DNA of 64,000 bases from Aliiglaciecola sp. LCG003 (lineage in GTDB: Bacteria > Pseudomonadota > Gammaproteobacteria > Enterobacterales > Alteromonadaceae). The stretch lies in the NCBI RefSeq assembly GCF_030316135.1, contig NZ_CP128185.1:2728001-2792000 (forward strand), read 5' to 3'. Numbering within the stretch: position 1 is the stretch's first letter; each line of letters opens with the position of its first letter. The position numbers and the translations under genes are program-made. This document shows positions 1-64,000 of this stretch, in pieces. A model generated the notes under the pieces. That model searched no databases, had not been told where the DNA came from, and worked only from the letters and a program-made list of their open reading frames with translations.

Positions 1-1
1 T

Positions 2-469
2 GTAGATGTACCAGAGGGAACTCGCATAGCTAAATTCGGACTTAAATCAGAAGATCAAGCAAATCCTGCTGTAGATTTAGATCTTTTTGTCTATGCATGC
101 CCACAGTTTAGTTGTTCTGAAGTTGGCACAAGTACCAATGCTGCTTCTGACGAATCTGTAGTATTAATTGACCCTGTTCCTTTAGCTAATCTAGGAAATA
201 GCGACATTTACGTAGTATTTGTACTAGGTTGGTCGTTAAATGGTGCAGATAGCGTTGTAGCACCGTTACATGTATGGACTGTAGATGAATCTGGTTCGAC
301 TAACATGTCGGTTAGAGCATCTTCTCGTGCAGTTGACGGTCGTACTAATAATGTATTTGTTGGTATGCGTGGATTACAAAGTGGTGAAGACTATGTTGGC
401 GGAATCATCTACACAGATGAAAACGGCGACGAGAATGGTTTGACTGTTATTGAAGTTAAAGCTCAATAA
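2..469 (+). CDS. C-terminal part of a probable secreted S8 (subtilisin-like) serine protease
   Basis: The reading frame is open from the window edge to a TAA at 467-469, so only the last 155 residues are present and the start lies outside. The fragment contains a DLDLFVY stretch followed by a Cys-rich turn (CPQFSC) and beta-rich sequence ending VIEVKAQ. This is the style of the C-terminal beta-sandwich (PPC/Fn3-like) domain that follows the catalytic domain in secreted subtilases of Alteromonadales. No catalytic residue lies in the visible part, so the protease assignment rests on the tail domain alone; another secreted beta-sandwich protein is possible. A strong terminator follows about 80 bp downstream. 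Confidence 0.55.
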   Translation, partial: VDVPEGTRIAKFGLKSEDQANPAVDLDLFVYACPQFSCSEVGTSTNAASDESVVLIDPVPLANLGNSDIYVVFVLGWSLNGADSVVAPLHVWTVDESGSTNMSVRASSRAVDGRTNNVFVGMRGLQSGEDYVGGIIYTDENGDENGLTVIEVKAQ

Positions 470-547
470 GATACAAACTATTAAATAAAAAATCCGATAT
501 GTGGGTTACCTGATATTAATTCTGGTTAATCCATATATAGTGGCTAC

Positions 548-586
548 AAAATCCATAATTAGTTTACTGATTATGGATTTTTTTTT
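548..586 (+). terminator. Rho-independent terminator after the protease gene
   Basis: A perfect 12-bp stem (AAAATCCATAAT at 548-559 with ATTATGGATTTT at 570-581) closes a 10-nt loop and runs directly into a T tract. It ends the transcript of the partial protease gene. Confidence 0.85.
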
Positions 587-589
587 GCA

Positions 590-995
590 ATTGACCTTAA
601 GCACAACTCGCTAGCTATCAGCAACCCGAATTTTGAACCTAGTAATAGTGCTGCAACGGCGTAATAGCACTCTAAGACCCTAGTTGCCTTATATAATTAA
701 ATCAATAACAAGAATCTGAATAAAGACTTCACAGCAGTAATATAACGATCTCCACGTCACCTACAAACAAATAGGGTGTGGGTGATGAAAAATGACCCAT
801 GAAGATATGTACAAATGAGTGGAATGCACTTTTTAGGGTAGTCTTGTTCAATTTGAAGCTTCATTTTACGAACAGTCATACACCTTTATTAGTCTCTTAA
901 TTTACTCAATATATAATTTTGACTTGCTTTTTTGCCAATTTTTTAAACACATTGTTTAGTTACTAAGCAAACGAATATTCATGCTAAAAAAAGGG
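590..995. other. Intergenic region with no gene seen
   Basis: About 400 bases between the protease terminator and the tRNA promoter. It is AT-rich, stop codons are frequent in every frame, and I see no open frame with a plausible ribosome site and no strong hairpin. Confidence 0.6.
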
Positions 996-1024
996 TTGAC
1001 GACCTAACTTCAGATCAGCATAAT
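996..1024 (+). promoter_or_regulatory. Sigma-70 promoter of the tRNA cluster
   Basis: TTGACG (996-1001), a 17-nt spacer and CATAAT (1019-1024) are followed at once by the GC-rich stretch ACGCGCC. A strong -35/-10 pair with a GC-rich discriminator is the usual layout of stringently controlled stable-RNA promoters. The first tRNA begins 36 bp beyond the -10. Confidence 0.8.
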
Positions 1025-1060
1025 ACGCGCCACTCCACAGAGGAGTGAACAAAAGTACGT

Positions 1061-1137
1061 GGCTACGTAGCTCAGCTGGTTAGAGCACATCACTCATAAT
1101 GATGGGGTCGCAGGTTCGAGTCCCGCCGTAGCCACCA
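1061..1137 (+). tRNA. tRNA-Met (CAT), elongator
   Basis: 77 nt including encoded CCA. The acceptor stem GGCTACG/CGTAGCC pairs fully. The anticodon stem CATCA/TGATG holds the loop CTCATAA, with anticodon CAT at 1095-1097. The sequence is almost that of the E. coli elongator tRNA-Met, so elongator is preferred over initiator or lysidine-modified Ile. First of four tRNAs in one transcript. Confidence 0.95.
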
Positions 1138-1163
1138 ATTCTTGCAGGAATGCAAGAGTGAAA

Positions 1164-1248
1164 GCGGGAGTGGTGGAATTGGTAGACACGCTGGATTTAG
1201 GTTCCAGTGCTTCACGGCGTGAGAGTTCAAGTCTCTCCTTCCGCACCA
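1164..1248 (+). tRNA. tRNA-Leu (TAG)
   Basis: 85 nt with a long variable arm, as expected for a class II leucine tRNA. The acceptor arms are GCGGGAG and CTTCCGC (one G-T pair). The anticodon loop carries TAG, reading CUN codons. CCA is encoded. Confidence 0.95.
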
Positions 1249-1255
1249 TTTTTGT

Positions 1256-1330
1256 TGGGGTATAGCCAAGCGGTAAGGCAGCGGGTTTTGATCCCGCCAT
1301 TCGTTGGTTCAAATCCAGCTACCCCAGCCA
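1256..1330 (+). tRNA. tRNA-Gln (TTG), copy 1
   Basis: 75 nt. The acceptor TGGGGTA pairs with TACCCCA, and the anticodon stem GCGGG/CCCGC encloses loop TTTTGAT with anticodon TTG at 1288-1290. CCA is encoded. Only 7 bp separate it from tRNA-Leu. Confidence 0.95.
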
Positions 1331-1370
1331 TTTTTAGTACAAACAAGTGCGCAAGCATTTGTCACCCAAT

Positions 1371-1445
1371 TGGGGTATAGCCAAGCGGTAAGGCAGCGGG
1401 TTTTGATCCCGCCATTCGTTGGTTCAAATCCAGCTACCCCAGCCA
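1371..1445 (+). tRNA. tRNA-Gln (TTG), copy 2
   Basis: Identical base for base to the copy at 1256-1330, 40 bp downstream. Flanking bases differ, so the repeated unit is the tRNA itself. Last tRNA before the cluster terminator. Confidence 0.95.
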
Positions 1446-1450
1446 TATTA

Positions 1451-1481
1451 AGGGCCCGAGATAACCTCTCGGGCCTTTTTA
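1451..1481 (+). terminator. Terminator of the tRNA cluster
   Basis: Stem GGCCCGAGA (1453-1461) with TCTCGGGCC (1467-1475), 5-nt loop, followed by TTTTT. It begins 6 bp after the last tRNA. Confidence 0.9.
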
Positions 1482-1565
1482 TTTCTAAAAAATACTAGCA
1501 CTTTGCCACTCAATTCATTATCTTCAAACTGAACCAAATAAAATCAAATACTTACGGATATTAGC

Positions 1566-3026
1566 GTGCTTAATGACATAGTGACATTTATCAACGATTT
1601 ACTCTGGAACAAAGGCCTAAGTGTACTTTGGGAAAGTGAAGATGCTATCAGCACAGTTCAGGTGCCAATTTTAGCAGTGATGCTTGTATTGGGTGGGCTA
1701 TGGTTTACATTCAAGCTTGGCTTTGTCCAAATCCGTCACTTCGGACATATGTTTTCAATAATGAAAGGTAGCCAAAAAAGTGACAAGTCAGGGATCAGTT
1801 CTTTCCAAGCACTATGCACCAGCTTATCTGCTCGCGTGGGTACCGGTAATTTAGCCGGTGTAGCCGTAGCAATTTCATTAGGGGGCTCAGGCTCTATCTT
1901 CTGGATGTGGATGATTGCCATATTAGGCATGGCTACTGGTTTTGCCGAAAGTGTTCTGGGGCAATTGTACAAAGTCAGAGATGAAAATGGTGAATATCGA
2001 GGCGGACCAGCCTATTATATTCAACAAGGTCTAAACAAGAGATGGCTAGCCGTTCTATTCTCCCTATGTTTGTTTCTTGGATATGGCTTTATTTTTAGCG
2101 CGGTACAGGCAAACACCATCACAGATGCATTAAATCATGCTTATGATATCCCAACCCAATACTCTGGACTTGTTATCATTGTATTAGCTGGATTAATTGT
2201 TATAGGTGGTTTTAGAGCCATAGCGAAGTTTGCAGAATGGATCGTCCCCTTCATGGCTGTAACTTACGTGTTAGTAGCGTTAGCGATAACCTTTATTAAT
2301 ATCCAGTTAGTACCCGCAATGTTGTACGATATCATTACATCGGCATTTGGTTTGCAGGAGGCCGGTGCCGGAGCTCTTGGCGCTGCAATTAAAAATGGAA
2401 TCCAACGTGGTTTATATTCCAATGAAGCGGGCTCAGGAAGTGTTCCTCATGCAGCGGCAGGCGCCACACCCAATCCAAATCATCCGGTTTCACAAGGCTA
2501 TGTGCAAATGCTCGGTGTGTTTATCGACACTATGATACTTTGTACCTGCACTGCAGTGGTAATTTTACTCGCCGGGGGCTCTAACGGTGAACAAATGGAA
2601 GGTATCAGACTTACTCAAACTGCCATGAGCTCTCATCTGGGTGATTTTGGTGGAGATTTTGTGGCTGCAGCTATCAGTTTATTTGCATTTACCTCCGTTG
2701 TGGCAAATTATGCCTATGGCGAAAGTAATCTGCACATGTTTAAACTAGATAACAAAATCGGCAGAGGTGTATATACCCTAGGTTATTTGTTGATGATTTT
2801 CTGGGGCTCAAAGGCTTCCCTACCCCAAGTTTGGGCTATGGCTGATATGGCGCTGGGTTTAATGACTATAATCAATATCATTGCCATTGTGTGGATGACA
2901 CCTACCATAGTTGCCATTAGTAAAGACTATTTCATCAAGCGAGATAGAGGGGAGCGTCCAGAGTACTCCACTGGGGATTGTCAAATTCAAGGTGAAACAG
3001 AAACAGGTATTTGGGATCAGAAATAA
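1566..3026 (+). CDS. Sodium:alanine (AGCS family) symporter
   Basis: Inner-membrane symporter that takes up alanine/glycine-type amino acids with sodium. The 486-residue protein is hydrophobic throughout, with about ten or more membrane segments. The family stretch GGPAYYIQQGL follows the segment with GFAESVLGQLYK, and YSNEAGSGS near residue 285 is the conserved motif of this family. The start is GTG with a weak ribosome site; the next in-frame Met would cut into the first membrane segment. It stands alone after the tRNA cluster and is convergent with ubiF. The exact substrate cannot be fixed from sequence. Confidence 0.9.
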   Translation: MLNDIVTFINDLLWNKGLSVLWESEDAISTVQVPILAVMLVLGGLWFTFKLGFVQIRHFGHMFSIMKGSQKSDKSGISSFQALCTSLSARVGTGNLAGVAVAISLGGSGSIFWMWMIAILGMATGFAESVLGQLYKVRDENGEYRGGPAYYIQQGLNKRWLAVLFSLCLFLGYGFIFSAVQANTITDALNHAYDIPTQYSGLVIIVLAGLIVIGGFRAIAKFAEWIVPFMAVTYVLVALAITFINIQLVPAMLYDIITSAFGLQEAGAGALGAAIKNGIQRGLYSNEAGSGSVPHAAAGATPNPNHPVSQGYVQMLGVFIDTMILCTCTAVVILLAGGSNGEQMEGIRLTQTAMSSHLGDFGGDFVAAAISLFAFTSVVANYAYGESNLHMFKLDNKIGRGVYTLGYLLMIFWGSKASLPQVWAMADMALGLMTIINIIAIVWMTPTIVAISKDYFIKRDRGERPEYSTGDCQIQGETETGIWDQK

Positions 3027-3047
3027 ACAATGGGAATTGGCGATAAA

Positions 3048-3070
3048 CTGGGGCATCAATATTGCCCCAG
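3048..3070. terminator. Hairpin between convergent agcS-type gene and ubiF
   Basis: Perfect 8-bp GC-rich stem CTGGGGCA/TGCCCCAG with a 7-nt loop. It lies between the stop of the symporter (3026) and the stop of ubiF (3077). The minus strand continues TTTATC, so it fits the ubiF direction slightly better. The T tract is short. Confidence 0.5.
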
Positions 3071-3076
3071 CTCAGT

Positions 3077-4237
3077 TCAATTTAATCCCAATGCATACTT
3101 CATAACTTGTTTCTTTAATGGTGTGGCTTTGTCAGCTAATGCAAGGCCAACATTTCGTAAAAGCTTAAGTGGGCCAATATCATTACTGAATAACGAGTAA
3201 GTAAAATCCATCGCAGACATCATCAACAGATTATCTGGTCGACGAATAGATTCGTACTGCACTAAAATTGGTTTAATTGAATTTTCTTGTTTATCCCATG
3301 TGGACATTTTTTCTAGTAGTACCTGGACATCTTTAAAGCCTAAATTAACCCCCTGCCCGGCCAAAGGATTAATGGTGTGTGCTGCATCACCAACTAATAC
3401 TGTATTGCCCTTTGCGTAATGGTTGGCATGCATTCGAGTGAGTGGAAAACTAGCGTAATTTAAGATTTCGAAGTCTACTAATTCTGACGGAAAGTGTTCT
3501 AGTATTTGCGCTTTGAGTTGGGTTTTATTCAATCCGTTTAAATAGCGAATGGTGTTCGCGTCATCATACCAAACCAAGGAGCCATAACCGCCATAAAGCG
3601 GTAAAAATGCTAAAGGTCCAGTTGGTCTGAATGCTTGCCAAGTTATATCGCGTTGGACGCCATCAGTCATCTTAATTTGAATACCCAAAGCTTGTTGTGT
3701 GTATTGCCAGCCTTGAGATCCAATATTCATTAACTTTCTTACTTGTGAATTCCCCCCATCGGCACCAATCAATAACTTGCAGTTAAAACTGTCAGTATTT
3801 TTTACAGTTACATTTATGTGACTGTTAATATGAATTCCATCGACTATCCCATTGCTCAATAGGGTGACATTTTCCTGTTGGCCGATGAGCTCGAGCAAAG
3901 CCAATTGGACCAAACGATTTTCAACGATGTGTCCCAAATTCTCAAGATCCATGTCCTTAGCCACAAAATCGGTGCGGTGTTTGGCATTTTCCCACACTGA
4001 CATACGCTTGAATGGGCACAAGCGCATTTTTTCAATGCTTTGCCACGCCCCCAATTGACTGAGTAAATTTTGTGAGAGTAAATTAATTGCAGATACACGC
4101 AGGTCTGGCGGTTGAGTGATTACATAACTTTCAGGCATAGTTGATTCTACAAGAGCCACTTTACAACCCTGTTGAGCCAAGCCTAGAGCGACTGAGCTGC
4201 CGACCATTCCTCCACCTATAACACCCACATCAAACAT
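3077..4237 (-). CDS. ubiF: FAD-dependent ubiquinone-biosynthesis hydroxylase (UbiF)
   Basis: Flavoprotein monooxygenase of the UbiH/UbiF/COQ6 family, hydroxylating the benzoquinol ring during ubiquinone synthesis. It shows the N-terminal dinucleotide fold GVIGGGMVGSSVA, the mid-protein GADGGNSQVR, and the second FAD motif LVGDAAHTINPLAGQGVNLG. Position next to miaB matches E. coli ubiF, which is why UbiF is chosen over UbiH or UbiI. The start is taken at ATG 4237, five residues before the first glycine motif. A GTG at 4264 would add nine residues but has no better ribosome site. It is convergent with the symporter and divergent from miaB. Confidence 0.85.
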   Translation of the reverse strand: MFDVGVIGGGMVGSSVALGLAQQGCKVALVESTMPESYVITQPPDLRVSAINLLSQNLLSQLGAWQSIEKMRLCPFKRMSVWENAKHRTDFVAKDMDLENLGHIVENRLVQLALLELIGQQENVTLLSNGIVDGIHINSHINVTVKNTDSFNCKLLIGADGGNSQVRKLMNIGSQGWQYTQQALGIQIKMTDGVQRDITWQAFRPTGPLAFLPLYGGYGSLVWYDDANTIRYLNGLNKTQLKAQILEHFPSELVDFEILNYASFPLTRMHANHYAKGNTVLVGDAAHTINPLAGQGVNLGFKDVQVLLEKMSTWDKQENSIKPILVQYESIRRPDNLLMMSAMDFTYSLFSNDIGPLKLLRNVGLALADKATPLKKQVMKYALGLN

Positions 4238-4401
4238 ATAATCCACTTTCCAATTATTTTTCACACCATGAATGATACTTAAAAAGTATCTTCGCGATCA
4301 GTCTTTTTCACAAGCAAACACCGCAATAAACGAAATGAGCCACTGTTTCTCAATACAAGGCTGGTGCAAACGCTCAAAAAACGTTAAAATCTGCGGTCAC
4401 A

Positions 4402-4428
4402 TTGACATAATTCAGCGGTATGTATTTT
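4402..4428 (+). promoter_or_regulatory. Possible promoter for the miaB operon
   Basis: A consensus TTGACA at 4402-4407 is followed 15 nt later by TATTTT (4423-4428, preceded by TG one base earlier). It lies about 50 bp upstream of the miaB ATG in the divergent ubiF/miaB gap. The -10 and spacing are not ideal. Confidence 0.35.
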
Positions 4429-4479
4429 TATCATAATGCATCATATTAATTACAAAACATTAGGGTCCGAAAGCGCGCT

Positions 4480-5919
4480 ATGAGCAAGAAGTTATTTATC
4501 AAAACCTGGGGTTGCCAAATGAACGAGTATGACTCGGAAAAAATGGCTGACCTACTAGATTCTACGCACGGTTATGAGCTGGCTCAAGAAGCGGAAGATG
4601 CAGATGTTATTTTATTAAATACCTGCTCAATCAGAGAAAAAGCACAGGAAAAAGTGTTTCATCAATTAGGCCGCTGGAAGAACCTTAAAAAAACCAAACC
4701 AGACTTGATAATTGGCGTGGGGGGTTGCGTTGCATCCCAAGAAGGGGAAACGATACGACAAAGAGCTCCCTTTGTGGACGTCATCTTTGGGCCGCAAACA
4801 CTGCATCGGTTACCTGAGATGATCAACCAAATAAAAGGTGGTCAAAAATCAGTAGTCGACGTTAGCTTTCCTGAAATTGAAAAATTTGATCGTTTACCCG
4901 AGCCAAGAGCGGACGGTCCCAGTGCATTTGTCTCTATCATGGAAGGCTGCTCAAAATATTGTAGCTTTTGTGTGGTCCCTTATACTCGTGGCGAGGAAGT
5001 CAGTCGCCCGGTAGACGATGTTTTACTGGAAGTAGCACAACTTGCCGAACAAGGCGTTCGAGAAGTTAATTTATTGGGGCAGAACGTGAATGCCTTTCGA
5101 GGCCCTAGTTTCGATGGATCAATCTGTAGATTTGCTGAGTTACTTGAATTAATAGCATCTATTGATGGTATCGATCGTATTCGCTACACCACTTCACATC
5201 CAGTTGAATTCACTGAAGACTTGATTGAAGCCTATGCCAATATTCCTGAATTAGTTGATCACCTTCATCTGCCGGTGCAAAGCGGCGCAGATCGAGTGTT
5301 AAATCTTATGAAACGAGGTCATACAGCAATTGAATACAAATCTAAAATTAGGCGTTTGAAAAAGATACGACCTAATTTGTGTATGTCTTCTGATTTTATC
5401 ATTGGTTTTCCTGGCGAGAGTGATGAGGATTTTCAAGCCACTATGGATTTAATCCAAGCAGTTGATTTCGATTTAAGCTTTAGCTTTATATATAGTGCTA
5501 GACCCGGAACGCCTGCCGCCGATTTGCCAGATGATGTGAGTGATGAAACCAAAAAACAGCGTTTACAAATTCTACAAAGTAGGATCAATCAGCAAGCACT
5601 TCGCATCGCCAGAAACATGTTAAACACCGAACAACGTATTTTGGTAGAAGGACCTTCAAAGAAAAATCCCATGGAATTATCCGGTCGGACCGAGAATAAT
5701 CGTGTAGTGAATTTTGAAGGCACACCGGACATGATTGGCGAATTCATTGATGTGCTGATTACAGATGTATTTGCTAATTCATTACGAGGACAAGTAGTCC
5801 GCAGGGAGCAGGATATGGGGCTTCGAATTAGCATTACTCCTCAGTCCATCTTGTCTAAGCACGCCGCTTTGAAAGATGAATTGGGTGTAGAGAAATTTGT
5901 ACCTATTTCAATTGGTTAA
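4480..5919 (+). CDS. miaB: tRNA 2-methylthio-N6-isopentenyladenosine-37 synthase MiaB
   Basis: Radical-SAM methylthiotransferase that adds a methylthio group to i6A37 of tRNAs reading U-starting codons. The protein has 479 residues (E. coli 474). The N-terminal UPF0004 domain carries the three cluster cysteines C12, C49 and C83. The radical-SAM CxxxCxxC is C157-C161-C164, and a C-terminal TRAM domain follows from about residue 385. First gene of the operon miaB-phoH-ybeY-corC-lnt; the next gene begins 21 bp after its stop. Confidence 0.97.
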
Positions 5920-5940
5920 TTTAAAAGGTTTGTTTTTATT

Positions 5941-6972
5941 TTGAGTACCCTAGTTAGCAACGAAATCATCTTGGAACCGGCAGACAATAAACGTTTAGCC
6001 AGTCTGTGTGGGCCTTTAGACGACAACATCAAACAAATTGAACGCCGTTTAGGTGTTGAAATCACCTATCGAAATAATGAGTTTAAGGTATTGGGAGAGC
6101 CGCTGCAGACCAACGGCGCTGCGGAGTTACTCAAGTTACTTTATATCGAGACCCAACCTGTTAAAGGTATCACCCACATTCTAGAGCCTGATCAGGTTCA
6201 CCTTGCCATCCAAGAGGCTAAGTGCTTAGAAAAAGCCGAAGCGGGTCATTATGGAAAAGAAGTTCATATAAAAACTCGACGGGGTGTGATCAAGCCCCGA
6301 AACCCGAATCAAAGTCAATATGTGTCTAATATTGTAAATCATGATATTACTTTCGGCGTCGGTCCTGCTGGGACAGGCAAAACTTATTTAGCGGTCGCTT
6401 GTGCGGTTGATGCCCTAGAAAAACAAGAGATTAGACGAATATTACTGACTCGCCCAGCCGTGGAAGCTGGTGAAAAATTGGGCTTCTTACCTGGTGATCT
6501 ATCCCAAAAAGTCGATCCTTATCTACGCCCGCTCTATGACGCTTTATTTGAAATGCTCGGCTTTGATAAAGTTGAAAAACTGATTGAGCGTAATGTTATA
6601 GAAGTCGCCCCTTTGGCATATATGCGTGGGCGTACTCTTAACGATGCATTCATTATCTTAGACGAGAGTCAAAATACCACAGTTGAACAAATGAAAATGT
6701 TCCTGACCCGTATAGGTTTCAATTCTAGGGCGGTTATCACCGGTGATATTACTCAAATAGACTTACCCCGTGGGGTAAGATCAGGTCTACGTCACACCAT
6801 CGAAGTACTCAAAGATGTGCAGGACATATCCTTCAATTTCTTTACTGCTAATGATGTAGTACGTCATCCTGTCGTTGCGCGCATAGTACAAGCCTATGAG
6901 CAATATGAATCTGAGCAAGAACGATTGAAAATTCAGCAGAATCAACAACAGCAAAAACAGGATGAGAAATAA
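5941..6972 (+). CDS. ybeZ: PhoH-family ATPase YbeZ
   Basis: Cytoplasmic PhoH-like P-loop ATPase, a partner of the RNase YbeY in RNA maturation. The protein has 343 residues (E. coli 346). An N-terminal KH-like segment is followed by the PhoH domain with Walker A GPAGTGKT at 141-148 and Walker B ending in DESQ at 241-244. The C-terminus is a charged, glutamine-rich tail. The start is TTG at 5941; the N-terminal LEPADNKRL sequence is conserved with E. coli YbeZ, so this start is needed. Second gene of the operon, 5 bp before ybeY. Confidence 0.95.
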   Translation: MSTLVSNEIILEPADNKRLASLCGPLDDNIKQIERRLGVEITYRNNEFKVLGEPLQTNGAAELLKLLYIETQPVKGITHILEPDQVHLAIQEAKCLEKAEAGHYGKEVHIKTRRGVIKPRNPNQSQYVSNIVNHDITFGVGPAGTGKTYLAVACAVDALEKQEIRRILLTRPAVEAGEKLGFLPGDLSQKVDPYLRPLYDALFEMLGFDKVEKLIERNVIEVAPLAYMRGRTLNDAFIILDESQNTTVEQMKMFLTRIGFNSRAVITGDITQIDLPRGVRSGLRHTIEVLKDVQDISFNFFTANDVVRHPVVARIVQAYEQYESEQERLKIQQNQQQQKQDEK

Positions 6973-6977
6973 CACTA

Positions 6978-7436
6978 GTGGCAGCCATATTAGATCTGCA
7001 AATTGCTTGTGACGCCACCGATATTCCTGCCCATGAAGATATTCAACAATGGTTGAATATAGCTCTGGGAGAACGGTTCAACGAAGATCAAGAAGTGACG
7101 GTCCGGATTGTCAGTCCACAAGAAAGCCAACAGTTGAATAATGCCTATCGGGGCAAAGAAAAGCCGACCAATGTATTGTCCTTCCCATTTGAAGCACTGC
7201 CTGGTATCCAGTTACATTTACTCGGTGATTTAGTGGTTTGCGCCGAAATAGTCGCAAAAGAAGCAAATGAACAACAAAAACCATTAGCCAATCATTGGGC
7301 ACATATGTTGATACACGGAACCCTCCATCTATTGGGCTTTGACCATGAAAATGATCAGGATGCACAAGAGATGGAACAGTTAGAAGTTTCGTTATTATCG
7401 AAATTAAGTATTGACGATCCCTACCAAGATCATTAA
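6978..7436 (+). CDS. ybeY: Endoribonuclease / rRNA maturation factor YbeY
   Basis: Zinc-dependent endoribonuclease for 16S rRNA 3'-end maturation and ribosome quality control. The 152-residue protein carries the metal site H113-G-T-L-H117-x5-H123. The start is GTG; the five-base gap after phoH suggests coupled translation. The downstream corC follows 33 bp later. Confidence 0.95.
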   Translation: MAAILDLQIACDATDIPAHEDIQQWLNIALGERFNEDQEVTVRIVSPQESQQLNNAYRGKEKPTNVLSFPFEALPGIQLHLLGDLVVCAEIVAKEANEQQKPLANHWAHMLIHGTLHLLGFDHENDQDAQEMEQLEVSLLSKLSIDDPYQDH

Positions 7437-7469
7437 AGATAAACGGTCAAGGAACTAAACAAAAGTATT

Positions 7470-8330
7470 ATGAGCGACGATAACCCCCACTCTACTAGCG
7501 GTTCTTCGAATAAAGGTTGGTTGGACAAGTTGGTCCAAACCTTCAACGGAGAGCCGAAGAACAAAGAAGATTTAGTTGATATCATTACTGACGCAGAATT
7601 GCGAGAAGTAATTGACCCACAAACCCGTGAAATGATTGAAGGGGTAATGGGTGTCAACGAAATGAAAGTGCGTGATATTATGATCCCTCGGGCTCAAATG
7701 ATCACCATTAACATCGACGAAACGGTCGAACAATTCTTGCCAGTCATGTTGGAATCTGCTCACTCTCGCTTCCCTGTTATCAATGAAGATAAAGATCATA
7801 TCGAAGGAATTTTACTCGCCAAAGACCTGCTTGCCTATGCCTTTATACCGGGCAAAGAGTTTCACTTAAAGGATGTGTTGCGCCAAGCTGTTATTGTGCC
7901 TGAAAGTAAACGAGTTGATGTATTGTTAAAAGAATTCAGACAACAACGTTATCATATGGCGATTGTGGTAGATGAATATGGCGGCGTATCTGGCTTAGTT
8001 ACCATCGAAGATATTCTAGAACTTATCGTCGGTGAAATTGAAGATGAACATGATGTTGAGGAAAATGACTCAGACGATATCAGACCCCTCAATACCTATA
8101 CATATTCGGTAAAAGCGCTAACCCCTATAGAAGATTTTAATCAATTTTTTGAAACTCATTACGATGAGGAGCAAGCTGATACGATTGGGGGCATTGTACT
8201 TAAAGCCTTTGGCCATATGCCAAGTACGGACGATGAAGTAGAAATTGATGGGTTAAGCTTTAAAATCACTAATTCAGATAAGCGCCGATTACTTCAATTA
8301 AAAGTGACCTTGCCTAACAAGGAAGACTAG
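7470..8330 (+). CDS. corC: CorC/YbeX CBS-domain protein
   Basis: Cytoplasmic protein of the CorC/HlyC family (286 residues), linked in E. coli to magnesium/cobalt efflux and to ribosome maturation with its YbeY/YbeZ neighbours. A pair of CBS domains occupies roughly residues 70-190 (VRDIMIPRAQM begins the first; VVDEYGGVSGLVTIEDILE marks the second). A CorC_HlyC C-terminal domain follows from about 205. ATG start. Its last codons carry the likely ribosome site for lnt. Confidence 0.93.
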   Translation: MSDDNPHSTSGSSNKGWLDKLVQTFNGEPKNKEDLVDIITDAELREVIDPQTREMIEGVMGVNEMKVRDIMIPRAQMITINIDETVEQFLPVMLESAHSRFPVINEDKDHIEGILLAKDLLAYAFIPGKEFHLKDVLRQAVIVPESKRVDVLLKEFRQQRYHMAIVVDEYGGVSGLVTIEDILELIVGEIEDEHDVEENDSDDIRPLNTYTYSVKALTPIEDFNQFFETHYDEEQADTIGGIVLKAFGHMPSTDDEVEIDGLSFKITNSDKRRLLQLKVTLPNKED

Positions 8331-8333
8331 GTT

Positions 8334-9836
8334 CTGAAATCAATACTTCATTATGGATTAAGTTGTGTATTGGGAGCATTACTGACCTTTAGTTATGCTC
8401 CCTTCTCCATTTGGCCGGTTATGCTGGCCTGTCTAAGTGGTTTTTTCTATCTACTGCTAATCTCCCCCTCGGGTTTTAAATCTGGATTTGCTTTTGGATT
8501 AGGCTGGTTTGGTGCTGGTATTTCCTGGGTGCATGTTAGCATTTCTGAATTCGGCGGATTACCCTTAGCGGGCTCGATAGGATTGATGCTAATACTGTGT
8601 AGTTACTTAGCTTTATATCCGGCAATATTCGCAAGTCTGTTAAAACATAGGGTCAAACCATCTTACTGGCTCATAGCGGCTCCTTTGCTATGGGTGGTTG
8701 TAGAGTGGTTACGTAGTTGGCTACTCACTGGTTTTCCTTGGTTATCAATTGGTTATAGCCAAATTGATAGTCCTTTGGCTGGTTGGATTGCGGTGATTGG
8801 CGAATCCGGTTTAAGTGCCCTGCTCATTGCAATTTGTATTTCGATATCCACCGGCTTAAGAAAACATAATATCAGAGCCCCAGCTTTTTTACTTGTTGTT
8901 TCGATACTCGGCGGTTGGACACTTGATCAATATGACTGGGTGTCTGTCAAAGCACAACCCGTGTCCATAGCTATGGTACAAGGGAACATCAAGCAAGAGA
9001 TGCGCTGGATACCTGAGCAGGAATTATCCACCATGGCTAAATATCAGAAGATGACCCAAGCTCATTGGTCAAATGACATAATAATATGGCCAGAAGCAGC
9101 GATTCCCCAATTGGAATCAACAGCGGAAGATTACCTTGTACAGCTAGATGAAAAGGCGCTGCAAACCGATACAGGGCTCATCACTGGGATCGTCAACTAC
9201 AATTACAATACCCGCCAAGTTTTTAATAATCTAATAGTGCTAGGCAAGCAGTCCAATACTGACAAAACAGAACATTATCACTATTTACACAGCAATCGAT
9301 ATGACAAGCATCATCTATTACCCATCGGTGAATTTATTCCATTTGAGAATGTGTTGCGTAAGTTAGCACCTATTTTTGATCTCCCCATGTCATCCTTTAC
9401 CCAAGGCGATTTTCAGCAGCAAAACTTGTTAGCAAAAGGCTATCACCTAGCTCCAGCAATATGCTTTGAAATAGCATTCCCAAGGCAGATATCGGCCAAT
9501 CTCACCGAGCAAACCGATTTCATAATTACTGTCAGTAACGATGCTTGGTTTGGAGCATCTCACGGGCCGGACCAGCACCTAGAAATTGCACAAGTTAGAG
9601 CCAAAGAATTTGGCTTGCCAGTCCTTAGAGCAACCAATAATGGCATCACCGCGTTTATCGATCATAAAGGACATATTCAAAGTCGTTTACCGCAATTTGA
9701 AGCTGCCGTTTTGAGTGATGATATTTTTCTGACAGATGGTGTCACTCCATACAGAATGCTAGGGGATTTACCCCTGTGGATTTTGACTTTAGTAGGCTTA
9801 CCTTTAGTTTTTTGGCGTCAGAAACGAGCTAAATAA
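8334..9836 (+). CDS. lnt: Apolipoprotein N-acyltransferase Lnt, apparent CTG start
   Basis: Inner-membrane enzyme that N-acylates the lipid-modified cysteine of lipoproteins, the last step of lipoprotein maturation. A hydrophobic N-terminal half is followed by a periplasmic nitrilase-like domain. With the CTG start the catalytic triad is E254 (WPEAAIP), K325 (YDKHHLLP) and C377 (PAICFEI), spaced like E267/K335/C387 of E. coli. The first standard start in frame is TTG 8370, which would remove most of the first membrane segment. CTG at 8334 lies 8 nt after AAGGAAG (8319-8325), restores that segment and gives 500 residues (E. coli 512). Only 3 bp after corC. Confidence 0.9.
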   Translation: MKSILHYGLSCVLGALLTFSYAPFSIWPVMLACLSGFFYLLLISPSGFKSGFAFGLGWFGAGISWVHVSISEFGGLPLAGSIGLMLILCSYLALYPAIFASLLKHRVKPSYWLIAAPLLWVVVEWLRSWLLTGFPWLSIGYSQIDSPLAGWIAVIGESGLSALLIAICISISTGLRKHNIRAPAFLLVVSILGGWTLDQYDWVSVKAQPVSIAMVQGNIKQEMRWIPEQELSTMAKYQKMTQAHWSNDIIIWPEAAIPQLESTAEDYLVQLDEKALQTDTGLITGIVNYNYNTRQVFNNLIVLGKQSNTDKTEHYHYLHSNRYDKHHLLPIGEFIPFENVLRKLAPIFDLPMSSFTQGDFQQQNLLAKGYHLAPAICFEIAFPRQISANLTEQTDFIITVSNDAWFGASHGPDQHLEIAQVRAKEFGLPVLRATNNGITAFIDHKGHIQSRLPQFEAAVLSDDIFLTDGVTPYRMLGDLPLWILTLVGLPLVFWRQKRAK

Positions 9837-10046
9837 CCCTATGGCTCGGGTACCGCTTTCACTCCCATTCAGCGACGGCCTAACGTCTTCAACCTATTTC
9901 GCAACACCGACCAATTAAAATTAATGTTTAGCTCACATCAGTCGCGAAGAGGTTTATGTATGTGGGTGAATTTTTTAAGAATTATCGAACCAGCTAAGAT
10001 AGCCAAGGTTAGCATAGGTATGGTTAAGATTATCAAATTGAGAACT

Positions 10047-10075
10047 GCCTGTACGCATGGATACCGCGTACAGGC
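10047..10075. terminator. Strong hairpin between convergent lnt and greA
   Basis: Perfect 10-bp stem GCCTGTACGC/GCGTACAGGC with a 9-nt loop, in the convergent gap. Neither side has a real T tract, so its role as a terminator is uncertain. The rest of the 9837-10098 gap shows no open frame. Confidence 0.45.
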
Positions 10076-10098
10076 GTATTAGTGACAATTAATGAGGT

Positions 10099-10575
10099 TC
10101 AAACATATTCTACAGCAGAAATTTCGAACTCTACTGTTCCCGCTGGAGTTTGGATATTGACTATATCGTCGATCTCTTTACCTATCAGTCCGCGGGCAAT
10201 AGGTGAATTAACTGAGATTAGGTTATTTTTGATGTCAGACTCATCATCACCGACAATTTTATAGGTGGTTTCTTCATCATTTTCCATATTAATGATGGTC
10301 ACTGTAGTGCCAAAAATAACTTTGCCATTATTGGTCATTTTGGTGACATCGATGATTTGAGCATTGGAAAGTTTGCCTTCAATGTCTTGAATACGGCCTT
10401 CGCAAAAGCTTTGTTGCTCGCGGGCGGCATGATACTCAGCATTCTCTTTCAAATCACCATGTTCTCTGGCTTCTGCGATAGACTGAATAATCTGAGGTCG
10501 TTTCACTGACTTTAATTCATTAAGTTCCTTGCGTAATAAATCCGCGCCTTTTGCAGTCATGGGGTATTGGTTCAT
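10099..10575 (-). CDS. greA: Transcription elongation factor GreA
   Basis: Cleavage factor that rescues backtracked RNA polymerase. The protein has 158 residues, exactly the E. coli length, when started at ATG 10575. The N-terminal coiled coil contains [18 protein letters not shown], the acidic tip motif of the family, and the C-terminal FKBP-like domain ends [10 protein letters not shown]. An upstream in-frame start at 10620 would add 15 residues absent from the family and is not used. It follows carB on the same strand after a hairpin. Confidence 0.95.
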
Positions 10576-10627
10576 TGCGTAAAATTCTCTTGTATTTTTA
10601 GTTATAAGACTTCGTTGCACAATAAGA

Positions 10628-10651
10628 AAGTGCGCAATAACATGCGCACTT
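10628..10651 (-). terminator. Hairpin between carB and greA
   Basis: Perfect 9-bp stem AAGTGCGCA/TGCGCACTT with a 6-nt loop. On the minus strand it continues TCTTATT. Probably attenuates or ends the carAB transcript before greA. Confidence 0.5.
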
Positions 10652-10687
10652 CAATTAAACTTCTAGATGCTTTAGTTTAACACAACT

Positions 10688-13600
10688 TTAGCGTTCTTTA
10701 ACTCTCTGGTGGAGAGATTGTACAGATGTCACTCTGGCGCGATCATCTGCTTCATGGGCACTGACGGTTGCAAAAGCTGCATTGAGAGTGGTGGTATAAG
10801 CAACTTTATTTAACAACGCCTCACGACGAATATAAACCGAATCATTTATGGCTTTGCGTCCTTCAGTGGTATTTACGATATAACAATACTCACCATTTTT
10901 GATTGCATCCACAATGTTAGGCCGGCCTTCAGTCAATTTGTTTACTACTGAACAGGCAATGCCAGCATCATTTATAAGCTGAGCCGTACCTGTAGTAGCT
11001 TCTAAATCAAAGCCACGTTGAACCATCTTAGTCGCTAAATCGACCAGGCGATGCTTATCATTTTGGCGCACTGAGAGTAACGCTTTACCTTTTGCAGGAA
11101 TAGGAGCGCCTGCGCCTAAGTTTGCTTTGGCATAGGCTTCTTCAAAAGTATCCCCCACTCCCATCACTTCGCCGGTAGAGCGCATTTCAGGGCCTAATAA
11201 GGGATCAACACCTTGGAATTTAGCAAACGGCAAGACAACTTCTTTTACCGAATAAAACGGAGGAATGATTTCCTCGGTTATGCCCTGAGAGGGTAACGAC
11301 TGCCCCACCATAGCTCGGGCTGCTATTTTTGCCAATGGCATACCCGTAGCTTTTGACACAAATGGAATAGTCCGGGCTGCACGAGGATTCACTTCAATCA
11401 AATACACTTCACCATCTTTGACGGCAAACTGAGTATTCATTAATCCAATAACCCCCAACTCCAGAGCCATGTCCTTAACTTGTTGGCGCATCACATTTTG
11501 TATATCTTCACTCAGTGAATATGGAGGTAACGAGCAAGCTGAATCACCGGAATGCACTCCCGCTTGTTCGATATGTTCCATGATGCCGCCAATTACCACG
11601 TTCTCACCGTCACACATAGCATCGATATCAACTTCGATTGCATCATCTAAGAAGCGGTCCAGTAAAACAGGTGAATCATTGGATACTTTAACGGCTTCAT
11701 TCAAATAGCGCTTAAGATCCTTAAGGTCATAGACGATTTCCATTGCACGACCGCCTAAGACGTAGGAGGGACGAACAACTAATGGAAAACCAATTTTTTC
11801 AGCCTCCGTCAACGCCTGTTCCATATTACTGACAGTCGCATTGGCGGGTTGCTTTAGATTTAGTTTATTGACCATTTGCTGAAAACGTTCGCGGTCTTCT
11901 GCACGGTCAATAGCGTCTGGTGAGGTTCCAATGATAGGCACACCAGCAGCCTCTAAAGCGCGAGCCAACTTAAGTGGTGTTTGGCCACCATACTGAACAA
12001 TGACACCCTTGGGCTTTTCAATTCTAACGATTTCTAGCACATCTTCCAAAGTGACGGGCTCAAAGTATAAGCGGTCAGATGTATCATAGTCGGTTGAAAC
12101 CGTTTCAGGGTTACAATTGACCATGATTGTTTCATAGCCATCTTCACGCATCGCTAAAGCAGCATGGACACAACAATAATCAAACTCTATCCCTTGGCCA
12201 ATTCGATTTGGACCTCCGCCTAACACCATAATTTTATCGCGGTCGGTGGGTTGCGCTTCACATTCTTCATCGTAAGTAGAATACATGTATGCCGTGCTAG
12301 TAGAAAATTCTGCCGCACAGGTATCCACCCGCTTGTATACAGGTACAATATCCATACCGCGGCGCAACTCTCGTACATCACTCTCAGCTACACAGGTTAA
12401 TTCAGCCAAGCGGGCATCGGCAAAACCTTTGCGTTTTAAGGTCCGCATAAAATCAGCATCTATGCCACTTAACCCTAATTCAGACACTTGTTGTTCTAAT
12501 TTAATTAATTCTTCGATTTGGACCAAATACCAACGATCAATATTGGTTAGGTTAAATAATTCCTCAACGCTCATACCCATTCGTAAAGCATCACCGATAT
12601 ACCAAATACGCTCAGCGCCAGGCTCTCTCAACTCACGAATAATAATTTCTTCTGCTTCTGGGTCGCTAATATCGATAATCGAATCTAATCCATTCACACC
12701 TACTTCAAGGCCGCGAAGTGCTTTTTGCAATGACTCTTGCTGATTTCGACCAATCGCCATAACTTCACCGACTGATTTCATCTGTGTCGTCAGACGATCA
12801 TTGGCACCGGCAAATTTTTCAAAATTAAAACGCGGTAGCTTGGTAACCACATAATCGATGGATGGCTCGAATGATGCTGGGGTTAACCCGCCAGTGATGT
12901 CATTAGCTAGTTCATCAAGGGTATAACCAATCGCCAATTTAGCAGCAACTTTAGCGATCGGGAATCCTGTTGCCTTAGAAGCTAGTGCCGAAGAACGAGA
13001 TACCCGAGGATTCATTTCAATGATAACCATACGACCCGTATTCGGACACACACCAAATTGCACGTTTGAACCACCGGTTTCCACACCAATTTCTCGCAAT
13101 ACTGCCATAGCCGCATTACGCATGATCTGGAATTCTTTATCCGTTAAGGTTTGGGCTGGAGCAACAGTTATCGAGTCTCCAGTATGTACTCCCATAGGGT
13201 CGAAGTTTTCGATAGTACAAACAATGATGCAATTATCATTTTTGTCCCTGACCACTTCCATTTCATACTCTTTCCAACCTATCAGCGATTCATCAATTAA
13301 TAACTCACTAGTGGGTGAAAGGTCGAGACCTCGGCGACAAATTTCATCGAATTCATCAACATTATAAGCAATACCACCACCACTGCCACCCATGGTAAAT
13401 GACGGTCGAATAATACATGGGAAGCCGATGCGACTAATCACATCATGAGCCTGTTCAATAGTATGGGCAATTTCAGCGTGAGGACACGCTAGGCCAATGG
13501 ATTTCATAGCTTTGTCAAAACGCTCGCGATCTTCTGCTTTATCAATCGCATCAGCAGTGGCGCCGATCATTTCTACGCCAAACTCTTCTAACACCCCGAA

Positions 13601-13912
13601 CTTATTTAAATCCAACGCACAATTCAGCGCGGTTTGTCCGCCCATAGTGGGCAAGATAGCGTCGGGACGTTCTTTTTCAATTATTTTTTTAACCACTTCC
13701 CAATGAATTGGCTCAATGTAAGTGGCATCTGCCATTTCAGGATCAGTCATGATTGTGGCGGGATTAGAGTTAACCAATATGACTCGGTAACCTTCTTCTC
13801 GCAGCGCTTTACAGGCTTGCGCACCTGAATAATCAAATTCGCATGCCTGTCCTATTACGATTGGGCCTGCGCCCAGAATCAGTATGCTTTTTAGGTCGGT
13901 ACGTTTTGGCAT
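10688..13912 (-). CDS. carB: Carbamoyl-phosphate synthase large subunit
   Basis: Synthesises carbamoyl phosphate from bicarbonate, ammonia and two ATP, feeding pyrimidine and arginine synthesis. The protein has 1074 residues (E. coli 1073). Two homologous halves each carry an ATP-grasp domain: the first begins at [20 protein letters not shown], the second at about residue 557 with [19 protein letters not shown]. The C-terminal MGS-like allosteric domain follows from about 940. ATG start, 28 bp after carA, hence one operon. Confidence 0.98.
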
Positions 13913-13940
13913 AGTAATTTTTCTCTAGTCTAGGCGTTAT

Positions 13941-15083
13941 TTAGTGTGATCTGGCTTGCATCAATTCAATAAAGTGGTCAAACAAAGGCGCGGCGTCATG
14001 TGGACCTGGACTCGCTTCTGGATGGCCTTGAAAACTAAATGCAGGTTTATCTTTTCGATGTATGCCTTGTAAAGATTTATCAAATAAAGACACATGAGTG
14101 ACTTCAAGATTATCCGGCAAAGCATTTTCATCTACAGCAAAACCGTGATTTTGACTGGTAATCATCACTACATCACGGTGTAAGTCTTTAACTGGGTGAT
14201 TCGCACCGTGGTGACCAAACTTCATTTTTAAGGTTTTAGCACCGCTAGCTAAGGCTAACAGCTGGTGACCTAAGCAAATACCAAAAATCGGAATGTCCGT
14301 TTCTAAAAAAGCTTGGATGGCTTCAATTGCATAGGTACAGGGTTCTGGGTCTCCAGGACCATTCGACAAAAAGATGCCGTCAGGTTGCAATGCCAATACG
14401 TCTGCAGCGGAGGTGGTTGCAGGCACCACCGTTAGCTTACAACTACGGTCGACTAACATTCGCAAAATATTGTGTTTGGCGCCAAAATCATAGGCAACCA
14501 CATGGAACTGACAATCTTGCTTATCTTTTTCGTAACCGTCTTCCAGTGACCAAACCCCATCACGCCACTCATAAGATTTATCAGTAGTAACTGCTTTGGC
14601 TAGATCCATTCCTTTTAGACCAGGAAACGCTAAAGATGCTTTTATCCCATCGTCAACTGCTTGCTGGCTAAAATCATCAACCGTAACGATACAGCCACGC
14701 TGGGCGCCTTTATCCCGTAAAATACGCGTTAAGCGGCGCGTGTCGATATCAGCGATGCCAACAATATTATTGTCTTTTAAGTAGTCAGAAAGGGAAGATT
14801 GATTGCGGAAGTTACTAGCTAATAGAGGAAGGTCTCGAATAATAAGGCCTTTGGCCCATATTTTATCTGATTCAACATCCTCAGAATTAGTACCAGTGTT
14901 GCCTATATGAGGATAGGTAAGAGTAATGATTTGTTCTGCATACGAAGGATCTGTCAATATCTCCTGATAACCGGTCATTGATGTATTAAAAACCACTTCA
15001 CCGACGGAAACACCAGAAGCTCCAATTGATGTGCCTTTGAAAACTGAACCGTCTTCTAGCACCAAAAGGGCGGAAATAGCCAA
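13941..15083 (-). CDS. carA: Carbamoyl-phosphate synthase small subunit, TTG start
   Basis: Glutaminase subunit that supplies ammonia to CarB. The protein has 380 residues, with an N-terminal CPSase_sm domain ([19 protein letters not shown]) and a C-terminal class I amidotransferase: nucleophile Cys in FGICLGHQ, and His/Glu in [10 protein letters not shown]. The start is TTG at 15083 with AGGAGG five bases upstream. E. coli carA also starts with TTG, so this is probably a conserved weak start. Confidence 0.98.
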
Positions 15084-15142
15084 GTCAACCTCCTAATTAA
15101 GGACAACCCAAGGAAAAAAAGCGTACAACGCCTCAAAACCCT

Positions 15143-15184
15143 ATAAAAAACGAGCGTAAATCCTCGATTCACATCTCGTTTACG
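15143..15184 (-). promoter_or_regulatory. Attenuator-like leader in front of carA
   Basis: On the minus strand, AAACGAG (15181-15175) pairs with CTCGTTT (15154-15148), followed directly by TTT: an intrinsic-terminator shape inside the leader, about 60 nt before the carA start. An alternative helix CGTAAA (15184-15179)/TTTACG (15160-15155) uses part of the same 5' arm, so the two cannot form together. That is the layout of an attenuator, but the regulator is unknown and the stem is only 7 bp. Confidence 0.4.
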
Positions 15185-15346
15185 TTCTTTGCCGCAAGCA
15201 TTTTCGCTAAATCAACACTGTCAATCGCGAAAATTAGGCAAATTCCCGAGATCATACACCAAGTCTTTATTCAGGTCTAATATTATGTAGAAAAATCACA
15301 GAAATGAGGCTTTTACACCAATTTTGATTATAAGCCCCTGAAATAC

Positions 15347-16156
15347 TCATTTAAAACCCAAAACATCTTCCATCGAATACAACCCAGCAGGTTGATTTTT
15401 TAGCCATTTTGCTGCTTTCATTGCACCCTTGGCAAAGGTTAAGCGACTAGACGCCTTGTGGGTTATCTCTAATCTTTCACCCAAATCGGCAAACAACGCC
15501 GTATGATCGCCGACTACATCTCCGGCTCGAACAGTGGCAAAGCCAATAGTGTTTTGTTGGCGTTCACCCGTATCCCCTTCTCGGGCGTAAACGGCACATT
15601 GATTGAGATCCCAATTTAGTTCGTCTGCGATGGCCTCTCCTATCGCAATTGCCGTTCCCGAGGGAGCATCTTTTTTGAAGCGGTGATGAGTTTCAACAAT
15701 TTCTATATCAGCCGACTGACCCATAACTTTTGCCGCTTGACGAACCAAATTAAGCATCAGATTCACTCCTACGCTGTAATTAGCCGCAAAGACAATCGGT
15801 ATACTGCGCGCCGCTTGCGCTAATATGGCTTTATGATTTTCAGTCAATCCAGTGGTGCCAACCACAATGGCTTTTTTATGTTTGATACACCAGGCCAGAT
15901 TACTTTCTAATGCTGCAGGTAAAGTAAAATCAATTACCACGTCAATATAACTGGCCGCTGCATTTAAATCTCCAGTCACAACTAGGCTTTTCTTACCAAT
16001 GCCGGCTAATTCTCCCACATCCATCCCAACCCACGCAGAGCCGGCTCTCACAGATGCAGCTTTGAGCTCGACTAAACTATCACTATCTGCGGCGTCTATC
16101 AGCACTCGTCCCATTCGCCCATTCGCCCCAAATATACCAATTGCAGTCATAGTCAC
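15347..16156 (-). CDS. dapB: 4-hydroxy-tetrahydrodipicolinate reductase DapB
   Basis: NAD(P)H-dependent reductase of the lysine/diaminopimelate pathway, cytoplasmic. The 269-residue protein has the nucleotide motif GIFGANGRMGR near the N-terminus, VVGTTGL in the middle, and the substrate/catalytic signature VETHHRFKKDAPSGTA. ATG start. It lies upstream of carAB on the same strand, as in E. coli, with a 263-bp gap that holds the carA leader. Confidence 0.97.
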   Translation of the reverse strand: MTMTAIGIFGANGRMGRVLIDAADSDSLVELKAASVRAGSAWVGMDVGELAGIGKKSLVVTGDLNAAASYIDVVIDFTLPAALESNLAWCIKHKKAIVVGTTGLTENHKAILAQAARSIPIVFAANYSVGVNLMLNLVRQAAKVMGQSADIEIVETHHRFKKDAPSGTAIAIGEAIADELNWDLNQCAVYAREGDTGERQQNTIGFATVRAGDVVGDHTALFADLGERLEITHKASSRLTFAKGAMKAAKWLKNQPAGLYSMEDVLGFK

Positions 16157-16330
16157 CCTTTTTCAGCCAATAATACTTTTGAATATTGTGCTACATCTTG
16201 TTGCATTTTTCAGTAGTTAGTTAGGTATAAGACATAATCATTCGATGTACAATTGAGAAAATCAGTTGCTAGGATTGTATCCATCGCATAATACGTTACA
16301 TTAACCATAGTATTTCAATGGAACTCATAC

Positions 16331-16864
16331 ATGGAATTTTCCAATTTAGCCATCTCAAGTGCAGACTTACCGGACCCAATTGAATTGCCATTTGAAGCCT
16401 TAGATTCAAGGTATATAATTGCGGTCATCGGCAGTATATTAATCGCTGCTTTGATGTTCATTACAGTAATGTCTATCAGCAGATTTCAGACGATTTTCAC
16501 CTTGCATGAGTCAATGCTACAACTATATAAGCCGGGATTATTGGTAGTCGGGTTAGTGACTTTAGCCGTTTGTACATATCAGTTCATCGCAATTCCATGT
16601 AAAAAGTATTATCTGCGCGAACACGATTTACACTTTACCTATGGCGTATTTTTCAAGAACATCATTAGCCAACCTATTTTGCGCATTCAACACATTGAGA
16701 TAAAACGTGGTCCTATTGAGCGGCTGTTCGGTCTCGCTGCCATTCAAGTATTTAGCGCCGGCGGTTCGATGCATACCTTCGAAATTCCGGGTTTAAGCTT
16801 TAAGCAAGCACAAAGGCTTCGGCAGTATATTTTGCAGCACAAGGATATCCAATTGGATGGCTGA
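16331..16864 (+). CDS. Membrane protein with bacterial PH domain (YdbS-like)
   Basis: Two hydrophobic segments (roughly residues 34-56 and 73-95) precede a bacterial PH domain of the bPH_2 (YdbS) type from about 100 to 165. Function is not established; such pairs are found across bacteria and are thought to act at the inner membrane. The protein has 177 residues. Its last 8 bases overlap the start of the next PH-domain gene, so the two are translated together. Confidence 0.75.
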   Translation: MEFSNLAISSADLPDPIELPFEALDSRYIIAVIGSILIAALMFITVMSISRFQTIFTLHESMLQLYKPGLLVVGLVTLAVCTYQFIAIPCKKYYLREHDLHFTYGVFFKNIISQPILRIQHIEIKRGPIERLFGLAAIQVFSAGGSMHTFEIPGLSFKQAQRLRQYILQHKDIQLDG

Positions 16865-18395
16865 CCAGGATGCTATAATCAGCCCGAATAAAGATGACTG
16901 GCAACGACTTTCTCCCATTGCGATTTTGTATTTTATCGCCAGCGGCATAAAACTAGCTGCAGGCAATATGATTTATATCGTTCCCGCTCTGGCAATTAGC
17001 TACTCCACTTTGCAAGAAAAACCACATGTATGGCTGCCAGTAGTCATAGCAGTGATCGCATTTATTGTGCTGTCATCTGTGCTCCAATACGTGTTTTATA
17101 CGTTTAGATTAAAGGGCCAAACTGTCGAGATCCGCTCAGGGGTTTTATCTAAGAAAAATATAAACTTGCCCTTTGAACGAATTCAAAACGTCACTATTGA
17201 ACAGCCCCTTTATTATCGTCTAAATAACCATGCCTGTTTGCAACTCGATACCGCGGGTTCAGCTAAGCAGGAGGCAAAAATTGTTGCTCTACCTATGGAT
17301 TATGCTAAGTACTTAAAGTCGCAAATCCTGCAGCAAAAATCTATACAGATTAATGAACCATCCGCAGAGGAAAAACAACCTCAGTCGCCGACAGAACAAT
17401 TAATTAATAGCCGGAGTATTAAGGATCTTATTTTACATGGCATTACCAATAATAGAGTGTGGATCATTCTTGGGGTATTGGCGCCGGTGTACGATGACAT
17501 AGCCTCTTACATGGTATCTTGGTTGGACAGTATAGGGATTGACTACCAATCGTATTTTGACATACAAACACAATCTATTTGGCAAGTCGCATTGACGGGG
17601 TTACTACTCATAATAATCGTTGCCGGCTCCCTTTCGTTGCTGTCGGTGTTAGGCTCCATCGTTATGTTTTACCAATATACCTTGCATAAAACCGACGATA
17701 AATATGTAAGGCGCAGCGGGTTATTCACCCGTCAGGAAGTCACAATGCGACTTTCTAGACTTCAGTTATTAGTATTTAAACAAGATTGGTTGGATGTACT
17801 ATTGGGGCGGATAAACCTCGAAATGAAACAAAACAGCTCGGCCGGCCAACATGCTAACCAAATACAGCAGAATAATAAGATTATCGTTCCTTCTGTAACT
17901 CATCACCAAGCCTTGGCTATCAGTGAGGATGCATTGGAATTAAATCAACTGCGAAATGTTGAATTTAATTCTATTAGCAAACGCTTTATATGGCGGCAGA
18001 TAATCTATTGGTTACTGCCGTTGAATATCCTAGCATCAGGCTTTGTATTAACTCATGCCAATCCTTTTGGACTTGTCATTGTCGAAATAGTTACTTTTGT
18101 CGCTCTAGTGTTAATCTGGTGCCGCTGGAAACGCTGGGGTTATGCTGCAGATCCGAAGTATTTTTATATACGCAAAGGCTTATTCGGGGTCAATCATTAT
18201 TGTTTCGCTAATTATAAGGTACAACAAAGCAAATTTGTCCAAAATCCAATCATGCGACGTCATAATCTGGCAAACATTGTGTTTATATTGGCATCAGGAT
18301 CGCTAGCCATTCCCTTTATGCCGGCGAAAGTTGCAAAAGACTTTCTGGCTAATACTCTACAGATCGTTAGTCAGCAAAAGCGTTCTTGGATGTAA
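16857..18395 (+). CDS. Large multi-PH-domain membrane protein (YdbT-like)
   Basis: 512 residues with several hydrophobic pairs (about 18-80, 200-280, 375-420) and three bPH_2-like segments between them: around 75-150, 285-350 and 430-500. Each carries a short strand with the RSGVLSKK/RSGLFTRQ/IRKGLFGV pattern. It forms a two-gene unit with the preceding gene by 8-bp overlap. Biochemical role unknown. Confidence 0.75.
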   Translation: MADQDAIISPNKDDWQRLSPIAILYFIASGIKLAAGNMIYIVPALAISYSTLQEKPHVWLPVVIAVIAFIVLSSVLQYVFYTFRLKGQTVEIRSGVLSKKNINLPFERIQNVTIEQPLYYRLNNHACLQLDTAGSAKQEAKIVALPMDYAKYLKSQILQQKSIQINEPSAEEKQPQSPTEQLINSRSIKDLILHGITNNRVWIILGVLAPVYDDIASYMVSWLDSIGIDYQSYFDIQTQSIWQVALTGLLLIIIVAGSLSLLSVLGSIVMFYQYTLHKTDDKYVRRSGLFTRQEVTMRLSRLQLLVFKQDWLDVLLGRINLEMKQNSSAGQHANQIQQNNKIIVPSVTHHQALAISEDALELNQLRNVEFNSISKRFIWRQIIYWLLPLNILASGFVLTHANPFGLVIVEIVTFVALVLIWCRWKRWGYAADPKYFYIRKGLFGVNHYCFANYKVQQSKFVQNPIMRRHNLANIVFILASGSLAIPFMPAKVAKDFLANTLQIVSQQKRSWM

Positions 18396-18420
18396 AATTA
18401 ACAAGCTGTTAGGAAATAAA

Positions 18421-19116
18421 ATGCGTAAAAGACTTATTTGGGATCTACCGATTCGTTTGTTCCACTGGTTATTGGTATTAGCCATAGTTGCTCAATGGGC
18501 TACGGCTGAGTTGGGTGGTGACTTGATGGACTTCCATTTTTACATTGGTTACTTCACCCTGGGTCTTATAATCTTTCGGTTGATATGGGGATTCGTCGGA
18601 ACTAAACATTCTAGGTTCAGTGATTTTCTTGCGCCTCCTAAAGCTATTTTTAACTATTTTATTGCACTAATGAAAGGCAACAACAAAGACTATATTGGCC
18701 ACAATCCTGTAGGCGGTTTATTGGTGCCCTTGGTTATCGTACTTTTATTGATGCAAACCATCAGTGGTCTTTTCGCTACCGATGATGTGCTTCACTCGGG
18801 ACCATACATATCGGCGGTAAATACAGAAACCCAAAGTTGGCTCAATTGGTTGCATCACTTCACCTTTGAGCTAATCAGTTATGTGATTCTTTTTCATATT
18901 GTCGCTATCTTGTGGTACAAATTTGGATTACGCCGCTCGTTGATTGCTCCCATGATAAGTGGCTACAAACAAGTTGATGATAAAGTGGCAGACTCACCCA
19001 GAGTTACATCCTCAAGAATTGTGTTGGCCTTGATAATAGCAGCTTTGATAGCAGCATTTATTTATTGGTTAGTGGCGATAGCCGCCCCGGTACCCGAAGT
19101 GGAATATTACTTTTAG
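18421..19116 (+). CDS. Cytochrome b561-type diheme membrane protein
   Basis: Four-helix di-heme cytochrome b of the inner membrane, likely passing electrons from the quinol pool to periplasmic acceptors. The 231-residue protein has candidate heme-ligand histidines in LFHWLL, DFHFYIG and the C-terminal HHFTFELISYVILFHIVAI. The start is ATG 18421 with AGGAA upstream; an open extension to 18331 lacks a ribosome site and overlaps the previous gene. The convergent neighbour encodes cytochrome c', a plausible electron partner. Confidence 0.85.
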   Translation: MRKRLIWDLPIRLFHWLLVLAIVAQWATAELGGDLMDFHFYIGYFTLGLIIFRLIWGFVGTKHSRFSDFLAPPKAIFNYFIALMKGNNKDYIGHNPVGGLLVPLVIVLLLMQTISGLFATDDVLHSGPYISAVNTETQSWLNWLHHFTFELISYVILFHIVAILWYKFGLRRSLIAPMISGYKQVDDKVADSPRVTSSRIVLALIIAALIAAFIYWLVAIAAPVPEVEYYF

Positions 19117-19136
19117 CGTTATTACTGCGCTAGAAA

Positions 19137-19173
19137 AGCAGGCATTTAAGTCTTCAGAAACTTATAGCCTGCT
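19137..19173. terminator. Hairpin between the convergent cytochrome genes
   Basis: Outer stem AGCAGGC/GCCTGCT (7 bp) and inner stem TAAGT/ACTTA around an 8-nt loop, placed in the gap between the stops of the two cytochrome genes. No T tract. Confidence 0.35.
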
Positions 19174-19199
19174 CATCTGAATGCTCTATTTAGCAGAGA

Positions 19200-19676
19200 T
19201 TAATCAGCTTTATAGCTGTCGTGGCAGCCTTTACAACTTTTCAATACCGCGCCAATGTTAGCTTTAAAACTGTCAGTCTGCCCTTCTTCAGCTGAAACTC
19301 TCAAGGTTCGTGCCGCATCAGTTAAAGCGGTGATTTTTGTTTGAAAATCTGGATAGTCTTGCCAAATTTTAGCCAAAGCGTCTGTCTTTACATCAAACTT
19401 GCGGGTATCAACAGAAAAGTAATCATCCATCATTAAAGAAAGCTGTTCAATGCGTAACGCATTTTTTTCAATGGTCTGTGCATCCATTGGGATCGCTTCT
19501 TTAGCCATGGCTCCTAAAGCGCCTACATTGCTTCTGACTAACTGTAGCAACGCCTGTCTGAACTGCACAGCACTGGCCGCATGCTTGTCGGACTGAGCCG
19601 GTTCAACTGCATTAGCTAAATGTATCCCTGTTAATAAACTTAACGCTAGCAAAGCAGACTTGACGATTGGTCTCAT
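19200..19676 (-). CDS. Cytochrome c' (class II c-type cytochrome)
   Basis: Periplasmic four-helix-bundle heme protein. The 158-residue protein has a signal peptide ending near ANA (residue 23) and the single heme site CKGCH near the C-terminus, the hallmark of class II cytochromes c. The ATG is preceded by GAGGGA. The family binds NO/CO or serves as a small electron carrier. Which role applies here cannot be told from sequence. Confidence 0.88.
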   Translation of the reverse strand: MRPIVKSALLALSLLTGIHLANAVEPAQSDKHAASAVQFRQALLQLVRSNVGALGAMAKEAIPMDAQTIEKNALRIEQLSLMMDDYFSVDTRKFDVKTDALAKIWQDYPDFQTKITALTDAARTLRVSAEEGQTDSFKANIGAVLKSCKGCHDSYKAD

Positions 19677-19801
19677 ATGTTCCCTCTTTTATAATGTTGG
19701 AGCTGCTAAAAACAGCAATTTCGTATTGGTAGTTTATTGGTTCTGAATCTACCTTCTTAACCTAACAGTTGGCAATAAAAAATATCAATAGCAAGATAAT
19801 A

Positions 19802-19825
19802 AAAAAGCGCCAAAAGGCGCTTTTT
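19802..19825. terminator. Bidirectional terminator after dnaJ
   Basis: AAAAAGCGCC/GGCGCTTTTT, 10-bp perfect stem with an AAAA loop. T tracts arise on both strands. It ends the grpE-dnaK-dnaJ transcript 16 bp after the dnaJ stop. Confidence 0.9.
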
Positions 19826-19840
19826 ATATAATACTTTCAA

Positions 19841-20983
19841 TTAATTGGTTAGGTCATCGAAGAATTTCTTCACACCGTCGAAGAATCCTTGTTCTTTTGG
19901 ACGATATTTAGCTGCTTCGTCTCCTTTACCCATTGAAGTATCTAATTCTTCAAGCAACTCTTTCTGGCGAGACGTTAAATTAACTGGTGTTTCAACCACA
20001 ACCCGGCACATTAAGTCACCAACGCTACCACTACGGACTGATTTAACACCCTTACCGCGAAGTCTGAACATTTTGCCAGTTTGCGTTTCAGTTGTGATCT
20101 TAAGCTTAACCTTGCCATCTAGGGTAGGTACTTCGATGTCACCGCCTAACGCCGCCTTGGTAAAGCTCAATGGAACTTCACAATACAGGTTGTTTCCGTC
20201 ACGAGTGAATATACTATGTTCTTTAACGTGGACCTGAACATACAAATCACCTGCTGGCGCTCCGGCTTCACCCGCTTCACCCTCTCCGGTGAGACGAATA
20301 CGATCGCCGGTGTCTACACCCGCTGGTACTTTCACAGACAGGGTTTTAGTTTTTTCCTTACGTCCATGACCATGACACTCACGACAAGGATCTGCAATAA
20401 TTTTCCCACGTCCAGAACAGGTTGGGCAGGTTTGCTGCACGGCAAAGAAACCTTGGCGCATTTGCACCTGACCATTACCATGGCAGGTAGGACAGGTGGT
20501 GGGAGAACTGCCTTTCTTAGCACCAGAGCCGTCGCAACCATCACAAGCAACCAAGGTAGGCACGCGAATTTCTACATTCTTGCCCCTTACGGCTTCTTCA
20601 AGTGACAACTCAAGATTATATCGAAGGTCAGAGCCTTGACGAGCTCGAGATTGTCGACCTCCACGGCCACCCCCGCCAAAAATGTCACCAAAAACGTCGC
20701 CAAATATATCGCCAAAGTCAGCACCACCACCACCAAAGCCAGCGCCGCCTCGATTAGGATCAACACCAGCGTGACCATATTGATCATACGCTGCTCGCTT
20801 TTGGCCATCGGTAAGGATTTCGTGTGCTTCTTGGACTTCTTTAAATTTTTCTTCCATCGCTTTGTCACCCTTAGTTCTATCCGGGTGAAACTTCATCGCG
20901 AGGCGTTTATAAGCCTTTTTTATTTCACGCTCGTCAGCACTTTTGCTAACTCCAAGCACTTCATAATAGTCTCGCTTCGACAT
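19841..20983 (-). CDS. dnaJ: Chaperone DnaJ
   Basis: Hsp40 co-chaperone that delivers clients to DnaK and stimulates its ATPase. The 380-residue protein has a J domain with HPD at 33-35, a Gly/Phe-rich linker (about 75-115), and four CxxCxGxG zinc repeats beginning CDGCDGSG and ending [10 protein letters not shown]-terminal substrate-binding region follows. Last gene of the heat-shock operon; 142 bp with two hairpins separate it from dnaK. Confidence 0.98.
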
Positions 20984-21056
20984 ACTGCTCGTTTATCCTA
21001 TATGATGCCAAACACGTTAAATAGTGTTTGAACTTGTCTAACCTAAAACGAATAAA

Positions 21057-21114
21057 GGGCGCAGTAAGAAATCTTGCTGCGCCCAGTTTGGATCAAAGCC
21101 TGAATGGTTCAGGC
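21057..21114 (-). other. Two hairpins in the dnaK-dnaJ gap
   Basis: Hairpin 1 (21057-21084) has stem GGGCGCAG/CTGCGCCC, extended inward by a wobble pair and AAG/CTT, with a 4-nt loop. Hairpin 2 (21098-21114) is GCCTGAA/TTCAGGC with a 3-nt loop. The minus strand after hairpin 1 reads TTTATTC, so it could partly terminate or protect the dnaK mRNA and lower dnaJ expression. Confidence 0.55.
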
Positions 21115-21125
21115 CAAGACAACAA

Positions 21126-23051
21126 TTACTTTTTGTCGTCTTTTACTTCTTCAAACTCAGCGTCAACCACGTCATCATCTTGTGAAGACTGTTTCGCATC
21201 AGGCTGTTCTGCACCAGCAGCACCTTCAGCGCCCGCTTTCGCTTGAGCTATTTCCATCAATTTAGCAGAAGCTTGAATCAACTCTTGAGTCTTGCCTTCG
21301 ATTTCCGCTTTGTCTTCGTTTTTAACCGCAGTCTCAAGGGCTTCAATAGCCGCTTCGATTGTAGCTTTATCGTCAGCAGGCAATGCATCACCCGCTTCTT
21401 CGATTTGCTTTCTGGTACCGTGGATCATACCGTCAGCCTGGTTGCGAGTCTGAACCATTTCTTCAAACTTAGCGTCAGCATCTTTATTAGCTTCTGCATC
21501 TGCTACCATTTTTTCGATTTCTGCTTCACTCAAACCAGAAGACGCTTGGATAGTTATCTTCTGCTCTTTACCTGTGTCCTTATCTTTAGCGGAAACATGT
21601 AAAATACCATCAGCATCAATATCGAAGGTGACTTCGATTTGAGGCGCACCGCGTTGAGCAGCACGGATCCCTTCAAGATTAAATTGACCTAAAGACTTAT
21701 TACCTGCGGCTTGCTTACGCTCGCCTTGTAACACATGAACTGTTACTGCAGATTGGTTATCTTCCGCCGTAGAGAAGGTTTGTGATTTTTTAGTTGGGAT
21801 GGTTGAGTTTTTCTCAATCAACGCCGTCATCACACCGCCCATAGTCTCGATACCAAGAGACAAAGGAGTAACATCTAGTAGAAGTACGTCTGTAACGTCA
21901 CCGGCTAGAACACCACCTTGAATCGCAGCACCTGCTGCAACGGCTTCATCAGCATTCACGTCTTTACGTGGCTCTTTTCCAAAGAATTCAGTTACATACT
22001 TCTGAACCAATGGCATACGTGTTTGACCACCCACTAGAATGATGTCATTTATATCGCTAACTGAAAGGTTTGCATCAGATAACGCTTGCTTAACTGGGTC
22101 AAGAGTTTGCTTAACCATATCTTCAACCAATGACTCTAGTTTGGCACGGGTAACTTTAATCGTTAAGTGCTTAGGACCAGATGCATCAGCTGTTATATAC
22201 GGTAAGTTAACTTCTGTTTGTTGTGCAGAAGACAATTCAATTTTAGCCTTCTCACCCGCTTCTTTTAGGCGTTGCATAGCCAAGGGATCTTTACGTAAAT
22301 CTACACCTTGGTCTTTCTTGAATTCGGCAACTAAGTAATTAATTACGCGGTTATCGAAATCTTCACCACCTAAGTGTGTGTCACCGTTGGTCGCAAGTAC
22401 TTCAAATGTGTGCTCGCCTTCAACTTCATCAATTTCAATAATTGAAATATCGAACGTACCACCACCTAAGTCATATACAGCAACAACGTTGTCGCCTTTC
22501 TTCTTGTCCATGCCATAAGCAAGGGCTGCAGCAGTTGGTTCGTTAATGATACGTTTAACATCCAAGCCTGCAATTTTACCTGCATCTTTAGTGGCTTGAC
22601 GCTGTGAATCATTAAAGTAAGCCGGTACGGTGATGACCGCTTCAGTTACTTTTTCACCTAAGTAATCTTCTGCCGTTTTTTTCATTTTCTTTAACACTTC
22701 AGCAGAGATTTGTGGCGGAGCCATCTTCTCGCCTTTCACTTCAACCCACGCATCACCGTTGTCAGCTTTAACAATGCTGAAAGGCATGATGTCGATATCA
22801 CGTTGAACTTCTTTATCTTCCCAACGGCGACCAATTAAACGCTTAATCGCATATAGGGTATTTTGTGGGTTAGTAACCGCCTGACGTTTAGCTGGCGCAC
22901 CAACTAAAATCTCACCGTCATTGCTGTATGCAATGATGGAAGGTGTTGTACGATCACCCTCTGCGTTTTCTAATACTTTAACTTTGTCGCCTTCTAACAC
23001 AGCAACACATGAATTGGTTGTACCTAAATCTATGCCAATGATCTTACCCAT
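21126..23051 (-). CDS. dnaK: Chaperone DnaK (Hsp70)
   Basis: ATP-dependent chaperone of 641 residues. The N-terminal actin-like ATPase contains [27 protein letters not shown] and [12 protein letters not shown]. The substrate domain and helical lid are followed by the acidic tail ending EEVKDDKK that binds co-chaperones. ATG start with GGAG upstream. It lies 105 bp after grpE, with its own candidate sigma-32 promoter in the gap. Confidence 0.99.
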
Positions 23052-23094
23052 TAGTCTATCTCCATAAAAACTGTAATTCTAAAGTCTGTACCTT

Positions 23095-23122
23095 TTGTGG
23101 GGTTATTCTGAATTTTTTCAAT
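23095..23122 (-). promoter_or_regulatory. Candidate sigma-32 promoter for dnaK
   Basis: On the minus strand ATTGAAA (23122-23116) is followed after 13 nt by CCCCACAA (23102-23095), against the consensus CTTGAAA-N13-CCCCATNT. It lies in the grpE-dnaK gap, about 45 bp before the dnaK start, and would boost dnaK over grpE on heat shock. Confidence 0.5.
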
Positions 23123-23156
23123 GTTTTTTATGAAAAAAAAAACCCAAAAATGCAAT

Positions 23157-23771
23157 TTAAGCTTCGATATCTACGCCGCCTTCAGAGGCTCTAGATACCA
23201 TGACCATTGCGGGACGCAATAATCTGCCATTAATTTCGTAACCTTTTTGCATCACAGCCAACACAGTGTTAGCTGGCACATCAGCACTTTCTTGCATCGA
23301 CATGGCTTGATGCTTTTCTGGATTAAATGCTTCACCTTGAGGGTCAATCACATTAAGTCCAAATTTTTCAATGGTAGAGATAAATGACTTGAGCGTAATA
23401 TCTACCCCTTCCATCATCGGTTTTAATGATTCATTTTCATGATCAGCGAGCTGTACAGCACGCTCTAAATTATCTGCCACTGGCAACAATTCGGCGGCAA
23501 AACGTTCCAAGGCAAATTTACGTGCTTTTTCCACTTCGGTTTCAGCTCGTCTGCGTGCATTTTCCATTTCCGCTTTAGCACGTAATACTGAATCACGCTG
23601 CTCAGATACTGTTGCTTCTGCCTTGGCTAGTGCAGCTTGTAACTCTGAAATGGTTTGCTGCTCTGCTGACAATGATTGCTGTTCCGCTGGAACTTCGTTG
23701 CTATCATCAACAGCCGAATGTTCTTGCTGCTCATGCTCGTTTAAATCTTGGGGCTGCTGATCTTTATTCAT
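23157..23771 (-). CDS. grpE: Nucleotide exchange factor GrpE
   Basis: Dimeric exchange factor that releases ADP from DnaK. A disordered, Gln/Glu-rich N-terminus is followed by a long coiled coil (about 40-120) and a C-terminal beta domain including the motif [21 protein letters not shown]. The start is set at ATG 23771 because GGAG lies just upstream; ATG 23783 would add four residues without a good ribosome site. First gene of the heat-shock operon. Confidence 0.97.
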
Positions 23772-23832
23772 GCCTGACTCCATCGCTTTGATTTTTACTC
23801 TAAAATTGTAATTTGAATCTGATTGAGCCTAT

Positions 23833-23860
23833 AGATGGGGTTGCTTTAATGGGCTTCAAG
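23833..23860 (-). promoter_or_regulatory. Sigma-32 heat-shock promoter of grpE-dnaK-dnaJ
   Basis: On the minus strand CCCTTGAAG (its CTTGAAG at 23860-23854) is followed by a 13-nt spacer and CCCCATCT (23840-23833). This is close to the full RpoH consensus CCCTTGAAA-N13-CCCCATNT. Transcription would start about 50 nt before the grpE ATG. Confidence 0.9.
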
Positions 23861-23988
23861 GGTAAAAACCCCAGTTTTTTTATTGAATTACATTTTTTTT
23901 TAATTAGATGTTTAATTCTGCCGCTTTCATAATCTGACTTGTCTAGGTAAAGTGGTGAAATTGTTGATTATTTTATGCTGTATTGTAA

Positions 23989-26900
23989 ATGTTTAGCGTT
24001 GCAACCATCTCGACCGTGGTGTTTTGTTATTTATTGCTGTTGTTTTTAGTTGGCTTCATTGGCGACAAATTGTTGGACCGAAAAAAACAGCATCCACTAA
24101 TCTATGGCTTAGCCATGGGCGTCCATTGCACTTCTTGGGCTTTTTTCGGTACTTCAACCCAAGCAACACTATACGGTTGGGCGTTTGTTCCTACCTATTT
24201 AGGTGTTATTTTTGTGATGTTATTTGGCTTTACCGCGCTGAAAAAAATTGCCTTAATATGCCAGCAAAACAACGTCAGTTCACTGGCTGACTTTGTGGGA
24301 TTGCAGTATCGTCAATCTCATATGCTGGCTGCTATTGTCACTTTATTATGTTTCATTGGGGTCGTACCCTATATTGCCTTGCAGCTTGATTCAGTCACCC
24401 ACAATATCACTTTAATCTCCGCCGCAGCCCCTGATTTATCTTCTGATATAGGTTTGTATGTTACGGCTTTGCTGGCCATCCTTGCCATCTTGTTTGGTGC
24501 CCGTACATTTGATCTCATCGACAAAAAACCGGGACTGATGTTAACCGTAGCCTTTGCATCCTTGCTAAAACTTGTTGCTCTGCTGTGCGTTGGCCTGTTT
24601 GTCTGCTACGGATTGTTCGATGGTATATTTGATTTGATGGGCCAAGCACAAAACTCCCCCAACGCTAGACAAGTGATAGAAGCGGATCCGGCAATCTGGG
24701 TGTTTATCAGTCATATTTTACTTGGTATTTGTGCGATGTTTTGTTTGCCCCGTCAGTTTCATGTCAACTTTGTTGAGAATAAAGGAGAACAAGAATTAGT
24801 GACTGCTCGGTGGTTATTTCCGTTATATTTATTGGGTATGACGCTGTTTGTATTGCCAATTGCTTTGGCGGGTCAGATTTTGCTCAATCCAGAGACCATT
24901 AGCACCGATAGCTATGCACTAGCCTTACCACTAATGGCCAAGCAAAAAATCGCAACCCTAATCAGCTTTGTGGGCGGGTTAGCCGCTGCGACCAGCATGG
25001 TAATTGTTGCCACCCTTGCCGTTGGCATCATGATCTCTAACAACCTTATTACGCCCATATGGATCAAGTTCAAGCTAATTAATCAGCAACAAAACGACCT
25101 TACACCAGGAGTAATATTATTTATTCGTCGTCTGGCCATAGCCTCAGTACTATTCATCGCATATCTATATCATCGTGATGTCAGTTCGGGCTCACCACTG
25201 GTCAATAGTGGCATCATCTCTATTGCCCTACTCTCACAAATCATGCCGATGATTATCTTCGGATTATATTGGCAAAAATCTAATCGCTTAGCCGCCTTGT
25301 CAGGTCTGATTGTCGGCGCACTATGTTGGTTTTATTGGTTACTGTGGCCAAGTATTACCGGCAGTTATTATTTTGATCCTATGCCAACCGATCTGGAGCT
25401 TGGCAGAGGCTTTATGCTAAGTGTATTCGCCAATACCCTGTGTTACGTGCTAGTAACTTTACTCATCCCTAATCGAAAGTTAACTCACAGCACAGCCGAT
25501 GATACGTCAGAAGAGAGCCCGGTCCGTCAAGTTATCAAGTTGAATAGACTATTAGCACTAACTCAAAATGTATTAAATCATCATGAACAAGACGAACTTG
25601 CTACATTCTCACAACGACATTCTAGAGATGGCTATGCAAGCCCACTATTGTTGGAGCGGGTGGAAAGCATTCTTTCAGGTAAAATTGGCGGCGCTAGTGC
25701 TCGCATCCTTATCTCAGCCATATCAGAAAAAGACCAGGTATCCTTACCTGAGTTATTTGAATGGATGGAACAGGCCACTCAGACCTTTCAATTTAATCAT
25801 GAGATATTGCAATCCAGTGTCCAGCATATACAACAAGGGATCAGCGTAATAGACCCTGATTTGAAATTAATTGCGTGGAATCAGCGTTATGTGGAGCTTT
25901 TTGATTATCCTGACAACTTCATCAAAGCTGGATTATCCATGCAGGAATTACTCGAATTTAACGCTAAGCGGGGCTTGTTCGGCCACAGTGATGACGCGCA
26001 ACAAGAGATAGCCAAACGCATTGAGTACATTCGACAAGGCAGCCGATACAAATACGTTCGTAAACAACCTGGCGGTCAAGTCATAGAACTTAATGGTAGT
26101 CCACTACCAGGCGGTGGGTTCGTTACTACTTATAGTGATATAACCGAGTATATTGAAATACAACAACAACTTGAACAGGCAAAAACACAATTAGAATTGC
26201 GGGTAGCAAAACGTACTGAAGAGCTAAAAAATTCCAATCAGGCCCTGACGATAGCCAAACATCAGGCTGAACTAGCAAACGACAGTAAAACCAAATTTTT
26301 AGCCGCTGCGGGACATGATTTGATGCAGCCGTTTAATGCCGCAAGTTTATTTGGCGAGCTAATCAATCAAAAATCCTCTGAGCCAGAGATCCGTTTATTA
26401 AGTCAGTCTTTGAAAGATTCCCTTAACAACGCCGAGGAATTATTGTCTTTATTGTTAGACATGACAAAATTAGAATCTGGAATTTTAGTCCCTCACATCC
26501 AGCCATTTGCAATTACCGAAATCCTCGATCCGCTGGCCAATGAGTTTGCCATGATTGCCCAGCAAAAAGGTCTAGAATTTCATTACGTACGCAGCTCCTT
26601 ATGGATCCGCTCCGATAAAAAGTTACTGCGCAGAGTCATCCAAAACTTACTCTCAAATGCGGTGCGCTATACCGCCAAGGGTCGCATAGTTTTGGGCTGT
26701 AAACGCAATCAGCACAGTTTGCAAATTCGTGTATTAGATACCGGATCAGGAATTTCCGTTGACGAGCAACAATGCATTTTTGAAGAGTTTAGACAACTCA
26801 ATCATACCCAGCAACAGCAAGGCTTAGGATTGGGGTTAACCATAGTGGACAAGATTTCTAGTCTATTAAAACACCCTGTAAAGCTGCTGTCAGAACCAGG

Positions 26901-27360
26901 AAAAGGCAGTCAATTTAGTGTTGCAGTCAATATTTGCCAGAGTAAGTTAGCCCCGGCCAACCAACCGCCAACTCAAGAACTTAAGACAGCTATCTTAAAG
27001 GGCAAGACAGTGTTATTGGTCGAAAATGACGTTCAAACCCGCACTGCTGTGAAACAATTATTGACTAGTTGGGAGGCAACTGTGGTCAGCATAGAGACCA
27101 TTGAGCAGGTCGCTGATCTCAAACAACCTGTCGACTTAATGTTGTTAGACTATCATTTGGATGATGGCCTAACTGGCATTGAAATGAGTCATGCCATCCG
27201 TGCTCATTTTAATATCAAGCTACCTGGAATTTTAAATTCAGCCGAACGCAGTGAAGAAATGCGTTCTTGTTCCCTTGACGCGGGATTGTTGTTTTTGCCC
27301 AAACCTCTCAAAAGTGCAGCTCTTAAACGTATGCTGCGTCAGGCCAAGTTAACCGCTTAG
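23989..27360 (+). CDS. SSS-transporter/hybrid histidine kinase fusion (CrbS-like)
   Basis: 1123-residue membrane sensor. The N-terminal ~480 residues form a sodium:solute symporter (PutP/SLC5-like) domain of about 13 helices. A STAC-type linker follows near 510-590 (LLERVESILSGKIGGASARILISA falls in it). Next come a PAS domain (about 600-720), a coiled coil, a HisKA domain with phospho-acceptor H776 in AAGHDLMQP, an ATPase domain (NLLSNAVRYT, DTGSGI, GLGLGLTIV) and a C-terminal receiver with D1054. This layout is that of CrbS, which with the LuxR-type CrbR controls acetate use in Vibrio and Pseudomonas. The convergent neighbour is a LuxR-type regulator, supporting a two-gene system. The ligand here is unknown. 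Confidence 0.85.
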   Translation: MFSVATISTVVFCYLLLLFLVGFIGDKLLDRKKQHPLIYGLAMGVHCTSWAFFGTSTQATLYGWAFVPTYLGVIFVMLFGFTALKKIALICQQNNVSSLADFVGLQYRQSHMLAAIVTLLCFIGVVPYIALQLDSVTHNITLISAAAPDLSSDIGLYVTALLAILAILFGARTFDLIDKKPGLMLTVAFASLLKLVALLCVGLFVCYGLFDGIFDLMGQAQNSPNARQVIEADPAIWVFISHILLGICAMFCLPRQFHVNFVENKGEQELVTARWLFPLYLLGMTLFVLPIALAGQILLNPETISTDSYALALPLMAKQKIATLISFVGGLAAATSMVIVATLAVGIMISNNLITPIWIKFKLINQQQNDLTPGVILFIRRLAIASVLFIAYLYHRDVSSGSPLVNSGIISIALLSQIMPMIIFGLYWQKSNRLAALSGLIVGALCWFYWLLWPSITGSYYFDPMPTDLELGRGFMLSVFANTLCYVLVTLLIPNRKLTHSTADDTSEESPVRQVIKLNRLLALTQNVLNHHEQDELATFSQRHSRDGYASPLLLERVESILSGKIGGASARILISAISEKDQVSLPELFEWMEQATQTFQFNHEILQSSVQHIQQGISVIDPDLKLIAWNQRYVELFDYPDNFIKAGLSMQELLEFNAKRGLFGHSDDAQQEIAKRIEYIRQGSRYKYVRKQPGGQVIELNGSPLPGGGFVTTYSDITEYIEIQQQLEQAKTQLELRVAKRTEELKNSNQALTIAKHQAELANDSKTKFLAAAGHDLMQPFNAASLFGELINQKSSEPEIRLLSQSLKDSLNNAEELLSLLLDMTKLESGILVPHIQPFAITEILDPLANEFAMIAQQKGLEFHYVRSSLWIRSDKKLLRRVIQNLLSNAVRYTAKGRIVLGCKRNQHSLQIRVLDTGSGISVDEQQCIFEEFRQLNHTQQQQGLGLGLTIVDKISSLLKHPVKLLSEPGKGSQFSVAVNICQSKLAPANQPPTQELKTAILKGKTVLLVENDVQTRTAVKQLLTSWEATVVSIETIEQVADLKQPVDLMLLDYHLDDGLTGIEMSHAIRAHFNIKLPGILNSAERSEEMRSCSLDAGLLFLPKPLKSAALKRMLRQAKLTA

Positions 27361-27436
27361 GGCGACTATTAACCTATTAGATGAGCAGCCATTTTCACTA
27401 TATCCTGTCTGAACCGATTCTACTGTGCAAATCAGC

Positions 27437-28072
27437 TTACTGCATGATTTGCTTGAAAAGCACGCCTGCTTGAGTGCGGTTGTTCAACTTAAGTTTCTTC
27501 AAAATGGCTGAACCATGTTGTTTAATAGTGGTTTCTTTTATACCTAGTTCGTAAGCAATTTGTTTATTTAATAAACCATCAGCCATCATTTTCAGCACAA
27601 TAAACTGCTGAGGAGTGAGTTGTTCTAAGTGACGGGCAAATGATGATTGTTCATCAGGTAGCGCCTGCTCAACCTCGTCAATAAGATGAGCTGGCAACCA
27701 TTGGCCACCATCAAGCACTTGCTCGATTGCTTCGGCGATTTGCTCTAATGTGCTTGATTTTGGAACAAAGCCACTTGCGCCAAGATTAATCGCGCGCTGG
27801 ATAATTTGAGCTTGCTCCTCTGCCGATACTATAACTACCAGTACATCCGGATGCCTGAGCCGTATCTGGCTCAGGCCAAACAGACCATCATTACCTGGCA
27901 TATTTAAATCCAGAAAAACCAATTCAATTTCCGGATCTTTGACTAAACAATCCAAGGTTTCCTGCAAACTAGCAGCTTCAGCAATATTTTTATCTAATAG
28001 TGCACAGACTGCTTGCTTTAAGGCAACGCGAAAAAGAGGATGGTCATCTGCAATTAATGCTTTTACATTCAT
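27437..28072 (-). CDS. LuxR/NarL-type response regulator (CrbR-like)
   Basis: 211-residue response regulator: N-terminal receiver with phospho-acceptor Asp in VFLDLNMPGNDG, and a C-terminal LuxR-type helix-turn-helix (LTPQQFIVLKMMADGLLNKQIAYELG..KETTIKQH). ATG start. It is convergent with the SSS-kinase gene, with 76 bp between stops, and lies next to the polyester locus. Partner choice is inferred from adjacency and the known CrbS/CrbR pairing. Confidence 0.88.
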   Translation of the reverse strand: MNVKALIADDHPLFRVALKQAVCALLDKNIAEAASLQETLDCLVKDPEIELVFLDLNMPGNDGLFGLSQIRLRHPDVLVVIVSAEEQAQIIQRAINLGASGFVPKSSTLEQIAEAIEQVLDGGQWLPAHLIDEVEQALPDEQSSFARHLEQLTPQQFIVLKMMADGLLNKQIAYELGIKETTIKQHGSAILKKLKLNNRTQAGVLFKQIMQ

Positions 28073-28137
28073 AGAGTGTATTCAGTTACTTACCTTTGGA
28101 GAGAGCCGCTATATTAAGAGCCCCTCAACAGAATAGC

Positions 28138-28162
28138 AAAAAAAAGGGCGGCAAAGCCGCCC
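28138..28162 (-). terminator. Terminator of the TonB-dependent receptor gene
   Basis: GGGCGGC/GCCGCCC stem with a 3-nt loop and, on the minus strand, a run of eight T. It starts 19 bp after the receptor stop. Confidence 0.92.
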
Positions 28163-28180
28163 AAACAACACACAAAAAAG

Positions 28181-30517
28181 TTAGAAATTATAGCCCACAG
28201 TTAGGTGGATAGTTCTTGGATCCCCATAGTATCCAATCAAAGTGTTATCGCCACCTAAGCCTGGCGTGTACTGACTAATATCATTCGGCGCGTCTGGGTT
28301 TGGTGTAACGAACTGGTACCCTCCGACCAAATATTCTTCGTCGGTCAAGTTTTTAATGTGCAAACCTGCATTCCAATTACCGTCGTCGCTGTACCACACC
28401 GCACTGAGATTCAATAAACCATAACCATCTTGGTTCAACAGGTTGTCTTGCTCAAACAAGCTGTATTCGCTGCGATAGTAATAGTTCGCATTGAACATCA
28501 CATCCCCACCACTGGTGTTTAGTAGGTAGTTAACCGCAAAGTTAGCGGTTCGCTTTGGCGTGTTAGAAACTGAAAACGCTTCAGCAATGTTAATTGGCCC
28601 AGCAGGAGTATCTTCTATTACGGTGCTAAATTCAGAATTGATCAACCCTAGTGCAAAATCAAAGGTTAATGACTCTGTAGCGGCATAGGTAATTTCCGCT
28701 TCTAAACCTTGTGCGTCTGATTCACCAACATTTCCCAACACCTGATTTAAGTCAGTTGCACTATCACCGGCTATAACGGAAATGTATTGACGATCTTTAT
28801 GATCTAACGAGAACAAGGTAATGTTGGTACGCAATTTATCCGACCAATCAGCCTTGACGCCAATTTCATAGCTATCAACTATCTCTGGACGTGCACCCTT
28901 TTCTTGCGCTGTCGCCCGAGGATTAAAGGTTCCTGATTTAAAGCCCTGTGAGTAGCTGGCGAACAACATCATATCGCTACTAACTTGATATTCTAACCCC
29001 AATCTTGGAGTGAATCGGCTCCAGCTTTCTACCGCAGGTGCGTCTAAAACACCATCTCCATCTGAATCGCTACCCAATACTTGTGGTACTAAATTACCGT
29101 CTGGTCGAACATAACCAGGGATCCAGCCAGAAGACGGATATACATTGTCAAATACTAAACCATTGTTAACCGTGGCTTGCTTTTCTTCATCGGTATAACG
29201 TGCACCTACTGTCATCGATAGCTTATCGGTGATATCAAAAGATGATTGCGCATAAATCGCGACGCTTTCACTGTTATTGCAGCCTGAAACTTCACGAGTT
29301 AGCCCTGGAGTGGCAAATGCTGCACGACCTAACACACCTAAAATTGCTTCAAATTGACCACATGATTCACCATCGTAATAGTACACACCACTCACCAATG
29401 AGAATTTATCTGAGCGATAGTTTGCTTGCAGCTCGTGAGTGGTATTTTCATCTTCATAAATCGCAGGCACATCAAAAATGTCCAATGCGGTATTGTCAAA
29501 GTCAATATTGGTCGGCGAGTAACTTTCACGAGAAGAGCCAATATATTTTAATGATAATTGATCAGATACATCCCAGTTGGCCATCAAACTGAACCCTTCG
29601 GTTTCAACTTTATTTTCTGTTGGCAAACTGGTGTAAGAATCAAACACACTATCAGGCACAGGTGCATCCGTTAGCAAACTCGGTAACAGACGGTAACCGC
29701 CTTTAGAATTAGAGTCATCGACCGTTTTATCCCAATTGAAACGGAAAAACATATCATCGGCAGGGGTGAACTCTACTGTTACTCTAGCTGCTGTGACATC
29801 TTTGTTATAGTTTTCGGTATCTTGGTTAGGCAACGCAGATTGAAGGAAACTACCAAAACCATCACGATTTAGGGTAGCAAAACCTGCTCCGATATAAAGC
29901 TTGTCTTCAATAACAGGCAATTGGCCGGTTACTTTTAAATCTCGCTGGCCGTAACTGCCCACAGTAGCTCGTACTTCCATCGTTGGGTCGCCAGACATAG
30001 CCTTTGTCACATATTTAATCGCACCACCAATGGTGTTTTTACCGTATAAGGTGCCTTGTGGGCCGCGCAATACTTCTATACGTTCTACATTTAACAAGTC
30101 TAAAACTGCGCCTTGTGGGCGTGCCATATAGACATCATCTACGTAAATTCCCACGCCCGGCTCATAACCCCAAAGTGGATCCTGCTGGCCTACACCTCGG
30201 ATAAAGGCGGTTAAGGTTGAGTTTGTACCACGACTTGTTTGCAAGGTTGTATTTGGCGAAAATTGCGCTATTTCAGTAATCACCGAAGCGCCAATTTCGT
30301 CCAACTTGGTCGCCCCAACAGAGGTTACAGAGATAGGCACTTCTTGTAATGTTTCTACGGTTTTACGGGCTGTAATTTCAATTTTTTCCAGTCCACGTTC
30401 CTTTTCTTGAGCAAGTAATGGGGCCGATAGTCCAGACAACGCCACTGCACAGGCAATAGCGCTGGTTTTTAGATTCGTTCTAATAGTAGGCAAAGCATTA
30501 GACGGAGTAGTTTTCAT
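28181..30517 (-). CDS. TonB-dependent outer-membrane receptor
   Basis: 778-residue outer-membrane transporter driven by TonB. The signal peptide ends near LLAQ (residue 37). A TonB-box-like EKIEITARK stretch is followed by the plug (VERIEVLRGPQGTLYGKNTIGGAI) and a 22-strand barrel ending in Phe (LTVGYNF). The class resembles receptors for iron complexes and for carbon oligomers. It is divergent from, and shares its 215-bp promoter region with, the GntP-PHA depolymerase-bdhA operon. Import of hydroxyalkanoate oligomers is therefore my inference; a siderophore role cannot be ruled out. No SusD-like partner is present. Confidence 0.88.
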   Translation of the reverse strand: MKTTPSNALPTIRTNLKTSAIACAVALSGLSAPLLAQEKERGLEKIEITARKTVETLQEVPISVTSVGATKLDEIGASVITEIAQFSPNTTLQTSRGTNSTLTAFIRGVGQQDPLWGYEPGVGIYVDDVYMARPQGAVLDLLNVERIEVLRGPQGTLYGKNTIGGAIKYVTKAMSGDPTMEVRATVGSYGQRDLKVTGQLPVIEDKLYIGAGFATLNRDGFGSFLQSALPNQDTENYNKDVTAARVTVEFTPADDMFFRFNWDKTVDDSNSKGGYRLLPSLLTDAPVPDSVFDSYTSLPTENKVETEGFSLMANWDVSDQLSLKYIGSSRESYSPTNIDFDNTALDIFDVPAIYEDENTTHELQANYRSDKFSLVSGVYYYDGESCGQFEAILGVLGRAAFATPGLTREVSGCNNSESVAIYAQSSFDITDKLSMTVGARYTDEEKQATVNNGLVFDNVYPSSGWIPGYVRPDGNLVPQVLGSDSDGDGVLDAPAVESWSRFTPRLGLEYQVSSDMMLFASYSQGFKSGTFNPRATAQEKGARPEIVDSYEIGVKADWSDKLRTNITLFSLDHKDRQYISVIAGDSATDLNQVLGNVGESDAQGLEAEITYAATESLTFDFALGLINSEFSTVIEDTPAGPINIAEAFSVSNTPKRTANFAVNYLLNTSGGDVMFNANYYYRSEYSLFEQDNLLNQDGYGLLNLSAVWYSDDGNWNAGLHIKNLTDEEYLVGGYQFVTPNPDAPNDISQYTPGLGGDNTLIGYYGDPRTIHLTVGYNF

Positions 30518-30570
30518 TAGATGTCCTTTTACACAGTTTTCATTATTTTAATATGTGTATTGTTTGTGGT

Positions 30571-30636
30571 CAGTACTTGATGCCTGAGTACTGTAATTCA
30601 GAACGCAACGTTTTACCTTAGTACCATAGTACTATG
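30571..30636. promoter_or_regulatory. Palindromic operator candidates in the divergent receptor/permease promoter region
   Basis: Two inverted repeats share the core AGTAC. CAGTACT (30571-30577) faces AGTACTG (30587-30593) across 9 nt. CATAGTACTATG (30625-30636) is a perfect 12-bp palindrome with another AGTAC copy just before it (30620-30624). A further pair GTCTG/CAGAC lies at 30681-30696. Position between divergent start codons suggests regulator binding sites; the regulator is unknown. Confidence 0.5.
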
Positions 30637-30732
30637 TTGTTTAAACCGAAAAACGTTAACACTGTGCGGCATATTATATTGTCTGCGGTCACAGACTTGT
30701 CATTGAAATATTATTAATAAAAAGGAATACCC

Positions 30733-32028
30733 ATGCTCAGTCTGATTGGCTTAATAGGTGGACTATTGTTACTTATCATACTTACGATAAGAGGCATGAA
30801 TTTGTTTATTGCGGCACCCTTGTGTGCTTTGGTTGTAGCACTAACCAGTGGAATCCCCGTTTTTATCGGTGAAGTAAATTTTGTTGAAACCTATATGCAA
30901 GGGTTCTCGGGATTTATTGCTTCGTGGTTTTTTATGTTTTTACTTGGCAGTTTGTTTGGCAAATTCATGGAGGATACCGGCGCAGCTGACGCGGTTGCCA
31001 AAGCTATTATTAAACGTCTAGGCAAACAACATGCAGTGGCAGCAGTGGTGATTGCTTGCGCCATACTAACCTATGGTGGCGTGAGTGTTTTCGTGGTCGC
31101 TTTTTCCGTTTACCCAATGGCATTAAGTCTATTCAAAGACGCAAATTTACCCCGTCGTTTTATTCCCGCGGCCCTCGCTTTCGGCTCGGTTACCTTTACC
31201 ATGACATCGGCGGGCTCGCCGGAAATTCAAAACTGGATCCCAATTAAATATTTAGGTACATCCCCTTTCGCTGCTTGGGAAGTTAGCTTAGTAGTCGCCA
31301 TTTTCATGGCAACTATGGGTTTTTGGTGGATCCGCAAAATGATCAACAAAGCTCTTGCCAACGGAGAGACTTTTGAACATAAAGAGCATGACCCAGAAAT
31401 AGCAGAACGTGACTACCCCCATCCGCTTACAGGACTCTTCCCTTTATTAGTCGTGTTGGTATTGTCTTTTAGCTTGCATGAAGCTTTACAGCAAATGGCA
31501 TTAATAGTTGCACTTGGTGGTGGTGTGATGACATTGATTATCATCAACTACAAATATTTCCACAACTTTGGTGCGGCGGTGACTTTAGGCACTACAGGTG
31601 CCCTGATTGCCATCGGCAACACCGCTGCTGTGGTTGGTTTTGGTACCATCGCAAAATCAACGCTAGCCTTCCAACAAGCTGTTGAAATAATGACTCAAAT
31701 ACCCGGTAATGAGCTTATCGGCGCGGCAATAGCGGTAAGTGTGATCGCAGGCCTCACCGGTTCAGCATCAGGTGGTCAGGCAATAGCCTTGCCTTTGGTT
31801 GGTCCACACTACATGGATCAGGGAGTCGACCCGGAGCAACTGCATAGAATAGTCTCTATCTCATCCGGCGCGCTAGATTCATTACCTCACAACGGTTATG
31901 TGGTCACTACCATACGCGCCATTTGTCATGAAACCCATCAACGGGCCTATTGGGCTGTTGGGGCGCTCACCGTGGTTGTGCCATTAATAGGCTTGTCATT
32001 GGCCATTGCATTATTTAATTGGTTTTAA
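30733..32028 (+). CDS. GntP-family permease, probably for 3-hydroxybutyrate or related short acid
   Basis: 431 residues of inner-membrane transporter with about 12 hydrophobic segments. The LTYGGVSVFVVAFSVYP stretch and SGSASGGQAIALPL near the C-terminus are typical of the GntP/gluconate-type family. ATG with AAGGAA upstream. First gene of a tight operon (gaps 9, 15 and 21 bp) with the MetX-like hydrolase, PHA depolymerase and 3-hydroxybutyrate dehydrogenase. GntP permeases next to bdhA are known in other proteobacteria as hydroxybutyrate transporters, so that substrate is the best guess. Confidence 0.85.
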   Translation: MLSLIGLIGGLLLLIILTIRGMNLFIAAPLCALVVALTSGIPVFIGEVNFVETYMQGFSGFIASWFFMFLLGSLFGKFMEDTGAADAVAKAIIKRLGKQHAVAAVVIACAILTYGGVSVFVVAFSVYPMALSLFKDANLPRRFIPAALAFGSVTFTMTSAGSPEIQNWIPIKYLGTSPFAAWEVSLVVAIFMATMGFWWIRKMINKALANGETFEHKEHDPEIAERDYPHPLTGLFPLLVVLVLSFSLHEALQQMALIVALGGGVMTLIIINYKYFHNFGAAVTLGTTGALIAIGNTAAVVGFGTIAKSTLAFQQAVEIMTQIPGNELIGAAIAVSVIAGLTGSASGGQAIALPLVGPHYMDQGVDPEQLHRIVSISSGALDSLPHNGYVVTTIRAICHETHQRAYWAVGALTVVVPLIGLSLAIALFNWF

Positions 32029-32037
32029 GGTAACTCG

Positions 32038-33276
32038 ATGAATAATCATTTAATACATAGGTCAAATTCGCCGTCGTTGAAGCGTTTTCCTGTCAACTAT
32101 ATCTGGGCCATAGCCCTATCATCTATCCTAGCTATCATGTGCAGTTCAGTGAATGCTGAGTTGTTGGTGGATAAACAAACTTTCACCAGCCAAAACTTCA
32201 AGACTTTTAATGGTAATAACATAAAGGAAGTGAATGTTGGCTGGGAAAGCTATGGCAACCTAAACCCACAAAAAGATAATGTAATACTAATTACCCATTA
32301 TTTTACCGGCAACTCCCACGCAGCCGGAAAATATGATGTAGCCGATGCCAGCCTGGGATATTGGGACGCCATTATAGGCCCTGGGAAAGCAATCGACACC
32401 AATCGCTTTTTTGTGATCAGTGTGGATTCTTTGGCTAATTTAGGTGTTGGTGATCCCCATGTGATCACAACGGGTCCAGCGTCCATCAACCCCGACACTC
32501 AAAAACCTTATGGTCTAGACTTCCCGGTGGTTACCATTCGTGATTTCGTCAATGTTCAAAAGCTGGTGCTTGAATCTTTGGGTATTCAAAAACTATACGC
32601 TGTCGTTGGGCCCTCAATGGGTTCAATGCAAGCCATCGATTGGGCGGCAGCTTATCCGAGTAAAGTTGAACGAATGATGTCAGTTATAGGAGCTGGCCAA
32701 TCCGACCCTTGGACAACGGCACTTTTAGAACATTGGGCCACGCCAATCAAACTCGATAGAAATTGGAACGATGGCGATTATTATGCCGGTTCAGCCCCTA
32801 TTGACGGATTAACCGCGTCATTAATGTTGATCACTCAAAATGCCCTATCTGCGGATTTTTTCAACCAACTAGGCAAACAAACTGTGCCCTTTCAGGCCCT
32901 CGAAAGTGAGCCATTGCATGATATTCGAAAATCTCACAGCATAGTTAATTGGCTGCGCAGCAGAGCACAGGCCCGCGCGACAACTATGGATGCAAATCAT
33001 CTGCTTTATTTAGTCAGGGCCTGCCAGCTATTTATCACCGGCCATCAACATGATTTTTCTAAAGCCATCGCGAGCATCACAGCAAAGACATTGTTCCTAC
33101 CCGCTACCCAAGATCAACTGCTGATGCCCTACCACGCTAAACAAACTCATCAAGCATTGATCGATAGCGGTAAAAAAAGCCAAATTAAAATGCTTGAAGG
33201 CCCCTTGGGACATCTTGAAGGTGTAACTGGCATCTCCCAGCATACTGATGCTATCCGCGCTTTCCTAAAACAATAA
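32038..33276 (+). CDS. Secreted MetX-fold alpha/beta hydrolase
   Basis: 412 residues of the homoserine O-acetyltransferase (MetX) fold: NVILITHYFTG corresponds to the family's first-strand motif, nucleophile elbow GPSMG has Ser193, and the late Asp (ATQDQLL) and His (GPLGHLEG) complete a triad. Unlike cytoplasmic MetX, it carries a hydrophobic signal segment at about 20-40 ending SSVNA. It lies between a permease and a secreted PHA depolymerase. A periplasmic esterase acting on hydroxyalkanoate oligomers or esters therefore seems likelier than methionine synthesis. That function is inference. Confidence 0.75.
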   Translation: MNNHLIHRSNSPSLKRFPVNYIWAIALSSILAIMCSSVNAELLVDKQTFTSQNFKTFNGNNIKEVNVGWESYGNLNPQKDNVILITHYFTGNSHAAGKYDVADASLGYWDAIIGPGKAIDTNRFFVISVDSLANLGVGDPHVITTGPASINPDTQKPYGLDFPVVTIRDFVNVQKLVLESLGIQKLYAVVGPSMGSMQAIDWAAAYPSKVERMMSVIGAGQSDPWTTALLEHWATPIKLDRNWNDGDYYAGSAPIDGLTASLMLITQNALSADFFNQLGKQTVPFQALESEPLHDIRKSHSIVNWLRSRAQARATTMDANHLLYLVRACQLFITGHQHDFSKAIASITAKTLFLPATQDQLLMPYHAKQTHQALIDSGKKSQIKMLEGPLGHLEGVTGISQHTDAIRAFLKQ

Positions 33277-33291
33277 GAGCTGGAGTTTCAT

Positions 33292-34275
33292 ATGAAAAAT
33301 TTATTACTGTTAGCTTTACCTATGCTGGTTTCAAAAGCCTTTGCTGGCCCTTTGCAACAGCTGGATTTAGATATTGAGCATATCAGCGTATCGGGGATTT
33401 CAAGTGGCGGATTTATGGCGAATCAATTTCACCTTGCCCACTCTAAATGGGTCGATAAAGCTGCGATCATTGCTGCTGGGCCATATTATTGTGCACAGGG
33501 ATCTATTGGTGGCGCATTATCCCAATGTGTAAACAAAGTGGATACCCCCATCGACCTTGCCTTGCTTAAGCAACAAGCCGAGAATTATGCCAAAGCTGGA
33601 CTGATTGATGCAATTGGTAACTTACAGCACAGCAAGGTTTGGTTATTTCACGGTAACAAAGACACCCGCGTAATTGCCCCGGTCAGCGAAGCACTGTTTA
33701 CCCAATATTCAAACTGGATAAAGCCTGAAAACCTTAAATACATTAGCGACAAGCCATTCGCTCATCACTTTCCAACCCAAAAAAACGGCCACCAGTGCGA
33801 TGAATCCAAAGCGCCATTTATCGGTAAATGTAACTATGATGCCGCGGGTGAGTTTTTGTCATTTTTGTTCGATTCGTTGAAACCAGCTAGCGAGAAACCT
33901 AGCGGTCAGGTAGTGGAATTTGATCAACGTGAATTGGGCGGTGAAGTCGCGAGCACATTGGCAAAAACAGGTTATGCGTATGTGCCCAATAGCTGTAGTC
34001 AAGGTGAGCAATGCACCCTTCACATGAGCTTTCATGGCTGCAATCAGAACGCAGAGGCTGTAGACCAGCAATTCATTCAACAAAATGGCTTAAACAACTG
34101 GGCCGATAGTAACCATATGGTTGTCTTGTACCCCCAAACTCGTGCATCCATGATGATGCCACTCAACCCTCAAGGTTGCTGGGATTGGTGGGGATATACC
34201 GGCGAGAATTATGCAACTAAATCTGGCAAACAGATTCAGGCTGTCGAAAATATTGTTAAACACATGGCTAAATAA
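33292..34275 (+). CDS. Secreted short-chain polyhydroxyalkanoate depolymerase, type-2 catalytic domain
   Basis: 327 residues with signal peptide ending KAFA-G (about residue 18). The lipase box GISSG (Ser37) is near the N-terminus, followed by Asp124 (GNKDTRV), His167 (NGHQCD) and, last, the oxyanion region SFHGC (His248). That order is the type-2 arrangement of extracellular PHA depolymerases. There is no linker or substrate-binding domain at the C-terminus, so it is about one domain long and may act on oligomers or amorphous polymer, perhaps in the periplasm. Several cysteines could form disulfides. GGAG precedes the ATG; third gene of the operon. Confidence 0.85.
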   Translation: MKNLLLLALPMLVSKAFAGPLQQLDLDIEHISVSGISSGGFMANQFHLAHSKWVDKAAIIAAGPYYCAQGSIGGALSQCVNKVDTPIDLALLKQQAENYAKAGLIDAIGNLQHSKVWLFHGNKDTRVIAPVSEALFTQYSNWIKPENLKYISDKPFAHHFPTQKNGHQCDESKAPFIGKCNYDAAGEFLSFLFDSLKPASEKPSGQVVEFDQRELGGEVASTLAKTGYAYVPNSCSQGEQCTLHMSFHGCNQNAEAVDQQFIQQNGLNNWADSNHMVVLYPQTRASMMMPLNPQGCWDWWGYTGENYATKSGKQIQAVENIVKHMAK

Positions 34276-34296
34276 ATAGAGCTAATAGGGGAATTT

Positions 34297-35064
34297 ATGT
34301 CTACTAAAACCGTATTAATTACCGGTGGTGCAAGTGGTATTGGCTATGGCATTGGCGAATACTTAGGGAATCAAGGCCATCATATAGTGATTGCTGATAT
34401 CAATGGCCAGTCTGCTGAGTTAGCGGCCGGCAAATTGAGGAAGTTAGGTATAGTTGCAGACTCTATCGTAATAGATGTATCCAGTAGCCAACAAATAGAA
34501 GGCTTGGTTGATGCCTTGATGCCACTTCAAATAGATGTATTGATTAATAATGCTGGCATTCAACATGTCTCTAAATTGGAAGATTTCCCTGCGGATAAAT
34601 GGCAGATGTTAATCAATATCATGTTAGTTGGACCCGCATTATTGTCGAAGGCTTTTTTGCCCGGTATGCGAGAGCGTAATTTTGGCCGTATTATTAATAT
34701 TGGCTCCTTGCATTCATTGGTCGCCTCCCCCTACAAATCAGCTTATGTAGCCGCGAAACATGGTCTGCTCGGCTTTGCCAAGACGGTGGCATTGGAGATT
34801 GGGCAAGCAAACATCACGATAAACACCCTATGTCCGGCCTATGTGAAAACCCCACTGGTGGAACAACAAATCGCAGCACAAGCCTTGCAAAATAATATAA
34901 CTGAAGCAGAAGTGATCGATAAAATAATGCTTGAGCCAATGCCAAAAAAGGCGTTTATCAGTATCGATGAACTTGCCGCTAGCGCCGCCTTTTTGATCAG
35001 TGATGGAGCTCGTAACATGACGGCTCAAACCCTAGTAATTGACGGTGGTTGGACTGCACGTTGA
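34297..35064 (+). CDS. bdhA: 3-hydroxybutyrate dehydrogenase (SDR)
   Basis: Cytoplasmic short-chain dehydrogenase oxidising (R)-3-hydroxybutyrate to acetoacetate with NAD. The 255-residue protein has nucleotide motif TGGASGIG at 9-16, NNAG at 84-87, catalytic S137, Y150 and K154, and the BdhA-typical SPYKSAYVAAKHG and YVKTPLVEQQI stretches. GGGGA precedes the ATG. Last gene of the operon. No acetoacetate-activating gene follows here. Confidence 0.9.
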   Translation: MSTKTVLITGGASGIGYGIGEYLGNQGHHIVIADINGQSAELAAGKLRKLGIVADSIVIDVSSSQQIEGLVDALMPLQIDVLINNAGIQHVSKLEDFPADKWQMLINIMLVGPALLSKAFLPGMRERNFGRIINIGSLHSLVASPYKSAYVAAKHGLLGFAKTVALEIGQANITINTLCPAYVKTPLVEQQIAAQALQNNITEAEVIDKIMLEPMPKKAFISIDELAASAAFLISDGARNMTAQTLVIDGGWTAR

Positions 35065-35165
35065 GCCGAGTCAGCTAAGCTAGTTGTTGGCTATTGTTAC
35101 TTGGTTTTAACATTAAAGCATGGGTATACTGCAGTTCCTTTTTTACTAACGTTGTTTTCATCACT

Positions 35166-36041
35166 ATGCCGTTTAAAACCATTGGATTGATTGGTAAACC
35201 CGCACACGAAGGTGCCAACAAAAGCTTGAATGCAATCGTGCAGTTTTTAAAAAGCAAGGGTTGCCGCATTTTGGTAGAACGAAAAGTGACCAACATGCTG
35301 GTAGGTAACGGTTTTGAGTCAGCAGAGTTGGAAGAAATTGGCACACAAGCAGACTTAGCAATAGTTGTTGGCGGCGATGGAAATATGTTGGGTGCTGCCA
35401 GAGTGTTGGCCAAGCATGATGTCGCTGTAGTCGGTGTAAACCGTGGTAATTTAGGCTTTTTAACTGATATCAGTCCAGATGACATCGAGCGTCAGTTAGA
35501 AAGCATTTTCCAAGGGGAAAGTGTTCGCGAACAACGATTCATATTGCAGGTTGAAGTATTTCGCGACGGCATTTTACAAAGTGCCAATTCAGCAATAAAC
35601 GAAGTGGTACTGCATCACGGTAAAGTGGCGCATATGATGGAGTTCGAAGTCTATATTGACGATAATTTTGTCTTTAGCCAACGCTCAGATGGACTGATTG
35701 TAGCCACTCCTACAGGCTCAACAGCCTATTCATTGTCCGGGGGGGGGCCGATTCTTACTCCGAACTTAGACGCTTTGACATTAGTACCCATGTTTCCCCA
35801 TACATTGAGTAGCAGACCCATAGTGGTCGACGCCAATAGTACCGTCAAAATGAAAGTATCCCAAGACAACACAGACAACTTACAAGTAAGTTGCGACAGT
35901 CATATAGTATTAACAGTGTTACCCGGTGACATTATTAATATTAAAAAGAATCAGGACAAACTGTCTCTTATTCACCCTAAAGATTATAACTATTTCAATG
36001 TGTTACGTACCAAGCTGGGTTGGGGCTCAAAACTTTATTAA
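35166..36041 (+). CDS. nadK: NAD kinase
   Basis: Phosphorylates NAD to NADP. The protein has 291 residues (E. coli 292) with [11 protein letters not shown] (GGDG at 69-72), the substrate-binding loop [10 protein letters not shown] and the [16 protein letters not shown] segment. ATG at 35166 matches the family start; the frame is open back to 35094 without reason to use it. It precedes recN, as in E. coli, but is separated from grpE by the inserted 11-kb block. Confidence 0.97.
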
Positions 36042-36096
36042 ATGCAGCTGTAAAAACTGAACGGCTTAATTCGCAATTCACTTTACAAATTTCAAA

Positions 36097-36116
36097 ATAT
36101 GTATATATTTACAGTT
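36097..36116 (+). promoter_or_regulatory. LexA box 1 of recN
   Basis: ATGTATATATTTACAG at 36099-36114 matches the SOS consensus CTGT(AT)4ACAG at 14 of 16 positions. It lies about 35 bp upstream of the recN ATG. Confidence 0.7.
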
Positions 36117-36135
36117 ACTGTATATATGAACATGT
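36116..36135 (+). promoter_or_regulatory. LexA box 2 of recN
   Basis: CTGTATATATGAACAT at 36118-36133 (with TA before it) has a perfect left half-site and a near right half-site. It directly abuts box 1, a tandem arrangement also known for E. coli recN. Confidence 0.7.
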
Positions 36136-36145
36136 GTTTATTTTT

Positions 36146-37828
36146 ATGTTGATCCATTTATCTATTAAAAATTTAGCAATTGTAAAAAGTTTGGATATTG
36201 ATTTCCGTCAGGGTTTATCTGTTATCACCGGTGAAACGGGAGCAGGGAAATCTATTGCAATCGATGCCTTGGGATTATGTTTAGGCGATAGAGCCGAGGC
36301 CAGCTTGGTTCGAGCGAATAGCAGTAAAGCTGATGTTAGCGCAACCTTTGATACAACCCAATTACTCAATGTTCAAAAATGGCTTATTGATAATGATTTT
36401 ATGGATGCCGATGAAGTGCCGGCAGATTTAATTATCCGTAGAGTAATATCCAGTGAAGGACGCTCAAAAGCCTATATAAATGGCTTCCCTGTCCCATTAC
36501 AACAGCTGAAATTGCTAGCCTCTAACTTGGTAAGTGTTCATGGTCAACATGCCCATCAGCAATTACTCAAGCCCGATATGCAAAAAAGAGTGGTAGATAA
36601 CTTTGCCGATCATGCTGACTTGCTCCATGATGTGAAAAGTCATTATGGGTCACTAAATCAAGCTCATCGCGAGTTGGAACTGTTACTTGGTGAACAACAA
36701 AGCCGAACTGATCGTAAAAGTTTATTAGAATACCAAGTCCAAGAACTCGATGAATTCGCGTTATCTGAGAACGAGTTCCAAGAGTTAGAAATCGAGCACA
36801 AAAAGTTGAGTAATAGCCAAACTCTGTTGGAGCAAACCCAAAAGAGCTTCTATTGCTTATATGATGCTGACGAAAATAGCGCTATGAATGCAGTGCAAAC
36901 CAGTGTCGAAATGCTTGCGGAGCTCCAAGAGCATGACGCTGAACTCTCTCCCATAGTAGCGATTTTGAATGAGGCATTGATTAATCTCGATGAAGCTTCG
37001 AACCAGTTACGGGCCTACTCGGACAAACTCGAAATTGATCCTATGCGTATGCAACAAGTGGAGCAGCGCTATTCTAAAGCCTTGGACTTTGCTCGCAAGC
37101 ATGGTGTGCGTCCAGAAGCACTTTACAATTGCCATCAGTTGTTAGCCACTGAGTTAAGTGAATTAAATAAACAAGAAGAGTCCTTGGATGCACTACAACA
37201 GCAACTGTCTGTACTAAATAGCCAATATCTGAAAAGTGCCAAAAAGCTGAGCGAATCACGTATAATAGCCAGCCAAGCGCTAGCTCAACAAGTAGAAACT
37301 CATATCCAAGCAATGAACATGACCAAGGCGAAATTTTCCGTTCAGGTCGATTTTGATCCACGCCAAAGTGCCAGTAGCTCAGGGTTAGATCGGATTCAAT
37401 TCACGATTTCAACCAATCCGGGTATAGCGCCCGATGCGCTAGATAAGGTAGTTTCTGGTGGTGAATTGTCAAGAGTTGGCTTGGCGTTGCAAGTTATCAG
37501 CTCCAAAGGAAATCAAATACCTACCATGATATTTGATGAAGTAGATACCGGTATCAGTGGGCCAACCGCTTCTGTAGTGGGTAAGTTGCTAAGAAAACTG
37601 GGGGCGTCATGTCAGGTAATTTGTGTGACTCATTTACCCCAAGTAGCTGCAAGTGGTAATCAACAAATGTTTGTAACAAAGTTTACTGACAATGAAACCA
37701 CCGAAACTCATATGATTTGTTTAAAAGAAAATGAACGAATTGAAGAATTAGCACGTCTATTAGCTGGAGATACACTAACCGACTCCGCGATTGCCAATGC
37801 CAAGGAGTTACTTCAGCATTATCAATAG
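36146..37828 (+). CDS. recN: DNA repair protein RecN
   Basis: SMC-like ATPase for double-strand break repair. The protein has 560 residues (E. coli 553) from ATG 36146. Walker A GETGAGKS is at 29-36. A long coiled coil fills the middle (about 160-370), and the C-terminal half carries the signature VSGGELSRVGLAL and Walker B MIFDEVDTG. The start is chosen because MLIHLSIKNLAIV matches the family; the open extension to 36020 overlaps nadK and would include the LexA boxes. SOS control is shown by those two boxes. Confidence 0.97.
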   Translation: MLIHLSIKNLAIVKSLDIDFRQGLSVITGETGAGKSIAIDALGLCLGDRAEASLVRANSSKADVSATFDTTQLLNVQKWLIDNDFMDADEVPADLIIRRVISSEGRSKAYINGFPVPLQQLKLLASNLVSVHGQHAHQQLLKPDMQKRVVDNFADHADLLHDVKSHYGSLNQAHRELELLLGEQQSRTDRKSLLEYQVQELDEFALSENEFQELEIEHKKLSNSQTLLEQTQKSFYCLYDADENSAMNAVQTSVEMLAELQEHDAELSPIVAILNEALINLDEASNQLRAYSDKLEIDPMRMQQVEQRYSKALDFARKHGVRPEALYNCHQLLATELSELNKQEESLDALQQQLSVLNSQYLKSAKKLSESRIIASQALAQQVETHIQAMNMTKAKFSVQVDFDPRQSASSSGLDRIQFTISTNPGIAPDALDKVVSGGELSRVGLALQVISSKGNQIPTMIFDEVDTGISGPTASVVGKLLRKLGASCQVICVTHLPQVAASGNQQMFVTKFTDNETTETHMICLKENERIEELARLLAGDTLTDSAIANAKELLQHYQ

Positions 37829-37948
37829 CGATTTCCCCTTGTTGCTAGAAAAGATTGATTGCAAGTAGTGGGGTGAGTTAGCATGCGTGTCCTGTAAAAG
37901 CGCAAGTGTGCTTAATCCTATTAACTAAAAAATGAAATGAATTGGATA

Positions 37949-38305
37949 ATGAAGTTTAAAAGCCTATTGATCGTTGTTGTACTTAGCTTTGCCATGTCTG
38001 GCTGCGCCGACTGGATATATCGTATTGATGTACCGCAAGGTAATTTTTTACAAGATAAAAACGTCGAGCAACTTCGTATTGCAATGACCAAAGAACAAGT
38101 AGTCTATGTCCTCGGGCGTCCTGTCGTGCAAGACTCTTTCGATCATAATACTTGGTATTATGTATATGAAATGAAACGCGGCATGCGTAAACGTGGCGAA
38201 GATTTCCGTAAAGAGTTGGTCATTAAATTTGTTGATGGCAAAGTGGCTAGTGTTACAGGTGACTTTGAGCTGTCTGAAGACTTCAATACTCCTTTGGATG
38301 AATAA
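37949..38305 (+). CDS. bamE: Outer-membrane assembly lipoprotein BamE
   Basis: Small lipoprotein of the BAM complex. A signal peptide with lipobox MSGC puts the lipid-modified cysteine at residue 19 if ATG 37949 is used (GGA just upstream). The E. coli protein has Cys20. ATG 37937 would add four residues. The SmpA/OmlA fold is visible in LRIAMTKEQVVYVLGRPVVQDSF and NTWYYVYE. It follows recN as in E. coli. Confidence 0.92.
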   Translation: MKFKSLLIVVVLSFAMSGCADWIYRIDVPQGNFLQDKNVEQLRIAMTKEQVVYVLGRPVVQDSFDHNTWYYVYEMKRGMRKRGEDFRKELVIKFVDGKVASVTGDFELSEDFNTPLDE

Positions 38306-38718
38306 TTACCAATGGGTTGATTTGGGCGAGTGTATTTGCCTGACTCAACCCATCGGCTTCTATATTCGTAAAGACTACAGATTAACTTAGTTAGCCATAC
38401 TGGTCAGATTACAGCATATTTCACTGCTAATATCATCCAGAGCAGCGGTCAGCGATTTATATTTATATAGTGGAACAGCTAATTCTTGCTAACCCTTTCC
38501 CTAAACCCATCTAGAAAATTTTCAACCTATTCCCAAATTAATTAATCGTCATTTTCTTTTTAACACATTTTGCTAGCTATGGGTTTCTAGAGGATTAATC
38601 TTCGTTCGAATGTAACCTATCAATTTATAATTTCACATAATCCCCAAATTGAACTAACGTTTATACCCTCTTTAAAGGGCAATTCGCTCACGACACGAAA
38701 AACAATAAGTAGAAAACT
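38306..38718. other. Non-coding gap after bamE with a long hairpin
   Basis: No plausible gene in about 410 bases. A 9-bp perfect stem ATGGGTTGA (38312-38320)/TCAACCCAT (38345-38353) with inner GGC/GCC lies just after bamE and may stabilise or end its mRNA, although there is no T tract. AAACCCAT and ATGGGTTT recur as a distant inverted pair further on (about 38500 and 38580). Confidence 0.45.
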
Positions 38719-38805
38719 ATGTCTCTAGAAGCATTCTCAATGCCGCTACTTGCAATGTTCATCGGCCTAATTTCGATATTTATGGACAGTCAAAAAAAAA
38801 CATAA
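38719..38805 (+). CDS. Short membrane ORF, probable N-terminus of a frameshifted gene
   Basis: 28 codons from ATG to TAA encoding one hydrophobic helix (MPLLAMFIGLISIF) and a Lys-rich end. The frame ends just after a run of nine A (38792-38800). Removing one A would join it in frame to the next ORF, giving a 249-residue protein with two N-terminal helices. I therefore read it as the broken or frameshifted start of the following gene rather than a separate peptide gene. Confidence 0.45.
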   Translation: MSLEAFSMPLLAMFIGLISIFMDSQKKT

Positions 38806-38812
38806 AAGAGCT

Positions 38813-39466
38813 ATGATAAGCCTACTTGTCTTAGCGTTGGCGGCAACCTGCATTCTCGGCATTAATTCGAATATCAATGCTGCAACTGAGAATATGGAAC
38901 AGAAAAATAGTGTTAAATCTCTAGAGACCAGAAATATCCATGTAAGTGAAACGCTAGCTGAATTTAAACACAATACCGAGTCAAGTTTGTCTGTGTTATT
39001 GAGTAAAGTCGATGAATGGCTAGTCGATCCTGATAATACCAGTGTTGATGCTATTAAAATGTCACTACTTGCCAACGAAACCATTGAAAATATTGAAAAT
39101 ATTGAGCAAAAGGAAGATATTTCCTTCAGTATGGCAACTGAAATTAGGTATTTCGTCAAAGAGGTAGATCAACAAAGAGTTTGGAAGAGTCTGACCGTAA
39201 AGGGGATCTCAGTTTCAAAAAGCGCTCCTACTCTGAAAAATGCCAAAACCAATGCAATTTGGTTCGGCGATCAAGTTGATATTGAAGAAGTAAAATATGT
39301 TGCATTAACTCTGATCCGAGCAGGTATCAGTATCACGAGCATCAAGCCTTTTTCCGGTGCAAATAGAAAAGTGAATATTATCGAAATTGGCCATGATGTA
39401 GATTTTGAAAATAACACCCCACTTTCCGTCCAACAAGTTGTTAATGCAAAACAATTCCTTCGTTGA
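38813..39466 (+). CDS. Unknown protein with N-terminal membrane helix
   Basis: 217 residues not recognised. An N-terminal hydrophobic segment (about 3-17) is followed by a helical, acidic region to about 110 (possible coiled coil) and a C-terminal alpha/beta-looking stretch with IWFGDQVDIEEVKYVALTLI and NIIEIGHDVD. ATG with AAGAG just upstream, so it could be translated by itself. More likely it is the main part of a gene starting at 38719 that shifts frame at the A9 tract. It lies between bamE and an IS element. Confidence 0.55.
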   Translation: MISLLVLALAATCILGINSNINAATENMEQKNSVKSLETRNIHVSETLAEFKHNTESSLSVLLSKVDEWLVDPDNTSVDAIKMSLLANETIENIENIEQKEDISFSMATEIRYFVKEVDQQRVWKSLTVKGISVSKSAPTLKNAKTNAIWFGDQVDIEEVKYVALTLIRAGISITSIKPFSGANRKVNIIEIGHDVDFENNTPLSVQQVVNAKQFLR

Positions 39467-39731
39467 AAGCAGGTGTATCTAGTCTTGACATAAACGGATA
39501 AGTCAGACTTTAGGCGCCCATCAAACTAGCTTACACCTGGTCTAAGCGTAAAGTGTAGCTTTCATTGAATCACTCTCAGCAAAATCCACGTATAAGGTAT
39601 TAGGCCGTATTCACTCCAATTTAGTGGTATAGCAACTGCCGTGCAATGCACGATCTTGAATGACTATCCAGGTAAAGAACTACTCAGATTAGCCATGGGT
39701 GTCTTGATAAGAATCAACGATGGGTGATGAG
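39467..39731. other. Non-coding left flank of the IS element
   Basis: About 265 bases without an open frame. It contains a short perfect hairpin CGTGCA/TGCACG near 39645 and, at 39700-39716, the left copy of a 17-bp repeat that recurs beyond the right end of the element. Confidence 0.4.
39700..39716 (+). repeat. Left copy of a 17-bp direct repeat flanking the IS
   Basis: TGTCTTGATAAGAATCA, identical to 41246-41262. It lies 15 bp outside the left inverted repeat, whereas the right copy is 3 bp outside the right one. Confidence 0.8.
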
Positions 39732-39810
39732 ATGGACGCTCCCCAATACGGCGTCAATGCGCCAAAATAGTAGTTCTTAAACAAGACTATTTACATAGGG
39801 AACGTCCAAT

Positions 39811-40836
39811 ATGAAGCTTAAAACAATTACCATCGATTTGGCAAAGACTGTATTTCAAGTGTGCGGAGTAAATGAACATATTAAACCGCAATTTAATAAG
39901 AAATTAAAACGGACTGAGCTACTTGATTTTATGCGCCAACAACCACCTACGTTGGTGGTGATGGAAGCCTGTTATTCATCGCATTACTGGGGGCGTGAAA
40001 TTGCTAAATTAGGTCATGATACCAAGCTTATACCAGCCCAACATGTCACGCCTTTTGTGCGAGGCAACAAGAATGACCATAACGATGCTTTTGCCATAGC
40101 AGAAGCCAGCCAGCGCTCACATATCCGCTTTGTCCCCGTAAAATCTGAGCAACAGCAAGAAATTAATTGCTTGCATCGAATTCGAGAGCGCTTAATTAGA
40201 AACAAAACGGCCCTGAGTAACCAGATACGCGGGTTGTTAAGTGAATTTGGGGTAATATTTCCTTGTGGCCACGTGGCCTTGTGTGCAGGATTAGCCCAAG
40301 TAATTGATAGCGAACAACGCAGTAACCAGTTGAGAACCATGATGCGCGCGTTAAAGGCAGAATATGAAGACACACGCTCTCGCATCAAGGCCATTGAGCA
40401 GCAATTGCATCACTTTGTTAATAACAGTGAAAGTGGCAAAATATTGCTCAGCATCCCAGGGATTGGTTTCATTAATGCCTCAGCGTTTTTAGCCGCCATT
40501 GATAAAGGCCAGGCGTTTAATAATCCCAAAGAATTTGCCGTGTGGTTAGGGCTGACGCCTAAACAACACGCCTCAGGCAATATCAGTAAGATGGGCGGCA
40601 TTACCAAACGCGGAGACCGTTATTTACGTAAACAACTGGTACATGGTGCGCGGTCTGTCGTGAGTCGTGCCGCGCAAAGAACTGATCCGTTATCACTGTG
40701 GGCCACTAAACTTCGCGTTACCAAGCCGTTTAATAAAGTGGCAGTCGCCGTCGCCCATCGTTTAGCACGTTTAATCTGGATATTGCTCACACGTCAGGAG
40801 CACTATCGCGTTACGTCCTCACAAGTGAGCGCATAA
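39811..40836 (+). CDS. IS110/IS1111-family transposase (DEDD-type)
   Basis: 341 residues, full length. The N-terminal RuvC-like DEDD domain begins TITIDLAKTVFQVCGV (first Asp at 9), with further acidic residues in VVMEAC and KNDHNDAFAIAEA. A coiled coil (about 175-210) leads to the C-terminal Transposase_20 domain (LLSIPGIGFINASAFLAAI), with its conserved serine region near SKMGGITKRGDRYLR. Such enzymes recombine DNA directed by an element-encoded guide RNA. No frameshift is seen. Confidence 0.95.
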   Translation: MKLKTITIDLAKTVFQVCGVNEHIKPQFNKKLKRTELLDFMRQQPPTLVVMEACYSSHYWGREIAKLGHDTKLIPAQHVTPFVRGNKNDHNDAFAIAEASQRSHIRFVPVKSEQQQEINCLHRIRERLIRNKTALSNQIRGLLSEFGVIFPCGHVALCAGLAQVIDSEQRSNQLRTMMRALKAEYEDTRSRIKAIEQQLHHFVNNSESGKILLSIPGIGFINASAFLAAIDKGQAFNNPKEFAVWLGLTPKQHASGNISKMGGITKRGDRYLRKQLVHGARSVVSRAAQRTDPLSLWATKLRVTKPFNKVAVAVAHRLARLIWILLTRQEHYRVTSSQVSA

Positions 40837-41229
40837 CATGAATCACTTTACGTTATCCCTGTCGAGCTCAATTCCGTGTAGGACAAAGGCACCAAGCCTG
40901 TGTGGGTGTTGTGGAAGGCAAGACACGGGATAACACTTACTTTACCTACCCCGCTTAGTCATAAAATGATGAAGAAAACGGTCTACCTACCTCATCAAAG
41001 CCAGACTTAGACACGGATAACAATCCGACTGGGTGTTTTTAGGCGATAAGGTTCGGAGTTCATCAGAGGCCAGCGTTGATTAAACCAACGCTAATAAAGA
41101 GCCTGAATATATGTCAGAACTAAGCCATTTTAGACTGCCTTCAAGACAACAGACTAGCGGTAATAGAATAGTAAAAACGTAATTCGTGCAGAAAATCAGC
41201 ACGAAGGGGCAATTAGTACGTTGACATCA
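40837..41229 (+). ncRNA. Candidate guide RNA region (bridge/seekRNA) of the IS
   Basis: The ~390-bp right non-coding part contains several hairpins: CCGTGT (40874-40879)/ACACGG (40923-40928) enclosing AGGC/GCCT; AGCGTTG (41072-41078)/CAACGCT (41086-41092); and TTCGTGC (41183-41189)/GCACGAA (41199-41205). IS1111-group elements encode their guide RNA downstream of the transposase, so this is where it is expected. Exact ends and guide loops are not determined. Confidence 0.45.
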
Positions 41230-41245
41230 GGGGAGCGTCCATATA

Positions 41246-41262
41246 TGTCTTGATAAGAATCA
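41246..41262 (+). repeat. Right copy of the 17-bp direct repeat flanking the IS
   Basis: Identical to 39700-39716. It begins 3 bp after the right inverted repeat. Confidence 0.8.
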
Positions 41263-41390
41263 GTTTATAAAAATCACCACCTAGGCTGATTTTCCATACA
41301 ATTTGCAATTTGTCTTGAAAAATTTAGTTGGTAGCCTAACTTCACACAAAAATCCAGCTGTACCCAAGGAGTCTTAGTAAAACAACTTAT

Positions 41391-42218
41391 CTAGAGGCAG
41401 GTGGCTTTTTTCGGGAAGTCAGGAATATTAGGATAGGACGCCAACTTTGCATCTAATTGACCACTGCTAATAAATTCAACTAACAATCTATCGATAGTTT
41501 CTTTTAATGCCTGCATTTGTGGACGCATTACAAAAGTTAAATCGACCGTACTTGTCGGCTCGGGGGACTGGTAAATACTCGTTTTACAGAACTCATCTGT
41601 GCTAAAAGCTTCCATAGCATTGTAGTCATTCATTACGGCAAAATCACAGCGCTTGCTCTTTAACATAGAAGCCATAGCTTTATGACTACTTGAGTCTACC
41701 CGCACTAAATTAGAGTTTGCAAAATAAAACTCTAGACCGGTATAGACAAAATTTTCATGTGTACATACTCGTCCTCTAACCGTGTTGGATAGCGAAAAAT
41801 CAGCTTCGAATGGTTCAATACTATATAAAAATGTTTTATGGGAGACAAAAGGTCGGCTTGCTATTGTCAGCTTAGGACGTTGTAGCCAACCTACATTGGC
41901 CAAATATAAATCCGCTTTACCCTCTATGACAAATTGTTCACTGCGCAGTTGATTAGAATCGACAAAAACAACTGGTGGAAATCCTTTAGGTTCTACTTCT
42001 AAAAAGAAATAATCGACCAAACCGGAATACTTTTGCTGCACATCATCATAATACAAATAGGGAAACGAACCGGGAGAATTAACCACAAAGACAAGGGCTT
42101 TAGACTCTGATGCCAATGCTTCAGCAGGGCCTATAACCCATAAAGCATGCATGAAAATTACTGACAATAAAAATTTACTTATCACAAACCCAACTCTATA
42201 TGTGAGTGAAACACTCAA
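41391..42218 (-). CDS. Periplasmic substrate-binding protein (SBP_bac_3-like)
   Basis: Up to 275 residues with an N-terminal hydrophobic signal segment (FVISKFLLSVIFMHALWVIG) and a solute-binding fold of the amino-acid-binding or PhnD-like type. Recognisable parts are SGLVDYFFLEV, GKADLYLANVGWLQRP and KSKRCDFAVMNDYNAMEAF. The most upstream start is TTG 42218; GTG 42185 is equally plausible. No transporter permease or ATPase lies beside it, so it is an orphan and may act as a sensor input rather than in uptake. The ligand is unknown. Confidence 0.65.
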   Translation of the reverse strand: MSVSLTYRVGFVISKFLLSVIFMHALWVIGPAEALASESKALVFVVNSPGSFPYLYYDDVQQKYSGLVDYFFLEVEPKGFPPVVFVDSNQLRSEQFVIEGKADLYLANVGWLQRPKLTIASRPFVSHKTFLYSIEPFEADFSLSNTVRGRVCTHENFVYTGLEFYFANSNLVRVDSSSHKAMASMLKSKRCDFAVMNDYNAMEAFSTDEFCKTSIYQSPEPTSTVDLTFVMRPQMQALKETIDRLLVEFISSGQLDAKLASYPNIPDFPKKATCL

Positions 42219-42514
42219 GCAAACATTAGGCGGAATTCTACTCGATTAACGACTTATTTTATAGCACATTACGGCATCAATGGTTAACAAACATATCAGC
42301 TAAGTAGCGACTTTAAAGTGAAGCTACAGAATTGACCCTTTTTAGAATACTTAGCATGTTTAAATATGATTGGGGGAGTATTATTAAACAAATCGTAGCT
42401 TTATTCTGGCTGTTTCTGGCGCTTCAAAAGTAAAACTGTGGCATAATATGGCGCAATTTTTAACGGCATATTAATGCTCGTAACTTTATCGTTTTAACTA
42501 TTGGGAATATCGTC

Positions 42515-44098
42515 TTGTTAATATCAGCCAACATCACAATGCAATTTGGTGCAAAGCCACTTTTTGAAAACGTTTCGGTCAAGTTTGGCGATGGCAATCG
42601 CTATGGTTTAATCGGCGCCAATGGTTGTGGTAAATCGACCTTTATGAAAATTTTAGGTGGTGATTTAGAGCCCTCTGCGGGCAATATTTCAAAAGACCCA
42701 AATGAACGTATCGGTAAGCTAAAACAAGATCAATTCGCCTTTGAAAAATATAGTGTTATCGACACTGTCATCATGGGCCATGATGAACTGTGGAGCGTAA
42801 AAGAAGAGCGTGATGCCATATACGCAAATCCGGAGATGACTGAAGCCGACGGTATTCGAGCCGCAGAACTGGAATCAGAATTTGCTGAAATGGATGGTTA
42901 CACCGCAGAATCCCGAGCAGGCGAACTCCTTATTGGCGTAGGTATTGATGAATCTCTGCATTTCGGTCCAATGAGTGAAGTTGCTCCAGGTTGGAAACTT
43001 CGTGTACTTCTAGCGCAAGTATTATTTGCTGAACCAGATATCATGCTCCTTGATGAGCCAACCAACAACCTCGACATAGATACGATTCGCTGGTTGGAAG
43101 ACACTCTTAACGCCCGTAGCTGTACGATGATAATCATTTCACACGATCGTCATTTCCTGAACAGTGTTTGTAGCCATATGGCTGATTTGGATTATGGTGA
43201 GTTGCGTGTCTTCCCGGGCAACTACGACGAATACATGACGGCTGCTACCCAATCAAGAGAACGCTTGTTATCAGAAAATGCCAAAAAGAAAGCACAAATT
43301 GCTGAATTAAAAACATTTGTCAGTCGTTTTTCTGCTAATGCATCAAAATCAAAACAAGCAACGTCTAGAGCCAAACAAATAGATAAAATTCAAATAGAAG
43401 AAGTCAAACCATCCAGCCGTCAAAATCCATTCATCCGATTTGAGCAAGATAAAAAGTTGCACAGACTGGCATTGGAAGTAGAAGGACTGTCGAAAGCCTT
43501 TGAAACCGCTTTATTTAGCAAACTCGACCTTATGGTAGAAGTGGGCGAACGGGTAGCTATTATTGGGCCCAATGGTGCCGGTAAAACCAGTTTAATACGT
43601 TGTTTATTTGGCGATCTCGAAGCCGATACAGGTCAGATAAAATGGTCTGAAAATTCTCAACTTGGGTATTATGCGCAAGATCATGCATCTGAATTTGAAC
43701 AAGATATGTCGCTGATTGAATGGATGTATCAATGGGCGCAGGAAGGCGATGACGAGCAAGTCATCCGCGGTACCTTGGGTCGCTTATTATTCTCACAAAA
43801 AGAAATTAATAAATCGGTCAAAGTTATATCAGGTGGCGAACAAGGCCGTATGCTATTCGGTAAATTGATGCTGCAAAAGCCCAATATTCTGCTGATGGAT
43901 GAACCCACCAATCATTTGGATATGGAATCCATTGAATCCTTGAACCTCGCTTTAGAAAATTACCCAGGCACATTATTTTTCGTCAGTCATGATAGAGAAT
44001 TTGTATCTTCTTTGGCGACAAGAATAATTGAATTAACCCCTAACGGCCTGGTCGACTTTAAAGGTAATTATGAAGATTATCTTGCCAGTAAAAGTTAA
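42515..44098 (+). CDS. ybiT: ABC-F ATPase YbiT
   Basis: Soluble translation-associated ABC-F protein with two nucleotide-binding domains and no membrane segment. The protein has 527 residues (E. coli 530) and is nearly colinear with YbiT. Walker A motifs are GANGCGKST and GPNGAGKTS, Walker [13 protein letters not shown] and [13 protein letters not shown] charged linker between domains includes [19 protein letters not shown] start; [25 protein letters not shown] aligns with the E. coli N-terminus, so it is kept. Confidence 0.93.
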
Positions 44099-44111
44099 AC
44101 TGATATCCCTT

Positions 44112-44139
44112 GTCACCTACTTTACCTAAAATAGGTGAC
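44112..44139 (+). terminator. Hairpin after ybiT
   Basis: Perfect 8-bp stem GTCACCTA/TAGGTGAC with a 12-nt loop, followed by TTTAT. It lies 13 bp after the ybiT stop and ahead of the NYN gene. Confidence 0.5.
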
Positions 44140-44166
44140 TTTATATCGGTTACAAAAGGCGTCAGC

Positions 44167-44640
44167 ATGCAAAACATTGGAATATTTGTAGATGTTCAGA
44201 ATATCTACTACACCTGCAGAGATGCCTACCAAGGTTCGTTTAACTACCGCAAATTATGGCAAAACATCAGCCAACAAGGCGTTATCACAAACGCAATTGC
44301 CTACGCTATCGCCCCACAGAATGACTCGCAAATTAAGTTTCAAGATGCGCTTAGACACATTGGATTTGCGGTTAAAACCAAACCATTCATTCAACGTCAG
44401 GACGGTTCTGCCAAAGGTGATTGGGATGTGGGGATCACTATCGACATAATGGAAGCCAGCGCCAATTTAAATAAGGTAATTCTGTGCTCCGGCGATGGTG
44501 ACTTCAGTATGCTGCTCGCCCATATCAAAGCTAAACATAACTGCTCGACAGAGGTTTATGGTGTGCCTAGTCTGACTGCAAAAGCGTTAATTGACCACTG
44601 TGATAGCTTCATAAAAATAGATTCCTCTTTGTTACAATAA
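44167..44640 (+). CDS. NYN-domain (LabA/DUF88-like) putative RNase
   Basis: 157 residues forming a PIN-like NYN domain: first Asp in NIGIFVDVQNIYY (D8), second acidic cluster KGDWDVGITIDIME, third LCSGDGDFSMLL. These are the conserved metal-binding aspartates of the family. ATG 44167 is chosen because AAAGG lies 8-9 nt upstream; the open extension to 44110 runs through the ybiT hairpin. RNA target unknown. Confidence 0.82.
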   Translation: MQNIGIFVDVQNIYYTCRDAYQGSFNYRKLWQNISQQGVITNAIAYAIAPQNDSQIKFQDALRHIGFAVKTKPFIQRQDGSAKGDWDVGITIDIMEASANLNKVILCSGDGDFSMLLAHIKAKHNCSTEVYGVPSLTAKALIDHCDSFIKIDSSLLQ

Positions 44641-44678
44641 GTGAAATTGACGTTACTAGGTATATTTATTTCAATTAA

Positions 44679-44698
44679 TACTGTACAAACAGACAGTG
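44679..44698 (+). promoter_or_regulatory. LexA box of yebG
   Basis: TACTGTACAAACAGACAGTG has perfect CTGT and ACAG half-sites with an 8-nt centre. It lies about 45 bp upstream of the yebG ATG. Confidence 0.85.
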
Positions 44699-44741
44699 CA
44701 TGATCTATATTTATACTTCTTACTCAATAAGGGAAATCCAC

Positions 44742-45032
44742 ATGGCCATTATCGTAAAATACGTTGTTGAACATAACGGGGAAGAAAAACTAGTGACCAC
44801 CGATAAAAAAGCTGCAGACAAATATGACAAAATGTTGGAAGTAGCCGATAACCTTGGTGCTTATTTCAATGCTAAAGGCATTAAGTTAGCGCCAGAGATC
44901 TCTGAAGAGCTAACGATTTTGTTATCTAAAAATAAAGACATGGTAGGTAAGTTACTCAAAGGCGCTGATCTTAAATCTGTGCTAAACGAAGAAAAAGCCG
45001 ATGTGGTTGAAATGGATAAACGCAGCGCCTAA
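44742..45032 (+). CDS. yebG: SOS-induced protein YebG
   Basis: 96-residue cytoplasmic protein of the YebG family, DNA-damage induced in E. coli; molecular role unsettled. The N-terminus MAIIVKYVVEHNGEEK and the KKAADKYDKMLEVADNL segment match the family. The start is ATG 44742, preceded by GGGAA. The LexA box upstream independently supports identity and SOS control. Confidence 0.92.
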   Translation: MAIIVKYVVEHNGEEKLVTTDKKAADKYDKMLEVADNLGAYFNAKGIKLAPEISEELTILLSKNKDMVGKLLKGADLKSVLNEEKADVVEMDKRSA

Positions 45033-45068
45033 TGCGTGCCTGCTGCAAACTCAGGTTGAGTAACTCAA

Positions 45069-45101
45069 ATGGAAGCCAGCACTCACCTCGCTGACTTCCA
45101 T
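45069..45101. terminator. Hairpin between convergent yebG and aroG
   Basis: Outer stem ATGGAAG/CTTCCAT and inner CAGC/GCTG around a 9-nt loop. No clear T tract on either side. Confidence 0.35.
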
Positions 45102-45122
45102 ATAGTGGTTTGCAATACTAGA

Positions 45123-46469
45123 TTATTTTTTAGCCTTTAAGTGATCAGCCACTAAGAACGCCATCTCTAGCACCTGATCAGCATTCAATCTTGGGTCACA
45201 TTGAGTTTTATAGGCTTGGGCTAAGTCATCATCACTGATTTGATATGCCCCACCTGTGCATTCAGTTACATGTTGTCCCGTCATTTCTAAATGAATACCA
45301 CCAGGGTGTGTCCCTTCTGCTTCATGAGCAGCAAAAAACTGTTGAATTTCGCTGAGGATATCATCGAAATTTCTCGTTTTATAACCGCTAGACGCTTTCT
45401 TAGTGTTGCCATGCATTGGATCAGAGCTCCACACTACTTTACGCCCTTCGGATTTTACTTTACGCAGTAAACGAGGCAGATTCTGTGCGAGCTTATCGGC
45501 ACCCATACGGGTGATAAAGGTTAATCGACCAGCTAGATTATCTGGATTCAAGGCATCGATAAGACGAATTAACTCGTCCTCTTCCATTGTGGGTCCAATC
45601 TTCACGCCGATAGGATTATGGATACCTTTAAAAAACTCAACATGAGCATGATCGAGTTGACGAGTCCGCTCGCCAATCCATACCATGTGTGCCGAACAAT
45701 TATAAGGTTTGCCGGTTAATGTATCGATGCGAGTCAAAGCTTGCTCGTAATTGAGCAATAAAGCTTCGTGGGAAGTAAATAAATGAGTTTCATGCAAGGT
45801 AGCATTATTAGCATGATTGATCCCAATCACATCCATAAACTCTAAAGTGTCTTGCAATCTATTAGCAATATCCTGATAACGCTCTCTCAAAGGATTATTC
45901 TCGAGGAAACTCATGTTCCAACGATTTACCTGATGCAGGTCAGCTAAGCCGCCTTGAGCAAATGCCCGCAATAAATTCAGGGTAGAGGCGCCACGATGGT
46001 AAGCTTCGATCATTCTATTCGGATCAGGTTGGCGAGCTTCCTCAGTAAACTCAAAGCTATTGATAATGTCTCCACGATAACTCGGCAGGGTCACACCGTT
46101 AATGGTTTCTAAATCCGCCGAGCGTGGTTTAGCATATTGTCCCGCCATACGGGCCACTTTGGTGACCGGACACTTACCTGCATAGGTTAAAACAATCGCC
46201 ATCTGCAAGATGACTTTGAAAGTGTCACGGATTTTCGGCGCATTAAATTCATTAAATGATTCAGCACAATCACCGCCCTGTAATAAAAAGCCTTTTCCTT
46301 CAGCAACATCACCTAATTGTTTAAACAACTGACGAGTCTCCTCTGCAAACACCAACGGCGGATAACTTTGCAAGGTTTTCTCAACAGATTTCAATTGGTC
46401 TTGATCTTGGTACGTAGGCTGTTGCTGTATAGGTTTACTGCGCCAGCTATCTAGTTGCCATTGGCTCAC
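45123..46469 (-). CDS. 3-deoxy-7-phosphoheptulonate synthase, class II (plant type)
   Basis: First enzyme of the shikimate pathway, condensing phosphoenolpyruvate with erythrose 4-phosphate. The 448-residue protein has the class II signatures [57 protein letters not shown] and [10 protein letters not shown]. It is unrelated in sequence to the class I AroF/G/H enzymes of E. coli. ATG start. It is convergent with yebG; the 228-bp upstream gap holds only a small GCAGA/TCTGC hairpin. Confidence 0.95.
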
Positions 46470-46697
46470 TATTGTTCCTCTTATTTTCAGGTTGCAGATC
46501 AGCTCTGCTCGAATTAAGTCTGGTCTGAGACGTTACGGTGAAACACAGCACTTTTCAATCTCATTCAAGCCTATCCTATACAAGAATAAACTATAAACAG
46601 TGTTATCGCTCAGTCACTGGCTTTTTAACTGCTAATCTTGTGTCCATATCTAGCCTTGTGCAGCAGTTACTATTAATTTTCACAGGCTTGTTTGATG

Positions 46698-47174
46698 TCA
46701 AGTATTTCTACGAGTAATGTAGTTTAATAAGCCATCCGAAGCGCTTTCAATCAGGTCTAAAACGTATTCGAATCCCTTTTTGCCGCCATAATAGGGATCC
46801 GGCACTATATCCTCTTCAAGGGCTGAAAAAGACATAAATAAGTGAATTTTCTCATGTAACTCTTCAGGACATTCGCTTTGCAAGTTACGCAGATTGACCT
46901 CGTCCATGGCAATTATGAGATCAAAATACTCAAAATCTTGTTTTTCCACTTTGCGACATTTGAGACCTTCAAAACTATAGCCTCTTGCCTCGCCAGCCTG
47001 CTGGGAACGCTCATCCGGCGCACATCCAGTGTGAAATCCCTGAGTACCTGCAGAATCTACCTCTATGGCTAAAGTCCGCTGTTTGACTTTATGTAGAAAC
47101 ACCGCTTCAGCAGTAGGAGAACGACAAATATTCCCCAAACACACAAACAGCACTGATTTGATTGGTCCAGCCAT
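46698..47174 (-). CDS. Low-molecular-weight protein-tyrosine-phosphatase family protein
   Basis: 158-residue cytoplasmic phosphatase with the P-loop CLGNICRS (C12, R18) near the N-terminus and the general-acid Asp in PDPYYGG. ATG start. No kinase or polysaccharide genes lie near, so a housekeeping role is more likely than capsule control. Divergent from pepE. Confidence 0.93.
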   Translation of the reverse strand: MAGPIKSVLFVCLGNICRSPTAEAVFLHKVKQRTLAIEVDSAGTQGFHTGCAPDERSQQAGEARGYSFEGLKCRKVEKQDFEYFDLIIAMDEVNLRNLQSECPEELHEKIHLFMSFSALEEDIVPDPYYGGKKGFEYVLDLIESASDGLLNYITRRNT

Positions 47175-47274
47175 GTATTATATATCCCTAGTCGAAAATT
47201 GGATGTGGCGATGTGCTATTTTAGCCTCCATCTGCTGCGCGTCTAGCGCTAAATTGAATTTGGGATTAAAAATC

Positions 47275-47982
47275 ATGAAGTTATTAATGCTTAGCAGTTC
47301 AAAAGCTGGCAATGAAGAATATTTAAGTTCGGCAAAAAGAACGTTAATTCCGTTTTTGGAAGGCGTCAACAAGCTGCTTTTTATTCCTTATGCTGGCGTC
47401 AGTCTGACCTGGGATGACTATATAAGCAAAGTTCGTCAAGCGCTGCCTGAGTTTGAGATAGAATCAATCCACCAGCAGACGGATCCAAAGCAAGCTATCC
47501 GAGAGGCATCTGCTATTTTGGTGGGAGGAGGCAACACTTTTAACTTGCTTTACCAATTGCAACACAGGGACTTAATAAATGAGATCCGAACTGCGGTAAT
47601 ATCAGGTTCCCTTTATGTAGGTTGGAGTGCAGGTTCTAATATCTGTGGACCATCCATTCGCACCACCAATGATATGCCAATTATTGAACCTCAATCATTT
47701 AATGCCTTAAATTTAGTCCCTTTTCAGCTCAATCCACATTACACCGATTACCAGCCTCCTGGGCACAATGGTGAAACCAGAGATCAACGAATAGAAGAAT
47801 TCTGTCTGTTGCAGCCCGATACTCCGGTGATTGGGATTAGAGAAGGTTCAGCTTTATTATTAGAGGACAGCATACTCAGTTTAAAGGGCGACTTGAGCGG
47901 TGTTATTTTTAAGCACAAAACCAAACACTTTATTAAAGCCAATGAAGATCTATCCAGTTACTTGATCGCGCATTCAATCTAA
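47275..47982 (+). CDS. pepE: Dipeptidase E (alpha-aspartyl dipeptidase)
   Basis: Serine peptidase of family S51 that cleaves dipeptides with N-terminal aspartate. The protein has 235 residues (E. coli 229). The nucleophile S118 lies in GWSAGSN, with GGGNTFNLLYQL before it and FQLNPHYTDYQPPGHNGETR after. The start is ATG 47275. The frame is open back to 47065, but that stretch is antisense to the phosphatase gene and is not used. Confidence 0.93.
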   Translation: MKLLMLSSSKAGNEEYLSSAKRTLIPFLEGVNKLLFIPYAGVSLTWDDYISKVRQALPEFEIESIHQQTDPKQAIREASAILVGGGNTFNLLYQLQHRDLINEIRTAVISGSLYVGWSAGSNICGPSIRTTNDMPIIEPQSFNALNLVPFQLNPHYTDYQPPGHNGETRDQRIEEFCLLQPDTPVIGIREGSALLLEDSILSLKGDLSGVIFKHKTKHFIKANEDLSSYLIAHSI

Positions 47983-48018
47983 CCGCCCGATAACAAAGAA
48001 TAAATATAACGAATTGAG

Positions 48019-48045
48019 CTTGGCCTATTCATCCCATAGGCCGAG
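48019..48045. terminator. Hairpin between convergent pepE and bioD
   Basis: Ten-bp stem CTTGGCCTAT/ATAGGCCGAG with one G-T pair and a 7-nt loop. Likely a shared terminator, though the T tract is short. Confidence 0.45.
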
Positions 48046-48074
48046 TTCATTATAGATGAAATCTCAGCGCTACC

Positions 48075-48758
48075 CTAGGTGGTCAAATATGCGTCCGCAT
48101 CTGCGAGGAAATCACTGGCATCTTGATGCCCCTTTAAGTGAGGTATAATACCTAAACAAGGTTCAGGGAACATATCTCTCAGGCTAGCTATATTTTCTTG
48201 GCCATAGAGCATATCAGGGTCGATATGATTGCCAATCCATCCAACGACTTCTAACCCATCTTTTAGAACAGCTTCACGGGTCAAAATGGCATGATTCAAA
48301 CAGCCCAACTTGAGACCTACTACCAACAACACTGGTATTTTATGCTGAATAACAAAATCTGACATAAAACGCTGATCACCGAGTGGCAGTCGCCATCCCC
48401 CCGCTCCTTCAACTACCAAAAAATCGGGGTGCTGGGTGTATAAATGTTGATAACCCTGTGAAATTTCAGCTAATGAAATACTGCGCCCCTCAAGAGCCGC
48501 TGCAATATGAGGGGCGATTGGTGCTTCAAACGCAATGGGATTCACCTCAAGGTAACTCAATGAAGGATGGCTTTCTGATTGTAATACTAAAGCATCACTG
48601 TTACGCAAGCCCTCGGCTGTTGTATCACAACCCGCTGCCACGGGTTTATATCCCGCGGTAGTGAGCCCCAAAGCATAAGCACGTTTTAAAAGCGCCGCAG
48701 CAACAAAGGTTTTTCCTGCATCGGTATCGGTGCCTGTGATAAATATTGATCTCGTCAA
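48075..48758 (-). CDS. bioD: Dethiobiotin synthetase
   Basis: ATP-dependent closure of the ureido ring in biotin synthesis. The 227-residue protein has P-loop FITGTDTDAGKTFVAAAL at the N-terminus and VVEGAGGWRLPL in the middle. ATG start overlapping the bioC stop by 4 bp. Last gene of bioBFCD. Confidence 0.96.
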   Translation of the reverse strand: MTRSIFITGTDTDAGKTFVAAALLKRAYALGLTTAGYKPVAAGCDTTAEGLRNSDALVLQSESHPSLSYLEVNPIAFEAPIAPHIAAALEGRSISLAEISQGYQHLYTQHPDFLVVEGAGGWRLPLGDQRFMSDFVIQHKIPVLLVVGLKLGCLNHAILTREAVLKDGLEVVGWIGNHIDPDMLYGQENIASLRDMFPEPCLGIIPHLKGHQDASDFLADADAYLTT

Positions 48759-49567
48759 CGTGGTTTTTCCAGCAGTAGAAAACTGACCTGATAGGTCAAC
48801 GGAAGGTGTTTATTAATCGCATATTGTGATTCATAGGCGCTAGCGAGCTTCGCTAAAGTGGTTCGCGTCAAACTGGCTTTATTGCCGGTGTCCGACAGCA
48901 CACCCGCGCCGATTTTTTTCACGCTATTTAGCACAGCTCTGGTATTGGCATGCCAAGTAACATAGGTTTTTTGCGCGTCTTCCACCACAAAGCCTGCGCT
49001 TCTAGCTCCTTTGACGATTTGCGCATGGGACAAAAATTGATTGACCCTGGGAATAGAGTCGACTTGCGCCCAACTGGCTTTCAATTCGTTTAATGAGCCG
49101 TCGTTCAAAATCGTCAATACCGCTTTACCACCAGGTTTGAGCACGCTAAAAACTTGCCCTAAACTTGCTTCAATTGGTATGCACCACTGCAACGCCATGC
49201 TAGAAAACACACAATCAAACTGACCTGATTCAAAGGGCAATTGCTCAGCATCAGCGACCGAAAACTGAACATTGTCAGTTTTTCCCATGTCATTCTTGGC
49301 AACCTCAATCATGCCAGAGGCTAAATCTATGCCAAACACCTTATTAAAACGATGAGCAAGTTGTCGAGTGAGTCGCCCTGTACCGCAGCCGATATCCAAC
49401 GCTGAATCACCACTTTGAGGCAGCATTTGCAGCCCATCAAAACCAATATCCAACTGCACTTGCGCTATATCATTGTAAACTTTTGCGGCTTGGCCGAATT
49501 GTCTTGCAAGCCGTTGCTTAAGCAACGTATTGGATTGCTCCCTAGGATCTATCAATGGTTCGTTCAT
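48755..49567 (-). CDS. bioC: Malonyl-ACP O-methyltransferase BioC
   Basis: SAM-dependent methyltransferase that caps malonyl-ACP to start pimelate synthesis. The class I motif ALDIGCGTGRLTRQLA is visible near residues 55-70, followed by FDCVFSSMALQW. The ATG at 49567 gives 270 residues and lies 4 bp after bioF's stop; a GTG at 49582 would overlap bioF by 11 bp. AAGGTG at the end of bioF is the likely ribosome site. No bioH lies in the cluster. Confidence 0.93.
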   Translation of the reverse strand: MNEPLIDPREQSNTLLKQRLARQFGQAAKVYNDIAQVQLDIGFDGLQMLPQSGDSALDIGCGTGRLTRQLAHRFNKVFGIDLASGMIEVAKNDMGKTDNVQFSVADAEQLPFESGQFDCVFSSMALQWCIPIEASLGQVFSVLKPGGKAVLTILNDGSLNELKASWAQVDSIPRVNQFLSHAQIVKGARSAGFVVEDAQKTYVTWHANTRAVLNSVKKIGAGVLSDTGNKASLTRTTLAKLASAYESQYAINKHLPLTYQVSFLLLEKPR

Positions 49568-49571
49568 GGAA

Positions 49572-50747
49572 CTAATTTTCACCTTGCATTGATGATGTTG
49601 TAAGTACTATCTGTAGGGCATCAACCAAAGCAGCAATGTCTTGGGGGGTGTGATCCGTGCTTAGTGTAATGCGCAATCGGTCTTGCCCCTTGGGCACGGT
49701 GGGAAAACGAATAGCCGTGACCCAAATGCCCAAATTTTTGAGTTGCTCGCTTATACTCAGGCAGTGTTGCGGATCCCCAATCAAAATAGGTTGGATGGCA
49801 CTGTCTGACGATAAAAGGCTGATATTGGCTTGTAAGCACAAGCGTTTGAAATCCTTAATGTGAGTTTGTAATTTAGCTTGCTGCTGACCATCTCGAAGGG
49901 TTTGTAAGCTTGTCAGTGTCGCGCGAGCCATAGCCGGCGGCATAGCGGTACTGTAAATATAGTGTTTGGCAAAATTGATTAAATAATCAATTAAATCCGC
50001 AGAGCCTGCCACAAAAGCCCCACCGGTTCCTACAGCTTTACCAAAGGTGGCCATTAAAATGGGCACCTGTTGCTGGCTCAACCCTAGCGCTTCGATACTG
50101 CCTAGACCATATTGACCAGTCACTCCAAACCCATGGGCATCATCCACCAGCAACCAAGCGTCACTATCACTAGCAAGGGAGGCCAGCGAAATGAGCTCCC
50201 CAGCATCACCGTCCATACTAAAAATCCCTTCAGTCGCCAGTAGGGTGTCCCCCTCCCTTTCAGCCAACAACGCCTTTGCATGTTCAATGTCATTATGTTT
50301 AAAGCGTTTAAATTTAGCTTTGCTGTGCATAGCACCTTCGATGAAAGAGGCATGCATCAATTTGTCAGACAATATCGTCATCGATTCATGAGCTAGCGCT
50401 TGGCATATAGCCTGATTAGCCGCAAAACCAGAATTGAACAATAAGACTTTTTCCCGCTGCAGATTTTCAGCTAGGTAATCTTCTAAGTCTTGATGAGCTT
50501 GAGTGTGGCCAGTCACCAAAGGTGAGGCACCGCTGCCGGCGCCAAACAATGACAATCCTTCTACCCAAGATTGTAAAATCTTGATGTTTTGTCGCTGGCC
50601 AAGATAATCATTACTAGAGAAATTAAGATAATGCTGGCCATCGACTTCTATCATTGCCCCATCACAGGCACTCAACACCCGTCGCGTTCGAAACAATCCT
50701 GCTTGACGGCGCTGGTCTAATTGCTGTTTGATAAATTCAAATGCCAC
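49572..50747 (-). CDS. bioF: 8-amino-7-oxononanoate synthase
   Basis: PLP enzyme joining pimeloyl-ACP/CoA and alanine. The 391-residue protein has LNFSSNDYLG near the N-terminus, LVDDAHGFGVTG in the centre and PLP lysine in ATFGKAVGTGG. ATG start, 3 bp after bioB. Confidence 0.96.
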   Translation of the reverse strand: MAFEFIKQQLDQRRQAGLFRTRRVLSACDGAMIEVDGQHYLNFSSNDYLGQRQNIKILQSWVEGLSLFGAGSGASPLVTGHTQAHQDLEDYLAENLQREKVLLFNSGFAANQAICQALAHESMTILSDKLMHASFIEGAMHSKAKFKRFKHNDIEHAKALLAEREGDTLLATEGIFSMDGDAGELISLASLASDSDAWLLVDDAHGFGVTGQYGLGSIEALGLSQQQVPILMATFGKAVGTGGAFVAGSADLIDYLINFAKHYIYSTAMPPAMARATLTSLQTLRDGQQQAKLQTHIKDFKRLCLQANISLLSSDSAIQPILIGDPQHCLSISEQLKNLGIWVTAIRFPTVPKGQDRLRITLSTDHTPQDIAALVDALQIVLTTSSMQGEN

Positions 50748-50750
50748 GGC

Positions 50751-51863
50751 TTAACCGATCGAGTCAGCAGTAGCGTTAGCCGTTGACGTTTTGCTGGCAT
50801 CATAAAACAAGTCGTTCGAGGGTTGTGCTTGCTTCGCTTCAATTTCTTCAAGCAAGGCCGCTGCATGGGCTTCATCAGAATATTCTCTAGTCTGTTGAGA
50901 GTTAATACCCAACTTCTTAAACAACATTACATCTTCGTGAGTCTCTGGGTTTGAGGTGGTAAGCAATTTACAGCCATAAAAAATGGAATTTGCCCCGGCC
51001 ATAAAGCACATCGCCTGCATTTGTTCATTCATTGATTCACGACCGGCAGACAGGCGCACAAAAGATTTGGGCATGATGATCCGAGCCACTGCAATAGTAC
51101 GGATAAATTCGAAGCCATCTAAATCTTCGACATTATCTAATGGCGTTCCTTTGACTTTCACTAACATATTGATTGGCACACTTTCTGGGTGATGCTCTAA
51201 ATTGGCCAATTGCATTAGCAAACTGGAACGATCTGCTGCATCTTCTCCCATACCAACAATACCGCCAGAACAGACATTCATCCCTGCATCACGAACATTT
51301 TGTAGTGTATCCAGTCGGTCTTGATAGGTCCGAGTGGTAATAATATCGCCATAATATTCAGGCGACGTATCCAAATTATGGTTGTAATAATCCAAACCAG
51401 CTTGCTGCAAAGCAACTGCTTGATCGCGGGTTAACATGCCGAGGGTCATACAGGTTTCCAAGCCGAGCTTTTTCACCTCTTTGATCATCTCAATCACATA
51501 GGGCATATCTCGCTCTTTAGGATTACGCCACGCTGCTCCCATACAAAAACGGGTAGATCCGGTTTGCTTAGCTTCTTTAGCACGTTGAATAACTTTTTCA
51601 ATTTCCAGTAGGCGCTCTTTTTCCAAGCCCGTATCGTAACGTGCACTTTGCGGACAGTATTTGCAGTCTTCTGGGCAAGCTCCTGTTTTAATCGATAACA
51701 GTGTACTAACCTGCACATAGTTGGGATCAAAATGTTGCCGATGGGTTAATTGTGCTTTGAATAGCAAATCATTGAAGGGTAGCGCAAATAATGCATTTAT
51801 TTGCTCTAACGTCCAATCGTGTCGAATATCACCCAATTGAGAAGAAACTGCGGGGCTGGTCAT
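50751..51863 (-). CDS. bioB: Biotin synthase
   Basis: Radical-SAM enzyme inserting sulfur into dethiobiotin. The CxxxCxxC is CPEDCKYC, and the second cluster region includes YYNHNLDTS and [10 protein letters not shown]. The start is ATG 51863 (370 residues) because AAAGGA sits six bases upstream; a TTG at 51884 would extend it by seven residues. The C-terminus is slightly longer than in E. coli (346). First gene of the bioBFCD operon, divergent from bioA. Confidence 0.97.
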
Positions 51864-51896
51864 GTTTGGTCCTTTACTATCCAATTATGTTGGCTT

Positions 51897-51924
51897 AGTC
51901 TAAGGCGCAAAACACTATTGTCAA
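51897..51924 (-). promoter_or_regulatory. Promoter of bioBFCD
   Basis: On the minus strand TTGACA (51924-51919), 16-nt spacer, TAGACT (51902-51897). The -35 lies inside the BirA operator, as in E. coli. Confidence 0.65.
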
Positions 51925-51950
51925 CTCGTACCACTTCAAAAAATTTACAT
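51918..51950. promoter_or_regulatory. BirA operator between bioB and bioA
   Basis: Half-sites TTGTCAAC (51918-51925) and ATTTACAT (51943-51950) are separated by 17 nt, the spacing of the gammaproteobacterial BirA site TTGTAAAC-N17-GTTTACAA. The left half is near-perfect and matches the bioB side of the E. coli operator; the right half is weaker. Biotin-bound BirA would repress both directions. Confidence 0.75.
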
Positions 51951-51961
51951 GTGAGCAATAA

Positions 51962-53251
51962 TTGAACAATTCCAATTTATCTGATCTCCAATTCGACCAA
52001 AAACATATCTGGCACCCCTATACGTCGGCAGTCAACCCCCTTCCCTGTTATCAAGTTGAATCCGCCAAAGGGGTGCATTTAACCTTGCAAGATGGCGAGC
52101 AGTTGGTAGATGGCATGTCGTCTTGGTGGGCGGCTATTCATGGCTACAATCACCCAGAATTGAATCAAGCTGCAGTAGATCAATTAGGTAAAATGTCCCA
52201 TGTGATGTTTGGTGGGATCACCCACCAACCTGCCATTGATTTATGCCGTCAGCTGCTCGACATTGCCCCTAAAGGTTTAGAACGAGTCTTTTTGGCTGAC
52301 TCAGGCTCTGTCGCCGTTGAAGTAGCAATGAAAATGGCCTTGCAATATTGGGCATGCCAAGGCTCAACTGAGAAACATAAATTTCTAACACCGCGCAATG
52401 GTTACCACGGTGATACGTTTGCTGCGATGTCGGTATGTGACCCAGTCAATGGAATGCACAGCTTATTCAATAACGTACTGTCCCATCAAATATTCGCACC
52501 GGCGCCACAAACCCGCTTTGATCAGAATTGGAATGAGGATGATATTGCCCCACTAGAAGACTTGATCCAGGCCCATAAACATCAATTGGCCGCGCTAATA
52601 ATTGAACCTGTGGTGCAAGGCGCTGGCGGGATGCGGATTTATCATCCGGAGTATCTAAAACGTTGCCGCCAATTGTGTGACGAACACGATATATTGCTCA
52701 TCTGTGATGAGATAGCCACAGGTTTTGGACGAACCGGTAAGCTATTCGCTTGTGAGCATGCACAGATAAGTCCTGATATTATGTGTCTTGGTAAAGCCCT
52801 AACAGGCGGCTACATGACGCTAGCGGCCACTTTATGCAGCGAAGATGTAGCTTTAGGGGTGTGCGCAGGTGAACCTGGGGTATTTATGCACGGTCCAACT
52901 TACATGGGTAACCCTCTGGCCTGCGCGGTAGCTAATGCCAGCCTTAAATTGATCCAACAAAATCACTGGCAACAACAGGTAGCAGACATAGAGCAACAGC
53001 TTAAAGAACAGCTTTTGCCGTTAAAACAACATGTGGCAGTTGCTGATGTGAGAGTACTGGGCGCAATTGGCGTAGTGGAATGTAAACAAGCGGTCGACGT
53101 GGCGCAGTTACAGCGAATCTTTGTTGATAACGGGGTTTGGATCCGGCCTTTTGGGAAGCTGATTTATATCATGCCGCCTTTTATCATTAGCTCAGAACAA
53201 CTTAGTCAGCTCACTGCCGCAATTGCGATTTCGCTACAGAGTTTAAATTAG
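51962..53251 (+). CDS. bioA: Adenosylmethionine-8-amino-7-oxononanoate aminotransferase
   Basis: PLP aminotransferase making 7,8-diaminopelargonate with SAM as amino donor. The protein has 429 residues, equal to the E. coli length. [35 protein letters not shown] and PLP lysine in [11 protein letters not shown] are all present. TTG start; no ATG lies near the conserved N-terminus [12 protein letters not shown]. Confidence 0.97.
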
Positions 53252-53263
53252 CTAAGCGGCACA

Positions 53264-53650
53264 TCAGCCATTCATGTCGTACAAAATCCAACTTAGCACA
53301 GTGACAGATACGGCTAGTAGTATAACCACATTAATACCAAAATAATCATTCTCGCGGCGATTCCTTAATCGCCGCATAACCAACAGCGAAGCACTGAGGA
53401 TAGTGCAAAATCCCAACAGCAAAAGTAGGTAGAGACTAAGTGACATGGACCAGTCAGTTCGCCCATCGACTCCCCAATATTCTTGTACTCCAGAGATCAG
53501 TTCAGGCCTTGCATAGTGAAAAACAATCAATGAGGCGACAAAAACAACCCACGCAAAGATATTCAAGGCTAATACTATTTGGTAGAATTTATCGTGACTT
53601 CGAGGTGTCTTGCGGCGATTTTTGCCCGGCCAGTGCTCTTGTTCAATCAT
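53264..53650 (-). CDS. Small membrane protein of unknown function
   Basis: 128 residues, not recognised. A basic N-terminus (GKNRRKTPRSHDK) leads to three hydrophobic segments at about 25-44, 70-92 and 107-123, with a polar loop (about 45-67) between the first two. ATG start. It is convergent with bioA, 12 bp apart, and divergent from asnS. It looks like a conserved lineage-specific inner-membrane protein. Confidence 0.6.
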   Translation of the reverse strand: MIEQEHWPGKNRRKTPRSHDKFYQIVLALNIFAWVVFVASLIVFHYARPELISGVQEYWGVDGRTDWSMSLSLYLLLLLGFCTILSASLLVMRRLRNRRENDYFGINVVILLAVSVTVLSWILYDMNG

Positions 53651-53877
53651 ATTATACGTTTAGTGCCTATTTTTACTTGAGTCTGCGGTTTAGCTAAGTA
53701 AGATTACACACCTTATCAAAACAGCGTTGTATTCCGGAACGGTTATATCAGCTTATCTTGATAAATGTACAGTAAGAATCCGGATTCATCTAATACTGAA
53801 TAGTAGTCGCTGAGTTTGCATTTAGCATTTTTAATGAAATAAAGCAGGTTAAAATCCTGCAGTAGTGGAGAATATCA

Positions 53878-55275
53878 ATGGCGCACGCCCCTGTGGTTGA
53901 CGTTTTAGCTGGCAAGTATCCAATTGGAGAAAAGCTAATCATTAAAGGATGGGTTAGAACCCGCAGAGATTCAAAAGCAGGCTTGTCGTTTATTAATCTA
54001 CACGACGGCAGTTGCTTCGATCCAGTTCAGGTTATCGCCCAGAGTGATTTAGCAAACTATGCAGAAATACAAAAATTAACCACCGGTTGTTCTATTGCCG
54101 TCACAGGTGAAGTAAAAGCCTCTGAAGGTCAAGGACAAGCGATTGAGATCCAAGCCAATCAAATTGAAATCTTAGGCATGGTTGAAAATCCCGATACTTA
54201 TCCAATGTCGCCAAAGCGTCACAGTATTGAGTATTTGCGTGAACATGCCCATCTACGTCCGCGTACCAACGTAATTGGCGCTGTGATGCGTGTACGTAAC
54301 TGTTTATCCCAAGCCATACACAGGTTCTTCCATGAACAGGGCTACTTCTGGATAAGCACACCAATTTTGACTGCAAGTGATACCGAAGGTGCGGGTGAGA
54401 TGTTCCGTGTGTCTACCTTAGACATGATGAATGTCCCAAAAACAGAAGCCGGTGAAGTTGATTACTCACAAGACTTCTTTGGCAAAGAAACCTATTTAAC
54501 CGTTTCAGGTCAGCTAAACGCCGAAACCTACTGTACGGCTTTATCAAAGGTTTATACCTTTGGTCCTACCTTTCGGGCGGAAAATTCCAACACCAGCCGC
54601 CATCTGGCCGAATTTTGGATGATAGAACCAGAAGTCGCATTTGCTGACTTATCGGATGTCGCCCAATTGGCTGAAGATCTATTGAAGTACGTATTCAAAG
54701 CGGTATTAGCTGAGCGCGCCGACGATATGGCATTTTTTGCCCAACGTATTAATAAAGACGCCATTAGCCGCTTGGAAAAAGTGATCGATCAAGAATTCGT
54801 CAGAATGGATTACACCGACGCCATCGAAATATTGCAAAACTGCGGTAAGCAGTTCGAATTCCCAGTGGAATGGGGCGTTGATTTATCGTCTGAACACGAG
54901 CGCTATTTAGCCGAAGAACATGTTGGTGCCCCCATCATCATGCAAAATTATCCAAAGGACATTAAAGCTTTCTACATGCGTATCAATGACGATGGTAAAA
55001 CCGTCGCTGCTATGGATGTATTAGCCCCTGGTATCGGTGAAATTATCGGTGGCTCACAACGTGAAGAACGCCTTGATGTGTTCGACCGTCGTCTAGAGGA
55101 AATGGGCCTAGATAAAGAAGATTACGGTTGGTATCGTGATTTACGTCGTTATGGTAGTGTACCCCATTCAGGCTTTGGTCTTGGATTTGAACGCTTAGTG
55201 GCCTATGTAACTGGTATGCAAAATGTACGCGATGTTATCCCCTTCCCGCGCACACCTGGTAACGCTAACTACTAA
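53878..55275 (+). CDS. asnS: Asparaginyl-tRNA synthetase
   Basis: Class IIb aminoacyl-tRNA synthetase. The 465-residue protein has an N-terminal OB-fold anticodon-binding domain (about 15-100), then the catalytic domain with motif 2 in [22 protein letters not shown] and motif 3 in [13 protein letters not shown] start. Followed by a strong terminator. Confidence 0.98.
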
Positions 55276-55299
55276 TTAGACGTGCAATAAGTTGAACCT

Positions 55300-55327
55300 A
55301 AAAGCCATCAAATAAGATGGCTTTTTT
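55300..55327 (+). terminator. Terminator of asnS
   Basis: AAAAGCCATC/GATGGCTTTT, 10-bp perfect stem with 6-nt loop, continuing into more T. Confidence 0.93.
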
Positions 55328-55387
55328 AATGCTCAAAATTTACTTTAGTGATAAGTTAGCCATAGTAAAAGGAATCGCTAAGCATCT

Positions 55388-56782
55388 ATGTCAAAATTAC
55401 AGGCCGACTTATTTTCACAACAAGATAACCAGGAGCTACTCAAACAAGCTGCTGACTTTGCCTATAGCTACACTAAAAATCTTCCCAAGATGCGTTCATT
55501 TCCAAATCAACAAAGCCTGAGTCTGCTTAAAGAATTGAATATCCCCTTACCTGAAGCCAGTGAAGACCCCGCAAAAATTCTTGGCCAACTGAACCACATA
55601 GGCGCACAAAATACCGTGCCCTATTCGGTTGGTCGTTATTTTGGTTTTGTAAATGGTGGTGCGCTGCCTATTGGGCTTGCCGCAAAATGGATGGCTGATG
55701 TCTGGGATCAAAATGCTGGGCTGTATGTGATGTCCCCAATTGCCGCTCAAACCGAGAGCGTCTGTCAACGATGGTTAACTGAGCTTTTTTCATTGCCCCA
55801 CGGTAGTGTCGCAGGTTTAGTGGGTGGCACCTCGGTAGCTACATTATGTGGGCTGGCCGCTGCCCGTTATCGACAACTATCAAAATTAAATTGGGACCTA
55901 ACAGAACGCGGCCTGTTTGGGGCGCCGTCGCTGCGCATCATTGTCGGTACTCAGACTCATGGCACTGTTATTAAAATGCTGAATTTGCTCGGTTTTGGTC
56001 GCCAACAGCTAGAATGGGTCGAATGTGATAAGCAAGGCAGAATGAAGGTAGACCAACTACCTGAACTGGATCAAAGCTGTATATTAATTTTGCAAGCTGG
56101 CAATGTCTGTAGCGGTGCTTTCGATAACTTTAGCCAGCTTATACCCCAAGCGAATGAGGCAGGCTGCTGGGTCCATGTTGATGGTGCCTTTGGCTTATGG
56201 GCCAGCGCATCAAAACAGTTTGACTCACTTACCCAAGGCGTTGAATTAGCCAATTCTTGGTCAGTAGATGGACACAAAACCTTAAATACACCCTACGATT
56301 GCGGGATTATTTTGTGCTCTGATCAAGATGCGCTAACTCACGCCCTTCATCAGCAAGGTTCATATATTCAGGCCAGTGATGAGCGTGATAATATGAACTT
56401 CACACCGGATATGTCACGTCGTGCCCGAGGAATAGAGCTGTGGGCCTGTATGCGATACTTAGGTCGAAAGGGCATAGCCCAATTGGTTGAGCTGTTGCAT
56501 CAGCGGGCAGTCTATATAGCATCACAATTAGCCAAGAACGGCTTTAAAGTGGTAAATGATGTGGTGTTCAATCAGGTAATCATCCAGTGTGAAAACGATG
56601 AGATAACCCAAGCAACATTGAAGGCATTGCAACGCTCCGGTGAGCTCTGGTGCGTTGGAGCTAAGTGGCAAGAGCGAAGCATTATAAGGATTAGTATTTG
56701 TTCCTGGGCAACCACCGTTGATGATATTGACTGTTCGGTGGCTACTTTCATCAAAGCGCATCGCTGCGCCTTGTCCATTTAA
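55388..56782 (+). CDS. PLP-dependent group II decarboxylase family protein
   Basis: 464-residue fold-type I PLP enzyme related to glutamate/tyrosine-type decarboxylases. The family stretch ALPIGLAAKWMADVWDQN, the VHVDGAFGLWA aspartate region and PLP lysine in WSVDGHKTLNTPYDCG are visible. ATG 55388; the open extension to 55317 runs over the asnS terminator and is not used. It is not obviously tied to pqiABC, which begins 14 bp downstream, although it could share a transcript. Substrate unknown; some relatives have become aldolases or lyases. Confidence 0.85.
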   Translation: MSKLQADLFSQQDNQELLKQAADFAYSYTKNLPKMRSFPNQQSLSLLKELNIPLPEASEDPAKILGQLNHIGAQNTVPYSVGRYFGFVNGGALPIGLAAKWMADVWDQNAGLYVMSPIAAQTESVCQRWLTELFSLPHGSVAGLVGGTSVATLCGLAAARYRQLSKLNWDLTERGLFGAPSLRIIVGTQTHGTVIKMLNLLGFGRQQLEWVECDKQGRMKVDQLPELDQSCILILQAGNVCSGAFDNFSQLIPQANEAGCWVHVDGAFGLWASASKQFDSLTQGVELANSWSVDGHKTLNTPYDCGIILCSDQDALTHALHQQGSYIQASDERDNMNFTPDMSRRARGIELWACMRYLGRKGIAQLVELLHQRAVYIASQLAKNGFKVVNDVVFNQVIIQCENDEITQATLKALQRSGELWCVGAKWQERSIIRISICSWATTVDDIDCSVATFIKAHRCALSI

Positions 56783-56796
56783 GTTTCTGGCAGAAC

Positions 56797-57972
56797 ATGA
56801 CTAGCACTCACCATCTCCCAAATAGCAACGTCTATGCTAACAAACACGTTACTATCGTTACCTGCCATGAATGCGATAACAAAGTGGCACTGCCATTTTT
56901 ATCTAATCGGCAAACCGCAACTTGCCCTAGATGTGGCTTTGTATTAACTCGTTTTAACCAGCATTCCGTCCAAAGCATTATTGCCTTTAGTATTGCTGCT
57001 TTGATCTTTTTAGGCTTGTCTTTGCCATTTAACTTTCTGGGTTTCAGTGCCAATGGTCAAGAACAGTCCATCGGTATTATCTCTGGTATCCAAGTTCTTA
57101 TAGAGGAAGGAGATATTGTGCTGGCCATTTTACAAATGCTGTCAATCGTTGTGATACCCGCCATGGTATTAATCGGTATTTTGCTTGTGGTATGCCCATT
57201 ACAACTAGGACTATCATGGCCTTTCTCTAAACGTATCTTAACCTTGGTTTTTAGCATAATCCCATGGAGCATGGCTGAAATATTTCTCATTGGGGTATTG
57301 GTCAGTTTGGTGAAAGTCAGTTCATTGGCGGACATTAGTCTGGGGATGTCTTTCTACGCTTACATTGGGTTTACCCTGTGTTTGATTGCGGCAATATTGT
57401 ATATGGACAAACATCAATTATATTTGGCGGTGGCAAAACGACCCCACCAGCCGGCCAAATTACACAAATCTGAAAGTCTTCAGCGAACATGGGCACTGCT
57501 TTGCACCTCTATTTTGTTTTACATTCCAGCCAATACCCTACCCATCATGCACACTTACCTTTTGGGCACTGATGAACCCAGTACCATTTTAGGGGGAGTT
57601 ATTTTATTATGGCAATCAGGCTCTTACCCAATCGCAATAGTGATTTTCATTGCCAGCGTGATTGTCCCTGTCGGTAAATTACTGATCTTAATCTGGCTCA
57701 ATTACACGGTACAAAAAGGTAAAGATAGTCGACACTCTGAACGGATTTTTTGGTACCGGGTGACGGAGTTTATCGGCAGATGGTCGATGATTGATATATT
57801 TGTAGTCGCAATACTGGTGAGTCTAATTCAGTTAGGCAATACCATGAGTGTTTATCCAGGACCCGCAGCCCTAGCTTTTTGTGGAGTTGTCGTTTTAACT
57901 ATGTTGGCAGCAATGACCTTCGATACACGATTGATATGGACAAATTCGGTGAATAACAATGAACAAAGATGA
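56797..57972 (+). CDS. pqiA: Paraquat-inducible protein A (PqiA)
   Basis: Inner-membrane partner of the MCE protein PqiB, in envelope lipid transport. 391 residues. An N-terminal zinc-ribbon has CHEC and CPRC pairs; two repeats of four helices follow (about 50-190 and 230-380), the second with the family motif FYIPANTLPIMHTYLLG. ATG start. It overlaps pqiB by 14 bp. Confidence 0.93.
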   Translation: MTSTHHLPNSNVYANKHVTIVTCHECDNKVALPFLSNRQTATCPRCGFVLTRFNQHSVQSIIAFSIAALIFLGLSLPFNFLGFSANGQEQSIGIISGIQVLIEEGDIVLAILQMLSIVVIPAMVLIGILLVVCPLQLGLSWPFSKRILTLVFSIIPWSMAEIFLIGVLVSLVKVSSLADISLGMSFYAYIGFTLCLIAAILYMDKHQLYLAVAKRPHQPAKLHKSESLQRTWALLCTSILFYIPANTLPIMHTYLLGTDEPSTILGGVILLWQSGSYPIAIVIFIASVIVPVGKLLILIWLNYTVQKGKDSRHSERIFWYRVTEFIGRWSMIDIFVVAILVSLIQLGNTMSVYPGPAALAFCGVVVLTMLAAMTFDTRLIWTNSVNNNEQR

Positions 57973-59662
57973 CAACAATCAACATGAAGTGCAGCACGCG
58001 ATTGTGTCACAAAGTCGCCGTATCTCTAAAATTTGGCTAATTCCACTGCTCGCTCTATCCATTGGGGTCTGGATGGTATATCACCAGTGGGCCAATCAAG
58101 GACCACTAATCACCATTGAGTTTGTTTCAGCAACCGGCATTGAAGCTGATAAAACCAAAATCAGAACCAAAGATGTTCAAGTTGGTGTAGTAAAAAAAGT
58201 GGCGCTCAAAGCTGATATGAGTGGCGTGCTGGTTACGGCCCGAATTGAGCCAAGCGCAGCGCACTTGTTAAAATCAAACAGTAGCTTTTGGTTAGTTAGA
58301 CCAAGAGTTTCACTCAGCGGAGTTTCAGGCTTAAGCACATTGCTATCAGGCCCTTATATTACCTTAGAGCCCAGTCAAGATGATAATGTGAATGAAAGTG
58401 TTGAGCCCATCACCTCTTATGTCGCCTTGGAAAACCCTCCAGTTACGCCGGCAGGCACACCCGGCCTGCAAATCACTTTAAACAGCAACGCCGAATTCGC
58501 CTTTAAAGAAGGCGATCCCATTGTTTATAAAGGCCTCAAAGTGGGAGAATTTGAAGATATTTATTTCAATGTTGAAGAACGAGTTGTTTACTACAATGCC
58601 TTTATCGAAGCGCCTTACCACAAGCTAATTACTGAAAACACAAAATTTTGGAACACCAGTGGTGTGCGATTCGAGTTGGCTGCCAACGGTATCGAAGTGC
58701 AAACCGGCAGCTTGGAAACTATGCTAACAAATGGCGTAACCTTTGGTATTCCTCAAGGAATGCCCGCAGGAGATGTGATCACCAAACGCGCCTACTTTGA
58801 TATATATCGTGATTATGATACCGCTGTAAACGAGCGGTATAAATTAGGCGTGAATTTTATTATCTTAATCAAGGACACCATACGGGGTCTAACCGTAGGA
58901 GCACCGGTTGAATATCGAGGCCTTGAAATCGGTAAAGTATTAGAGATTAATTTACCCGGTGTGGCCAACGAAGAATTTTTAGATGAAGGCTATGCGATTC
59001 CCATTTTGATCACTATTCAGCCCAGCCGCGTCCAGCAACCAGATAACCGTCAGGGTGCAGTATTCGTAAAATCCCAAATTTTAAGATGGGTCGATCAAGG
59101 ACTTAGAGCGTCATTGAAAATTGGCAATATTATCACCGGTGGTCTCTATGTTGATCTGCAGCACTACGAAGATCTGGATCAACATACGCCGCAGACATTC
59201 TTAGGCTATAACGTGATACCCACCACCAGTGGTGAGTTTGCGCAAATTACCCAAAAAGTCAGTGATGTATTGGACAACATCAACACGATTCCCTTTGCAG
59301 AGCTTTCTACTCGTGCCAGTACTTTGCTGGCAACACTTAATCAAACCGGTCAAAGCATTGAGCAAACGGCTGGCTCGTTAAACCAAGTCTTAAGGGATGT
59401 GACAGATCAATCAACCAGTGATCATTTAAATGACACCTTGATTAGTCTAGATGGACTCCTCAAAGATTATTCTCAAGGATCAGACAGCAATGATGAACTT
59501 ATCTCCACCATGCAAAAATTTCAGTTAACCTTGGATCAACTCGCGCCCCTTTTACAGCAACTTAACCAGACCCCAAATAGCTTAATCTTTGCCGATGGCA
59601 CGCAACCGGTGATTGAACCTAGAGCAAAAAACACTGGTAACAAGGATGGCAATAATGAATAA
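57959..59662 (+). CDS. pqiB: MCE-domain protein PqiB
   Basis: 567 residues. One N-terminal membrane helix (about 25-42) anchors three MCE domains (about 45-135, 160-255 and 285-395), which in E. coli stack as hexamers into a periplasm-spanning channel. A long helical C-terminus follows. The ATG lies within pqiA's end, so the two are coupled; it overlaps pqiC by 8 bp. Confidence 0.95.
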   Translation: MNKDDNNQHEVQHAIVSQSRRISKIWLIPLLALSIGVWMVYHQWANQGPLITIEFVSATGIEADKTKIRTKDVQVGVVKKVALKADMSGVLVTARIEPSAAHLLKSNSSFWLVRPRVSLSGVSGLSTLLSGPYITLEPSQDDNVNESVEPITSYVALENPPVTPAGTPGLQITLNSNAEFAFKEGDPIVYKGLKVGEFEDIYFNVEERVVYYNAFIEAPYHKLITENTKFWNTSGVRFELAANGIEVQTGSLETMLTNGVTFGIPQGMPAGDVITKRAYFDIYRDYDTAVNERYKLGVNFIILIKDTIRGLTVGAPVEYRGLEIGKVLEINLPGVANEEFLDEGYAIPILITIQPSRVQQPDNRQGAVFVKSQILRWVDQGLRASLKIGNIITGGLYVDLQHYEDLDQHTPQTFLGYNVIPTTSGEFAQITQKVSDVLDNINTIPFAELSTRASTLLATLNQTGQSIEQTAGSLNQVLRDVTDQSTSDHLNDTLISLDGLLKDYSQGSDSNDELISTMQKFQLTLDQLAPLLQQLNQTPNSLIFADGTQPVIEPRAKNTGNKDGNNE

Positions 59663-60269
59663 ATTACTGTTGTGTTCAATAATAATGTTATTGGCGGCCT
59701 GCTCTAGCAGTCCAGTTCAGAACATTAACTATTATTTACTAAGCGATACTAGCGCGCTGGCAGCAGAGAACCGGCGTGACCCAGCTAAACCCATTGTAGT
59801 ATTAAAGCAGGTACGTTTATCTGGCTATTTAGACAGAGCAAATTTGGCCATGCAATTAAAAGATCACCAGCTATATTATTCCAAACAAGACTTTTGGGCT
59901 GAGCCGTTACAACTGGGTATTCAAAAGGCCCTGTTAGCAGATATGAGTTCGGCAGCCAGCCCAATTGAGTTGGTCTCTGCCGCATCTCCGCTAGCACGTC
60001 AAAGTCATAGCCAGTTGAGTATTCAAATTGATCACTTTATCTCTACTTATCAGTCGCAAGTTTTGATATCCGGACAATACTGGTTACAAACCACGGCACA
60101 AGAAGAGCAGCAAAGCCGCGTAGAAGTGAGAGCGTTTAAATTTGTGGCTGAACTGCACCAAGACGGCTATGCTCATTCTGTCAGTCAATTACGGGCGCTG
60201 GTAACTCAGATGAGTCAGCAAGTCTCAGAAACCTCAAAGGCGATGATTGAAAATGGTGTTAAACTTTAA
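59655..60269 (+). CDS. pqiC: Outer-membrane lipoprotein PqiC
   Basis: 204-residue lipoprotein (ABC-type auxiliary/DUF330 family) of the PqiABC system. Signal peptide with lipobox LLAAC. AAGGA lies 8-9 bases before ATG 59655. It sits at the outer membrane and receives the PqiB tube. Its end overlaps the following GGDEF gene. Confidence 0.92.
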   Translation: MNKLLLCSIIMLLAACSSSPVQNINYYLLSDTSALAAENRRDPAKPIVVLKQVRLSGYLDRANLAMQLKDHQLYYSKQDFWAEPLQLGIQKALLADMSSAASPIELVSAASPLARQSHSQLSIQIDHFISTYQSQVLISGQYWLQTTAQEEQQSRVEVRAFKFVAELHQDGYAHSVSQLRALVTQMSQQVSETSKAMIENGVKL

Positions 60270-61368
60270 TAATTTGCTGAAAAATCATCTGCATTCAGGT
60301 AACAATACCAGTCAAACTTACGAGGTAAACCAGCAAATTTTCGTGGTGAATCTATTTTCCCTAATCGGGCTAATAGTCACTTTTATCCTATCAATGAGTG
60401 CCCTATATCGAGACGAAAAGGTGTTAAGTAGCTTGCTGCTTGTCGCCGCTATCGTGTTCTTAATCGCTCACCAAATTCATCGTATTAAAAGCATAACGCA
60501 CCCTTACATTGTTTCACGCAGAATTATTCACTATTGCCTGTTAGCCCTGATGATTTCGGTAGTTTACACCGGTGGTTATGCCAATACTGGCCCATTGTGG
60601 ATATATATAGTGCCACCTTTTGCATTTTTCTTCGCGGGTCTTAAAAAAGGATTGGTTAATATTGGGGTTTTCATCAGTATTATCAGTATTATGCTGTTTT
60701 TCCCAAATGAATTGCTGCTGCAAGCTAGTTACAGCTACGAATTTAAATCCCGCTTAATATATTCATTCTTAACGGTCACGTTTTTATTCGGCGTGTATGA
60801 ATACACCCGGCATAGATCATTCGAAATGATGCAACAATTAAGTGATAGATTTGAACAACAGGCCATGCATGATCCACTTACACTGCTGCCAAATCGCCGG
60901 GCTATGCGCGAATATTTGGACTATGAGTTCAACCGTGCACAACGAAGCAAAGTGGATATGTCGGTGCTGTTATGTGATATCGACCATTTTAAAGCCATCA
61001 ACGATAATTTCGGTCATGACGGCGGCGACAGTGTTTTACAACAGCTAGCCAATTTATTTACTCAGACATTGCGAAAACAAGATAAGATTGCCCGTTGGGG
61101 AGGCGAAGAGTTTCTATTGTTGCTCCCGGAAACCAATGCCCATGACGCCTTCACCTTAGCAGAGAAAATCCGTTTAAAAGTAGCAGATAGCGTGTTTATA
61201 CATGACGGCAAAGAGATAACTATGACCCTTAGCATTGGTGTGAATGAGGTCACGCCAAACACCTCAATTGATAAAGCAATCGGTCTGGCGGATCACTTTT
61301 TATACCAAGCCAAAGAAGGTGGCAGAAACCGTACTATGCCCTCAAGAGACAAGTTAGCATCTCATTAA
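60253..61368 (+). CDS. Membrane diguanylate cyclase (GGDEF)
   Basis: 371 residues. Six hydrophobic segments (about 33-170) form a membrane sensor, followed by a GGDEF domain that makes cyclic di-GMP: DPLTLLPNRRAM, CDIDHFKAINDNFGHDGGD and active site RWGGEEF. An inhibitory-site RxxD (RKQD) lies five residues before GGEEF, so product inhibition is likely. No EAL domain. The start is ATG 60253 (TTG 60247 is possible); both lie inside pqiC, giving a 17-bp overlap and probable translational coupling. Confidence 0.92.
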   Translation: MVLNFNNLLKNHLHSGNNTSQTYEVNQQIFVVNLFSLIGLIVTFILSMSALYRDEKVLSSLLLVAAIVFLIAHQIHRIKSITHPYIVSRRIIHYCLLALMISVVYTGGYANTGPLWIYIVPPFAFFFAGLKKGLVNIGVFISIISIMLFFPNELLLQASYSYEFKSRLIYSFLTVTFLFGVYEYTRHRSFEMMQQLSDRFEQQAMHDPLTLLPNRRAMREYLDYEFNRAQRSKVDMSVLLCDIDHFKAINDNFGHDGGDSVLQQLANLFTQTLRKQDKIARWGGEEFLLLLPETNAHDAFTLAEKIRLKVADSVFIHDGKEITMTLSIGVNEVTPNTSIDKAIGLADHFLYQAKEGGRNRTMPSRDKLASH

Positions 61369-61395
61369 AATAGCAACCAGCAGGTTTTGCTATTT
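61368..61395 (+). terminator. Hairpin after the GGDEF gene
   Basis: AAATAGCAACC pairs with GGTTTTGCTATTT with a two-base bulge and AGCA loop. It lies directly after the GGDEF stop. The T tract is weak. Confidence 0.4.
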
Positions 61396-61483
61396 GAAGA
61401 TGCTAAAAACGTAAAGTAGTTTTCAAACCTCAATGAAAAGGGTTTTAACGTTAGAGTTCCACTGTAAAAAAGCGCCGACAACC

Positions 61484-63028
61484 TTACCCTTTGGTGAGTA
61501 AATCATAGAACTTCAAGGTCACTCCGTTGGTCCAACCAAATCCATGTTGCACTTCATATTCGCCACCTTGGGCCAATTGCGCAGCACTTATCACATCGTA
61601 TTTTTCCATCAAATTACCATGTTGTTGAAAATGATTTTCCACCGTATTCAGCCATCTTTGCATAATCAACTCAGCCAGATTAGTGTTGGCATAATTACGC
61701 GCAGCTTGCACGGTAAACCAGTGTAGTGGTGCCCAGCCATTGGGGGAGTCCCACTGCTGAGAGGTGTGCTCAGTAGTTGTGATCAGTCCACCAGTGCAGA
61801 CAAAATCGTGTGCAATGCATTGCAGAACCGACTCGGCTTGAGCGTCGTTGGCCATTTCCACAAATAAAGGGACTGCTGCGGCCAGTGATTTCACCGTGGT
61901 TTGCTGCGCGGCGACGAAATTGTAGTCATAATAAAATTGCCGTTGAGTATCCCACAAATAATAATCTATCGCCTGTTTACGTTTATCAGCATTTTCACTA
62001 AATTCAATTGCCCTAGCATGCTGACCTAGCAAGGTGTGATATTTCGCCAGTAATTTTTCAACTTTCCACAACAGTGCATTCAAATCAACGGGGATAATAT
62101 GGGTAGTTTGAATCGAGGATAAATTATTGTGCTCAGCCAACCAGCGTGAACTAAAGTCCCATCCCGACTCACAAGCGGCTCGTATATTTCGATAATAATC
62201 ATTCCGCTGGGACGCCTCTAGGGCACTGGCAGCCTCCATATCTTCTCGATAAGATTCAGGTCGAGGCGTAGCGCTATCATCCCAATAGCGGTTCAACACC
62301 TGTGAGTTTGGCATGCGAACTACCCGACGCTTAGCGCAATCCGACACCGACAAATTTTGGGCCCCATCCATCCAGAAGCGATATTCGGTTTCTAAGCCCG
62401 CAACAGTAGCAGCGATGAAATTCAGCTTTTCTTGCTCATCTGTCTGCGCTTCAACGATAAGGTCAATCATTAATCCTAGTACTGGAGGCTGAGAGCGTGA
62501 GCGGTAGTAGTTGCGATTGCCATTTGGAATACACCCCACTTGTTGTTGTAATTCAATGAAATTGTAAATCATTGATTTAACCAAGGCTTCTCGCCCTGAA
62601 ATCATCAGTCCCAAGGCGGTGAAATAGCTATCCCAATAATAAATTTCACGAAACCGTCCTCCAGGCACTAAATAGCCATGCTGCAAAGGGATCAGAGAAT
62701 CATTTTGTGGATGGTCGGGTTGTCTGGCTAGTTTATCCCACAAGGCTTCTATTTGTGAGCGCACATCTTGGCTTATCACATCCCTTAACTCCAACGGCTG
62801 GGGCAAATCAAAATGTGCATTTACGAAACTGCGAAGATTAAAATCGCTAGCAGATACTTGCTGGTCGTAGTGCTGAGTCACCTTGGCATAATCGCACTTA
62901 GGTAATGCATCAGCAAAGGCTTTGCTATCGTCGAAAAGCCCCGCCATTTGTACAGCGTGAAACAACTCACTGTCCAAAAAGGCTAGATTGTCTTGCACAT
63001 CATATTTAGGGTGTTGGGAGTACGTCAT
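61484..63028 (-). CDS. treF: Cytoplasmic trehalase (GH37)
   Basis: Hydrolyses trehalose to two glucose. The 514-residue protein has trehalase signature 1, PGGRFREIYYWDSY, at 122-135 and signature 2, QWDSPNGWAP, near 425. There is no signal peptide, so it is the cytoplasmic TreF type rather than periplasmic TreA. ATG start. It follows the MFS gene by 17 bp, so import and cleavage are probably co-transcribed. Confidence 0.93.
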   Translation of the reverse strand: MTYSQHPKYDVQDNLAFLDSELFHAVQMAGLFDDSKAFADALPKCDYAKVTQHYDQQVSASDFNLRSFVNAHFDLPQPLELRDVISQDVRSQIEALWDKLARQPDHPQNDSLIPLQHGYLVPGGRFREIYYWDSYFTALGLMISGREALVKSMIYNFIELQQQVGCIPNGNRNYYRSRSQPPVLGLMIDLIVEAQTDEQEKLNFIAATVAGLETEYRFWMDGAQNLSVSDCAKRRVVRMPNSQVLNRYWDDSATPRPESYREDMEAASALEASQRNDYYRNIRAACESGWDFSSRWLAEHNNLSSIQTTHIIPVDLNALLWKVEKLLAKYHTLLGQHARAIEFSENADKRKQAIDYYLWDTQRQFYYDYNFVAAQQTTVKSLAAAVPLFVEMANDAQAESVLQCIAHDFVCTGGLITTTEHTSQQWDSPNGWAPLHWFTVQAARNYANTNLAELIMQRWLNTVENHFQQHGNLMEKYDVISAAQLAQGGEYEVQHGFGWTNGVTLKFYDLLTKG

Positions 63029-63045
63029 TTTGCTGATCTCAAAAA

Positions 63046-64000
63046 CTATGTAGGCGACGGGGTAGTCTTACGTCGGAAAAAATAAAGGCTCAAAGCAATA
63101 CCCAGCATAGGTATAAGCGCGCTATAAAATGCATTTTGACCACCAAAAATGTCAAAGATGTAACCGGTGAGAATAGAGCCTGTTGTGCCTCCTAGCGCAG
63201 AGAAAACTACAATAAGCCCTGTCATAGCGGCATGGTGGGATTTATTTAGGGAACTTAACATAACTGAATTTAAAATGGGGTATATGGGCGCCATTAATAA
63301 GCCAATCAAAGGTAAAATATATGCAGCCAAAGGGGCATCCCAGATACTATCAACGCCAGCGGGAACTAAGTCTTTAGTTAAGGGTAGGATCAACAGCATC
63401 AAAATCGCCATGCCAAGCAAACACACATTCAAAAAACCATACCAGTTGAATACCCGCAGAACCTGACCGGCGAGCAGGCGTCCAACGGCAATAGATGCTG
63501 CAAATAAACTAGTAACTTGAATACTGATATTCACCGGTAAGTGAAGTATTTCGTTGTTAAAGGTAGGCAGCCAAGTACCTATGCCCTGCTCGACCAACAC
63601 ATATAAAAAGATCGACAGCACAAAAATAAGCACCAAAGGCTTATAGGCCAGTTTGATCATCTGCAGAAAGTCATCTTTTAATTTTACGCTTTGGCTACTT
63701 TTTTGCGGTTTTTCTATCGGTGCAAAAAAAGTGAAAATAATGGTAATACCAATTAAGAACGCCAAAAAGAAATATACATTCAGCCATTGTGCCGAATCGC
63801 TTGGTTGCTCGCCGATAAAGCTGCTAAACACCCAATAACCGGATAAAACACCCAGCATGAAGATCCCTTCAATGGTATTGAGTAACGACGCATGGCCCTT
63901 TGCATCATGGCTTAACTGGCCAATAATTGAATAAACCGACACTTTAACCAAAGCAAAAGAGGTCCCGATACAAGCAAACAGCACTTGGATCATTACAAAT
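63046..64000 (-). CDS. MFS transporter, partial (N-terminus beyond window)
   Basis: C-terminal ~317 residues of a major facilitator with about nine hydrophobic segments visible and a stop at 63046-63048. The frame stays open to the window end, and the sequence at the edge is an internal membrane segment, so the start is missing. QGIGTWLPTFNNEIL resembles sugar transporters of the FHS/FucP-like type. Location directly before treF points to trehalose or another disaccharide as substrate. Confidence 0.75.
   Translation of the reverse strand, partial: FVMIQVLFACIGTSFALVKVSVYSIIGQLSHDAKGHASLLNTIEGIFMLGVLSGYWVFSSFIGEQPSDSAQWLNVYFFLAFLIGITIIFTFFAPIEKPQKSSQSVKLKDDFLQMIKLAYKPLVLIFVLSIFLYVLVEQGIGTWLPTFNNEILHLPVNISIQVTSLFAASIAVGRLLAGQVLRVFNWYGFLNVCLLGMAILMLLILPLTKDLVPAGVDSIWDAPLAAYILPLIGLLMAPIYPILNSVMLSSLNKSHHAAMTGLIVVFSALGGTTGSILTGYIFDIFGGQNAFYSALIPMLGIALSLYFFRRKTTPSPT

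Follow-up and report, generated by a model that had tools for sequence, protein, structure and literature searches.

We identify a gene block in Aliiglaciecola sp. LCG003 which, judged from its sequence and its conservation, probably constitutes a TonB-coupled locus for the utilisation of a polyester, i.e. PHB or oligomers of 3-hydroxybutyrate (3HB), with its own signalling pair. Within the window, the whole analysed stretch of 64,000 nucleotides, the first-pass annotation had claimed a five-gene locus at 28181-35064, and we find all five open reading frames there: a TonB-dependent outer-membrane receptor (TBDR; 28181-30517, minus strand) lies divergently, across an intergenic region of 215 bp, to four plus-strand genes encoding a GntP-family inner-membrane permease (30733-32028), the MetX-like esterase E22 (32038-33276), the single-domain type-2 PHB depolymerase PhaZ (33292-34275) and 3-hydroxybutyrate dehydrogenase (BDH; 34297-35064), separated by gaps of 9, 15 and 21 bp. 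Pfam and NCBIfam scores back the identities assigned earlier to these products, and the interpretation as a PHB/3HB-oligomer utilisation locus with its own receptor is supported. The inventory of five genes was incomplete, as a hybrid histidine kinase, a LuxR-type regulator and a conserved operator belong to the same block. Proteobacterial polysaccharide- or carbohydrate-TonB loci hold a receptor, exported hydrolases, an inner-membrane permease, a catabolic enzyme and a local regulator in one block.

Hydrolases, permease and catabolic enzyme

PhaZ scores 393 bits against NF050059, the type-2 extracellular short-chain-length PHA depolymerases (cut-off 280). Its residues 26-325 match 2D80/2D81 (E 3e-49), which we take to be the PHB depolymerase of the fungus Penicillium funiculosum, and S37, D124 and H158 align with the positions presumably forming the 2D80 catalytic triad, which are thus conserved. 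Since both the type-1 and the type-2 depolymerases of these loci are, by length, too short to contain a catalytic and a binding domain, attack on solid PHB is uncertain. E22 reaches 597 bits against NF005262 (NCBIfam cut-off 450) with esterase E22 (5JKF, E 9e-170) as its solved relative; the window protein does not belong to the 3HB-oligomer hydrolases (3HBOH, PF10605), Abhydrolase_1 being its sole Pfam match at E<=0.001. We propose that E22 acts as a 3HB-oligomer hydrolase. Both hydrolases carry an export-signal-like N-terminus, and 107 of the 110 E22 proteins in the set of receptor loci start with a hydrophobic segment by a crude heuristic, which is weak, as it is also passed by 49 of 93 BDH proteins expected to be cytoplasmic.

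The permease is assigned by PF02447 (44 bits, cut-off 22.5), stays far below the cut-off of the gluconate:H+ symporters (TIGR00791; 43.9 bits against 292.75) and is 65-91% identical across 69 loci of the PhaZ-anchored set. We propose it as a 3HB importer; the open-licence literature yielded nothing usable on GntP or PA2004 with 3HB. BDH scores 320 bits against TIGR01963 (cut-off 307; solved relative 3V2H, E 1.5e-60), and the CoA-transferase ScoA is encoded elsewhere in the genome, at 1.927 Mb. Hydrolases exported according to the crude heuristic, an inner-membrane permease and a catabolic enzyme are thus co-localised as in polysaccharide loci. A profile search detecting the Caulobacter positive control finds no PhaC_N (PHA synthase) in the complete genome, which means that the polyester has to be supplied externally. 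A second PF10503 match in the genome was rejected as a further depolymerase, reaching 23 bits in an open reading frame that by eye resembles an S9-type peptidase.

Receptor

The TBDR comprises a barrel (PF00593, 136 bits) and a Plug domain (PF07715, 65 bits), again as in polysaccharide loci; its AF2 model has a pLDDT of 68.4 with an unreliable plug. We propose that this receptor, which belongs to a conserved family, imports 3HB oligomers. In degradation schemes the outer-membrane passage of PHB breakdown products is usually ascribed to porins, and monomers and dimers of 3HB might cross porins unaided, which counts against our reading. MASE_06600 of Alteromonas macleodii ATCC 27126, probably an orthologue of the window TBDR, adjoins a PHB depolymerase and is induced under carbon limitation (log2FC 1.59) and not under iron limitation; its authors predicted PHB as its substrate from the gene neighbourhood (PMC7190382, in the part considered here). 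The same part of that study reports that neighbours of carbon-responsive receptors are mostly not co-induced, which also counts against our reading.

Conservation and exchange of gene sets

We searched related genomes, whose relatedness inflates raw counts, with thresholds of our own choice (receptor E<=1e-180, GntP 1e-120, PhaZ 1e-20). Among 196 genomes of the family, PhaZ is encoded in 71, GntP in 114 and the receptor in at least 134, receptor counts being lower bounds as the best five (family) or best two (other families) first-look candidates per genome were scored. All 71 PhaZ genomes encode GntP and 69 of them the receptor, favouring the co-occurrence for which the first-pass annotation had suggested looking; the three genes lie within 9 kb in 55/196 genomes. 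From 307 relatives we kept the 80 best PhaZ loci of named genomes: the receptor is present in 67, and TBDR, GntP, E22 and PhaZ together in 63, so the linkage is not due to chance. Of the 13 loci without a called TBDR, two (L051, L072) are cut there by a contig end, and the other 11 belong to distant relatives having neither receptor nor GntP within the flank examined, which counts against a linkage of polyester use and receptor. Four-gene operons routinely lacking the receptor, which would have spoken against the earlier reading, have so far not been encountered.

The receptor family is wider than the type-2 PhaZ operon, as 79 of the at least 134 family genomes hold the receptor without an adjoining type-2 PhaZ. 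All 79 loci were fetched: 34 contain a type-1 PHB depolymerase (all matching NF050058 at E<=1e-10), seven contain BDH with 3-oxoacid CoA-transferase A/B, and a further ten combine GntP-E22 with BDH. In 26 of the 134 receptor loci the stretch examined contains no PHB/3HB-specific gene, so the substrate there could be broader or different; these split into 16 with GntP-acyl-CoA ligase-E22, nine with GntP-E22, six of which have a type-2 PhaZ elsewhere in the genome, and one cut by a contig end. In other families of the order we found 20 receptor loci (20/20 fetched), six of them beside a true 3HB-oligomer hydrolase (PF10605), and in a Steroidobacteraceae locus (L097) a type-2 PhaZ and a 3HBOH-like gene accompany the receptor, GntP, the kinase and the regulator. 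On the receptor tree the different architectures are intermingled. The receptor is retained whether its neighbours include a depolymerase of type 2 or type 1, the dehydrogenase together with a CoA-transferase, or 3HBOH.

Across 167 receptor loci, with mechanically called open reading frames and gene classes set by phmmer score thresholds of our choice, E22 occurs in 110 and 3HBOH in seven, all with GntP, and an HSL-type esterase in 31, all with an MFS carrier. The three esterase classes never co-occur and each pairs with one transporter type; as a point against our reading, 12 of 42 type-1 loci have neither HSL nor MFS nearby. We give roughly even chances to the wider reading of a modular family of polyester loci in Gammaproteobacteria, in which the receptor lineage and a unit of kinase, regulator and operator stay constant, depolymerase (type 1 or type 2), oligomer hydrolase and inner-membrane carrier are swapped as matched sets, E22 proteins act as hitherto unrecognised periplasmic 3HB-oligomer hydrolases and the kinase senses 3HB. 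In such a family, exported E22 or 3HBOH with GntP would imply import of monomers, and an HSL-type esterase lacking an export signal with an MFS carrier import of oligomers.

Signalling pair and operator

The kinase (23989-27360, plus strand) contains PAS_7, HisKA, HATPase_c and Response_reg domains (Pfam), preceded by 12 hydrophobic segments within residues 1-496. An AF2 model of residues 1-560 (18 sequences, pLDDT 76.9) matches SGLT2, SiaT, CHT1 and NIS (E 3e-10 to 3e-8, TM about 0.6-0.7), identifying the N-terminal part as a predicted SLC5-like transporter domain; the Pfam search gave no SSF match. The LuxR-type regulator (27437-28072, minus strand; Response_reg and GerE) has ErdR as its best NCBIfam match (213.7 bits, below the cut-off of 390). 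It is a CrbR/ErdR-like paralogue, sharing 47-48% identity with two further regulators encoded in the genome, of which one adjoins acs. The acs gene lies at 3.69 Mb beside this other CrbR-like regulator and, by eye, the end of a hybrid kinase, the pair of the window not being linked to acs (the names grpE, nadK, recN and that of the acs-side kinase were assigned by eye). The SLC5-like domain, the PAS-kinase-REC arrangement and the LuxR-type regulator together make the pair CrbS/CrbR-like. The parts of PMC9765439 (on ErdR) and PMC8402216 considered hold no lead for this locus. Between the TBDR and regulator genes, a putative intrinsic terminator (28146-28162, minus strand) has a stem of seven G-C pairs, a 3-nt loop and a T8 tail; it is by eye the strongest of eight such sites in the region, compared to 7.0 in shuffles.

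The divergent promoter contains the palindrome TAGTACCATAGTACTA (30619-30634, no strand), which is conserved in the divergent promoters of relatives and which we propose as the candidate site of the local LuxR-type regulator. The genome contains a single exact copy, the one in this promoter; with up to two mismatches there are four matches, as for the backward control, i.e. no excess. The core form is present upstream of the receptor in 143/165 regions compared to 9/3211 random windows, two of the 167 loci being left out for too little upstream sequence and the pattern having been set after inspecting the relatives' sites. Compared to the CrbR-dependent ACTU site of acs in P. fluorescens (PMC5715377, in the part considered), 13/17 positions agree in the variant usual among relatives and 12/17 in that of the window (our count). 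A local regulator and a conserved site in a shared promoter thus appear to be present as in polysaccharide loci. A second conserved dyad, GTCTGCGGTCACAGAC (30681-30696, plus strand), lies upstream of GntP and occurs in 44/165 receptor upstream regions; considered as a genome-wide operator, it has one exact copy and, with up to one mismatch, 12 sites compared to 13 in the backward control.

Alternative explanations

The receptor might import another oligoester or a broader range of hydroxy-acid esters, PHB being one use and PhaZ an accessory that comes and goes. The adjacency of receptor and GntP without PhaZ in 30/196 genomes, the 16 family loci in which an acyl-CoA ligase is present but BDH, CoA-transferase and depolymerase are all missing from the neighbourhood, and the naming of the solved E22 relative merely as an esterase all fit this explanation, which we nevertheless judge rather improbable: 53 of the 79 loci lacking an adjacent type-2 PhaZ hold a type-1 depolymerase, BDH or CoA-transferase, 13 receptor-GntP genomes lacking an adjacent PhaZ carry one elsewhere, and 3HBOH appears in 6/20 loci of other families.

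That the TBDR is an iron-siderophore receptor merely adjoining a 3HB operon is suggested by its best NCBIfam match, a TonB-siderophore subfamily (177.8 bits, below the cut-off of 223.5), and by structure-sequence comparison, which finds no close solved relative and the pesticin receptor (4EPA, E 3e-22) as the best match. Iron regulation, which the first-pass annotation named as evidence against its own reading, has so far found no support: no Fur-box-like site stands out in a scan of the divergent promoter, where CRP-site matches are also near shuffle level, and the A. macleodii counterpart responds to carbon, not iron (PMC7190382, same part). As the receptor is moreover retained, with the same operator core upstream, while 3HB gene sets are swapped, we reject this explanation as highly unlikely. 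Equally slight is the chance of a purely internal role, in which the locus would recycle PHB made by the cell itself or draw on 3HB already inside it. In other bacteria BDH and CoA-transferase do take part in the turnover of internal PHB, and PhaC is present in 16 of the 71 PhaZ genomes; the other 55 lack it, as does the genome studied here, for which reason internal recycling was rejected, and export-signal-like N-termini on depolymerase and E22 and an outer-membrane receptor, useless for internal stores, speak against it as well.

Proposed model and relation to known systems

The data support a model of external polyester utilisation according to which the exported single-domain depolymerase would cut PHB or long oligomers, the receptor would pull 3HB oligomers through the outer membrane and exported E22 would finish them to 3HB in the periplasm. 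3HB would be imported by GntP and converted by BDH to acetoacetate, which the CoA-transferase encoded at 1.927 Mb would activate. The signal for the SLC5-fused kinase and the LuxR-type regulator would be 3HB or something formed during its use, upon which the pair would activate both receptor and operon via one shared palindrome. If the model is true, polyesters join polysaccharides as marine substrates of TonB-coupled uptake, served by an energised receptor of their own with its sensor. Users of PHB or bioplastics could then be traced in metagenomes by genetic markers, and three families with poorly defined roles, i.e. this receptor, the E22 esterases and the CrbS-like kinase, would acquire functions that can be tested.

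The earlier statement that no well-described polyester equivalent with a dedicated receptor is known calls for a correction. The link between receptor and PHB is already in print for A. macleodii, as a neighbourhood prediction with induction under carbon limitation (PMC7190382, in the part considered); the regulator pair, the operator, the modular swapping and the inferred role of E22 were not found in the open-licence literature. MASE_06600 comes from the same bacterial family as our locus and likewise adjoins a PHB depolymerase; the part of that report considered rests on neighbourhood and transcripts and makes no mention of a kinase with its regulator, of the operator, of E22 or of other architectures.

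With the polysaccharide- and carbohydrate-TonB loci the block shares its composition, whereas its substrate would be a polyester and its hydrolases are esterases. PhaZ aligns with 2D80/2D81 over the mature length with the triad positions kept and an extra domain absent, the one enzyme being bacterial and the other fungal. 3HBOH is present in some receptor loci lacking E22, which is itself no PF10605 protein and whose comparable role is proposed by analogy. The CrbS/CrbR (MxtR/ErdR) acetate system with its ACTU motif (PMC5715377, same part) has an SLC5-fused hybrid kinase, a LuxR-type regulator and a similar palindrome in common with our locus; the pair of the window, in contrast, is distinct from the pair that accompanies acs in this genome, and the exact palindrome has a single genomic copy, which lies in this locus.

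Gene content of the extended block

We find the five genes of the proposed polyester locus at the positions of the first-pass annotation, the TonB-dependent receptor (28181-30517, minus strand) being separated by 215 bp from the divergent GntP permease (30733-32028), which is followed, likewise on the plus strand, by the MetX-like esterase E22 (32038-33276), the type-2 PHB depolymerase PhaZ (33292-34275) and the 3-hydroxybutyrate (3HB) dehydrogenase BDH (34297-35064) with gaps of 9, 15 and 21 bp. Receptor and GntP score above the cut-offs of their Pfam profiles, and E22, PhaZ (as type-2 PHA depolymerase) and, barely, BDH above those of NCBIfam. PhaZ residues 26-325 align with the solved PHB depolymerase 2D80/2D81, S37, D124 and H158 being kept at the positions aligned with what we take to be the catalytic triad of 2D80. 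The solved esterase E22 (5JKF) is a close relative of the window's E22, and BDH has close relatives among solved 3HB dehydrogenases; for the receptor none was found among solved structures.

The block is longer than the first-pass annotation had it and includes a hybrid kinase and a LuxR-type regulator (27437-28072), spanning 23989 to 35064 between grpE and nadK (both named by eye), with a terminator-like hairpin between the receptor and regulator genes. Among 167 receptor loci examined the regulator is present in 158, in 146 of these directly downstream of the receptor on the same strand, and the kinase in 125. The kinase has 12 hydrophobic segments within residues 1-496, a part predicted to be SLC5 transporter-like; profiles place PAS, kinase and receiver domains after it. 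No other protein of the block is as well conserved as GntP, whose median identity is 80.7% (nadK, 70.1%). An IS110-type transposase-like ORF (39811-40836, by eye) lies about 5 kb past it.

Conserved linkage and a proposed shared operator

Co-occurrence in related genomes, proposed as a check of the locus, is borne out: in the best 80 of 307 PhaZ relatives from a single scan of named genomes (42-60% PhaZ identity to the window in the loci compared), the receptor is found in 67 loci and receptor, GntP, E22 and PhaZ together in 63. nadK follows BDH in 43 of 62 four-gene loci; in the other 19, some of them contig ends, it does not, so the block stays together in other settings too. In one locus of the same layout (L080:5071-7332) the receptor gene is inverted, still inside the block. 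Across 196 Alteromonadaceae genomes PhaZ occurs in 71, the receptor in at least 134 and GntP in 114, all three within 9 kb in 55. The receptor is absent from the flank examined in 11 distant PhaZ loci of the 80; among 12 distant loci examined for it, only L097 (Steroidobacteraceae) has a receptor of this kind, with regulator, kinase, GntP, type-2 PhaZ and a 3HB-oligomer hydrolase (3HBOH)-like gene (phmmer, 337 bits).

Between receptor and GntP, 66 loci (the window's among them) share the motif TAGTACCAT[A/C]GTACTATGGGC, 61 matching at 15 or more of 20 fixed positions compared with a maximum of 13 after a single shuffle of each. The window's exact 16-base form, a palindrome (30619-30634), occurs once in the genome, at this locus; two further sites appear at up to two mismatches, for which a backward control gives at least as many. 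A core form, fixed only after inspecting the 66-locus comparison, lies upstream of 143 of 165 receptors compared with 9 of 3211 random windows (GntP/E22 loci 101/110, type-1 33/42, 3HBOH 4/7, others 5/6). A second conserved dyad, GTCTGCGGTCACAGAC (30681-30696, plus strand), lies closely upstream of GntP; its exact 12-base core is single-copy in the genome, and the dyad is present in 44 of the 165 upstream regions. No Fur-like site stands out in the receptor-GntP promoter.

Apparent exchange of enzymes around the receptor

In the family, 79 receptor loci have no type-2 PhaZ beside the receptor, and all were compared. A type-1 PHB depolymerase is present in 34 (in 30 immediately upstream of the receptor and in the same orientation, in four about 4 kb off), 23 of which also have an MFS carrier and an HSL-type esterase; all 34 proteins match NF050058 at E<=1e-10, the scores of the two compared with its cut-off lying above it. 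The other layouts are GntP-E22 (19; BDH nearby in 10, type-2 PhaZ elsewhere in the genome for 13), GntP-acyl-CoA ligase-E22 (16), GntP-E22-BDH-ScoA-ScoB, the last two being 3-oxoacid CoA-transferase genes (7), and remaining ones (3). At order level (Enterobacterales) the receptor occurs in at least 48 of 394 genomes, a lower bound as in the family; the 20 loci outside the family, all fetched, comprise eight type-1 (by phmmer), six with 3HBOH (PF10605, 388-520 bits, cut-off 27), one GntP-E22-PhaZ, two GntP-E22-BDH and three others. Since layouts vary and interleave on the tree of 167 receptors, several separate clades holding type-1 loci, a single receptor lineage seems to have been kept while the enzymes beside it were exchanged.

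E22 (110), HSL (31) and 3HBOH (7) never occur together in the 167 loci; GntP accompanies every E22 and 3HBOH, and MFS every HSL. None of the three is found in 19 loci, 12 of them type-1. A hydrophobic N-terminal stretch, a crude criterion and weak for export as BDH passes too (49/93), is seen in E22 (107/110), 3HBOH (7/7), type-2 (67/70) and type-1 (42/42) depolymerases, and in 2 of 31 HSL. We infer that cleavage outside would go with a monomer permease and cleavage inside with a carrier of uncleaved oligomers, E22 probably occupying by analogy the place held elsewhere by 3HBOH.

PHB/3HB is the common element of most gene sets at these loci. At 26 of 134 family loci (16 acyl-CoA ligase type, nine GntP-E22, one contig-cut) no PHB/3HB-specific gene was found in the stretch examined, and the substrate may be different there. 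The ligase in L139, one of the acyl-CoA ligase loci, has 3-(methylthio)propionyl-CoA ligase as nearest profile, below cut-off, the sole cut-off exceeded being that of a broad subfamily of long-chain acyl-CoA ligases; by these matches this group (L139, L141, L146, L182 and 12 more) may serve another acid.

Source of the polymer

The complete own genome gave no match to the PhaC_N profile, a Caulobacter control being positive, which argues for an outside source of PHB. PhaC occurs in 27 of 196 family genomes and, comparing two lists by eye, in 16 of 71 with PhaZ. The excerpted description of a Thalassotalea genome likewise reports PHB depolymerases and absence of PHB synthesis genes (PMC7564069). 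A single ScoA is encoded at 1.927 Mb. Open frames of 8740 and 4799 aa at 2.12-2.17 Mb, with repeated AMP-binding-type matches, are probably nonribosomal peptide synthetases.

Comparison with known systems

Gene identities, conserved linkage and apparent enzyme swaps around the receptor support a polyester locus with its own receptor, as first proposed, and extend that reading to a putative modular, regulated, TonB-coupled polyester locus. In the excerpted text of PMC7190382, the A. macleodii receptor MASE_06600 adjoins a PHB depolymerase, has PHB as predicted substrate and shows a log2FC of 1.59 under carbon limitation, neighbours of such receptors mostly lacking co-induction. PHB depolymerase and BDH genes are noted for Aliiglaciecola in the part seen of PMC10821302, and the excerpt of PMC7187450 describing an Alcanivorax type-1 PHB depolymerase does not mention TonB. 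Our searches of open-licence literature turned up no work on the function of a receptor of this kind.

The own genome encodes two further CrbR-like regulators. One, at 3.69 Mb, adjoins acs with a hybrid-kinase end (by eye) alongside, so the window's pair is additional to the acetate system; the other (2065916-2066536, 48% to the window's) precedes a gene that by eye resembles adenosine deaminase. Compared with the proposed operator, the P. fluorescens acs site TACTACCATCGTCGAAT, as excerpted from PMC5715377, agrees at 13 of 17 positions in the relatives' common form and at 12 of 17 in the window's own. The window's kinase and regulator have the same layout as the acetate two-component pair CrbS/CrbR in the excerpted description (PMC7918813).
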